Source of the DNA: Thiotrichaceae bacterium
GTDB lineage: Bacteria > Pseudomonadota > Gammaproteobacteria > Thiotrichales > Thiotrichaceae
NCBI GenBank assembly: GCA_026989145.1
Contig: JALSJU010000108.1
Coordinates: forward strand, 1-44,544
Direction of reading: 5' to 3'
Length of the DNA: 44,544 nt
The notes below the pieces were generated by a model that had not been told where the DNA came from, ran no database searches, and saw nothing but the letters and a program-made list of their open reading frames with translations. The translations under genes and the position numbers were made by a program. Positions 1-44,544 of the stretch are shown here, in pieces; position 1 is the stretch's first letter; the number at the start of each line of letters is the position of its first letter.

Positions 1-854
1 GCGGGTTGTGTTTTTGGTTGCGCAGTTCTTGGGTCTAAAATATGAGAATAACGAACATTATCTTTTATAAAGTAGTTTAAATAATTACCCGATGTCGCTA
101 CAGCTATATCGCTTAAGAGGAGTTTTTTTCCTTTAATGTTCTTCTCATTAAGGTGAGGGTTGCGAATAACAATACGCCATTTTTCCCCATCTTTAGCATG
201 ACCTTTGACTTTTATTTCACCACCAATCTCCACCATAAAATTTTTATAATTTTGGCTAATAAGGTAGTCGCTAAGCTTATCAACGGCAAAGCCTTTAGCG
301 ATTGCAGACAGATCTATCTGTAGCTTTTTATTGTGTTTTTTTAATGCAGGTGGATTTTCACGGAATGAAAGTTTTTTATACCCAATCGTTTTTTTTATTT
401 GATTTAGTTGTTCACTACTGGGGGGTTGCATTATGGTTTTTTTTGCGAAGCCCCAAGCCTCTACTAATGGTGAAACGGTAATATCAAAGGCTCCATGCGT
501 ATTTTTACTAATTGATTGTGCAACTTTTACCACGTGAATAAAATCGGCCGAAACGGAGAACCACTTTAACGATGTACTTCGATTGAATTGACTAATTTGA
601 GAGTCATCTCTGTATGTTGACATCCGACGATTGATAACTTGAAGTAAGCCTGATACTTGTTTACTTAACCTTAATTCATTTGAACTATTAATCGGGGTTC
701 GGTTAAATAAAGTGATGTGATAACTTGTGCCCATTGTCTGGCCACTAATTTGGGTTTTATAGGATGCATTTTTAGCGCCAGAGTAACAGCTGCTCACTAA
801 GACAGCGAGACATAATAAACTTAGAATAAAGCGAGGCCTAAAAAGAAAGCTCAA
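1..854 (-). CDS. apbE: FAD:protein FMN transferase, lipoprotein, C-terminus beyond window
   Basis: ApbE attaches FMN from FAD covalently to Thr residues of flavoproteins such as NqrB/NqrC and RnfG/RnfD subunits, acting on the periplasmic side. Read on the minus strand, the protein has a lipoprotein signal ending LAVLVSSC, then MGTSYHI, the family motif GAFDITVSPLVEAWGF, DLSAIAKGFAVDKL, an EIGGEI stretch and SHILDPRT. About 284 codons are visible; the gene runs off the window at position 1. No ATG precedes the signal peptide, so I chose the TTG at 854-852, which has AAGAG about 8 bases upstream and overlaps the end of gspC by 17 bases, suggesting translational coupling. Family assignment is firm; the start is inferred. 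Confidence 0.88.
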   Translation of the reverse strand, partial: MSFLFRPRFILSLLCLAVLVSSCYSGAKNASYKTQISGQTMGTSYHITLFNRTPINSSNELRLSKQVSGLLQVINRRMSTYRDDSQISQFNRSTSLKWFSVSADFIHVVKVAQSISKNTHGAFDITVSPLVEAWGFAKKTIMQPPSSEQLNQIKKTIGYKKLSFRENPPALKKHNKKLQIDLSAIAKGFAVDKLSDYLISQNYKNFMVEIGGEIKVKGHAKDGEKWRIVIRNPHLNEKNIKGKKLLLSDIAVATSGNYLNYFIKDNVRYSHILDPRTAQPKTQP

Positions 855-1728
855 TGAATATCTCTTGATCACCACGTTTAACCGTTGCCGAAACTTGTGA
901 AGCTTGTGCCAGCTCTGCCAATACTTGTGCACCTTTAGAGGCATCGTCTAACACGATACCATTTACTTCAGTAATAATATCATTGGGGCGAAAGCCTAAC
1001 TCACGAAACATTTTACGACGTGCGCCTGGGTGTACTCTAAAGCCAATGAATTGCCCATCAACGATTGCAGGAGATGGGGTTGCAATATCCATTAACTTAC
1101 GCGGGTTCGCCATAACCTCTTCCCTGAATGCGCCAATATCTGGCATGCCACTGTTTGGCGCTCCCATATTATCGATGGGTGGAGGCATATTATCACTGGG
1201 CAAGCTTGCAGCTTCTGCTGATGATTGACGCTTTTTCATCATTTTACGTGGCAGTATTAGCTCTTCATCTTCTCCATTATTAGAAATAATGACCTTCTCG
1301 GGATAGATATTTTTAACGGTGACATTTTCTTCTAACTCATCACCTTTGCCGTAAACTTTTTGTATCCCGCCGGAAGATGATATAAGTGCATAACCTGCTT
1401 TGTTTGATTTGAAGGCTACAACACCGTGTAACTTAAGGTTTAAGCGTTTTTTTGGTGCGGCTTGCTTAACAGGTTCGGCTTGCTTTATTGGTGCTGCTTG
1501 TTTTTTTACGACGCCAAATAAATGCTGCTTGGCAATGATGCTACCGTAGTTCTTTCTTGTGGTGGTGACATTTTGGGTGTTATTTAATTGGGTGGTTTCT
1601 GGCTGGATTTTTTGAACAGGCGTAATCGCTAGCCAGAGTAACTTTGCAAAGGTTATTCCCAAGGCTATAACGAGCAACAAGCTCACTAATCCTGCAAACT
1701 TTGATTTTGTGTGTGTTTCTGTACTCAT
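838..1728 (-). CDS. gspC: Type II secretion system inner-membrane protein GspC
   Basis: GspC links the inner-membrane platform of the type II secretion system to the GspD secretin and helps select substrates. The 296-residue protein shows a short cytoplasmic start, one membrane segment at about residues 13-33, a proline/lysine-rich linker, the HR domain at about 95-160 (LHGVVAF, QKVYGKGDEL, ELILPR) and a C-terminal PDZ domain at about 215-296 (GFRVHPG, LGFRPNDIITEVNG). This is the full canonical architecture and length. It lies 45 bases after purC and overlaps apbE, with no gspD or other gsp gene beside it in the window. A stand-alone gspC also occurs in Legionella, where lsp genes are scattered. 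Confidence 0.92.
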   Translation of the reverse strand: MSTETHTKSKFAGLVSLLLVIALGITFAKLLWLAITPVQKIQPETTQLNNTQNVTTTRKNYGSIIAKQHLFGVVKKQAAPIKQAEPVKQAAPKKRLNLKLHGVVAFKSNKAGYALISSSGGIQKVYGKGDELEENVTVKNIYPEKVIISNNGEDEELILPRKMMKKRQSSAEAASLPSDNMPPPIDNMGAPNSGMPDIGAFREEVMANPRKLMDIATPSPAIVDGQFIGFRVHPGARRKMFRELGFRPNDIITEVNGIVLDDASKGAQVLAELAQASQVSATVKRGDQEIFIELSF

Positions 1729-1773
1729 TATTACTCTTTTTATAGGTTCTAAAATTTATAGCTATCTAAAAAA

Positions 1774-2652
1774 TTAGCTAAGAAGTAAGTCAGCGACTTC
1801 TTGGTATTTAGCTGCGCTTTTTTCTAAAATATCTGAGGGTAAATGTGGCCCTGGTGGTGTTTTATCCCAGCCTAATGTTTCTAAATAATCACGGATAAAC
1901 TGTTTATCAAAAGAGGGAGGGCTAACCCCTGCTTGATACTGACTTGCAGGCCAAAACCGCGATGAGTCTGGTGATAAAATTTCATCAATTAGAACGAGCT
2001 TACCCTTTTCATCTAAGCCAAATTCAAATTTAGTATCGGCAATAATAATACCTTTGCTGAGTGCAAATTTAGCTGCCTCTTCGTATAGTTCAAGACTTAT
2101 GCGCTTAACTTCGTCTGCTAGATAACCACCAATTAAGGCATGCATTTTATTGAAACTAATATTTTCATCATGCCCGCCAACCTCTGCTTTTGTTGATGGT
2201 GTAAATAAGGTTTCTGGTAGCTTATCCGCTAATTTTAAACCTTTCGGTAACGCAATCCCACAAACTTTCCCTGTCTGCTGATAATCTTTCCAGCCCGAGC
2301 CAATAATATAGCCCCGTACAATGGCTTCAACGGGCAATGGCTTGAGTTTTTTTACAATGACACTGCGCCCTTCTAAGACTTTTCGTTCTTCTTTGTCGAG
2401 CTTAAGATCTTTAAGCGTTAGCGTGCTAAAGTGATTAGGCACAATATGTGAAAGCTTATCGAACCAAAAGTTTGAAACCTGCGTAAGCACAATGCCTTTA
2501 TTTGGCACAGGGTCGGGAAGCACAACATCAAATGCTGATAGCCTATCCGTTGTGATAATCAGCATATGCTTTTCATCAATATCGTAAATATCACGGACTT
2601 TGCCGCGCATGAGGAGAGGTAGATTTTTTAAGTTGGTTTCAAAAACAGACAT
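1774..2652 (-). CDS. purC: Phosphoribosylaminoimidazole-succinocarboxamide synthase
   Basis: PurC (SAICAR synthetase) joins aspartate to CAIR using ATP in de novo purine synthesis, in the cytosol. The N-terminus has the nucleotide-binding GKVRDIYD motif at about residues 17-24, followed by TTDRLSAFDVV, VEAIVRGYIIGSGWKDYQQTG, ISFNKM, IIADTKFEFG and LIDEILSPDSSRFWP, all family signatures. At 292 residues it is the longer form of the enzyme rather than the approximately 237-residue E. coli type. The ATG at 2652 directly precedes the conserved region and has no strong Shine-Dalgarno sequence. It is first in a minus-strand run with gspC and apbE. Confidence 0.96.
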   Translation of the reverse strand: MSVFETNLKNLPLLMRGKVRDIYDIDEKHMLIITTDRLSAFDVVLPDPVPNKGIVLTQVSNFWFDKLSHIVPNHFSTLTLKDLKLDKEERKVLEGRSVIVKKLKPLPVEAIVRGYIIGSGWKDYQQTGKVCGIALPKGLKLADKLPETLFTPSTKAEVGGHDENISFNKMHALIGGYLADEVKRISLELYEEAAKFALSKGIIIADTKFEFGLDEKGKLVLIDEILSPDSSRFWPASQYQAGVSPPSFDKQFIRDYLETLGWDKTPPGPHLPSDILEKSAAKYQEVADLLLS

Positions 2653-2978
2653 TTTGTTTTAACGAAGTTATTTATTAGTTGCTTATTTTATCAGCTAATG
2701 GGGGATAGAGCACCCTTGGTTTTGAAGTATTCTAGAGCTTCAGCTGCTTGTCTAAATGAGTCTGCTAAGACTTTTGGAGCGTCAGTTTAGAAGGGAACAA
2801 AGCTTAAACTCTGTAGTAGAATATAATTCCCGCTATAGCTTCACCGCACACGTCGCGGATAAAGCTTGTGACTATAGTCGAGTTATCCGTTTAAAAAAAC
2901 CAACGGTAAGCTCGCTAACGACTCATTCGTTCATTCTAATAACTGAGTTCACATTCAAAAAACTGAATCGGAAGCTCA
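2653..2978. other. Intergenic spacer, purC to outer-membrane barrel gene
   Basis: This 326-base spacer holds the promoter side of purC and the 3' flank of the barrel gene. An open frame starting near 2756 crosses into the antisense of the barrel gene, but it has no recognisable protein features and no ribosome-binding site. I see no RNA gene or clear terminator here. Confidence 0.4.
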
Positions 2979-3617
2979 CTAAAAGTCAGCGTGCAAACCT
3001 ACGAAATAACCATCTGTTTTTATATCAAATGATTGCCCGCCAAGATCTTGCGTATCAATGCTCTGCACACGGTAACCTGCTTTAATACCTAGGTCTGCCG
3101 CGACCAAGTTAAAGTCATAACGCAAACCCGCCATTGCATCTGTAACGGTGTTGTCGTTATAGTCCATATATTTAATATCGGTATAGAGTGTAGAGCTAAT
3201 CATCGGAAGCGAAAGCTCAGCATCAACATAAAGGTGAGGTAGCGTACCAGTAAAACCTATATTGTTGAATTTTCCATCCATATATTTGGATGCACCTAAA
3301 CCGAGATCAATTGATACTAGGTCATTGTCTAACACTTCATAATAAGCAGTAGCATCGAGTTTTGTGTATTCATACTTATCACTTTTGACAGTAGAGTAAG
3401 CACCTTTTATGTTAGGAAGCATGGGTATTGGATGTTCAAGTGTAGCACTGGCAAAGATTGATTTGCTGTCACCTTCCACTTTGCTGCTACCTGATGAGTA
3501 TTTTGGCTGCCACATTCCTACTTCTACATCTGAACCGATAATAGTATCAGCATGCGAAACACTCGTTGCCAGTAAAGCACCGAGGATAAAGGTTGTATAA
3601 GTTTGAGTTATTTTCAT
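2979..3617 (-). CDS. Outer-membrane beta-barrel protein (TIGR04219-like)
   Basis: This is a 212-residue predicted outer-membrane protein of unknown cargo. It has a signal peptide ending SVSHA before DTIIGSDVEVG, alternating hydrophobic/polar strands typical of an eight-stranded barrel, and a terminal Phe (GLHADF) as expected for recognition by the BAM machinery. The opening pattern (IIGSDVEVGMWQPKYSG) and the MAGLRYDFNL segment resemble the TIGR04219 family of small barrels from marine gammaproteobacteria. A good Shine-Dalgarno sequence (AGGGA) precedes the ATG. It stands alone, with spacers on both sides. Barrel character is well supported; family membership is from memory of the pattern and the function is unknown. 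Confidence 0.75.
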   Translation of the reverse strand: MKITQTYTTFILGALLATSVSHADTIIGSDVEVGMWQPKYSSGSSKVEGDSKSIFASATLEHPIPMLPNIKGAYSTVKSDKYEYTKLDATAYYEVLDNDLVSIDLGLGASKYMDGKFNNIGFTGTLPHLYVDAELSLPMISSTLYTDIKYMDYNDNTVTDAMAGLRYDFNLVAADLGIKAGYRVQSIDTQDLGGQSFDIKTDGYFVGLHADF

Positions 3618-3731
3618 TTTTTGAGTCCCTGAATTTATAAGAGTTATTAATTAGTAGCGTAACTTAGCATGTTTACAACGAGCTTTCAAAAACTTGCGAT
3701 ACCGGGGCCTAACAGGAGTTATTAACCATAA

Positions 3732-3965
3732 TTATTTTTGTCCATCAATAGCTTTTAAACGATCCTCAACAGATTTTTGCATCTCTGCTTCAAGATTTTT
3801 GGCCTTATTTAATGCATCCACTTGACCTTGCAAAGGGTTCTCTCGCTCTGAACCTCCTGCTTGATTAGCAGCATTATCTACCGTTGATGCGTTTTTAGTA
3901 TTATCGCAACCAGTTAAGAACAAATAAACAACAAATAACGCTAATGTTTTATAACTATTTTTCAT
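3732..3965 (-). CDS. Small lipoprotein of unknown function
   Basis: A 77-residue protein with a short positively charged start, a hydrophobic segment and lipobox LTGC at about residues 17-20, so it is probably a lipidated envelope protein. The mature part is about 57 residues, hydrophilic, and ends in a helical charged stretch (DALNKAKNLEAEMQKSVEDRLKAI) that could form a coiled coil. A strong AAGGGG Shine-Dalgarno sequence lies just upstream of the ATG, which supports translation. It is on the same strand as the barrel gene, 114 bases upstream of it, and divergent from the thiol oxidoreductase gene. I do not recognise a family. Confidence 0.6.
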   Translation of the reverse strand: MKNSYKTLALFVVYLFLTGCDNTKNASTVDNAANQAGGSERENPLQGQVDALNKAKNLEAEMQKSVEDRLKAIDGQK

Positions 3966-4065
3966 AAAAGCCCCTTTTAATAGAGGATTATTTTAATATA
4001 AAAAGTTCATTACTGTCACTGGATTTTGTTATGGTTAGCACTCTATAAATAACAAACAAATTACA

Positions 4066-4623
4066 ATGACTGATACCAATATAATGACTCCAAAGACGAA
4101 AAAAAAAAGGCGCTGGCTAAGGTTTTTATTTGAGATTTTAATCATAGTCGCGGTTGTTTTTGGAGTCCGTGCTTGGCAGCAAAAAGATATGGTTAGCGGT
4201 GTTGCTCCGCCTTTTCAAAGTGTTCTTCTAGATGGGAAAACCGTTAACTTAGAGGATTATCGAGGTAAACCATTACTATTACATTTTTGGGCAGAATGGT
4301 GCCCATTTTGCAAACTTGAAGAAGGGACTATTACGGATCTAACACAGGACTATCAAGTGCTTACAGTGGCCTACCAGTCAGGTGATAAAGCAGAAGTCAT
4401 TAAACATATGCAAAAACAGGGCATTCAAAATTGGCCGACTATTGTCGATGCTGATAGCCGACTGGCAGACAGCTACGGAGTCAAAGGAGTACCAACAAGT
4501 TTAATTATTGATGGTAAGGGTAATATTCGATTCAGTGAAGTTGGTTTAACCAGTAGTTGGGGGTTGCGTAGCCGATTATGGTGGGCAAAAACGTTTGAGA
4601 AGGGCAAAACTACTCAACCATAA
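4066..4623 (+). CDS. ScsD-like membrane-anchored protein disulfide oxidoreductase
   Basis: A thioredoxin-fold protein held in the inner membrane with its active site in the periplasm, likely reducing or isomerising disulfides. It has a basic cytoplasmic start, one membrane segment at about residues 20-38, active site WCPFC at about 79-83 within FWAEWCPFCKLEEG, the cis-proline loop GVPTS, and a C-terminus (TSSWGLRSRLWWAKTF) that closely follows the ScsD family. In Salmonella-type loci ScsD sits with ScsA-C in copper tolerance; here no scs partner is adjacent. The ATG at 4066 is used; an in-frame ATG at 4084 is an alternative because neither has a strong ribosome-binding site. Confidence 0.82.
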   Translation: MTDTNIMTPKTKKKRRWLRFLFEILIIVAVVFGVRAWQQKDMVSGVAPPFQSVLLDGKTVNLEDYRGKPLLLHFWAEWCPFCKLEEGTITDLTQDYQVLTVAYQSGDKAEVIKHMQKQGIQNWPTIVDADSRLADSYGVKGVPTSLIIDGKGNIRFSEVGLTSSWGLRSRLWWAKTFEKGKTTQP

Positions 4624-4684
4624 TATAAAGAATCTGTGCAGTTGTTCTCTAATAATGCTGACTTCTTGAATAAAATCTGAATTA

Positions 4685-4721
4685 GTGACTTCACTACGGC
4701 ACAGTACGCAAGCTATTGATT
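4685..4721 (+). repeat. 37-bp perfect inverted repeat, left copy
   Basis: These 37 bases (starting GTGACTTCACTACGGCAC) occur again, perfectly, in reverse complement at 14779-14815. Similarity extends imperfectly for several bases upstream (a shared CTGAAT). The two copies face each other across about 10 kb holding gyrB, the monooxygenase, fadBA and the Cache and TAXI genes. The sequence is non-coding at both sites. Confidence 0.9.
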
Positions 4722-4726
4722 TATCA

Positions 4727-4783
4727 GGGGTTTAAAAAATTCCCGCTTAACCTAAGGGTGAAGCTAAGATTTTTTAAAATCCC
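4727..4783. repeat. Imperfect long hairpin in the spacer upstream of gyrB
   Basis: The left arm at 4727-4752 (GGGGTTTAAAAAATTCCCGC...) can pair with the right arm at 4756-4783 (...GATTTTTTAAAATCCC) around a short loop, with several mismatches. It lies directly next to the 37-bp repeat and may be part of the same mobile-type remnant. The rest of the 4624-5054 spacer shows no gene. Confidence 0.5.
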
Positions 4784-4996
4784 ATGCTAAACCAATATCT
4801 TACGACCTGTTATCCGCATTGAAGCCACGAATTCAGATAAAAACTATCAATATTTAAACTGCAAAAGTTCGCTTCCTTCGGTAAAGCTAGGGATAGTGGC
4901 TATTACTTTTACTTTGATTGGAGTTAAAAAGCAGTAAGAAACAAAATAATTAAAAAATGTAAGAATGCTTTTTTGCGATTGTTTTTATCAGTCTAA

Positions 4997-5018
4997 GCCT
5001 CTATTTTGAGGCCTTTTT
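4997..5018 (+). terminator. Short hairpin with U tract upstream of gyrB
   Basis: GCCTC (4997-5001) pairs with GAGGC (5008-5012) around a six-base loop and is followed by C and five Ts. It resembles a weak Rho-independent terminator that would insulate gyrB from upstream transcription. The stem is only five base pairs. Confidence 0.5.
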
Positions 5019-5022
5019 AGTG

Positions 5023-5028
5023 TATACT
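5023..5028 (+). promoter_or_regulatory. Candidate gyrB -10 element
   Basis: TATACT lies 26 bases before the gyrB ATG, immediately after the hairpin, preceded by TG. No convincing -35 is visible at the usual spacing. An AAAAGG ribosome-binding site follows at about 5042-5047. Confidence 0.4.
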
Positions 5029-5030
5029 GA

Positions 5031-7472
<2,442 letters not shown>

Positions 7473-7591
7473 GTAACAACATACGTTATCAACAAGTCTA
7501 CAGTTCATTTCGGCTTCAATGTTCAGTGCCAGAGTTCAGTAGGTTATTCAGTCTTTCCTTATGAGGCGTCAGACATATAGAGAGACATATT

Positions 7592-8758
7592 ATGAATATA
7601 GCAATTTTAGGTGGTGGTGTAGCTGGTGTTAGCAGTGCAATTGCTTTAAAACAAAAAGGGTTTGATGTTACCGTCTATGAACGTAATCAGTCTGAATCAA
7701 ATATAGGAGCAGGCATTGTCGTCTGGCCAAATGCTAGCTTCGTTTTAGAGCAGTTAGATGTTTTAGAAGAAATAAAAAAAGTCTCTGGCTATCCTTCAGC
7801 AATGCAACGTATGTCAAATACTGGTGAAGATCTAGGCTCAATAAGCATTGAAGAAATAAATAAAAATATGGGCTATCCAAGCCTTTCTATTCTTCGCAGA
7901 GACTTTCAAGCTATTTTAGTTTCAAAGCTTAAGTCACTTGGTATAAAGATAAAATACGGCTATGAAATCACAAAAATTGAAGAAAAGAAAAAAACAGTAA
8001 ACATTTATTTTCAAAATGGCGAAAAAGCTACAGCAAATATAATTATAGGTGCTGATGGTCGCATGTCTTCAGTAGCTAGAAAATTTGTAACGGGGAACAA
8101 CAAACCAATATATCAGGGCTTTATTAACTGGGTTGGCGTCTTTGAGTCAAAGGAAAAAGTGTTTGATGAGATTGTTGTTAAAGATTACTGGGGCATAGGA
8201 GAAAGGTTCGGTATTGTTCCTGTTTCTCAAAATAAAGCTTATTGGGCTGGGGGCGTTGTAGCCAAAAAAAGTGGAACTCGAAAGCCTGCTTTGTATAAGA
8301 AAGAACTAAATACTTTATTTTCAAAATGGACTGAACTAATCAGCGAAGTTATTGCAAATACACCACAGAATAAAATTAATAAAATCTATGTTCATGACCA
8401 TAATCCAACAGAACTATGGCATAAGAAAAATCTAATAATAATTGGTGACTCTGCTCATGCTCCTTTACCAACATCAGGGCAAGGTGCTTGCCAAGCACTT
8501 GAGGATGCTTGGCATTTGGCAAACTGTTTATCAGAAAATAGTATAGACCTAGATAGTGCATTTTCTAAGTTCACGCGACTTAGGGTAGATAAAACAACGG
8601 GGATTATCAATGCAGGTCGTGGCTTAGCATCTTCACTATTTAACTCCGACCAAGAGTTTTGTAAGGTTAGGAATGAGAACAGCAAAAAAGTTGATTATCT
8701 GCAAGTAGCAAAAGGTATGGCAGAGGGTTGGAGCAGTGGCTTGCCAATAAATACCTAA
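7592..8758 (+). CDS. FAD-dependent monooxygenase (group A, urate/salicylate hydroxylase-like)
   Basis: A 388-residue NAD(P)H-dependent flavin hydroxylase of the PHBH fold. It has the dinucleotide motif GGGVAG at residues 7-12, the DG motif IIGADGRMSSVARK near 155-168, and the GD motif IIIGDSAHAPLPTSGQGACQALEDA near 285-310, which bind FAD ADP and ribityl parts. The overall pattern is closest to HpxO-type urate hydroxylases, zeaxanthin-epoxidase-like and 3-hydroxybenzoate hydroxylases; the substrate cannot be read from sequence. The gene is visibly richer in A (many AAA/ATA codons) than gyrB, and is flanked by non-coding DNA with a repeat motif downstream, so recent acquisition is possible. 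An AGAGAG ribosome-binding site precedes the ATG. Confidence 0.85.
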   Translation: MNIAILGGGVAGVSSAIALKQKGFDVTVYERNQSESNIGAGIVVWPNASFVLEQLDVLEEIKKVSGYPSAMQRMSNTGEDLGSISIEEINKNMGYPSLSILRRDFQAILVSKLKSLGIKIKYGYEITKIEEKKKTVNIYFQNGEKATANIIIGADGRMSSVARKFVTGNNKPIYQGFINWVGVFESKEKVFDEIVVKDYWGIGERFGIVPVSQNKAYWAGGVVAKKSGTRKPALYKKELNTLFSKWTELISEVIANTPQNKINKIYVHDHNPTELWHKKNLIIIGDSAHAPLPTSGQGACQALEDAWHLANCLSENSIDLDSAFSKFTRLRVDKTTGIINAGRGLASSLFNSDQEFCKVRNENSKKVDYLQVAKGMAEGWSSGLPINT

Positions 8759-8828
8759 TACCCAAATCGCAGACTTAGAAAAGTGAAATAGTATGCAAGT
8801 ATTTGGTTCACATTTTTAGTTTGTACAG

Positions 8829-8856
8829 TATGAGATCTTTGCACGAGTCGGTGTAG
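8829..8856 (+). repeat. Dispersed GAGAYCTTTGCAYGAGTYGGT motif, copy 1
   Basis: The sequence TATGAGATCTTTGCACGAGT... matches the sequence at 43660-43685 over about 22 of 26 bases and more loosely 31791-31814. It lies just past the end of fadA, between two convergent genes. It may be an end of an IS-derived element; no transposase is nearby. Confidence 0.55.
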
Positions 8857-8878
8857 CTTATAATGATCGCTATAAAAA

Positions 8879-12231
<3,353 letters not shown>

Positions 12232-12300
12232 TTTAAACTCCTTAGAATCTGTATTTATACCTAAGTTTAGTTCAGTAGAAATAAAATGCTGAAGTTTAAA

Positions 12301-13440
12301 TCATACGGGACGATGAGTTTCTTCCTCTTCCGTTATGGCGAGGTCCTCTTTACCTCGTGTGAATAACCATGAAAGTAGTAACGATAATAAGGCTAGCCCC
12401 AGTAACAAACTTAACCATTTTTTTATGTGTTTATTCACAGGGTCTAAAACTTCATTAATATCTTGTTTTACGATAATCCCCCAGGTATTTTTATTGGTAT
12501 TACCTAAAATATTCATTGAAAAGTTAAAAGGTGCGTAAGCAGTCAGGTATGTTTTTTGGTCGCTTTCTATTATGTTTTCTATACCAGTCTTACCTTCTAG
12601 AGCTTTTGTTATTGCGGCATTATTTTGTTTTTCTTTTATTTTTTCTTGCTCGGTTCGGTTACGCAATAAATGGTCTGGCCCTACAGGCATGATTGTAATT
12701 TTTTTATTTTTTGTTACGACACTTTTAAGAATTTTATCGAGTGCTTCCGTAGGTAATTGGAAAGCAATAATCCCCTGAGTTCTATTGTTATTATCGACAA
12801 TGCTGCTCAAAATAAAGCTTGCAGGCTTATTATTACTAGGTTGGTAAGGGGTAAAGTCGTACAAGGCAACATGGTTTAAATTGGTGCTTTCTTGAACTTC
12901 TCTAAAGCCTTGGCCTAATGTGCTATCTCTGTATTTACCTGTGAGTAAGTTGGTCGCATAATCATCTTCCTTGTAAACGGTATAAACAATATCACCGTTA
13001 TTCGCAATTAAATAAACGTCATAATAGCCACGATTATTGGTGAGTCCGCGTAACAGCTTATGTATTTTCTCATGGCTTGCCGAATATAAAGAACCATCGT
13101 TCGCATTTAAATAGTTGGCAGTGTAATTAGGGAAAAGCGGGTTATCCGTAATATAAAGTTTTCTGGCAGTATTTTTAGGGTCAATACTTAATAGATTCCA
13201 ACCCTTTAGAACCTGTGACATACCTTCTTTGACTAATTTACTTTCTGCCCAAAAACGATTTTCTGAATACATCGTTTTAACTTCACTGTTTAGTTGTGCA
13301 ATGCGAATGTCACGCGTTAACTCCAAATTCTTAGTCGCTTGTTGGATTGCTTCTTGGTGTAAATTTGCAGCAATTTTTTTACCACTTACAACTAGCGCTA
13401 CTAGTAATACTGAAATAAAAACCAAGTGGAAAATTCTCAT
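12301..13440 (-). CDS. Membrane protein with extracytoplasmic Cache-like sensor, no output domain
   Basis: A 379-residue protein with a membrane segment at about residues 4-22, a large extracytoplasmic region (about 23-340) and a second membrane segment at about 343-361, ending in an acidic 18-residue tail. The outer part begins with a long helix and contains patterns typical of double Cache sensor domains (GYYDVYLIANNGDIVYTVYKEDDYATNL, LSSIVDNNNRTQGIIAFQLPTEAL, TYLTAYAPF). Chemoreceptors and sensor kinases carry such domains before HAMP, kinase or MCP modules; none of these is present. The start codon overlaps the end of the TAXI-type gene by four bases, so the two are probably made together. 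The Cache assignment is by pattern; the ligand is unknown. Confidence 0.7.
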   Translation of the reverse strand: MRIFHLVFISVLLVALVVSGKKIAANLHQEAIQQATKNLELTRDIRIAQLNSEVKTMYSENRFWAESKLVKEGMSQVLKGWNLLSIDPKNTARKLYITDNPLFPNYTANYLNANDGSLYSASHEKIHKLLRGLTNNRGYYDVYLIANNGDIVYTVYKEDDYATNLLTGKYRDSTLGQGFREVQESTNLNHVALYDFTPYQPSNNKPASFILSSIVDNNNRTQGIIAFQLPTEALDKILKSVVTKNKKITIMPVGPDHLLRNRTEQEKIKEKQNNAAITKALEGKTGIENIIESDQKTYLTAYAPFNFSMNILGNTNKNTWGIIVKQDINEVLDPVNKHIKKWLSLLLGLALLSLLLSWLFTRGKEDLAITEEEETHRPV

Positions 13441-14747
13441 TTTTTGGTACTCATTTTTACTTCGGTAGGTGTACTTTGACCATTTTGGGGTAGGAGTCGC
13501 TCATTAACCTCATCTCGTGCCATTTGCCATGTGAATGCAATAAAATCGAAGTCTTCTGCCGTCAACTTTCCCTGTGCACGGTCTTTTGAGATCTTTTTAA
13601 AGATGTCATTTAAATGGTCGGCCATAGTTTGGAGTTTTACTTTATTTGTCATATGTTCAGCTTTTTTTAAAAATTTACCTAGTTCATCGTTATAAACTAG
13701 TAATAGGTTTTTTTGTCTGCGATTGGCTAACCGCATAAAACTGGAGAATATGACGGCGAGTATTGTGACAATAAAAGCCATTGGTTCTGCTTGTTCTTGC
13801 AAAAAGCTTGGTTCATTACGATCGAAATATTGTAATGCACCTTGATGCAATGGTATCGATGTACCTCTGCTTCGATCAGGCGCTTGTACAAAACTGCTAA
13901 GGGTTGACTTTTCTAATAGATCTTTGCGTTGCTCAAATAAAACCCGCGTGAATTGGTTAACGACTTCATCATCTAAATCACTTCGAGCAATTAATAATCG
14001 CTGTACCGAGACTGTTTGAATATCTCTCTCGGGTAGGGCGGGCGTGCCTTTGTAAGAGCCTTTAGGGATAATGCCCGCATCAATTGCAGGTAGTTTTAAG
14101 GTCATTGCACTGGCTTGGTCGATTTCAATGATTCGCACAGGGACCTTATCAACCAATGATTGAATACTTTGGCTACCCGGTGGGCGCACTCTAAAAATAG
14201 CATCAACGGTACCTTTTTCTAAAGCAAACGAAGCAGCTGACGAAGACATGGACTTATAATCAAAGGCTCCTTCACTAAGCTGGTAATGCTTCATCAAAAA
14301 CCAAAATGATTTATACTGACCACTAGACGTTGAAGGCAGCGCTAAACTTTTTCCCCGTAAGTCAGAGATTTTGTGAATGTCGGAATCTACTCGCACTACT
14401 AATTGAAATAAATCGGGGAATAATCTTGCTACTAAACGAGCTTCATCAATCAACGGGCTATCGGCTTGCACCGCTGCGATTTGTACTTGATTGGCTTTTA
14501 ACAAACGTAAATTTTGTGATGACCCTAGGCTAGGCACAAGCTCTAGGTGTATATTGCCATTTTGCCTAGTGACAACATCGGCAGCAGCTTTAATTAAGTT
14601 ATAGGTTTCACTGCCGGGTTTACTTGCCGCAATACGTACCTGGTAGGACTGATTGAGGTTATTATAAAACCACAAAATGCCAAGACCCATTAAGAATAGC
14701 AAAGTAAAGATAATGTAAAACTTAAATGTATCAAAAAGGGTTTTCAT
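13437..14747 (-). CDS. Membrane-anchored TAXI-family TRAP-type solute-binding protein
   Basis: TAXI proteins are the binding subunits of one class of TRAP transporter. The 436-residue protein has an N-terminal membrane segment (about 9-29) instead of a cleavable signal, a binding region with the TAXI pattern (VRIAASKPGSETYNLIKAAADVV, VPSLGSSQNLRLLKANQVQIAAVQAD, LRGKSLALPSTSSGQ, KGTVDAIFRV), a second membrane segment at about 322-342, and a charged roughly 90-residue cytoplasmic tail. No TRAP permease gene is adjacent. I take ATG 14747 as start; a TTG one codon earlier is possible. Next downstream, overlapping by four bases, is the Cache-like gene, then fadBA. A role in ligand sensing rather than transport is inferred. 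Confidence 0.78.
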   Translation of the reverse strand: MKTLFDTFKFYIIFTLLFLMGLGILWFYNNLNQSYQVRIAASKPGSETYNLIKAAADVVTRQNGNIHLELVPSLGSSQNLRLLKANQVQIAAVQADSPLIDEARLVARLFPDLFQLVVRVDSDIHKISDLRGKSLALPSTSSGQYKSFWFLMKHYQLSEGAFDYKSMSSSAASFALEKGTVDAIFRVRPPGSQSIQSLVDKVPVRIIEIDQASAMTLKLPAIDAGIIPKGSYKGTPALPERDIQTVSVQRLLIARSDLDDEVVNQFTRVLFEQRKDLLEKSTLSSFVQAPDRSRGTSIPLHQGALQYFDRNEPSFLQEQAEPMAFIVTILAVIFSSFMRLANRRQKNLLLVYNDELGKFLKKAEHMTNKVKLQTMADHLNDIFKKISKDRAQGKLTAEDFDFIAFTWQMARDEVNERLLPQNGQSTPTEVKMSTKK

Positions 14748-14778
14748 CAAGTTGTCTCAGACAAATGTAATTATCCTG

Positions 14779-14815
14779 AATCAATAGCTTGCGTACTGTG
14801 CCGTAGTGAAGTCAC
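14779..14815 (-). repeat. 37-bp perfect inverted repeat, right copy
   Basis: This is the exact reverse complement of 4685-4721. It sits in the divergent spacer between the TAXI-type gene and the PP-loop gene, 32 bases upstream of the TAXI start, so it may also lie within that gene's promoter or leader. Confidence 0.9.
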
Positions 14816-14924
14816 GGATTCAGCTATAAATCTCCTATATGGTCTCATTATATCTAAGTTTATGTGACAAACCAAAGCTGGGCTGTAATAATCCGCTTCT
14901 CACTTTCAATAGTTGAATAGTAAA

Positions 14925-15974
14925 ATGACCCAACAACGTAAAGCGGTATCTCTTATTTCTGGGGGCTTAGATTCACTGTTAGCCACGAAAGCTATGTTGG
15001 AACAAGGGATTCATGTCGAAGGCATTAACTTCTTCACCGGTTTTTGCGTGGAAGGACATACCCATGCCATTCGCAAGAAAAAATCCAGCAAACCAAAACG
15101 CAATAACTCACTCTGGGTTGCTGAACAATTAGGTATTAAATTACATATTATTGATGTGGTTGAAGAATATAAAGATGTGGTGTTAAACCCAAAACACGGT
15201 TACGGCGCTAATTTAAATCCCTGCTTAGATTGTAAAATTTTCATGGTTCAGCGGGCACATCAATGGATTGAAGAAAATGACTTTGATTTTATTGTCACGG
15301 GGGAGGTTATTGGACAACGCCCGATGTCTCAACGCCGTGAAACCATGCCAATTATTGCGGCAGAATCAGGTGCTGATGAACTATTGCTTCGCCCGTTGTG
15401 TGCGCAAAACTTGCCCGCGACTAAACCAGAGAAAGAAGGCTGGGTTGATCGTGATAAGTTATTTGATTTCTCTGGGCGTAACCGCAAGCCACAAATGGCT
15501 TTGGCAGAAAAGTGGAAACTAGATGATTATGCCCAGCCTGCCGGGGGCTGTTGTTTCTTAACCGACCCTAACTACTCGGACAAAATGAAAGATTTATTGG
15601 GTCATCGGGGCGAAGGTCGAACCTATGAAATGGACGACATTATGCTGCTTAAAATAGGCCGGCATTTTCGCCCACGAGATAATTTTAAAGTGATTGTGTC
15701 ACGTGAAGAAGGTGAGACACGTTTTTTACAAGGTTATAAAAAGCAATTTACCTATGTTAAAACCGCCAGTTGTAATGGCCCGTTAACCTTGCTGGATGGG
15801 TCGGATATTTCTGCCGAAGATATTCACCTTGCTGCTGCAATAACCGCACGTTACAGTCAAGGGCGTGATGAAGATGAGATAACCGTAAAGGTAGGTATAC
15901 CGGGTGAAGAAGAGCGAGAGTTAAAAATCAAACCGTTAAAAGCCGATCAGATTGAAGCGAGCTGGACGCTCTAG
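14925..15974 (+). CDS. PP-loop ATPase with tRNA-thiolation features and C-terminal NFACT-R-like region
   Basis: A 349-residue adenylating enzyme likely to modify tRNA. The PP-loop SGGLDS is at about residues 12-17. The NPCLDCK motif at about 98-104 places a Cys pair (100, 103) where MnmA-type 2-thiouridylases have their catalytic NPCxxC. A further CC pair occurs in PAGGCCFLTDP. The last third (about 235-345, with LLKIGRHFRP, YVKTASCNGPLTLL, ARYSQGRDEDEITVKVG) resembles the NFACT-R_2 domain seen in proteins annotated as ThiI/MnmA-like. It lacks the THUMP domain of true ThiI. I use ATG 14925; a TTG four codons upstream is less likely. It converges on queF with a 15-base gap. The exact modification is unknown. 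Confidence 0.72.
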   Translation: MTQQRKAVSLISGGLDSLLATKAMLEQGIHVEGINFFTGFCVEGHTHAIRKKKSSKPKRNNSLWVAEQLGIKLHIIDVVEEYKDVVLNPKHGYGANLNPCLDCKIFMVQRAHQWIEENDFDFIVTGEVIGQRPMSQRRETMPIIAAESGADELLLRPLCAQNLPATKPEKEGWVDRDKLFDFSGRNRKPQMALAEKWKLDDYAQPAGGCCFLTDPNYSDKMKDLLGHRGEGRTYEMDDIMLLKIGRHFRPRDNFKVIVSREEGETRFLQGYKKQFTYVKTASCNGPLTLLDGSDISAEDIHLAAAITARYSQGRDEDEITVKVGIPGEEERELKIKPLKADQIEASWTL

Positions 15975-15989
15975 CACCTGAAATGCCGT

Positions 15990-16469
15990 TTAACCACGGC
16001 CTCGGTAACTTGGTACTTTTTGATCAGGTACCCAAACGCCTTTGGGAACTGTTCCTTGTGCAAAAAACACATCAATTGGCATGCCACCTCGTGGGTACCA
16101 ATAACCCCCAATCCTAATCCATTTAGGTGCAATCTCATTAATCAAACGCCGCGCGATACTAACCGTGCAATCTTCATGAAATGCACCGTGGTTTCTAAAC
16201 GAGCCTAAAAAGAGTTTGAGTGATTTACTTTCGACCAACTTTTTATCCGGAATGTAATCAATCATTAAATGCGCAAAGTCGGGTTGACCTGTCATTGGGC
16301 AAAGTGAGGTGAATTCAGGGGCTGTGAAACGCACCACATAATCAACATCTGATTGTGGGTTGCTTACGCTTTCGAGGAGTGCTTCTTGAGGAGAGCTTGG
16401 GAGCGATGTTTCGCCCCCAAGTTGTTTTAAATTATCGTAGATTGTTTCTGCTGCAGTTTGTTTACTCAT
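15990..16469 (-). CDS. queF: NADPH-dependent 7-cyano-7-deazaguanine reductase
   Basis: QueF reduces preQ0 to preQ1 with two NADPH in the queuosine pathway for tRNA wobble modification. The 159-residue protein is the short, unimodular type. Cys57 in [13 protein letters not shown] forms the thioimide with preQ0, Asp64 is the proton donor in QPDF, and the family motif [22 protein letters not shown] binds NADPH and substrate. The C-terminus ([13 protein letters not shown]) is typical. It lies 18 bases downstream of the large lipoprotein gene on the same strand and may be read from that promoter; no preQ1 riboswitch was recognised. Confidence 0.96.
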
Positions 16470-16487
16470 GCAGCAAGTTTAACGTTT

Positions 16488-17927
16488 TTATTGGCAATTA
16501 GCACTTGTGTCTACAGAAAGATCATTGGTGTTTAAGCAGCTGCCTGAAGCGACAGTGCTATTCACAGGGCTACTTCCTGTAGCTGATTTGATTACCGTTA
16601 GTGAACCAGTTGTAACTTTCACTAGTTTAGGGCCATTATTATTCGTACTTTTTCTAGCGATGCTACCAGTTGGCGCATCTATATTTAGGTTAACTGTGTC
16701 TGTAACAGGCTGTGAATCATCAAGAAAGCCATTCACATTGGTCATCGCTAAATCAAAGTTTAATGCATCACTCAGCGTAAGCGTAGTTTGGCCGTTTGCT
16801 GCATTGATAGTTGCGCCTAATGTGGCTAACGATGCATTTAGAGCAACAGTCCCATTAATTTTAAACTGGATTGAGTTTGCACCAACACCTGTTAAAGTGA
16901 CTAAATTGCCGTTATTTGTAATGGTTGCATTACCCGTTATTGCATTAAGAATAATTTGCTCAGTTTGGTTAGCGCCTTGGTTATTCTGTTGGGTGGTAAG
17001 AATATCTAGTGCTGTTAAACTCATATTAACCGTTAATGCGTTGCTTGAACTGTCAGCTGCGACACTAAATAAATTATTGGTTTGTCCAATATTTATATGG
17101 GTAGCCGGTGATGTGTTAGCAATTGCAATCGCAGCAGGTACTGATACAGTAAAAGTACCACTGGTAGCGGTTTGTGCGCTAGAAGCAATTTTCAACGAGC
17201 CTGTCATGCTGCTTGGAATATCTATCTGATTATTTGCGGCTGAAACATCATTAATCGCTGTCAATAAATCAGGTAAACCGAAAAATTCAACTTGATAATA
17301 AGATGAGTTATTGGTGAAGCCTAGCTTAGAAAATGTGGATGTATTGTATTTAAAATCTGTATCTGCTGCAGTAACGTCGTTATTACTACTGACCCCATTA
17401 ATTGTGCTTACAAAAGTTACATTTTGTAATATCGATATGCATTTCGTAACCCCTGAAGGTGTATCTGCTAAATCATTACAGACTACAGATTCATTTGGAT
17501 TAAATGTATAAACATTACCTGTATGAGTTGAGGTTGAGTTATCAATCAGCAGGTTAAGGTTTTCGACTATTTTATCTTTTACTTCATTTAAGTTATCAAC
17601 AATCGGGTCGCTTGCATTAACAACGCCCATCATCATGTTACTCGTGCTTAAACCGGCTAGAAGTTTAGGTGAGCTAGATCCGTTATTAAAGGTGCTATTA
17701 GCATTTGATAATGATTTCCCTAAGCTATCTATATTTGAACTCAAGCCTTTGGTTAAACCCTCTTTTAAGGATTTTTTAAGCTTTGCATCAGTCACGCCAG
17801 AAGTATCAGGAGGTGTTGATTTTGTTGATCCGCCATCGCCGCCACAACCGCTAAGCGAAATGATTGCACTGGTGAGTGTGATGCCGAGTAGGTAATTAAG
17901 AGATGTTTTTTTATTTGAAGAAAGCAT
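16488..17927 (-). CDS. Large Asn/Thr/Ser-rich lipoprotein of unknown function
   Basis: A 479-residue protein with lipobox LSGC at about residues 25-28 followed by a Gly/Asp/Ser-rich linker (GGDGGSTKSTPPDTSG), so it is probably an outer-membrane-anchored lipoprotein. The mature part is rich in Asn, Thr, Ser and Ala with many short beta-prone stretches and few charges, like surface or adhesin-type proteins. Four cysteines pair up in CNDLADTPSGVTKC and in the last approximately 16 residues (SGSCLNTNDL...ANCQ), compatible with disulfides outside the cytoplasm. An AAAGGT Shine-Dalgarno sequence precedes the ATG. I do not recognise the family. The next gene downstream is queF. Confidence 0.7.
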   Translation of the reverse strand: MLSSNKKTSLNYLLGITLTSAIISLSGCGGDGGSTKSTPPDTSGVTDAKLKKSLKEGLTKGLSSNIDSLGKSLSNANSTFNNGSSSPKLLAGLSTSNMMMGVVNASDPIVDNLNEVKDKIVENLNLLIDNSTSTHTGNVYTFNPNESVVCNDLADTPSGVTKCISILQNVTFVSTINGVSSNNDVTAADTDFKYNTSTFSKLGFTNNSSYYQVEFFGLPDLLTAINDVSAANNQIDIPSSMTGSLKIASSAQTATSGTFTVSVPAAIAIANTSPATHINIGQTNNLFSVAADSSSNALTVNMSLTALDILTTQQNNQGANQTEQIILNAITGNATITNNGNLVTLTGVGANSIQFKINGTVALNASLATLGATINAANGQTTLTLSDALNFDLAMTNVNGFLDDSQPVTDTVNLNIDAPTGSIARKSTNNNGPKLVKVTTGSLTVIKSATGSSPVNSTVASGSCLNTNDLSVDTSANCQ

Positions 17928-18117
17928 GTTGAGACCTTTTTGTGTTGAGTTGTTAGAAAAAATGTCTAGGGAAATTATAGCTTCTCAAGACTAACTGAAT
18001 GTAGATTAACCAAAGCTGAATATATGATAAGGTTGATAAGTTCTTTCGATCAAGAAAATAAGATGTGACATCAATAGTTATTTATAATTAAGATCCTTTC
18101 GGTAAACTACTTTTTCC

Positions 18118-18765
18118 ATGGCTAAGTTTGAAACGAATCCTATAAAGATTAGAAAAGAATATACTCAGTTTGTAAGGGACGAGTTAAATCTTGATCAATT
18201 TTCTGAGTTAGAACAAAAAGTAGCAATACAAATGATTCAAGCAGGAGGTGATCTAAACATGGTTCAATCACTGCGTTTTAGTGAAAATATTGTTGAGAAA
18301 GCGCTGGAAGTTTTGGATGATGATTTTGAACTACTTTGTGATGCTGAAAATGTCATATGCGGTGTAAAACAAAAATACTTAAAAGAAGAACCTATATGTT
18401 TGATTAAAAAAGCTAGCGTGATTTCGCAGGCTAAAGCAAATAAACAAACTCGCAGTATGACGGCAGTTGACTCTTGGAAGCCTTATTTATCCGGTAGTAT
18501 TATTCTTATAGGTAATGAGCCGACAGCATTGCTTCGGCTTTTAGAAATCCTTAAAGAAAGCGATGAATCTGATCTGCCTGCGTTGATTATAGCAGCCCCT
18601 TCGGGGTTTGTAGATGCGGCGGATGCAAAGCAAGAGCTGTGGAAAAAGCATCAAAAATTACAAGTCCCCTGTATTACTTTATTGGGTTCAGCAGGTGGCA
18701 GTGATGTTACGGTAGCAGCGTTAAATGCACTGCTTAGAATACACAATAGCCAGCTTAAAAATTAA
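18118..18765 (+). CDS. Precorrin-8X methylmutase (CbiC/CobH)-like protein lacking the catalytic His
   Basis: CbiC/CobH moves the C-11 methyl group to C-12 in cobalamin synthesis. This 215-residue protein follows the family along its length: ALEVLDDDFELLCDAENVICGV, the RS pair in KQTRSMTAVD, GSIILIGNEPTALLRLLEI, PALIIAAPSGFVDAADAKQ and a terminal GGSDVTVAALNALL. The conserved motif around the catalytic histidine (usually RxIHxxGD) reads MIQAGGD, so Gln41 replaces His43 of CobH. GRKGG near the end has become GSAGG. No cobalamin gene is adjacent. It may be a diverged paralog that binds a corrinoid or tetrapyrrole without the mutase reaction. Homology is clear, activity doubtful. Confidence 0.8.
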   Translation: MAKFETNPIKIRKEYTQFVRDELNLDQFSELEQKVAIQMIQAGGDLNMVQSLRFSENIVEKALEVLDDDFELLCDAENVICGVKQKYLKEEPICLIKKASVISQAKANKQTRSMTAVDSWKPYLSGSIILIGNEPTALLRLLEILKESDESDLPALIIAAPSGFVDAADAKQELWKKHQKLQVPCITLLGSAGGSDVTVAALNALLRIHNSQLKN

Positions 18766-18864
18766 GCATTGTTTTGAGAAATTGAACTTATAAATAAAAA
18801 AAGCGGTCGTAAAGGGTATGAGACAGTATTGTTCTCGATTATAAATCAGCACAGGAGCTGTAAT

Positions 18865-19779
18865 ATGAAAAACTTTTTACTCTTTTTATCTTTATTAACG
18901 GCACAAATTTTTGCTTTTAGTGGCGCACAAGCGGCAGAATATTGGAATGAGAACCAAAACAATACGGTCGTTGTTGATGTTGTGGACGACAGAGGCCGAA
19001 TTCTTAATCAATACACGGCTAATAATAGCCGATTAAATACGGAGCGTAGCTACCTAGAGGCAACCAAAGGTAAGCATTATAAAATACGTTTACGCAATAC
19101 CAGTAGTCGGCGCGTTGGTGTAATCGTTGCTGTCGATGGGCGTAATATTCTTAGCGGAAAAAAGTCGTACTTACGAAATAATGAAAAAATGTATGTGCTA
19201 GACCCTTATGAATCCACAGACTATATGGGTTGGAGAACGTCTAAAAATCGTGTTAATCGCTTTTATTTTACTTCAGCAGGTGATTCCTACTCAAATGCAT
19301 GGGGAGACCGTTCAGCCATGGGGGTGATTGCCGTTGCTGTGTTTGATGAAAAGAACAGACGTTATAAACGTGAGAATAAAAAGTTCAAACAATCATCACC
19401 AACAATGCGCGGTTATTTGTCAGATGAGTCTACGGGTACAGGCTTTGGTAGAGACGAATACTCACCGACTGTTAATGTCGCTTTTAGAGCAAAAAATAGA
19501 CCCAGCCTAAAGCGTTTTATAAAGTATGAATGGCGCGCTACCTTATGTAAGCGTGGTGTAATCGAATGTGGTAATTACAATAATAATTACCGCGAACATA
19601 ATCGCTTTTGGCCCCGTGAAGCAGATAATAATTACGCACCCTTTCCACCAGGTTATGACCGAAACTGGCAATACAATCGCCGTAATCCCCAAAGCCAACA
19701 CGGTGATAACTACAAAATTCCACAGTGGGGTGATCAATTTATGACCAGTTGGGATACCAATTATGAGCGTGGGTGGTAG
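18865..19779 (+). CDS. Secreted basic protein of unknown function
   Basis: A 304-residue exported protein. Its start is set at ATG 18865, which has a good CAGGAG site 9 bases upstream and begins a clean signal peptide (MKNFLLFLSLLTAQIFAFSG, cleavage after AQA). The first half of the mature protein (to about residue 175) is a beta-rich domain with VVVDVVDDRGRIL, HYKIRLRNTSSRRVGVIVAVDGRNILSG, DPYESTDYMGWR and SAMGVIAVAVFDE. I recall similar proteins in other Proteobacteria but no assigned function. The second half is Asn/Tyr/Arg/Trp-rich and looks poorly ordered (NNNYREHNRFWPRE, YDRNWQYNRRN). It has its own spacer on either side. Confidence 0.72.
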   Translation: MKNFLLFLSLLTAQIFAFSGAQAAEYWNENQNNTVVVDVVDDRGRILNQYTANNSRLNTERSYLEATKGKHYKIRLRNTSSRRVGVIVAVDGRNILSGKKSYLRNNEKMYVLDPYESTDYMGWRTSKNRVNRFYFTSAGDSYSNAWGDRSAMGVIAVAVFDEKNRRYKRENKKFKQSSPTMRGYLSDESTGTGFGRDEYSPTVNVAFRAKNRPSLKRFIKYEWRATLCKRGVIECGNYNNNYREHNRFWPREADNNYAPFPPGYDRNWQYNRRNPQSQHGDNYKIPQWGDQFMTSWDTNYERGW

Positions 19780-20092
19780 CCGTAAGCTTATATAACGAAT
19801 TGAAGAAAAAGAGTTGCTCACGACAAAACATGAAAGATTATTTTATAGTAATTGTATGTTTCTAGTGGGTAACTAAAATTCCTTTGTCTGTGTTAGAGTC
19901 GGTGAATAGGACTGTTGTTATATGCCAATGGAGTCATAGCATAGTATGGAGTTAACAAAACCAACGCCACCCCAGGATAATGATTTAGAACGTCAGTTAT
20001 CCACGCTTTAACTTCGCCTATCGGGAATAGCAAGATGGCTAAAGTTGTCATCGTTATACTAGTAATTAGTTAATTAAATTACTGGTCTTCTT
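19780..20092. other. Spacer between secreted protein and ankyrin gene
   Basis: A 313-base spacer. It contains the possible decayed reading frame listed at 19946-20062 and an AT-rich promoter-like stretch near 20060-20085. No RNA gene or clear terminator was seen. Confidence 0.4.
19946..20062 (+). pseudogene. Possible remnant of a small gene with an in-frame stop
   Basis: From ATG 19946 the frame reads MELTKPTPPQDNDLERQLSTL, then TAA at 20009-20011, and continues in the same frame as LRLSGIARWLKLSSLY to TAG at 20060. The composition before the stop looks protein-like (start and amphipathic helix). It could be a short decayed gene or chance; no strong ribosome-binding site is present. Confidence 0.2.
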
Positions 20093-20737
20093 ATGAAAAA
20101 CTCACACCCGCTTTTTGCAGGCATTGCGCTATTATCGCTCCTTACGATAAATACCGTAAGTGCTTTTGAAACGATTAATAACGGTGAGGAGGTTATTACC
20201 GTCCCTAGTACAGCTGAAGAGCAATTACTGTGGGAAGAAGCTTTTCAAGCAGAGCAATTAAGAGCAGAGAAAGCGAGAGCTTTACAAAAAGAAAGGCAAG
20301 CACAATATCGAGCCAACCCTAAGCCAGTGGTTTACCAGCCGAGGCAACAGCAAGCACAACATATTCCTGAGGCAGGTGAGTTATTTGATGCTGCTAGTAG
20401 TGGTAATATTCAGCTGATAGGGCAGTTGCTAGCACAAGGAATTGATATTAATACGGCCAATGCAGAAGGTGAGACCGCGCTACATATGGCAGCTGCAAGA
20501 GGTCATTATCGTGCTGTTATTTATCTTGTACAAAATGGTGCTTATGTAAACGCTAAAACAATTAAAAACTGGATTCCATTACATCACGCCACACGTTTTA
20601 ATCGGCCCAATATTGTTAATTATCTTTTAAAGCATAACTCTTCAGCCTATCAACGGACTTCCGATGGTTTAAGTTCTATCGATATGGCTAAAAACCTTAA
20701 TGATAAACGCTTGTTGTCAATTTTAGGCGCACGTTAA
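20093..20737 (+). CDS. Exported ankyrin-repeat protein
   Basis: A 214-residue protein with a signal peptide (about 1-24, cleavage after VSA), a charged Glu/Gln/Arg-rich helical stretch at about 40-80 (EEQLLWEEAFQAEQLRAEKARALQKERQAQ) likely to form a coiled coil, and ankyrin repeats from about residue 92 to the end. Consensus pieces are visible: GELFDAASSGNIQLIGQLLAQGIDIN, EGETALHMAAARGHYRAVIYLVQNGAYVN and WIPLHHATRFNRPNIVNYLLKHN. Ankyrin domains bind proteins; the partner is unknown. Downstream lies a palindromic repeat element. Confidence 0.85.
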   Translation: MKNSHPLFAGIALLSLLTINTVSAFETINNGEEVITVPSTAEEQLLWEEAFQAEQLRAEKARALQKERQAQYRANPKPVVYQPRQQQAQHIPEAGELFDAASSGNIQLIGQLLAQGIDINTANAEGETALHMAAARGHYRAVIYLVQNGAYVNAKTIKNWIPLHHATRFNRPNIVNYLLKHNSSAYQRTSDGLSSIDMAKNLNDKRLLSILGAR

Positions 20738-20756
20738 CACAGATAGAATTTAAGGA

Positions 20757-20996
20757 ATCTCTGAATAACCTAGCTGAGTTCTGGCAACGCCAAGTTTTCA
20801 AGTTCGAGGCTTGTTTTTTGCATAGTTATTCTATGCCAAAAACAAATAACGAAGAAATTGGAAACTTGGCGTTGCCGCGCAAGCTAACAAAAGTGGCGAG
20901 CTTACAAGGCATCAATTCCGTTGTTGTATTTCTCATGAAGGCAATAAGCATTCATTTCAAAATACGACTTACAGAATTTTATGGGACTTAATCAGG
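20757..20996. repeat. MITE-like palindromic element, copy A
   Basis: The left end CTCTGAATAACCTAGCTGA is shared with the elements near 22446 and 43770. Inside, GGCAACGCCAAGTTTTCAA (20783-20801) pairs with TTGGAAACTTGGCGTTGCC (20858-20876), and a second inner stem flanks TTATT, giving a hairpin of about 94 bases. The right part carries the shared core (CCGTTGTTGTATTTCTCATG) and the end CAGAATTTTATGGGACTTAA, also found at 22671. It fills the space between the ankyrin gene and nfeD. It encodes no protein. Confidence 0.85.
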
Positions 20997-21002
20997 CTTT
21001 CC

Positions 21003-21452
21003 TCAAGCAATCTCAACGATTAACTCTGCACCATCAATAGCAATTACTTTTACAGAAGTGCCAACGTTGCAGTCAGGGCCATTAGCTTTCCACGTTGATT
21101 CACCAACCTTTACGCGACCACTGCCATTTATAATTGCTTGTTCTACAGCAAACGTTTTTCCAATAAGGCCAGTCTCTTGGCTACTTAAGGTCGGGTCTTC
21201 GGTATTAATTTCTTTACGGTTAAAGAAGGATCGACCCAATAAAATAGCGGCAATACTTGAAATAGCAAAGAGAGTAAATTGAATCTGCCAACTCATTTCA
21301 GGCATCACGAGTAAGACAAAACCAGTGAGGATCGCAGCTACTCCCATCCAGATAAAAAATGCACCTGCCGAAAACACTTCAACAATAATAAGTGCGATAG
21401 CAAAAAGCCACCAGTGCCAGTAGAGCAGGTTGTCAAAAATCCCATAAAACAT
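21003..21452 (-). CDS. NfeD-family membrane protein (YbbK-like)
   Basis: A 149-residue inner-membrane protein with two to three hydrophobic segments in the first 75 residues (WWLFAIALIIVEVFSAGAFFIWMGVAAILTGF...), then a soluble OB-fold domain (about 90-149) with the family pattern GLIGKTFAVEQAI, GSGRVKVGESTWKANGPD and GTSVKVIAIDGAELIVE. NfeD proteins pair with SPFH/stomatin proteins, and here the gene follows the qmcA homolog by 20 bases, as ybbK follows qmcA in E. coli. A GAGGAA ribosome-binding site lies within the gap. The role is thought to be membrane microdomain quality control. Confidence 0.92.
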   Translation of the reverse strand: MFYGIFDNLLYWHWWLFAIALIIVEVFSAGAFFIWMGVAAILTGFVLLVMPEMSWQIQFTLFAISSIAAILLGRSFFNRKEINTEDPTLSSQETGLIGKTFAVEQAIINGSGRVKVGESTWKANGPDCNVGTSVKVIAIDGAELIVEIA

Positions 21453-21472
21453 TTATAGTTCCTCTTTTTTTT

Positions 21473-22384
21473 CTAGCTTTTTTTGCCAAGACTGTCTTTG
21501 GTGATTTCAGCAATACCGGCGATCGAACCCAAAAGGCTAGAAGCTTCTAAAGGCATCATAATTATTTTGGAATTATCTGCGGAGCCAATATCTTTTAATG
21601 CTTCAGTGTAGCGCTGTGCAACAAAATAGTTAATTGCTTGAATATCACCTTTTGCGATAGCTTCAGATACCATCGTCGTTGCTCTTGCTTCAGCCTCTGC
21701 AAGTCTTTCGCGCGCTTCTGCATCTCTAAAGGAGGCTTCTTTTTCACCTTCGGCAGCTAAAATTTGTGATTGCTTTACACCTTCTGCATTCAAAATACGT
21801 GCTTGACGTTGGCCTTCTGCTTCTAAAATTAAAGCACGTTTTTCGCGTTCAGCCTTCATTTGCCGGCCCATTGAATCGACTAAATCTTGTGGGGGGTTAA
21901 TATCTTTGATTTCAATACGGGTTATCTTAATCCCCCAAGTGGCTGCTGCTTCATCAACCACGGCCAACAAACGAGAGTTGATTTCGTCACGTTTAGATAA
22001 AAGCTCATCCAAATCCATCGAACCCATCACGCTACGAATGTTGGTCATGGTAATATTTAATACGGCACGGTACATGTCATTAACACGGTAAGCCGATTTA
22101 GCCGCATCCATCACTTTAAAGAACACCACACCATCTGCACTTACCATCGCATTATCTTTAGTGATGACTTCTTGCTGAGGAACATCGGTAACTTGCTCCA
22201 TCATATTTACTTTAGCGCCGATAATATCAATAAAGGGAATAAGAAACTGAATGCCGGGCTTTAAGGTACGGGTATAGCGACCAAAGCGTTCGACCGTATA
22301 TTCCATGCCTTGTGGTATACGCTTGACACCCATTGTTAAGATGATAAAGGCTAAAATAACCAGTGCTATGGGTAATAATTCCAT
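21473..22384 (-). CDS. qmcA: SPFH/stomatin-like membrane protein
   Basis: A 303-residue protein with an N-terminal membrane segment (about 2-19), an SPFH domain (MGVKRIPQGMEYTVERFGRYTRTLKPGIQFLIPFID, DNAMVSADGVVFFKV, ITRIEIKDINPPQDL) and a long alanine/glutamate-rich coiled coil (about 175-240, including AEGEKEASFRDAEARERLAEAEARA). This is the QmcA/paraslipin group, which multimerises in the inner membrane and associates with FtsH-type proteases. A GGAG site precedes the ATG. nfeD follows in the same operon. The spacer upstream holds repeat elements. Confidence 0.93.
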   Translation of the reverse strand: MELLPIALVILAFIILTMGVKRIPQGMEYTVERFGRYTRTLKPGIQFLIPFIDIIGAKVNMMEQVTDVPQQEVITKDNAMVSADGVVFFKVMDAAKSAYRVNDMYRAVLNITMTNIRSVMGSMDLDELLSKRDEINSRLLAVVDEAAATWGIKITRIEIKDINPPQDLVDSMGRQMKAEREKRALILEAEGQRQARILNAEGVKQSQILAAEGEKEASFRDAEARERLAEAEARATTMVSEAIAKGDIQAINYFVAQRYTEALKDIGSADNSKIIMMPLEASSLLGSIAGIAEITKDSLGKKS

Positions 22385-22445
22385 GTTTATTCTCCAGTGG
22401 GTTTACTGCTTTAGTATAGATGATAACAAATTTGTGTTTTAAGAA

Positions 22446-22861
22446 ACTCTGAATAGCCTAGCTGGATTTTGGCAGCGCCAAACTTTCAGCATCAAGGCAT
22501 GTGAGCTTTTAATGCTTATTGCCTTTAAAGTGAACATAACACAGAGGCTGGAAATTTGGCTAAGCCCCAAAGGGTAAGGCTCTAGGGCAGCATCTCCGTT
22601 GTTGTATTTCTCATGAAGGCAACAAGCATTCATGAGAAATACGCCTAGGATATACTGCCCTAGAGACTTACAGAATTTTATGGGACTTAATCAGGTTCTC
22701 CTTAATGCTAGCTAATATAAGGGTGAACTTACAAGGCATCAATTCCGTTGTTGTTTTTGCGAAGGGCTGTTGCACCATGCCCACGGGTGTATCCACTCCC
22801 AAAAATACGCCTAGGACTTGATGTCTTGAAACCCGCAGAATTCAACTCAGTTATACAGACG
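22446..22861. repeat. Composite MITE-like element, copies B and C
   Basis: The left end at 22446 (ACTCTGAATAGCCTAGCTGG) and right end at 22835-22861 (GCAGAATTCAACTCAGTTAT...) are imperfect inverted repeats of one another. Inside are the core CCGTTGTTGTATTTCTCATG, an inner end CAGAATTTTATGGGACTTAA at 22671-22690 and a second core copy at about 22745. Stem arms differ in sequence from other copies yet pair locally: CTCTAGGGCAG before and CTGCCCTAGAG after the first core, CAAGGCATCAA and TTGATGTCTTG around the second. The element occupies nearly the whole 478-base gap between yaaA and qmcA; no protein is encoded. Confidence 0.85.
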
Positions 22862-22862
22862 T

Positions 22863-23648
22863 TTACTTTTTTGGCGCAGGCTGTGCTCGAGTAAATACCC
22901 AGTTATCAGCAGTTGATTCTTGAGCAGAAAAATTATAGCCCCCTGCGCCAAAGTCTTTGATATCTTCAGCATGCTCAATGCGGTTTCGTAAAATAAAGTC
23001 AGTCATCATGCCACGCGCGCGTTTGGCAAAAATAGCCACGACGCGTGTTTTGCCGTCTTTAGTTTCTTTGAAGTTTATATTGAGTAAACGGCCATTGAGT
23101 TTTTTAGGTTTGACGGACTTAAAATATTCGTTAGAAGCGAGGTTTACTAGGACTTTTTCGGAATGACCTTCAAGAGTTTCATTTAATTTATCAGTAATGC
23201 GTTCCCCCCAAAACTGGTAGAGATTTTCCCCGCGTTTATTTTTTAGCTTTGTTTTCATTTCTAAGCGATACGGTTGGATTAAATCCATTGGGCGAAGTGC
23301 GCCGTATAAGCCAGACAAAATGCGTAAATGCTCTTGCGCATAGGCAAGATCATTATCATTATACTTTTCCTTTTGAATGCCTGAATAAACATCACCTTTA
23401 AAAGCGAACAATGCGGGCTTCGCATTATCAGGTGTAAAGGGTGTTTGCCAAGTATTAAAACGTTCTACATTTAAAATAGAGATATTCTCACTGACCGCCA
23501 TTAGCTCACGCACATCTTTTACATCAAGCTTTTTTGCTTTTTCAATAAGCAATTGTGAGTCACTTAATTGATCAGGAATTGAGTAAATTTCCGACGGTGT
23601 CGACGTTTCAAAGTCCTGACCTTTTGAGGGTGAGAGGGTAATTAACAT
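22863..23648 (-). CDS. yaaA: Peroxide stress protein YaaA
   Basis: YaaA lowers free intracellular iron during hydrogen peroxide stress, limiting Fenton damage to DNA and proteins. The 261-residue protein matches the family in length and pattern: it starts MLITLSPSKGQDFE, then LSDSQLLIEKAKKL, LFAFKGDVYSGI, YAQEHLRILSGLYGALRPMDLIQPYRLEM, LYQFWGERIT, LVNLASNEYFKSV and the C-terminal FAKRARGMMTDFILRNRI. It lies directly downstream (minus strand) of the ferredoxin gene, 31 bases away, so a ferredoxin-yaaA transcript linked to iron and redox is possible. The 3' end abuts the composite repeat element. Confidence 0.95.
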   Translation of the reverse strand: MLITLSPSKGQDFETSTPSEIYSIPDQLSDSQLLIEKAKKLDVKDVRELMAVSENISILNVERFNTWQTPFTPDNAKPALFAFKGDVYSGIQKEKYNDNDLAYAQEHLRILSGLYGALRPMDLIQPYRLEMKTKLKNKRGENLYQFWGERITDKLNETLEGHSEKVLVNLASNEYFKSVKPKKLNGRLLNINFKETKDGKTRVVAIFAKRARGMMTDFILRNRIEHAEDIKDFGAGGYNFSAQESTADNWVFTRAQPAPKK

Positions 23649-23679
23649 AGGGCGTGGAAAGATCCTGGTTAGAAAAGAG

Positions 23680-23976
<297 letters not shown>

Positions 23977-24068
23977 TTAACAGCGCAGGGAAAAATAAAC
24001 ATTAACCATTTTCAAAGTGAGACCATTGCAAGCAGATAATGCGGTCAAACTTGATTTTTGCAAGGTTT

Positions 24069-24572
<504 letters not shown>

Positions 24573-24803
24573 TTAAGTCGGTGGTGCAAACTAAAGCTTT
24601 ATAATAAAACAATTACTTTGAATTTGGAATGCGAGAATTACTTGAGACCTAGGAAGTCGCTAGTTAGTTACCCTTGTACCTTATGATGAGAAATAGCAAA
24701 AATAGAAGCTATTTGGTTAAGCTTATTTTAAGTATTGCTATGTGATAATGATGAACTAATTGGGCGCATTTCGCCCTAAAATAATAATAAATATAGAGAA
24801 CCT

Positions 24804-26660
24804 ATGCGTACTTCAAATAAGCTATATGGCAGAATACTTTTTACCTGCCTATTTATTGCCCTGCTACCTGTTAACGTTAATGCTGAAAAGTCACTGACAG
24901 CTGTTTGGGAGAGTTATGGGGTAAAGCCAACAGCTAGTCAGCTTAAACAACATCTGAAACTTGCTAAGCTAGTAAAAAGAAGTAAAGAGCAGGCGCGTGC
25001 GAATAGAATCACCAAAAAAGAATGGCAAAAGCAATGGAAGGCAAAACATCCTCAAAAGAACCAGAGGACAACAGCTTCAATAAACACGCGTGTATTAAAT
25101 AAAGCTGTTAAAACAAACAAAACATACCATAAAAAGCCAGCCCCCGTTCAATTAACAAGGGCACAATATAATCAGCGATACCAGCAGTTACAACAACAAA
25201 AATTAAGACGTAAAAGTGCTCAAAATAAAACAATAGCCGGCGTAAAAAAGCGTCATGTTTCATTTAAACAAACGACAAAAAAACCTCAGTTTAACCGCTT
25301 ACCCTTAGAGATTATCTCTCAGCTAAGGGATGCTGGCATTACCGAGCAAGGCATGAGTGCTTTTGTTCAAGAGGTTAATGCGAAACAACCTTTACTTGCC
25401 TATAAAGATCAGGCCTCACGAGTTCCAGCATCTGTAATGAAGTTAATTACTTCCTACGCGGCACTGGGTGTTTTAGGCCCCAAATATCGTTGGCCGCTTG
25501 ATGTGTATACGCAGGGTTCTATTCGTAAAGGCGTGCTCAGTGGTGATCTTATACTCAAGGGATACGGTGCACCAGAATTTAATACAGCGGAACTGCGTAA
25601 ATTATTACGTGCTATCCGTGCTAAAGGTATTCACACGGTAAAAGGCCGTGTCGTTTTTGATAACAGTATGTTTAGTATTCCTAATGAAAGCGCAGCTGCT
25701 TTTGATGGCAAAGGTTATGCCGCCTATAACGCACAACCCGATGCTTTATTATTTAATGAGCGTATTACGGAGTTTAGAATACGTGCAAATAAAAAAGGTA
25801 AGCGAGTGAGAGTAACATCTACACCAACGCATAATTTAAGAATAGTTAATAAAATGCGCAAAGTACGTCGTGGTTGTCGTCCGCGCATTGCGGTATCTAA
25901 ACGAGGTGCTAAAACGACCGTTACATTTAGCGGGACTTTTTCCCGCCGTTGTGGAACACGAAGTTACACGCGGGTTATTAGTCGCCCAGCTGAGATGATT
26001 TATGGCAGTATGAAATCTTTATGGAAACGCGAGGTTGGCGGGAAATTATCGACGCGTTTCGCTATGGGTCAAGCCCCAAAAAAAGTGAAACCTTTATTGA
26101 CAACCTACTCGCGTACTCTGGCAGAAATTCTGCCAAGTATTGATAAAGACAGTAATAATGTGATGGCACGTCAATTACTATTATCAATTGGTGCAAAGCG
26201 TACCGGACATGGAACACCACAAAGTGGCGCTAATGCAATTAGCCAATGGTTAAATTCTCGTGGCTTACACTTCCCAGAATTACGGATAGAAAATGGCTCT
26301 GGCTTAAGCAGACTTGCACGTATTAGTGCTAGGCATGTTGGAGAGCTATTGCTTAATGCTTACCGCAGCCCCTTTAGAAATCACCTCATGCAGTCTTTAG
26401 CTATTGCAGGTGTTGATGGCACGATGAAACGAAGATTAAGAGGAACAGCTGTACGTGGCAGAGGTTTTTTCAAAACAGGCACCTTGAAGAATGTACGCAG
26501 TATTGCAGGCTATGTTAAAGCAGCCAATGGAAGAACTTATGTGATTACAATTTTACACAATGACCCAAAAGCTCGTAGCCGAACAGTAGGTGCACATAAT
26601 AGTTTAATTGAATGGGTTTATGCTGGTGGGCGTAGCAATCAACAATTAGCACAGCGTTAA
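24804..26660 (+). CDS. dacB: D-Ala-D-Ala carboxypeptidase/endopeptidase (PBP4, S13) with N-terminal basic extension
   Basis: PBP4-type enzymes trim peptidoglycan cross-links and stem peptides in the periplasm. The signal peptide (about 1-27, cleavage after VNA) is followed by an unusual extension to about residue 165 that is very rich in Lys, Gln and Arg (RSKEQARANRITKKEWQKQW..., YQQLQQQKLRRKSAQ). The S13 domain then shows the catalytic SxxK at Ser210-Lys213 (ASVMK), the SxN motif at Ser450 (DSNN) and KTG at Lys557. Most PBP4 proteins are about 480 residues, so the 618 here reflects the extension. The catalytic domain also has many Arg/Lys. The gene stands alone, convergent with ppk2. Confidence 0.9.
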   Translation: MRTSNKLYGRILFTCLFIALLPVNVNAEKSLTAVWESYGVKPTASQLKQHLKLAKLVKRSKEQARANRITKKEWQKQWKAKHPQKNQRTTASINTRVLNKAVKTNKTYHKKPAPVQLTRAQYNQRYQQLQQQKLRRKSAQNKTIAGVKKRHVSFKQTTKKPQFNRLPLEIISQLRDAGITEQGMSAFVQEVNAKQPLLAYKDQASRVPASVMKLITSYAALGVLGPKYRWPLDVYTQGSIRKGVLSGDLILKGYGAPEFNTAELRKLLRAIRAKGIHTVKGRVVFDNSMFSIPNESAAAFDGKGYAAYNAQPDALLFNERITEFRIRANKKGKRVRVTSTPTHNLRIVNKMRKVRRGCRPRIAVSKRGAKTTVTFSGTFSRRCGTRSYTRVISRPAEMIYGSMKSLWKREVGGKLSTRFAMGQAPKKVKPLLTTYSRTLAEILPSIDKDSNNVMARQLLLSIGAKRTGHGTPQSGANAISQWLNSRGLHFPELRIENGSGLSRLARISARHVGELLLNAYRSPFRNHLMQSLAIAGVDGTMKRRLRGTAVRGRGFFKTGTLKNVRSIAGYVKAANGRTYVITILHNDPKARSRTVGAHNSLIEWVYAGGRSNQQLAQR

Positions 26661-26697
26661 CTGTAGAGCAGTTTGGTCGCAAAGATGTTACATTTTA

Positions 26698-27609
26698 CTA
26701 CGCTTTAAATTTACCTTTTTTAAGCCTATCCGCTTCCATTGTTTCTATTTCACGTGCGCCTGATACCACAATATCTGGGTCAGGTATAAAGTCTAAGCCT
26801 TTATTAACATGCTCATACGGCACACTGTTTAAAATTACTTTGAAGACATTAAGACGTGCTGCATGCTTATCATTAGAACGCACAATCGTCCAAGGTGCGG
26901 CGGATGTATGTGAGCGTTTTAACATATCGTATTTTGCTTTGGTGAAATCATCCCAATGATCTTGTGCTTGAATATCAACTTCTGAGAGTTTCCATTGGCG
27001 TAGCGGGTCGGTCTTACGCCGCTCAAAACGACGCGCTTGTTCTGATTTTGTGACACTGAAATAGATTTTAATCAGTATCGTTCCTTGTCTAACCAAGTCT
27101 TTTTCAAAACCTGTTACGCCTTTCATAAATCGTTTATGTTCATCCGGTGTACAAAAACCAAAAACAGGCTCTACCATCGCGCGGTTATACCAGCTACGAT
27201 CGAACATAACAATTTCACCACCACGTGGAAATTGTTCAACATAGCGTTGAAAGTACCATTGGGTTCGTTCTAATTCGGTGGGTTTATTAAGTGCGACAAT
27301 GCGGTAATGTTTTTCATTCATATAACGAGCGACACGACGAATCGTACCGCCCTTACCCGCAGCATCACGACCTTCATACAGAATAATAATACGTTTCTTA
27401 GTTTCTTCGAGATATTGTTGTAAAGCTATGAGCTCTGCTTGATAAGGTTTTAACGCTTGTTCTTTTTTATAACGTTTTAAGGCTTTTGATTCGTTATTTT
27501 TTAAAGACTCAATTTCATTTGTGAGGGCGATAATTTGATCTTTTAAGCTTAGTTCTTGCAAGTCATCTAATTGAATAACATTTTCTTGCTGTTTGTCTTT
27601 TTTAGTCAT
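26698..27609 (-). CDS. ppk2: Polyphosphate kinase 2, single-domain
   Basis: PPK2 phosphorylates nucleoside diphosphates or monophosphates with polyphosphate, or the reverse. The 303-residue protein has Walker A GRDAAGKGG at about residues 80-89, RWYFQRYVEQFP-like and MFDRSWYNRAMVEPVFGF segments holding the Walker B aspartate, and the lid region RRKTDPLRQWKLSEVDIQAQDHWDDFTKAKYDML. This fits the approximately 300-residue class I PPK2 of Pseudomonas type. The N-terminal 55 residues form a charged helix. I prefer ATG 27609 over the GTG just upstream because the AGGA site spaces better. The substrate preference (ADP versus GDP or AMP) cannot be read reliably. Confidence 0.92.
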   Translation of the reverse strand: MTKKDKQQENVIQLDDLQELSLKDQIIALTNEIESLKNNESKALKRYKKEQALKPYQAELIALQQYLEETKKRIIILYEGRDAAGKGGTIRRVARYMNEKHYRIVALNKPTELERTQWYFQRYVEQFPRGGEIVMFDRSWYNRAMVEPVFGFCTPDEHKRFMKGVTGFEKDLVRQGTILIKIYFSVTKSEQARRFERRKTDPLRQWKLSEVDIQAQDHWDDFTKAKYDMLKRSHTSAAPWTIVRSNDKHAARLNVFKVILNSVPYEHVNKGLDFIPDPDIVVSGAREIETMEADRLKKGKFKA

Positions 27610-27672
27610 CACTCACATCCTAGCTGAAAGGGTAAAGAATACGGTAAACTTATCATAACAGAGAATGGTTAA

Positions 27673-28530
27673 ATGATTAAATTTATATCGGCTGGAGTAA
27701 GTATTTTTCTGATTAGCGTTATGTTTAATCACACCTTTGCTAAAGACTTGGCAAAACCCACTGTAATGTTAGCAAATGTTTATCATTCAGGTATTGATTT
27801 AAGTGATTATTGGGTCAGTGAAAAATACGATGGTGTCAGGGCAATTTGGGATGGTAAGCATTTGGTTTCTCGTGGTGGTAATATTTATCATGCGCCGCGG
27901 TGGTTTGTTAAGGACTTCCCCAAGTATACGCGCTTAGATGGTGAATTATGGTTAGCTCGTCAAAAATTTGAAGCTTTAGTCAGTGTGGTAAGAGATAAAC
28001 AGCCCGATGATAAAGCATGGAAGGCCATTAAATTTATGGTCTTTGATGTGCCAAGCTCGCCAAAAAATTTTATACAGCGTATTAATCTAATTAAAAAAAC
28101 TTTGGCATCTTTAAATATCCCCTGGTTAAAAGCAGTTAAGCAATGGAAAGTTTCTTCGCACGCTAAGCTTATGATGCAGCTTAAGAAAATCACCCAAGTA
28201 GGTGCTGAAGGTTTAATGCTGCATCGAGGATCATCGTATTATAAAGGTAAACGCACAGGGGATTTACTTAAAGTTAAGCCTTATCAGGATGCAGAGGCCG
28301 TAGTCATTAAAACGATCGGTGGCAAAGGCAAGTACAAAGGATTGATGGGAGCGATTTTAGTCGAAATGCCGAGCGGTCAGCGCTTTAAAATTGGCACAGG
28401 TTTTACAGATCTTGAAAGACGAAACCCTCCAAAAGCAGGAGAGACGATTACTTATCAATATCGGGGGGAAACCAAAAATGGCATACCAAGATTTGCTTCA
28501 TTTTTACGCATTAGAGCGCTTGAGCGTTAG
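27673..28530 (+). CDS. ligE: Exported minimal ATP-dependent DNA ligase (Lig E type)
   Basis: Lig E enzymes seal nicks with ATP and are exported to the periplasm. The 285-residue protein has a signal peptide (about 1-23, ending TFA), the nucleotidyltransferase motif EKYDGVRA with the AMP-accepting Lys51, RLDGELW (motif III), FMVFDVP (IIIa), AEGLMLHRG (IV) and LLKVKPYQDAEAVV (V), then a small OB domain (about 210-285). It has no DNA-binding or BRCT extras. Family members occur in competent or biofilm-forming Gram-negatives, and the proposed role is repair of extracellular or incoming DNA. It is divergent from ppk2 with a 63-base shared spacer. Confidence 0.9.
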   Translation: MIKFISAGVSIFLISVMFNHTFAKDLAKPTVMLANVYHSGIDLSDYWVSEKYDGVRAIWDGKHLVSRGGNIYHAPRWFVKDFPKYTRLDGELWLARQKFEALVSVVRDKQPDDKAWKAIKFMVFDVPSSPKNFIQRINLIKKTLASLNIPWLKAVKQWKVSSHAKLMMQLKKITQVGAEGLMLHRGSSYYKGKRTGDLLKVKPYQDAEAVVIKTIGGKGKYKGLMGAILVEMPSGQRFKIGTGFTDLERRNPPKAGETITYQYRGETKNGIPRFASFLRIRALER

Positions 28531-28624
28531 TTTCCCTTTACAAAAAAACAATATCAGTATATTCTAATATACAGATACACTTTTGTATCGAGACTTCTAT
28601 TCACGCTAGGATAAGGATCACATC

Positions 28625-29545
28625 ATGAACAAACATTTAATCACACTATTTTCTGTGCTTGTTGCAAGCAGTGCAATTAGTACTTCAGCTTCAGCCAATT
28701 GGTTTAACGGTTTTAACAACGGCAACGGCAATGCAAATGGTTACGGCACGACTCAAGGTAACGGTAACACCAGTGGCAACGCTTCAGGCAATACCCAAGG
28801 AAGCACTCAAGGTTCAGGCAATGGCTGGGGAACTGGTAAAGGCAATGCAGATGGCGCGATTGATTTTAATATCAAATTTAAAGCCAAAGGCAATACCGAT
28901 ATGACCACACAGGGTAACCTACAAGGTCAAGGTCAAGGTCAAGGTCAAGGTGCTGGTAATGGTCAAGGCACAGGAAATGCTCAGGGAAATAGTAATGTAA
29001 ATGGGGATGTTGCTGGTAATACTACAGCGAACGCAAAAGGTGTAAATAAAAGAGCAGGCGCTGCCACTAATATACCTTGGAACACTAATGGCAGTGGCGT
29101 AAGCATGCCTTGGTCAAATAACAATGGCGCTAATAATTGGAGCATGCCGTCATTGCCAACTTTCAACAGTAATACAAACTCAAATAATTGGACAATGCCG
29201 TGGAATAGTAATGGTAGTAGTTGGACGATGCCATGGAATAATAATGGCGGTGGTAACTCTTTTTCAATGCCTTGGAATAGTGGTAACAACGGCACAGGTT
29301 TTAATATGCCTACTATGCCAACCATGAACAATAATGGAAATAGTTTTAGCATGCCGTGGAATAACAATGGTAACAATGGCTGGAAAATGCCTTGGAGCAG
29401 CAATAACAATACCGGTTACTATTACCCTCAAACTCAGTATGGTTACCAATTTGCGCCCATTAATCGTGCCCCGCAGATTAACCGTGCACCTATGATGAGG
29501 CCAGCCCCGGTAGCACCGCTACAAGTACCAAGTGCTCAAAAATAA
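28625..29545 (+). CDS. Secreted Gly/Asn/Gln-rich repeat protein, sulfur-globule-protein-like
   Basis: A 306-residue exported low-complexity protein. After a signal peptide (about 1-24, ending SASA) comes a Gly/Asn/Gln/Thr region with QG and GN repeats, a short AIDFNIKFKAKGNTDM segment, then from about residue 145 a run of MPW motifs: one IPW and six MPW followed by Asn/Ser/Gly spacers (e.g. WTMPWNNNGGGNSFSMPWN). The C-terminus is Tyr/Pro-rich (GYYYPQTQYGYQFAPINRAPQ). No Cys is present. The composition and plan recall sulfur globule proteins of sulfur-oxidising bacteria, which coat stored sulfur in the periplasm; amyloid-like or surface matrix roles are alternatives. AAGGA lies before the ATG and a strong terminator after the stop, suggesting abundant single-gene expression. 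Confidence 0.6.
   Translation: MNKHLITLFSVLVASSAISTSASANWFNGFNNGNGNANGYGTTQGNGNTSGNASGNTQGSTQGSGNGWGTGKGNADGAIDFNIKFKAKGNTDMTTQGNLQGQGQGQGQGAGNGQGTGNAQGNSNVNGDVAGNTTANAKGVNKRAGAATNIPWNTNGSGVSMPWSNNNGANNWSMPSLPTFNSNTNSNNWTMPWNSNGSSWTMPWNNNGGGNSFSMPWNSGNNGTGFNMPTMPTMNNNGNSFSMPWNNNGNNGWKMPWSSNNNTGYYYPQTQYGYQFAPINRAPQINRAPMMRPAPVAPLQVPSAQK
28922..28951 (+). repeat. Five tandem CAAGGT hexamers within the Gly/Gln-rich gene
   Basis: Five exact copies of CAAGGT encode successive Gln-Gly dipeptides. Because the unit is two codons long, slippage would change protein length without a frameshift. Confidence 0.9.
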
Positions 29546-29560
29546 GCTTAGAAACTTCAA

Positions 29561-29596
29561 AGCAAAAAAAAACAGCCTAGAGGCTGTTTTTTTTGC
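29561..29596. terminator. Strong bidirectional terminator
   Basis: CAGCC (29573-29577) and GGCTG (29582-29586) form the core stem, extended by a run of As on one side and Ts on the other (AGCAAAAAAAAACAGCC...GGCTGTTTTTTTTGCT). It ends the low-complexity gene on the plus strand and could also stop transcription of the minus-strand gene that ends at 29676. Confidence 0.9.
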
Positions 29597-29675
29597 TTGT
29601 GGATATTCCTTTAATACGAAGTGTGACAGAAAGAGGCAAGAAGCAAATCTGAATGCAAAGCCCTCTTTTTATAAA

Positions 29676-30086
29676 CTAAGCAACTTTATTCTGTTTCAGT
29701 GGTTCACTGTCAGCAGAAGCTTTAGTTAACCCAAAAAACTTTTTTAAACGGTAAAAAAGCTTGCGCTCTTGTTGCATGTTAAGGACTTTATCGTAGGCTA
29801 TTTGGTTAATGGTTTTATCTAACTCACGATTATAAACATTATTGTAAGCATCAAATTCAATTTCAACCGTTTCATCAACTTCTAAATTAAATAAGTCTTC
29901 AATTAAAGGTAGTTCACGCTTATTTATAGATGAAATACCTTTTGGTAGTTTATCTTCGCCCAGAAAAGTTTCACCTGAAACAGGACGTTCATCGCCATTT
30001 TCATCACGAATTAAAAAAGTCATGGTGCCATGCTTATCTGAATCTATGACATGGTCTTTTTTTAAGAGTGTGTATGTCTTTAACAT
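29676..30086 (-). CDS. Conserved-looking cytoplasmic protein of unknown function
   Basis: A 136-residue soluble protein with no signal or membrane segment. The first 80 residues look like a small beta-rich domain (YTLLKKDHVIDSDKHGTMTFLIRDENGDERPVSGETFLG, DLFNLEVDETVEIEFDAYNNVYN). The C-terminus is helical and basic (MQQERKLFYRLKKFFGLTKA). A GGGGAT site just before the ATG supports translation. The yebE-like gene is upstream on the same strand but separated by a terminator. I do not recognise a family and offer no function. Confidence 0.65.
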   Translation of the reverse strand: MLKTYTLLKKDHVIDSDKHGTMTFLIRDENGDERPVSGETFLGEDKLPKGISSINKRELPLIEDLFNLEVDETVEIEFDAYNNVYNRELDKTINQIAYDKVLNMQQERKLFYRLKKFFGLTKASADSEPLKQNKVA

Positions 30087-30174
30087 AATATCCCCTATTA
30101 TTGTTTATTTTAGATGTGAGTATATTAGCGGATTAATGCTAAGTTAGATAATTAAGCTGATAAGTGGTAATTAA

Positions 30175-30197
30175 AAAGCCTGATAACATCAGGCTTT
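30175..30197 (-). terminator. Rho-independent terminator of the yebE-like gene
   Basis: A perfect nine-base-pair stem (AAAGCCTGA 30175-30183 with TCAGGCTTT 30189-30197) around a five-base loop lies 28 bases past the stop of the minus-strand gene at 30226. On the minus strand the right arm runs into TTTTTAATT. Confidence 0.85.
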
Positions 30198-30225
30198 AGG
30201 TTACTTCTTAGAAAGATTGATATAG

Positions 30226-30870
30226 CTATGCATAGATTGCAGGTGCGCCAAGTTTTTCATGAATCTGATTACAAACCTCTTTTGAGATATTTAATCCTTT
30301 AGCCAGTTGATCTAAGTAATGAGCTTCCTCATTAGAGTCTAAATCTATCGCCATCAGAGACATCAGGTAAACTTGTTGTTCCATACCGCGAGGTACGCTT
30401 TGAATAAAGCCCTTTACATCAAGTGGTGCATTGATTTCTTTTCGAACAAATTCTGCTTCTTCACGAGATACATCACCTAAATGTTCGGTAATTTTACGTT
30501 GCTCATCCTCGCTGATATTGCCATCAGATTTTGCCGCATTAATCATTGCGCGTAGCATAATTTCAGCTTGTTGCTCTTGTTCGGATGAGGGATTGACTTC
30601 CTTGCCCTGCATTGCATTGCCAAAAAGACCCCCAAAACCACCTTGATTTCGCCCTTGAGATTGTGCCTCCCCTAACTTAGAGCCACCTAATGAATCCAAT
30701 ATTCCACCTAAGCCACCTTTAGTATCAGCAGATTTACCACCCACTAAGCCACCTAAAAGGTCGCCGATTCCGCCGCCACTTCCGCCTTTTGAGCCTCCCA
30801 TCATTTTACCTAAACCTTTGGCAACCGCGATGCCCATTGCTACTTTACCGAGAGTGCTGATTAAACTCAT
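30226..30870 (-). CDS. DUF533/TerB-like protein (YebE family)
   Basis: A 214-residue protein. The N-terminal third is glycine-rich (GLGKMMGGSKGGSGGGIGDLLGGLVGG) after a short hydrophobic segment that may touch the membrane. From about residue 95 comes an alpha-helical TerB-like/DUF533 domain: QQAEIMLRAMINAAKSDGNISEDEQRKITEHLG, EFVRKEINAPLDVKGFIQSVP and QVYLMSLMAIDLDSNEEAHYLDQLAKGLNI, matching E. coli YebE in order. YebE is regulated by envelope stress in E. coli, but its biochemical role is unknown. An AGGAG site precedes the ATG and a terminator follows the stop. Confidence 0.85.
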   Translation of the reverse strand: MSLISTLGKVAMGIAVAKGLGKMMGGSKGGSGGGIGDLLGGLVGGKSADTKGGLGGILDSLGGSKLGEAQSQGRNQGGFGGLFGNAMQGKEVNPSSEQEQQAEIMLRAMINAAKSDGNISEDEQRKITEHLGDVSREEAEFVRKEINAPLDVKGFIQSVPRGMEQQVYLMSLMAIDLDSNEEAHYLDQLAKGLNISKEVCNQIHEKLGAPAIYA

Positions 30871-31009
30871 GTGATCTCCTTATTTTCTATATAGTTTATA
30901 ATGAGTTAATACTAGCATATTGCTAAGTGCTGATGGGAGTAACTCTAGTTTCGTGCAAAAAAGTGTTAACTACGATAGTATCGCCCTTTTTAAATAAACG
31001 TGATTTGTA

Positions 31010-31300
31010 ATGAAACCTAATTTTTCGCTACTTCGTTGGTCTGCCCTTTTTGAAGGCTCCTCATTGATACTGTTGTTAGCTGTTGCAATGCCTTTAAAAT
31101 ATTATGCAGACTTTCCCGAAGCTGTTAAGATTATTGGGCCTATTCATGGAATACTCTTTTTAACCTTCTTGGTTTTACTGTTTTCTCATACGGTAAAGGG
31201 CGAGCTAAATTTAGCTAAAACACTTGCAGGATTTTTTGCATCATTTATACCGTTCGGGACGTTTATTTTTAAAGCTAAAGCATTAAAAGAAACGGCTTAA
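31010..31300 (+). CDS. DUF3817-family small membrane protein
   Basis: A 96-residue protein with three hydrophobic segments (about 8-26, 40-62, 68-88) and the DUF3817 pattern: an N-terminal LRWSALFEGSSLILLL, MPLKYYADFPEAVKIIGPIHGILFL with the conserved HG, and FASFIPFGTFIF near the end. The family is usually found as a small integral membrane protein of unknown function. The next gene, a lipoprotein, starts 37 bases later on the same strand and is probably co-transcribed. Confidence 0.85.
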   Translation: MKPNFSLLRWSALFEGSSLILLLAVAMPLKYYADFPEAVKIIGPIHGILFLTFLVLLFSHTVKGELNLAKTLAGFFASFIPFGTFIFKAKALKETA

Positions 31301-31337
31301 AAGCACAGCATAAATTTATTCTTGGGGAAGAATACAT

Positions 31338-31787
31338 ATGAAAATCATTTCAATATTAATAACTACGTTGTTATTTACAGGGTTAACTACGGGTTGTAGT
31401 GTGATTACCGAGATGCGACAAAATGATCCAGAGGCTCTACTAAAAAGTGATCATCCACTTAAAAGTCGCCAAGATATTAGAACCGAAAAATTACTGACTG
31501 GCGGTGTTTGGAAATATCAACGCCAAGAAGATGACTGTAAGGATACCGAATGGGCGCAATCATTTTATAAAAATCGCTACTACCGCTCTGCCGGTGCTGC
31601 GTGTTTATTAAAAGATGCTTTTTCTGTTGATGCAGAAAACTGGCATGTAAAACAAACCATGCTTTACATCACAAATTTAGCACCTGATGCGGGTGATGAT
31701 ATAATTATGCGGTATTACATTAAGCACTTGAGTGAGAAAAAGCTTATTTTACGCAGTAATGGGTTTGAATATACTTTTATAAAATAA
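31338..31787 (+). CDS. Lipoprotein of unknown function
   Basis: A 149-residue protein with a lipoprotein signal ending TTGC at about residues 18-21 and a mature part of about 129 residues. Two cysteines (DDCKDTEWAQ and AACLLKD) could form a disulfide. The middle has a GGVWKYQRQEDDCKDTEW pattern followed by beta-prone stretches ending in NGFEYTFIK. A GGGGAAG site precedes the ATG. It follows the DUF3817 gene and converges on the metallo-hydrolase gene. I do not recognise a family. Confidence 0.65.
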   Translation: MKIISILITTLLFTGLTTGCSVITEMRQNDPEALLKSDHPLKSRQDIRTEKLLTGGVWKYQRQEDDCKDTEWAQSFYKNRYYRSAGAACLLKDAFSVDAENWHVKQTMLYITNLAPDAGDDIIMRYYIKHLSEKKLILRSNGFEYTFIK

Positions 31788-31789
31788 AC

Positions 31790-31865
31790 CGAGACCGTTG
31801 CACGACTCGGTTGGAGAGTGAAATTACCGAAGCACTTCCGCAGCGAGCTATATCAAATGGTCTCG
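31790..31865. repeat. Short element with CGAGACC/GGTCTCG ends
   Basis: A 76-base segment between convergent genes begins CGAGACCGTTGCACGACTCGG and ends GGTCTCG, giving a 7-bp terminal inverted repeat. The left end resembles the motif at 8829 and 43660. It is non-coding and may be a minimal IS-derived element. Confidence 0.5.
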
Positions 31866-31871
31866 AATTCG

Positions 31872-32852
31872 TTACTCACTTTCAGCTTCAAGTACTGCAA
31901 CACTAATCAACTTGCCAATAGCACCATCAAAGTTATCCCAATCTTTAAACTTTTCTAGTTTTTTAACAATAATGGGTTTCATTTCAAAGGACTCCATGTC
32001 TTCATCGGCTAAGGTCTTGCTGGTATCGTAGATGATTTTCAGAAAGTCTTTGAACTCGGTTAAGACTTCTTTGCCACCAACCGGACCATGACCCGGGATA
32101 ACTTTTTTGATATCAAGCGCTAAACCGACGTCCATTGCTTTGATATTACCCACATAACTGCCATCATCTAAGCGCGGCATACGTGCTCTAAAAGCGTTAT
32201 CACCGGTTACCAAAACCTTGTCCTCAAGAATTTCAAACATCGCATCGGTCTTGGTGTGTGCTTTTACATTTAAGTGCGATTTTATTGTGATGTTATCAAT
32301 TTTTATTTCTTCACCATTTTTAAGAGCTGTTGATGGGTAGACTATTTTTGTCTCTTTTGTTGCCCCTTCGGTGAGGGTTTTCATCAGATTAATCCAACTT
32401 TCTGCTTCGCCATTCTTGGCTTCATTTATCATTTCTGGATGGGCATAAATTTCTACATTTGGGTAAGCTTCCTGCATGGCATGATTGCCTAGCCAATGAT
32501 CTCCATGTACATGGCTGTTAAAAACGTGAGTAACGGGTTTGTCTGTTTTGGCGCGAATCTTTTTTAATAGGGCACGACCGACATTTACGCTTGAGCCTGG
32601 ATCAATAACAATGACACTTTTATCTGTAATTATAAACGCAGGGTTATTCATAAAGCCTTTGTTTTTAACGCTTGGCTGACCAGTGGGGCCTAAAACAACC
32701 CACGTATGCTCGGCTACTTTGGTGACATCGAAATTATCCATTACACTGTTGCCTGTACTATTTTCTGCCGCACTTTTTGCTAGTAGCATTGCGGGCACAG
32801 TCATTAATGAAAGTGTTATTACGGTAATAAATAAAGAATGAATAAATTTCAT
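31872..32852 (-). CDS. Exported MBL-fold metallo-hydrolase (SoxH-like)
   Basis: A metallo-beta-lactamase-fold hydrolase with a signal peptide (MKFIHSLFITVITLSLMTVPAMLLA). I set the start at ATG 32852 because the longer frame begins at a TTG five codons upstream. Zinc ligands are visible in FNSHVHGDHWLGN (HxHxDH), in the later VTGDNAFRARMPR aspartate and in VIPGHGPVGG (last His). The overall pattern of AEHTWVVLGPTGQPS and FIITDKSVIVIDPGSSVNVG is that of periplasmic hydrolases annotated SoxH-like or class-B-like found in sulfur-oxidising and methylotrophic bacteria. The substrate is unknown; antibiotic hydrolysis cannot be concluded. Confidence 0.8.
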   Translation of the reverse strand: MKFIHSLFITVITLSLMTVPAMLLAKSAAENSTGNSVMDNFDVTKVAEHTWVVLGPTGQPSVKNKGFMNNPAFIITDKSVIVIDPGSSVNVGRALLKKIRAKTDKPVTHVFNSHVHGDHWLGNHAMQEAYPNVEIYAHPEMINEAKNGEAESWINLMKTLTEGATKETKIVYPSTALKNGEEIKIDNITIKSHLNVKAHTKTDAMFEILEDKVLVTGDNAFRARMPRLDDGSYVGNIKAMDVGLALDIKKVIPGHGPVGGKEVLTEFKDFLKIIYDTSKTLADEDMESFEMKPIIVKKLEKFKDWDNFDGAIGKLISVAVLEAESE

Positions 32853-32948
32853 CTGTTGGGTGCTCAATAATAGTTGAGCTGTTAATATAGCTTAAAAATA
32901 AAGTTTTGCACGGTAATAAATGGAAACTAATTAAAGTATGGCAATTCA

Positions 32949-33605
32949 ATGAAAGGCGTTTTTATAACCGGGTCGGATACTGATGTGGGTAAAACGTGGG
33001 TAGGTGAAAAGCTTATTAGCTTATTGGTCAAGCAAGGTGTAAATGTTATGCCAAGAAAGCCTGTTGAGTCGGGCTGGCCTGATGATGAGGCTTTAAGCGA
33101 CGCCTGGAAGTTAGCATCTGCCGCTCATAAAACAGCGTATTTACCGCAAGTTTGCCCAAATCATTTTAAGGCGGCTATATCACCTGATAGAGCAGCCATG
33201 CTAGAAAATAAAACTATAATAATTAATGCACTAAAAAATCAGTGCTTACAAGGGGTCGATGAAAATCAGTTTTTATATATTGAGGGCGCAGGCGGTTTTT
33301 ATTCACCGATCTGTTCTGATGGTTTAAATAAAGATTTGGCTGTTGCCTTAGACTTACCAATAATCTTGGTTGTTAATGATCGTTTAGGTTGTATCAATCA
33401 AACCTTGTTAACGGTCGAGGCGATAGAAAACAGCCAACTCAAGTTGTTGGCTATTGTGTTAAATAAGAAGGGTGACAGCGAAGTAACCGATATGAATAAC
33501 CAAAACGATTTACAGCAGCGCTTAACTACCCCTGTGGTTACTATTGAGCATAATCAACAAGGCATAGCACCTTTCGAGCAGATTTTAAGTATGCTTAGTA
33601 TTTAA
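32949..33605 (+). CDS. bioD: Dethiobiotin synthetase
   Basis: BioD closes the ureido ring of dethiobiotin from DAPA, CO2 and ATP, the next-to-last biotin step. The 218-residue protein has the P-loop GSDTDVGKT at residues 8-16, the substrate motif PRKPVESG near 36-43, the FKAAISPDRAA segment and EGAGGFYSPIC near 114-124. Other bio genes are not adjacent, so bioD has left the common bioBFHCD cluster or works from a separate locus. Its 3' end overlaps the convergent CDF transporter gene by 21 bases. Confidence 0.93.
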   Translation: MKGVFITGSDTDVGKTWVGEKLISLLVKQGVNVMPRKPVESGWPDDEALSDAWKLASAAHKTAYLPQVCPNHFKAAISPDRAAMLENKTIIINALKNQCLQGVDENQFLYIEGAGGFYSPICSDGLNKDLAVALDLPIILVVNDRLGCINQTLLTVEAIENSQLKLLAIVLNKKGDSEVTDMNNQNDLQQRLTTPVVTIEHNQQGIAPFEQILSMLSI

Positions 33606-34517
33606 AAAATGCTCTCTTGATTCTGCTTCAACAAATAGGCGCTTTACTAAGGGAAAGCGTGCTTTTACTCGTTTATCAAGCGCTGCAATTGAGCCTTCGA
33701 CATCATCTGAACTTGCCGATGAAGCAAAATCTGCACTCACGTTTACCAAAATATACTCAGGGCCCATGTGCATAGTGAGTACTTCGTTGGTACGCTCAAT
33801 CGCATCCAGTTCATCAACCATGTCTTTTATTGCTTGTACAATCTCAGGGTCTGCGCTTTCACCAATTAATAGGCCTTTGGTTTCTACCGCCATCCAGATC
33901 GCGGTCAAACCTAAAATTATGCCGATAACAACTGAAGCAATACCATCAAAAATGACAATACCTGTGACCTGTGTGAGCCAAATCCCAAGTAAAGCTACCA
34001 TTAACCCAAGTAATGCTGCGCCATCTTCAAACAGCACCACAAACATTGAAGGGTCTTTTCCGCGTTTGACCGCTTCAAGGTAGGTTAATTGGCCTTTGAC
34101 TTTTTTAAACTCTTTGAGAGCGAAGAAAAAGGCGCTACCTTCAAAAAGAATGGCTAAAAATAAAACAATATAATTGATTAATGGGTCGGTGATTTCACTG
34201 GGGTGGATGATATGTGTTATGCCACCATAAATTGAAATACCTGCACCCAAAGCGAAAATAAGAATTGCTACCACAAAGCTCCAAAAATAGATTTCTTTAC
34301 CATGCCCAAAGGGAAACTCAGGGCTAGCAGGTTTTTCTGCCTGTTTCATGCCATAAAGTAATAACCCTTGATTGCCAGTATCGACTAAGGAGTGAATCCC
34401 TTCGGATAGCATTGCAGAACTGCCGGTCATAGCGGATGCAATAAACTTGGTGATAGCAATAAGTGTGTTACCCGCCAATGCGGCATAAATGACTTTTTTG
34501 GATGATGATGCTGACAT
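33585..34517 (-). CDS. Cation diffusion facilitator transporter (ZnT9-like subgroup)
   Basis: CDF proteins export divalent metals, usually Zn or related ions, in exchange for protons. The 310-residue protein has six membrane segments and a cytoplasmic C-terminal domain. The first metal site is HxxxD in SEGIHSLVDTGNQG (TM2). In TM5 the usual HxxxD reads VVLFEDGAALLG, with an E-D pair as in ZnT9-like members, so metal selectivity may differ from ZitB/FieF. FPFGHGKEIYFWSF is the family loop signature. The C-terminal domain (about 215-300) begins IGESADPEIVQAIKDMVDEL. It lies just downstream of the tatD-hypothetical pair on the same strand (4-base gap), so the three may form an operon. Confidence 0.88.
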   Translation of the reverse strand: MSASSSKKVIYAALAGNTLIAITKFIASAMTGSSAMLSEGIHSLVDTGNQGLLLYGMKQAEKPASPEFPFGHGKEIYFWSFVVAILIFALGAGISIYGGITHIIHPSEITDPLINYIVLFLAILFEGSAFFFALKEFKKVKGQLTYLEAVKRGKDPSMFVVLFEDGAALLGLMVALLGIWLTQVTGIVIFDGIASVVIGIILGLTAIWMAVETKGLLIGESADPEIVQAIKDMVDELDAIERTNEVLTMHMGPEYILVNVSADFASSASSDDVEGSIAALDKRVKARFPLVKRLFVEAESREHFLNTKHT

Positions 34518-34521
34518 AGTT

Positions 34522-35058
34522 TTATTTCTTTATTCTAGATGGTGTTGAAGAAGGGGTTGCAAGTGAGTTGGCAGAGTCTGATTTTACCGTCGTGGTGACT
34601 AATACGCCACGTTTAGATGAAGGATTGTAAATAATAGAAACACTTCGCCCTTGATCTTGCCCAGTAAAATAGGTTTGCTGATTAATTGCAGCGGGTTGCC
34701 ACCACGTGGCAGGCGGCTGAGCGCTAAAAAAAACTGTTTCTAAAATAGTAGGGTTTAGTGTTTGTTGGCTAAGCTTTTTATCAATAATATATTTTTCAAC
34801 CGCACTTCGACCCACACTAAAAGTAAACCAAGAGACATTACTACTATCTGTTTTTTTATTAATTGCCTGTACTGATAAAAACTCTGCTTGCGGATCGTTA
34901 AACCAACGTTTTAAAGCCATCGCTGCTGCCGCTGGCTTTGCTTGGCGCACCGCATTTTCTGGAATGGGGAAAAACTTATCTGCTACAAAAGGTGTAATGG
35001 CAAGAACTAAGCCAACCAAGATGGCGAGTAACATCAGTACCGTGGTTAATGTTTTCAT
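34522..35058 (-). CDS. Single-pass membrane protein of unknown function
   Basis: A 178-residue protein with one N-terminal hydrophobic segment (about 5-25) that could be a signal anchor, then a roughly 150-residue mainly beta periplasmic part (FLSVQAINKKTDSSNVSWFTFSVGRSAVEKYI, ATWWQPAAINQQTYFTGQDQGRSVSIIYNPSSKRGVLVTTTV) and a Ser/Pro tail. The start codon overlaps the tatD stop by four bases (ATGA), so it is translationally coupled to tatD, and the CDF transporter follows four bases after its stop. No family recognised. Confidence 0.7.
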   Translation of the reverse strand: MKTLTTVLMLLAILVGLVLAITPFVADKFFPIPENAVRQAKPAAAAMALKRWFNDPQAEFLSVQAINKKTDSSNVSWFTFSVGRSAVEKYIIDKKLSQQTLNPTILETVFFSAQPPATWWQPAAINQQTYFTGQDQGRSVSIIYNPSSKRGVLVTTTVKSDSANSLATPSSTPSRIKK

Positions 35059-35843
35059 TTTGTACTCTTTAATCCAAATAATTGTTGTGCATTATAGCTT
35101 GTTACTTGTGCCACTTCTTGAATACTAATATTGCGTAGTTCAGCGATGGTTTTAGCTACCTTTATGATAAAAGCAGGCTCATTGCGCATCTTATAATGAC
35201 TAGCATCGGGTTGGTCGGGTGAGTCTGTTTCTAACAATAATGCGGCAAGTGGTAAAACTTCAACTAACTTTCGTAATTTTGTGGCGCGAGTATAAGTGAT
35301 CGGCCCACCAAAGCCTAAATAAAATCCACACTCAATGAGTTGTTCTGCCTGCTGTATGCTGCCAGAAAAACAATGGACGGAACCACATAACTTAGGAAGG
35401 CGGCGAACTTCTCGTAACACAATATCGAGAGATTTACGCGCATGAATAATAACCGGCAAGTCTAAACTAACTGCTATTTCAAGTTGGGTAATAAATAAAT
35501 CTAACTGGTTATTTTTTGCTTTTTCATCATGATAATTGAGAATAGAGTAGTCTAAGCCAATTTCACCAACTGCTACGGCATGAGATTTTTTTAAAAAGAG
35601 GGGTAATTGTTCAAGCTGATGGGATTGATAATCTGCCATAAACATTGGGTGTAGCCCATAGGCAGCATGGCAATGTGGTTGATGCTTTGCAACCACGTTT
35701 GCTAGTTTACCCCAGCCTTTTGCCGTTGTTGCTGACACAATTAGGTCAGATATGCCAAATTTTAGCGCACGTTTAATGACATCTTCTCTATCGCTATCAA
35801 AGTCAGAAAAATCTAAGTGAGTATGGCTGTCAATGAATTGCAT
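35055..35843 (-). CDS. tatD: TatD-family metal-dependent deoxyribonuclease
   Basis: TatD/YcfH-type TIM-barrel hydrolases act as metal-dependent DNA exonucleases. The 262-residue protein retains the metal ligands: HTHLDF (His7, His9), the Glu in GEIGLDY near residue 92, HARKS, HCFSGS and the Asp in LETDSPDQPDA. These follow the usual order and the length is normal. It is the first gene of a compact minus-strand group with the unknown membrane protein and the CDF transporter. Which paralog it is (TatD, YcfH or YjjV) cannot be settled here. Confidence 0.92.
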   Translation of the reverse strand: MQFIDSHTHLDFSDFDSDREDVIKRALKFGISDLIVSATTAKGWGKLANVVAKHQPHCHAAYGLHPMFMADYQSHQLEQLPLFLKKSHAVAVGEIGLDYSILNYHDEKAKNNQLDLFITQLEIAVSLDLPVIIHARKSLDIVLREVRRLPKLCGSVHCFSGSIQQAEQLIECGFYLGFGGPITYTRATKLRKLVEVLPLAALLLETDSPDQPDASHYKMRNEPAFIIKVAKTIAELRNISIQEVAQVTSYNAQQLFGLKSTK

Positions 35844-35984
35844 AAACTTAAAAAACTACGCTATAGTATGAAAGAAGGGCTTGAACTTATAATGAGTTCT
35901 GTTAAAATTCTCGCTCTTCGATTTATCGAACAATAGCTTACATGAGTTAAGCGCACTAACAAACCAGATTTAAAGGACTTTTCC

Positions 35985-36230
35985 ATGCAAGCCGACATAC
36001 ATCCAGAATATAATCAAGTCATTTTTCAAGACCTTGCGAGTGATTTTAAAATCCTTACGCGTTCTACAATGAGCTCGAAAGAAACTGCCAAGTGGGAAGA
36101 TGGTAATGAATATCCAGTGATTAAGATTGATATTTCAAGCGCATCACACCCGTTTTACACCGGTAAGCAAAACACTAACACTACTGCTGGCGCGATTGAT
36201 AAGTTCAACAATCGTTACGGTAGAAAGTAA
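35985..36230 (+). CDS. rpmE2: 50S ribosomal protein L31 type B, zinc-free form
   Basis: An 81-residue bL31 of the C-minus type: it starts [29 protein letters not shown] and lacks the Cys residues that bind zinc in type A, with the family end [27 protein letters not shown]. Type B copies usually replace type A on ribosomes when zinc is scarce, often under Zur control. I did not find a certain Zur box in the 140-base upstream spacer. A clear AAAGGA site precedes the ATG. A terminator hairpin lies 56 bases past the stop. Confidence 0.97.
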
Positions 36231-36251
36231 ATTTATTATTTACGTCTTCTT

Positions 36252-37130
36252 ATGAGGCGTTATTTGGTAAATATTATTTTTAACAAAAAGACACTCTTTA
36301 CGGGTGTCTTTTTTGTTTCTATCATATTTAGTTCTATTTACCCTACGCTTCTTTTCGCGGTAACGTGTAACTCTAACAGTTTATCTAAACCCGAGTCAGT
36401 AACGGTTAAATGGGTCTATGACGGTGATACCTTGCTACTTACTGATAAGCGTAAAATACGCTTGATTGGTATTGATACGCCAGAGGTGAGGCATCATAAA
36501 CAAAAGCAACAAGCTTATGCTGCAAAAGCGAAGGAAGCACTCCGGGTGCTGCTTAAAAAATCAGACTACAAAGTCAATTTACGTTACGAGGAGGAAAGGA
36601 AAGATCGCTACTCCCGAACACTGGCACATGTTTATACGCCTGACGGGATTAATATCGAAAGTTGGTTGCTAGAAAAGGGCTTTGCAACCACAATGTTTTT
36701 TCCTCCTAATGTTGGCTTGGCTGATTGTTACCAAAAATCTGAAAGAATAGCTCAACAACAAATACTCGGCATATGGCGCTTAAAGCACAACCAACTAAAG
36801 TTGGCCGCTAGTTTGCCCAGTCGTGTGAAAGGTCGAGTACGCTTAAAAGGCAAAATAAAAAAAGTTATTCAGCATAAAAAATCGATTATTATGGAACTAG
36901 AGAGTAACTCTAAGCGTCATATTGAGATAAAGCTGAAAAAGAAATACTTGCGTTACTTTAAGGGCTTGGATACTGATAAATTATGGGGGCAAACTATAAT
37001 CATCTCAGGATTTTTAAAAAATAAACGTAATAAACGCTCGATTAGCTTAAAGCATCCGTCTCAGCTTCGTGTAATCCAACATAAAATACTCAAACCCACT
37101 CTTAAATGGAGTTCACAAAATGCAGATTAA
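36252..37130 (+). CDS. Exported thermonuclease-family (SNase-like) nuclease
   Basis: A 292-residue secreted or membrane-tethered nuclease. The hydrophobic N-terminus (about 12-36) is followed by the SNase domain: VKWVYDGDTLLLTDKRKIRLIGIDTPEVRHH carries the calcium-binding Asp residues with catalytic Arg and Glu, and KDRYSRTLAHVY the second catalytic Arg. GIWRLKHN closes the domain. The last 90 residues (about 195-285, GRVRLKGKIKKVIQHKKSIIMELE...) look like an added small OB-like domain rich in Lys/Arg. The start is uncertain: a terminator-like hairpin lies within codons 12-21, and the ATG at 36252 has no clear ribosome-binding site. The stop overlaps the M48 gene by 11 bases. Confidence 0.85.
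   Translation: MRRYLVNIIFNKKTLFTGVFFVSIIFSSIYPTLLFAVTCNSNSLSKPESVTVKWVYDGDTLLLTDKRKIRLIGIDTPEVRHHKQKQQAYAAKAKEALRVLLKKSDYKVNLRYEEERKDRYSRTLAHVYTPDGINIESWLLEKGFATTMFFPPNVGLADCYQKSERIAQQQILGIWRLKHNQLKLAASLPSRVKGRVRLKGKIKKVIQHKKSIIMELESNSKRHIEIKLKKKYLRYFKGLDTDKLWGQTIIISGFLKNKRNKRSISLKHPSQLRVIQHKILKPTLKWSSQNAD
36286..36314 (+). terminator. Rho-independent terminator overlapping the nuclease reading frame
   Basis: AAAAGACACTC (36286-36296) and GGGTGTCTTTT (36302-36312) make an 11-pair stem (one G-U) around TTTAC, ending in a run of six Ts. This is a canonical terminator for rpmE2, yet it lies 35 bases inside the nuclease frame as drawn. Confidence 0.85.
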
Positions 37131-38127
37131 AAACACATTCATTAGTAGTCTTTTAATTACCGCACTGATCAGTTTAACAGCGTGTTCGGTTAACCCTGTA
37201 ACGGGGAAAAAAGAGTTTTCATTGATTTCAAAAGAACAAGAACTTGCGATAGGGGCAGAGGGGCACAAAAGCGTACTAAAAAAATACAAACGCTATAATG
37301 ACTCTGCGCTACAAGCCTATGTAAACAATATTGGGCAGGCTCTTGCAAAAAAGAGTCATCGCAATAATATCAAGTATACCTTTACGGTTTTAGATGACCC
37401 ATCAGTGAACGCTTTTGCATTACCTGGTGGCTTCATTTATGTCACTACGGGCATATTAGGCTACTTAAATTCTGAGGGTGAGTTAGCGGGTGTTTTAGGG
37501 CATGAGATTGGTCATGTAACGGCACGTCACGGGGCGCGCCAACAAAGTATGGGGGTTGCTGGTGCGATACTGGGTGAAATTATAGCCAGCAAAACCAAAA
37601 CAGATAGACAAAGTATTAACCAACTAAGTAGTGCAATTTTATCTGGTTACGGCCGTGAGCATGAGTTACAAGCTGATAAATTAGGTGCTGAATATTTGGC
37701 ACGCGTCGGCTACTCTACAAAAAATATGTTAGATGTTATCGGTGTATTAAAAGCGCAAGAGCAATACGGTAAATATCTAGCGCGCAAGTCGGGGCGTCAA
37801 GCACCTTCATATCACGGTGTATTTGCATCGCACCCCACAAACGACCGGCGTCTACAAAATGTTATCGCAGAGGCGGATCATATTAAGTCAGCAGGAACAA
37901 AACCGGCAAATCATGAAGGTTATTTAAAGCGAATTAATGGCTTGAAATACCGCATTGATAAAAAACATACAGGGAGAATTGTTATTGGACGTGCAACAAC
38001 TCCGGGTTTGACCTATGCTCAACTAGCCCGCCGTAGTAAAGTGGGTGAGCAACGACTCCGCCTGATTAATGGCATGTTCCCAAAAGGCGAACCCGTACCA
38101 GGCAGATTGGTAAAAATCATACAATAG
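37120..38127 (+). CDS. M48-family metalloprotease lipoprotein
   Basis: A 335-residue zinc protease with lipobox LTAC (Cys22), so it is anchored to an envelope membrane facing the periplasm. The zinc motif HEIGH is at residues 128-132 and the third ligand in REHELQADKLG near 188. It resembles LoiP/YggG and BepA-type outer-membrane quality-control proteases, with the typical SVNPVTGKKEFSLIS start and FASHPTNDRRL motif. An added C-terminal domain (about 255-335, RIVIGRATTPGLTYAQLARRSKVGEQRLRLINGMFP) is as in several longer family members. The ATG overlaps the nuclease gene by 11 bases with a GGAG site, so the two are coupled. Confidence 0.9.
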   Translation: MQIKNTFISSLLITALISLTACSVNPVTGKKEFSLISKEQELAIGAEGHKSVLKKYKRYNDSALQAYVNNIGQALAKKSHRNNIKYTFTVLDDPSVNAFALPGGFIYVTTGILGYLNSEGELAGVLGHEIGHVTARHGARQQSMGVAGAILGEIIASKTKTDRQSINQLSSAILSGYGREHELQADKLGAEYLARVGYSTKNMLDVIGVLKAQEQYGKYLARKSGRQAPSYHGVFASHPTNDRRLQNVIAEADHIKSAGTKPANHEGYLKRINGLKYRIDKKHTGRIVIGRATTPGLTYAQLARRSKVGEQRLRLINGMFPKGEPVPGRLVKIIQ

Positions 38128-38139
38128 AGAAGCGTAAGC

Positions 38140-39369
38140 ATGTCAAAAGAAACCTTAAAACAGGAAGCCTTGGATTACCACCTAAACCCAAAGCCCGGCA
38201 AAATAGCCATTCAAATCACCAAATCAACTGAAACTCAAAAGGATTTATCTCTGGCCTACACGCCAGGTGTTGCAGCACCGGTTTTGGAAATTGAAAAAGA
38301 TCCAGAAAATGCTTATAAGTACACCTCAAAAGGTAATCTAGTCGCCGTTATTACCGACGGTACAGCGGTACTGGGTTTAGGTAATGTAGGCGCATTAGCA
38401 GGCAAGCCAGTAATGGAAGGCAAAGGCGTTTTATTTAAACGTTTCGCCGATGTTGATGTGTTTGATATTGAGGTGAATGCAGACTCTGTCGAAGACTTCA
38501 TTAAAACCGTAGAAAATATCGCACCTACTTTTGGTGGTATCAATCTTGAGGATATTAAAGCGCCTGAGTGTTTTGAAATAGAACGTATCTTGGAAGAAAA
38601 GCTTGATATTCCTGTGTTTCATGATGACCAACACGGTACGGCTATTATTATTGCAGCAGGCTTATTAAATGCCTTAGACATTAAAGGCAAAAAGCTCGAA
38701 GATGCAAAAATTGTTTGCTTAGGCGCTGGCGCAGCAGGTATCGCATCCATGCAGGTATTAACGTCTTTAGGTGCTAACAAAAACAATTTATTTATGATTG
38801 ATCGTGGCGGTGTGATTCATTCAGGCCGAAATGATTTAAACAAATATAAACAAGAGTGGGCACTAGAAACAGACCAACGAACCTTGCTAGATGCATGTAC
38901 CGATGCTGATGTGTTTATCGGGCTTTCAGGGCCAAATTTAATGAGTGTTGAAGCACTAAAAACCATGGCACCAAACCCCATCGTCTTTGCGCTATCAAAC
39001 CCCGACCCTGAAATTGACCCTGCTCTCGCCCATGAGGCACGCCCTGATATGATTATGGCAACTGGGCGTAGTGACTATCCGAATCAAGTGAATAATGTAC
39101 TCGGGTTCCCTTTCATTTTTCGCGGTGCACTTGATGTTCGTGCAACCCATATAAACACCGAAATGAAAATGGCAGCCGTAAAAGCCTTAGCCGCGATGGC
39201 AAAAGAGCCTGTGCCTGATGAAGTTTTAAAAGCCTATGGCAAAGATAAAATGGAATTTGGCCCAGAATATATAATCCCTACGCCTCTTGACCCACGCTTG
39301 CCTGAGCGTATTCCGCAAGCGATAGCGCAAGCGGCGATTGATTCTGGTGTTGCACGGGTTAAATCCTAG
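38140..39369 (+). CDS. NAD(P)-dependent malic enzyme, short form
   Basis: Malic enzyme oxidatively decarboxylates malate to pyruvate, giving NAD(P)H. The 409-residue protein begins like the MaeB type: SLAYTPGVAAPVLEIEKDPENAYKYT, ITDGTAVLGLGNVGALAGKPVMEGKGVLFKRFADVDVFDIE, then HDDQHGTAIIIAAGLLNAL, the dinucleotide motif LGAGAAGIASMQVL and FALSNPDPEIDPALA. It lacks the phosphotransacetylase-like C-terminal half of MaeB. It starts 12 bases after the M48 gene. The TAG stop is itself part of the terminal repeat of the MITE at 39366. Confidence 0.93.
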   Translation: MSKETLKQEALDYHLNPKPGKIAIQITKSTETQKDLSLAYTPGVAAPVLEIEKDPENAYKYTSKGNLVAVITDGTAVLGLGNVGALAGKPVMEGKGVLFKRFADVDVFDIEVNADSVEDFIKTVENIAPTFGGINLEDIKAPECFEIERILEEKLDIPVFHDDQHGTAIIIAAGLLNALDIKGKKLEDAKIVCLGAGAAGIASMQVLTSLGANKNNLFMIDRGGVIHSGRNDLNKYKQEWALETDQRTLLDACTDADVFIGLSGPNLMSVEALKTMAPNPIVFALSNPDPEIDPALAHEARPDMIMATGRSDYPNQVNNVLGFPFIFRGALDVRATHINTEMKMAAVKALAAMAKEPVPDEVLKAYGKDKMEFGPEYIIPTPLDPRLPERIPQAIAQAAIDSGVARVKS

Positions 39370-39532
39370 GAGCTTGTCCGAGAACTAAGACCGTAGCGAA
39401 AATTACAGAATTATCATAAGTTGTGATTATCGGCAGAGGCGAATAGCACGGCTATTTAACGATTTTGATAAGCTCAAATTATGATGGTTGTGGAATTTGC
39501 AGTAGGTTTCTAGTTCTCGGGCAAGCTCCTAG
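39366..39532. repeat. MITE-like element with 25-28 bp terminal inverted repeats
   Basis: Left end CTAGGAGCTTGTCCGAGAAC (39366 on) is the inverted match of the right end at 39505-39532 (...GTTCTCGGGCAAGCTCCTAG) with a few mismatches. The interior is partly self-complementary around AATAGCACGGCTATT, so the whole 167 bases can fold as one long hairpin. CTAG is present at both ends. It fills the gap between convergent malic enzyme and relA genes and contributes the malic enzyme stop codon. No protein is encoded. Confidence 0.85.
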
Positions 39533-39543
39533 TGCTCTAAAAA

Positions 39544-41691
39544 TTAGTTGCGTTTAGCATCAACCACGTGTGGTAGTTGTGCGATCTTCTCTAGTACTTC
39601 ATACAACTGCACCGTATTTTCAATTTGAATAGTTATATTTAAAATTGAAACTAAGTCGGTGTTGCCTTGTTTTCTGTTGATGTCGGATACATTGATGGAA
39701 GCTTTCGCAAGCACCATGGCAACATCGCTGAGCAAACCAGGTTGATTGAAGCCTGTAACTTGAATATTAACGGTGTAGGCGGTTGTTTCAGTGCCCCATG
39801 TCGCTTCGGCTAGGCGTAATGATTTTTCTTTGCCAAGGTTTTTGGTGTCTATATTTGCGCAGTCTTTACGGTGGATAGTGATGCCTCGGCCTACCGTGAT
39901 ATAGCCGATAATGTCATCGCCTGGAGCTGGCTTACAGCAGTTAGCAATTTCCACCAAAAGGTTGCTTACACCTTCTATTTGTATGCCTCGGTCATTGTTT
40001 TTATCAACATTTATTTTGCGTAGTTTTACTTCTTCTTTTTTAGGTATATCTAATGCAGCAGTTAGTTGAGAAACACTGATATCGCCACGACCTAAAGCCA
40101 CTAAAAATTCTTTTTTAGATTGTTGGTGAAAGCGTTTTTGCAACGCCTCAAAGTCAAAGGCTTTAATGTTTAAACGGTGCTTTTCTTGCTCCAGAATTTC
40201 CATGCCATCTTGGATATTTTTTTCGTGGTCTTGTTGCCTAAACCAGTGACGAATTTTACTGCGTGAGCTTGAGGAGCCGATATATCCTAAGGCGGGGTTT
40301 AGCCATTTACGGCGTGGTTGTTCTAATTTTTGGGTTATAATTTCAACTTGATCGCCATTTTTTAGTTTCTTGTCCAAGGAAACGATCACACCGTTTACCT
40401 TCGCACCCGTACAGCGATGCCCAATACTGGTATGCACCGAGTAGGCAAAATCTAACGGTGTTGAACCTTTGGATAAATCTTTAATATCACCTTGAGGGGT
40501 AAGCACAAACACACGGTCAGGAAATATTTCTGCACGAAAGTCTTCTAATAGAGAGGAGTCATCTTCGTTGCTCTCAAGTAAGCGTCGCAATGAGCCAACC
40601 ACGCGCTCCATAGCCGCATCCTCGCCACCACCTTCTTTGTAGCGCCAATGTGCGGCAACACCTAATTCGGCAAATACATTCATATCGTGGGTGCGAATTT
40701 GGATTTCTACATGACGACCTTTTGGGCCGATGACCACAGTATGTAATGATTGATAACCGTTGGGTTTACGGTTGGCGATGTAGTCATCCAGCTCAGCAGG
40801 CACATGCTTCCATTGTTCGTGAACAATTCCCAGTGTGCCATAACAAGTTTGTACGTCTTCAACAATTACACGTACTGCACGTAAATCATAAAGCTGGTCG
40901 ATAGATAAACCTTTACGTTGCATCTTTTTCCAGATGCTATAGATGTGTTTAGGCCGACCAAAAACATCTGCTTTAATATTAGCTTGAGCAAGTAACTCTT
41001 GTAGCTCTTCCGTAAAGGTTTCAATGTATGCCTCACGCTCAATGCGTTTTGAGGTTAATGACTTGGCTATTTGCTTGTAGGTATGTGGTTCTAAATAGCG
41101 AAAGGCTAAATCTTCCATCTCCCATTTTACTTGGCTTACACCCAAACGGTTTGCTAGTGGTGCAAAAATATCCATTGTTTCTTGAGCGAAACGTCGTTGT
41201 TCAAATAAGTCGGCATCGGTCAATAAACGTAAATGCTGTAAGCGCCAAGCGAGGTGAATTAATACCGCCCGTACATCATCAACCATCGCAAGCAACATGC
41301 GCCTTAGACGTTCAGCCTGTTCTGGTTCCGGTGTTTCATTATCTGAAAGATTTTTAAAATTATGCAGCCAGCGCATGTTTTTAACTAGCAAGGCAATGGT
41401 GCTACTAAATTCTTCTGCGATGGTTTCAATCGAATAGGTATCGGCTAAACGCACATCACTTAAAATTGCAGCAATTAATGAAACTTGATCCACTTGAAGA
41501 TTGCGTAAAATATCGGCAACATCCAAACCAAACGGGACATGTTGATACTGGCTAAAGGTGGATACTCCAAACATTAAATCAATCGCTTTGATTAATTGAA
41601 GTTTGTCGTCATCATTATCACTAATCCACAAACGCTCAATCCATGCATCGTGGTTACGATCACTATTATCACTGAGTTGGCTATGTTGCAT
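39544..41691 (-). CDS. relA: GTP pyrophosphokinase, monofunctional (p)ppGpp synthetase
   Basis: RelA makes pppGpp/ppGpp on stalled ribosomes during amino-acid starvation. The 715-residue protein has an N-terminal pseudo-hydrolase domain without the HDxxED metal motif (LIAAILSDVRLADTYS), the synthetase domain (DLRAVRVIVEDVQTCYGTLGIVHEQW...ELDDYIANRKPNGYQSLHT), a TGS domain (VFVLTPQGDIKDLSKGSTPLDFAYSVHTSIGH), a zinc-finger/RIS region (NCCKPAPGDDIIGYITVGRGITIHRKDC) and a C-terminal ACT domain. The ELDD acidic motif and the broken HD domain mark RelA rather than SpoT. It lies convergent to malic enzyme, separated by the MITE. Confidence 0.95.
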   Translation of the reverse strand: MQHSQLSDNSDRNHDAWIERLWISDNDDDKLQLIKAIDLMFGVSTFSQYQHVPFGLDVADILRNLQVDQVSLIAAILSDVRLADTYSIETIAEEFSSTIALLVKNMRWLHNFKNLSDNETPEPEQAERLRRMLLAMVDDVRAVLIHLAWRLQHLRLLTDADLFEQRRFAQETMDIFAPLANRLGVSQVKWEMEDLAFRYLEPHTYKQIAKSLTSKRIEREAYIETFTEELQELLAQANIKADVFGRPKHIYSIWKKMQRKGLSIDQLYDLRAVRVIVEDVQTCYGTLGIVHEQWKHVPAELDDYIANRKPNGYQSLHTVVIGPKGRHVEIQIRTHDMNVFAELGVAAHWRYKEGGGEDAAMERVVGSLRRLLESNEDDSSLLEDFRAEIFPDRVFVLTPQGDIKDLSKGSTPLDFAYSVHTSIGHRCTGAKVNGVIVSLDKKLKNGDQVEIITQKLEQPRRKWLNPALGYIGSSSSRSKIRHWFRQQDHEKNIQDGMEILEQEKHRLNIKAFDFEALQKRFHQQSKKEFLVALGRGDISVSQLTAALDIPKKEEVKLRKINVDKNNDRGIQIEGVSNLLVEIANCCKPAPGDDIIGYITVGRGITIHRKDCANIDTKNLGKEKSLRLAEATWGTETTAYTVNIQVTGFNQPGLLSDVAMVLAKASINVSDINRKQGNTDLVSILNITIQIENTVQLYEVLEKIAQLPHVVDAKRN

Positions 41692-41887
41692 AGTTTACCT
41701 AGTTATATAAGCCTTAAAATAAGAATAACCTTAATCCCTGATAGCACTCTTATTCGTATTTTTATTTGTGAAATTAGGGTATATCACGCATAAAAGATGA
41801 TTCAAACCAATAGATGAGGCGCGGTATTAATTTCACGATTAATTTAATATTGGCATGATTTAAATTAATACAAGACCACTGTGATTA

Positions 41888-42595
41888 TTACAAGCTACTT
41901 AGCTTCTCTTCTAATTGATTAAGATGTCGAATAACCGCGCTCGGTGTTTTACCGCCTGGCCAAGCTTGCATTTTTGGGTTAAACCAAATGGCATGTAACC
42001 CTGCACCATGCGCACCTAAAATATCATTTTTAGGGTTGTCGCCAACATACACGGTTTCGTGTGCCTTTGTTCCAGCAAGTTTTAAAGCTTGATCAAAAAT
42101 AATTTTGTCAGGTTTAGAAACGCCTGCCTGTTCAGATGAAAGCGAAAAATCAAATAAATGACCTACGCCAATATGGTTCACATCAGCATTGCCATTACTG
42201 ATAACCCCTAAGGAATAGCGAGTGGCTAAATATTCTAAAATATTCAAAGTACCATCATAAAAGGTAACGTCGTTGCGAGCTAGCCAAAACACCTCAAAAC
42301 CAGCTTTAATGTAATTTTGCTCGTAATTCTCATTGTTTATCTGATTATAACCGACTTCGTTAGCTAAACTTCCCATCCAATTTTTACGTAAGAAGGTTAA
42401 GTCATGTAAATTATCTTGTTGTGCTTTCATATAGTTAACACGATGCTCAACCAACGCTGATGCGCTATATTTTTGCGGTATCTTTGGGTAATATGTGATT
42501 AACCAGTCATAAAAACATTGCTCGGCATGTTCTATAACAGGGTGACATTCCCATAATGTGTCATCTAAATCAAAGGCAATGCATTTAATACTCAT
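41888..42595 (-). CDS. HAD-superfamily hydrolase (YjjG-like)
   Basis: A 235-residue haloacid-dehalogenase-type phosphatase. Motif I is FDLDDTLW (nucleophilic Asp near residue 9), motif II VISNGN, motif III KPDKIIF with the catalytic Lys, and motif IV VGDNPKNDILGAHGAGLHAIWFN. The helical cap between motifs I and II puts it in subfamily IA, with YjjG-type nucleotidases and similar small-molecule phosphatases; the substrate cannot be assigned. It is divergent from the lipase gene, the two starts being 13 bases apart. Confidence 0.88.
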   Translation of the reverse strand: MSIKCIAFDLDDTLWECHPVIEHAEQCFYDWLITYYPKIPQKYSASALVEHRVNYMKAQQDNLHDLTFLRKNWMGSLANEVGYNQINNENYEQNYIKAGFEVFWLARNDVTFYDGTLNILEYLATRYSLGVISNGNADVNHIGVGHLFDFSLSSEQAGVSKPDKIIFDQALKLAGTKAHETVYVGDNPKNDILGAHGAGLHAIWFNPKMQAWPGGKTPSAVIRHLNQLEEKLSSL

Positions 42596-42608
42596 GAGTG
42601 CATTATAT

Positions 42609-43466
42609 ATGTTTAAAGTATGTAAACGGTGTTTTAGAAAAAATTTATTGCGCTATTTATGGCGTTATTTATTTGTATTTAATTTATTAGTTTTAACTCC
42701 TATAACAGTCCTACAAGCTAAAACAGTAGTGTTAGTGCATGGCTACTTATCTAATGCAAGCATTTGGAATACTTCTGGATTTTCTCAAATATTAGCCCGC
42801 AATGGTTTTGTGCAGGCGGATGCTTATAATTTTAATCAGTGGGGAATGATGATTCCTCGCCCGATTGCCCCTAATATAGATGCTTTTTATACCGTTGAAC
42901 TCCCTGCACAAACTAATTTACAAACGCAAGAAGGAATTTTATTACAATACTTGCAACACTTGTATGCGCAACGCAAAGAGCCGTTAACTCTGGTAGGGCA
43001 CTCTGCCGGTGGTTTGGTTGCAAGACTCTTTTTGCTTGACCCAAAACGTGTACCCATCAATGGCTTAATTACTATCGCAACACCGCACTTAGGCACGCCC
43101 ACGGCAGACATCGCTTATTTGGCAGGTAATTCGCCCATTGGCATGATGATAAGCATGGTGGGTGAAGACACTCTACAAGATTCAAGTGGATTATTATCTG
43201 ATTTAAAAGAAGAGAAACCCGGCAGCTTTTTATTTTGGATGAACCGACAACCCTATCCTAATATTCATTATGCATCGATTGTGCGCAATAATAAAATGAT
43301 TTCAAAGCCTGATAAATTTGATTTTATAGTGCCTGCAGCAAGTCAGGACATGAACAATGTTTGGAGCTTACGTGGTCGCTCGGGAGTGGCAATTACTTCC
43401 AGCAACCATGCTTTGAGTTATCAAGATGGATGGGTGGTTTTGAATATTCTTAAACAAATAAAATGA
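42609..43466 (+). CDS. Exported alpha/beta hydrolase, triacylglycerol lipase-like
   Basis: A 285-residue hydrolase with a basic start, a hydrophobic export segment (about 15-37, ending VLQA) and an alpha/beta hydrolase fold. VVLVHGYLSNASIW gives the oxyanion-hole HG motif, LVGHSAGGLVARLFLLD the nucleophilic Ser in GxSxG, and SSNHALSYQDGW probably the catalytic His near the end. This fits secreted or periplasmic lipases/PGAP1-like esterases. I place the start at ATG 42609, because the upstream GTG at 42558 would run inside the divergent HAD gene. Confidence 0.85.
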   Translation: MFKVCKRCFRKNLLRYLWRYLFVFNLLVLTPITVLQAKTVVLVHGYLSNASIWNTSGFSQILARNGFVQADAYNFNQWGMMIPRPIAPNIDAFYTVELPAQTNLQTQEGILLQYLQHLYAQRKEPLTLVGHSAGGLVARLFLLDPKRVPINGLITIATPHLGTPTADIAYLAGNSPIGMMISMVGEDTLQDSSGLLSDLKEEKPGSFLFWMNRQPYPNIHYASIVRNNKMISKPDKFDFIVPAASQDMNNVWSLRGRSGVAITSSNHALSYQDGWVVLNILKQIK

Positions 43467-43659
43467 GTTAGATAGCGGAGAGCTCGCTAGCCCATAATAG
43501 ATTAATTTAATTCGTCCTTTGATAAGTTTAGTAAATTCAATTAAACTATTCGTTCTCCACAAATACCACCCGAGGAGAATGGTTGCGTAGAAACTTTATT
43601 TTCTTGTTATTTTAATAAAGTTTTACAGTGATTCTTGGAGGATGACGCTGTACTTCTAA

Positions 43660-43685
43660 TATGAGACCTTTGCATGAGTTGGTAG
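43660..43685 (+). repeat. Dispersed GAGACCTTTGCATGAGTTGGT motif, copy 2
   Basis: TATGAGACCTTTGCATGAGT... matches 8829-8856 closely. A nearby GATCTCA (43691) could be a short inverted partner of TGAGACC. Confidence 0.5.
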
Positions 43686-43720
43686 TGAAAGATCTCAATT
43701 AGTTAGCGTAACCAATTTAA

Positions 43721-43745
43721 CCCTAAGCTTTGCTTGGGGTTTTTA
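43721..43745 (+). terminator. Rho-independent terminator, plus strand
   Basis: CCCTAAGC (43721-43728) pairs with GCTTGGGG (43732-43739, one G-U) around TTT and is followed by five Ts. It lies 255 bases past the lipase stop, immediately before the MITE-like element. Confidence 0.8.
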
Positions 43746-43769
43746 ATTTCTGCCCCATTCCATAAAGAA

Positions 43770-44055
43770 CCTCTAAACAACCTAGCTGAATTCTGGCGTT
43801 GCCCCGTAGGGCGGGCTTGCAAAGCATCAATTCCGTTGTTGTTATTTTTCGCGAGGGAGCGATCCTTCTCATTAAGGGAAGTCTGATCAAGGCCCATAAA
43901 TTCTAGCTAAGCCGCGTCAGCTAATAAGAGGGGTAAGGCTCTAGGGCAGCAGCTCCGTTGTTGTATTTCTCATGAAGGCAATAAGCATTCATTTCAAATA
44001 CGCCTAGGACTTGACGCCTTATAAACTCGCAGAATTCAACTAGGTTGTTCAGAGG
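43770..44055. repeat. Composite MITE-like element, copies D and E, with matched ends
   Basis: The left end CTCTAAACAACCTAGCTGAA (from 43771) and right end CAGAATTCAACTAGGTTGTT (44030 on, ending CAGAGG at 44055) are clear inverted repeats of about 26 bases. Within 286 bases lie two copies of the core (CCGTTGTTG near 43830 and 43950) and an inner end resembling the reverse of CAGAATTTTATGGGACTTAA. The arrangement matches the composite at 22446-22861. It is non-coding and sits upstream of the tonB-like gene. Confidence 0.85.
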
Positions 44056-44172
44056 CTCCATCAGGGGCATGTTTAATAGTCCATGCTTGTTCGTTCATCT
44101 TAAATTAAAGTTCCCTATGTTATTCTAATAATGATGGGCGAATGCCCGATAACTCTAAAAATAACGCTTACT

Positions 44173-44544
44173 ATGTCTACACCAATAAAAATTTTTGGTT
44201 ATAACCCGTTGGTTATAACAGTACCCATTTCTCTTATGCTGCATGCAGGTTTGTATGCGATGGGTTTTAGGTTGCCTGATATTCCTTCAGCTCCAAAAGA
44301 ACCCATTCTAGATATACGCCTAGTTAACCCAAGCAATGATAAGTTACCGATTAAGGCTGACTTTATCGCGAATAGTAATCAACAAGGTAGCGGTGATACG
44401 AAAGATGAATCTAAAATTACTAGCCCGAATGCAGCGAAAGAGGCGAATAATGAAAATGGTGATGAGTTATTAAGCTCAGAAAGAACCGTTAAGAAAGTGG
44501 TTGAAAAACTAGAGCCAGAATTATTAACCACCAAAGGCAAGACC
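44173..44544 (+). CDS. TonB-like energy transducer, N-terminal part
   Basis: The first 124 codons of a protein cut by the window edge. MSTPIKIFGYNPLVITVPIS leads into a hydrophobic segment with LMLHAGLYAMGF, the family's membrane helix with its conserved His, then ILDIRLVNPSNDK and a Ser/Asn/Glu/Lys-rich linker as in TonB periplasmic spacers. TonB couples the proton gradient via ExbBD to outer-membrane receptors. The C-terminal domain is outside the window, so TonB identity is inferred from the N-terminal pattern; TolA is less likely. Confidence 0.7.
   Translation, partial: MSTPIKIFGYNPLVITVPISLMLHAGLYAMGFRLPDIPSAPKEPILDIRLVNPSNDKLPIKADFIANSNQQGSGDTKDESKITSPNAAKEANNENGDELLSSERTVKKVVEKLEPELLTTKGKT

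Follow-up and report, generated by a model that had tools for sequence, protein, structure and literature searches.

A candidate sulfur globule protein with a Met-Pro-Trp repeat tail and a predicted operator shared with sulfur-oxidation genes in Thiotrichaceae

What does a secreted protein do whose C-terminal half is punctuated by Met-Pro-Trp (MPW) units, and does it belong to the sulfur metabolism of the Thiotrichaceae bacterium that encodes it? We analyzed the gene within its window, the whole 44,544-nt stretch of contig JALSJU010000108.1 (assembly GCA_026989145.1), starting from an original prediction that likened the protein's plan to that of sulfur globule envelope proteins. The plan itself, six MPW motifs, a Tyr/Pro tail, and no Cys in a secreted protein of 306 residues, is confirmed by the sequence and by shuffling: MPW occurs at residues 161, 191, 202, 215, 243, and 255, and these six copies compare with an average of 0.04, and never more than 3, when the mature composition is shuffled 100,000 times. 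The units are spaced with a period of 11–13 residues plus two longer gaps, and they supply the protein with regularly spaced prolines in repetitive sequence. The protein (29 kDa, pI 10.0, GRAVY -1.04) has a secreted-type composition that is aromatic and Met-rich, with one half rich in Gly, Asn, and Gln. The predicted signal peptide is corroborated by its relatives, as the Ala before the cleavage site is kept in 97% of 108 family members. The richness of the Gly/Asn/Gln half was also correctly described, but the half is not plain low complexity, since a conserved family core sits there (Table 1).

Table 1. Features of the MPW gene and its flanks, in window coordinates
Feature	Coordinates	Strand	Details
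Predicted operator palindrome AATATCAGTATATTCTAATATA	28550..28571	.	53 nt before the ATG
Ribosome-binding site AAGGA	28613..28617	+	7 nt from the ATG
Gene for the MPW-class protein, predicted sulfur-globule type	28625..29545	+	306 aa; no Cys
Signal peptide	28625..28696	+	residues 1–24; cleavage between SASA and NW; AxA site by inspection
Conserved N-terminal core with NGWGTGKGNADGAIDFNIKFKAKGNTDM	28697..29029	+	about residues 25–135; HMM match
(CAAGGT)5 coding (QG)5	28922..28951	+	exact copies; 2 in the closest orthologue
MPW repeat tail	29105..29395	+	six MPW[NS] units, mostly after [FW]x
Tyr/Pro-rich C-terminal tail	29420..29542	+	sequence composition
Rho-independent-type terminator, possibly bidirectional	29562..29596 (about)	+	-23.2 kcal/mol, z -4.6; T-run at the hairpin end

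Both of the expression signals that had been described, a ribosome-binding site and a terminator, are present, and an AGGA, GGAG, or GAGG motif lies within the last 18 nt before the start of 84 of 103 family genes. A consensus terminator scan did not pick up the downstream hairpin, a likely reason being that the T-run is drawn into the stem, and a sigma-70 promoter scan gave a result not above chance. An antisense ORF (28981–29409) was considered as a gene and rejected; it mirrors the repeats of the MPW gene. The five exact CAAGGT hexamers are where they had been placed, and the idea that their number can vary holds between species: the closest orthologue has five MPW units and two hexamers against six and five here, so that both tracts change. 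Across the MPW-class orthologues the number of MPW units is 3–10 and the usual period 11–15, less regular in the window's copy.

Searches of Pfam (E 0.001) and NCBIfam place the MPW protein in no family, and a 12.6-bit match to a serine-rich model was rejected as an effect of composition. AlphaFold, run on a 26-row alignment, gave a mean pLDDT of 42, with disorder predicted and no fold. Comparison with relatives, on the other hand, defines a family, for which we collected 108 distinct members from Thiotrichaceae and one neighbour genome; a whole-genome search of 57 relatives found homologs in 30, with up to nine per genome. The members share an N-terminal core, NGWGxGKGDADGEVDFxIxFKGKGxTxM, many positions of which are more than 90% conserved, and their tails diverge into MPW repeats, a helical-looking QMxAQxEAQRKQ type, and a Met/Pro/Gln-rich type. 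We rejected the possibility that the family match is a low-complexity artefact, because an HMM built without the MPW protein matches its full core (1.9e-31) and because W, D, F, K, and M are near-invariant against the Gly/Asn background.

By sequence comparison, the MPW tail distinguishes a single class of paralogs within this defined Thiotrichaceae family. The class forms one clade of seven in the window's genus (SH-aLRT 95) and occurs in two other genera; these three genera, represented mostly by draft genomes, are its limit. The window's own genome (G000) has two family copies, the MPW gene and one on contig C65. In plasmid records we found no homolog of the family; a 40.9-kb contig of a 4-contig assembly (G030:C1, L051), perhaps a plasmid, carries an sgp copy together with the operator described below. 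The MPW gene lies in the order PBP4, PPK2, ATP-dependent ligase, MPW gene, orf136, DUF533, which is conserved at orthologous loci of the same genus as far as contigs permit. These neighbours are housekeeping genes and give no functional clue. Two genomes of the genus have no MPW gene, and there orf136 lies within about 60 nt of the ligase gene, a clean absence. Elsewhere in the window (31872–32867, minus strand) is a gene for a metallo-beta-lactamase-fold protein, kin to SoxH and quinoprotein relay hydrolases but below the curated cut-off.

The upstream regions are more informative. From k-mers enriched upstream of family genes we derived a 22-bp palindrome, TATATTAGAATATTCTAATATA. A motif model fitted on these same genes places 82 of the 105 beyond the 99% limit set by shuffled sequence, compared with 1 of 105 shuffled; out-of-sample tests followed. 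When the window's genus was withheld from training, a de novo motif, TATATTAGAATATTCTnATATT, scored above the corresponding 99% limit at 20 of the 23 genes held out. For sgp-like genes outside the family, the site is present in 21 of 28 upstream regions, a set in which one locus comes from a relative of a genome that contributed two rows to the fitted set. The window's site differs from ATATTAGNATATTCTAATAT at one position (expectation for the whole window, 0.02), and a PWM from which the window's genus was withheld also finds it. The palindrome is AT-rich and stands in a promoter-like position, as would a mere AT-rich promoter element whose presence said nothing about regulation; we consider that explanation very improbable. 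With up to three mismatches on both strands, the window's genome has 26 matches against 3 for a reversed-pattern control, and genome G030 has 35 against 0. Moreover, the window, with all its promoters, holds only this one PWM match above 8 bits in 44.5 kb, the site is found in 0 of 27 downstream controls of the sgp-like genes, and many other sites stand at sulfur genes. A genome of genus g7 that has no family copy (G022) yields one weak site in 5.2 Mb. We infer from these counts that the palindrome functions as an operator; it was not found in the literature that we searched and may still be published.

The company that the operator keeps points to sulfur oxidation. In the window's genome, sites precede genes for an ArsR/BigR-like regulator (by 9 nt), an SQR-like flavoprotein (two sites), SoxX, a SoxAX-binding protein, TusA, and a Rieske protein. 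Other sites precede genes of no clear sulfur role (a lytic transglycosylase, an RND adaptor/DUF4124-like pair, unknown proteins), and some have no clear downstream gene. The arrangement recurs in other genera, before the SQR-like gene (G002), tusA/dapF (G014), soxX (G013), and the RND pair (G030), and sites lie upstream of dsrA in G002 (15.8 and 19.1 bits), in G030 (14.4 bits), and, weakly, in the window's genome (~10 bits). The link of the MPW gene to a sulfur regulon is thus well supported, and we hold it to be very likely.

Several other genes share this setting. In G000 and G002 (L239, L245) the operator lies between dsrA and a divergently oriented gene for a TauD/TfdA-like dioxygenase, and the divergent region of the RND efflux adaptor and DUF4124-like genes carries the operator in two genera (L175 in G000; L208 in G030). 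A second family of small secreted proteins, with the signature FFGxNNGEWKMGPYGPYYxExDWPEWTPMYWM, lies behind one-mismatch operators in two genera (L193:1580-2065 in G030; L198:967-1458 in G014); it has no Pfam or NCBIfam match and is possibly another globule protein. Additionally, Pro/Asn/Gln-rich secreted proteins of about 280–300 residues, with no family match, are encoded directly behind strong operators (L174:636-1481 in G000; L194:608-1510 in G002).

Which protein might bind the palindrome is suggested by the regulator's own operator site, and by that site alone: the ArsR-type protein would be autoregulated, and the site before its gene is kept in 6/6 close orthologues. ArsR repressors that respond to sulfane sulfur are known (SoxR, sHdrR, SqrR, BigR; PMC10451225, PMC12423496), and a Cys pair has been described for SoxR and sHdrR (Cys50 and Cys116 of sHdrR; PMC12423496). 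The relatives' group B ArsR proteins, to which a match at C51 corresponds in the window's genome, keep both Cys at a distance of 66 residues, a spacing like that of sHdrR. Group A, the autoregulated type (G000:C90), differs from the known repressors in that the first Cys of the pair is present and the second is missing. In six genomes of the window's genus (L209–L214) the group A protein has lost this second sensing Cys, and a second ArsR paralog is encoded elsewhere in the genome. G022 has retained an ArsR of the BigR type and lacks the operator.

The original reading hinged on the presence of sox, dsr, or sqr genes in the genome, which carries rDsrA, SoxB, SoxX, an SQR-like protein, TusA, and five DsrC-family genes; the host is a marine sulfur-oxidizing bacterium. 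The DsrC-family genes lie on contigs C127, C65, C51, C9, and C53; the one on C65 and the genome's second sgp gene are ~12 kb apart. Homologs are not confined to non-sulfur bacteria, which would have spoken for another role, and are concentrated in sulfur oxidizers that carry rDsr. Within the window's taxonomic family, the protein family is present in 50 of 63 genomes: in 41 of the 45 that have dsrA and in 9 of the 18 without a dsrA match, eight of these nine being drafts less than 95% complete. A family copy is absent despite rDsr from three genomes of the same genus and from one of g7. All seven g7 genomes (three of which are less than 70% complete) lack the protein family, and six of them lack dsrA. 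Across 321 genomes of the class, dsrA is found in 34 of 41 profile-positive and 68 of 280 profile-negative genomes (Fisher p=5e-13, uncorrected for phylogeny). Toward its distant end, the profile's matches shade into small secreted proteins, rich in Gly, Asn, and Tyr, from genomes with rDsr; these may resemble Sgp.

Filamentous Thiotrichaceae of sulfidic habitats might also export such a protein as an amyloid- or silk-like component of the extracellular matrix, sheath, or holdfast, out of contact with any globule. Its repetitive, secreted, Gly/Asn/Gln-rich make-up would suit that role, and filamentous relatives form rosettes (PMC10532065). We nevertheless consider it unlikely, given that the operator links the MPW gene to sox, sqr, tusA, and dsr and that homologs follow dsrA across the class. 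Nor did the MPW protein match a curlin repeat or any other Pfam family at E 0.001. Leucothrix, to which g7 probably corresponds, also forms rosettes, and the family is missing from every g7 genome.

The likeness to sulfur globule envelope proteins is upheld by the sulfur-oxidation genes of the host, by a defined family whose homologs are concentrated in rDsr bacteria, and by a predicted operator that also stands before sox, sqr, and tusA and, among relatives, before dsr. With a probability of roughly three in four, the gene encodes a periplasmic sulfur globule protein of the Thiotrichaceae sgp family and is controlled by the palindrome together with sulfur-oxidation genes. The role in the globule coat is what family, copy number, composition, and literature suggest. 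Instead of forming a structural coat, a member of the same regulon could serve as a soluble periplasmic carrier that binds polysulfide or sulfur, or could tether extracellular sulfur. The regulon evidence applies to such a protein equally, and a disordered, aromatic, Met-rich chain with so basic a pI could suit the binding of anionic polysulfide; multiple copies, high Gly and Asn content, variable repeat number, and a copy number that matches published sgp genes favour the structural role, and we judge a carrier or tether improbable.

As a coat component, the protein would be exported to the periplasm by Sec and would remain mostly disordered there. The conserved core probably forms a protein–protein layer, and the Met-Pro-Trp stickers, set at regular spacing on Asn/Gly spacers, probably rest with the Tyr/Pro tail on the surface of the elemental sulfur; the predicted disorder suits such a sticker-and-spacer coat with MPW units touching sulfur. 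The coat would keep the globule small, wetted, and accessible to oxidizing enzymes. Transcription would be governed through the palindrome, the likeliest agent being an ArsR-type repressor released upon persulfide or polysulfide; the regulator's identity and ligand, like periplasmic export and the contact of MPW with sulfur, are inferences here. A broader proposition, to which we give even odds, is that a single operator, conserved in Gammaproteobacteria far outside Thiotrichaceae, ties globule-coat genes to sox, sqr, tusA, and dsr under persulfide-sensing ArsR repressors, such that coat and enzymes are made together, and that the MPW class within it is a coat protein of its own, built of stickers and spacers and tunable in length.

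The predicted operator common to sulfur storage and oxidation is a more surprising result than an MPW-tailed sgp paralog. No model of Pfam or NCBIfam matched Sgp of the MPW kind here, and such proteins are not easily identified through homology; the core and the common operator offer a route from sequence alone to finding them and to predicting secreted sulfur-storage proteins. If an ArsR repressor does bind the operator, coat synthesis and sulfur oxidation would be one regulon across many sulfur bacteria.

How does the MPW protein compare with sulfur globule proteins already described? SgpA, SgpB, SgpC, and SgpD of Allochromatium vinosum likewise have a Sec signal, regularly spaced prolines in repeats, and a presumed envelope role. 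Compared by description only, SgpA–C are smaller (11–13 kDa) and described as extremely hydrophobic, whereas the MPW protein is hydrophilic by its GRAVY, Asn-rich, and equipped with MPW stickers; for Beggiatoa, strong hydrophobicity is not given as a defining trait. ALG67575.1 of Beggiatoa leptomitoformis (PMC7356093) likewise has a signal peptide and regularly spaced prolines and is, again by description, smaller than the MPW protein (about 15 kDa); there the gene is induced 10-fold by thiosulfate, and a transposon within it is accompanied by the loss of sulfur inclusions and lithotrophy. Sulfur storage is abolished both by loss of sgpBC in A. vinosum and by disruption of the Beggiatoa gene (PMC10386293, PMC7356093). 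In the literature that we found, an MPW-tailed class is not described among the Thiotrichaceae sgp genes, of which six are predicted in Thiothrix caldifontis and one in Thiolinea disciformis (PMC10386293). Those proteins, like the family reported here, are secreted, Gly/Asn-rich, and multicopy, and the 1 to 9 copies per genome that we find fit the published range.
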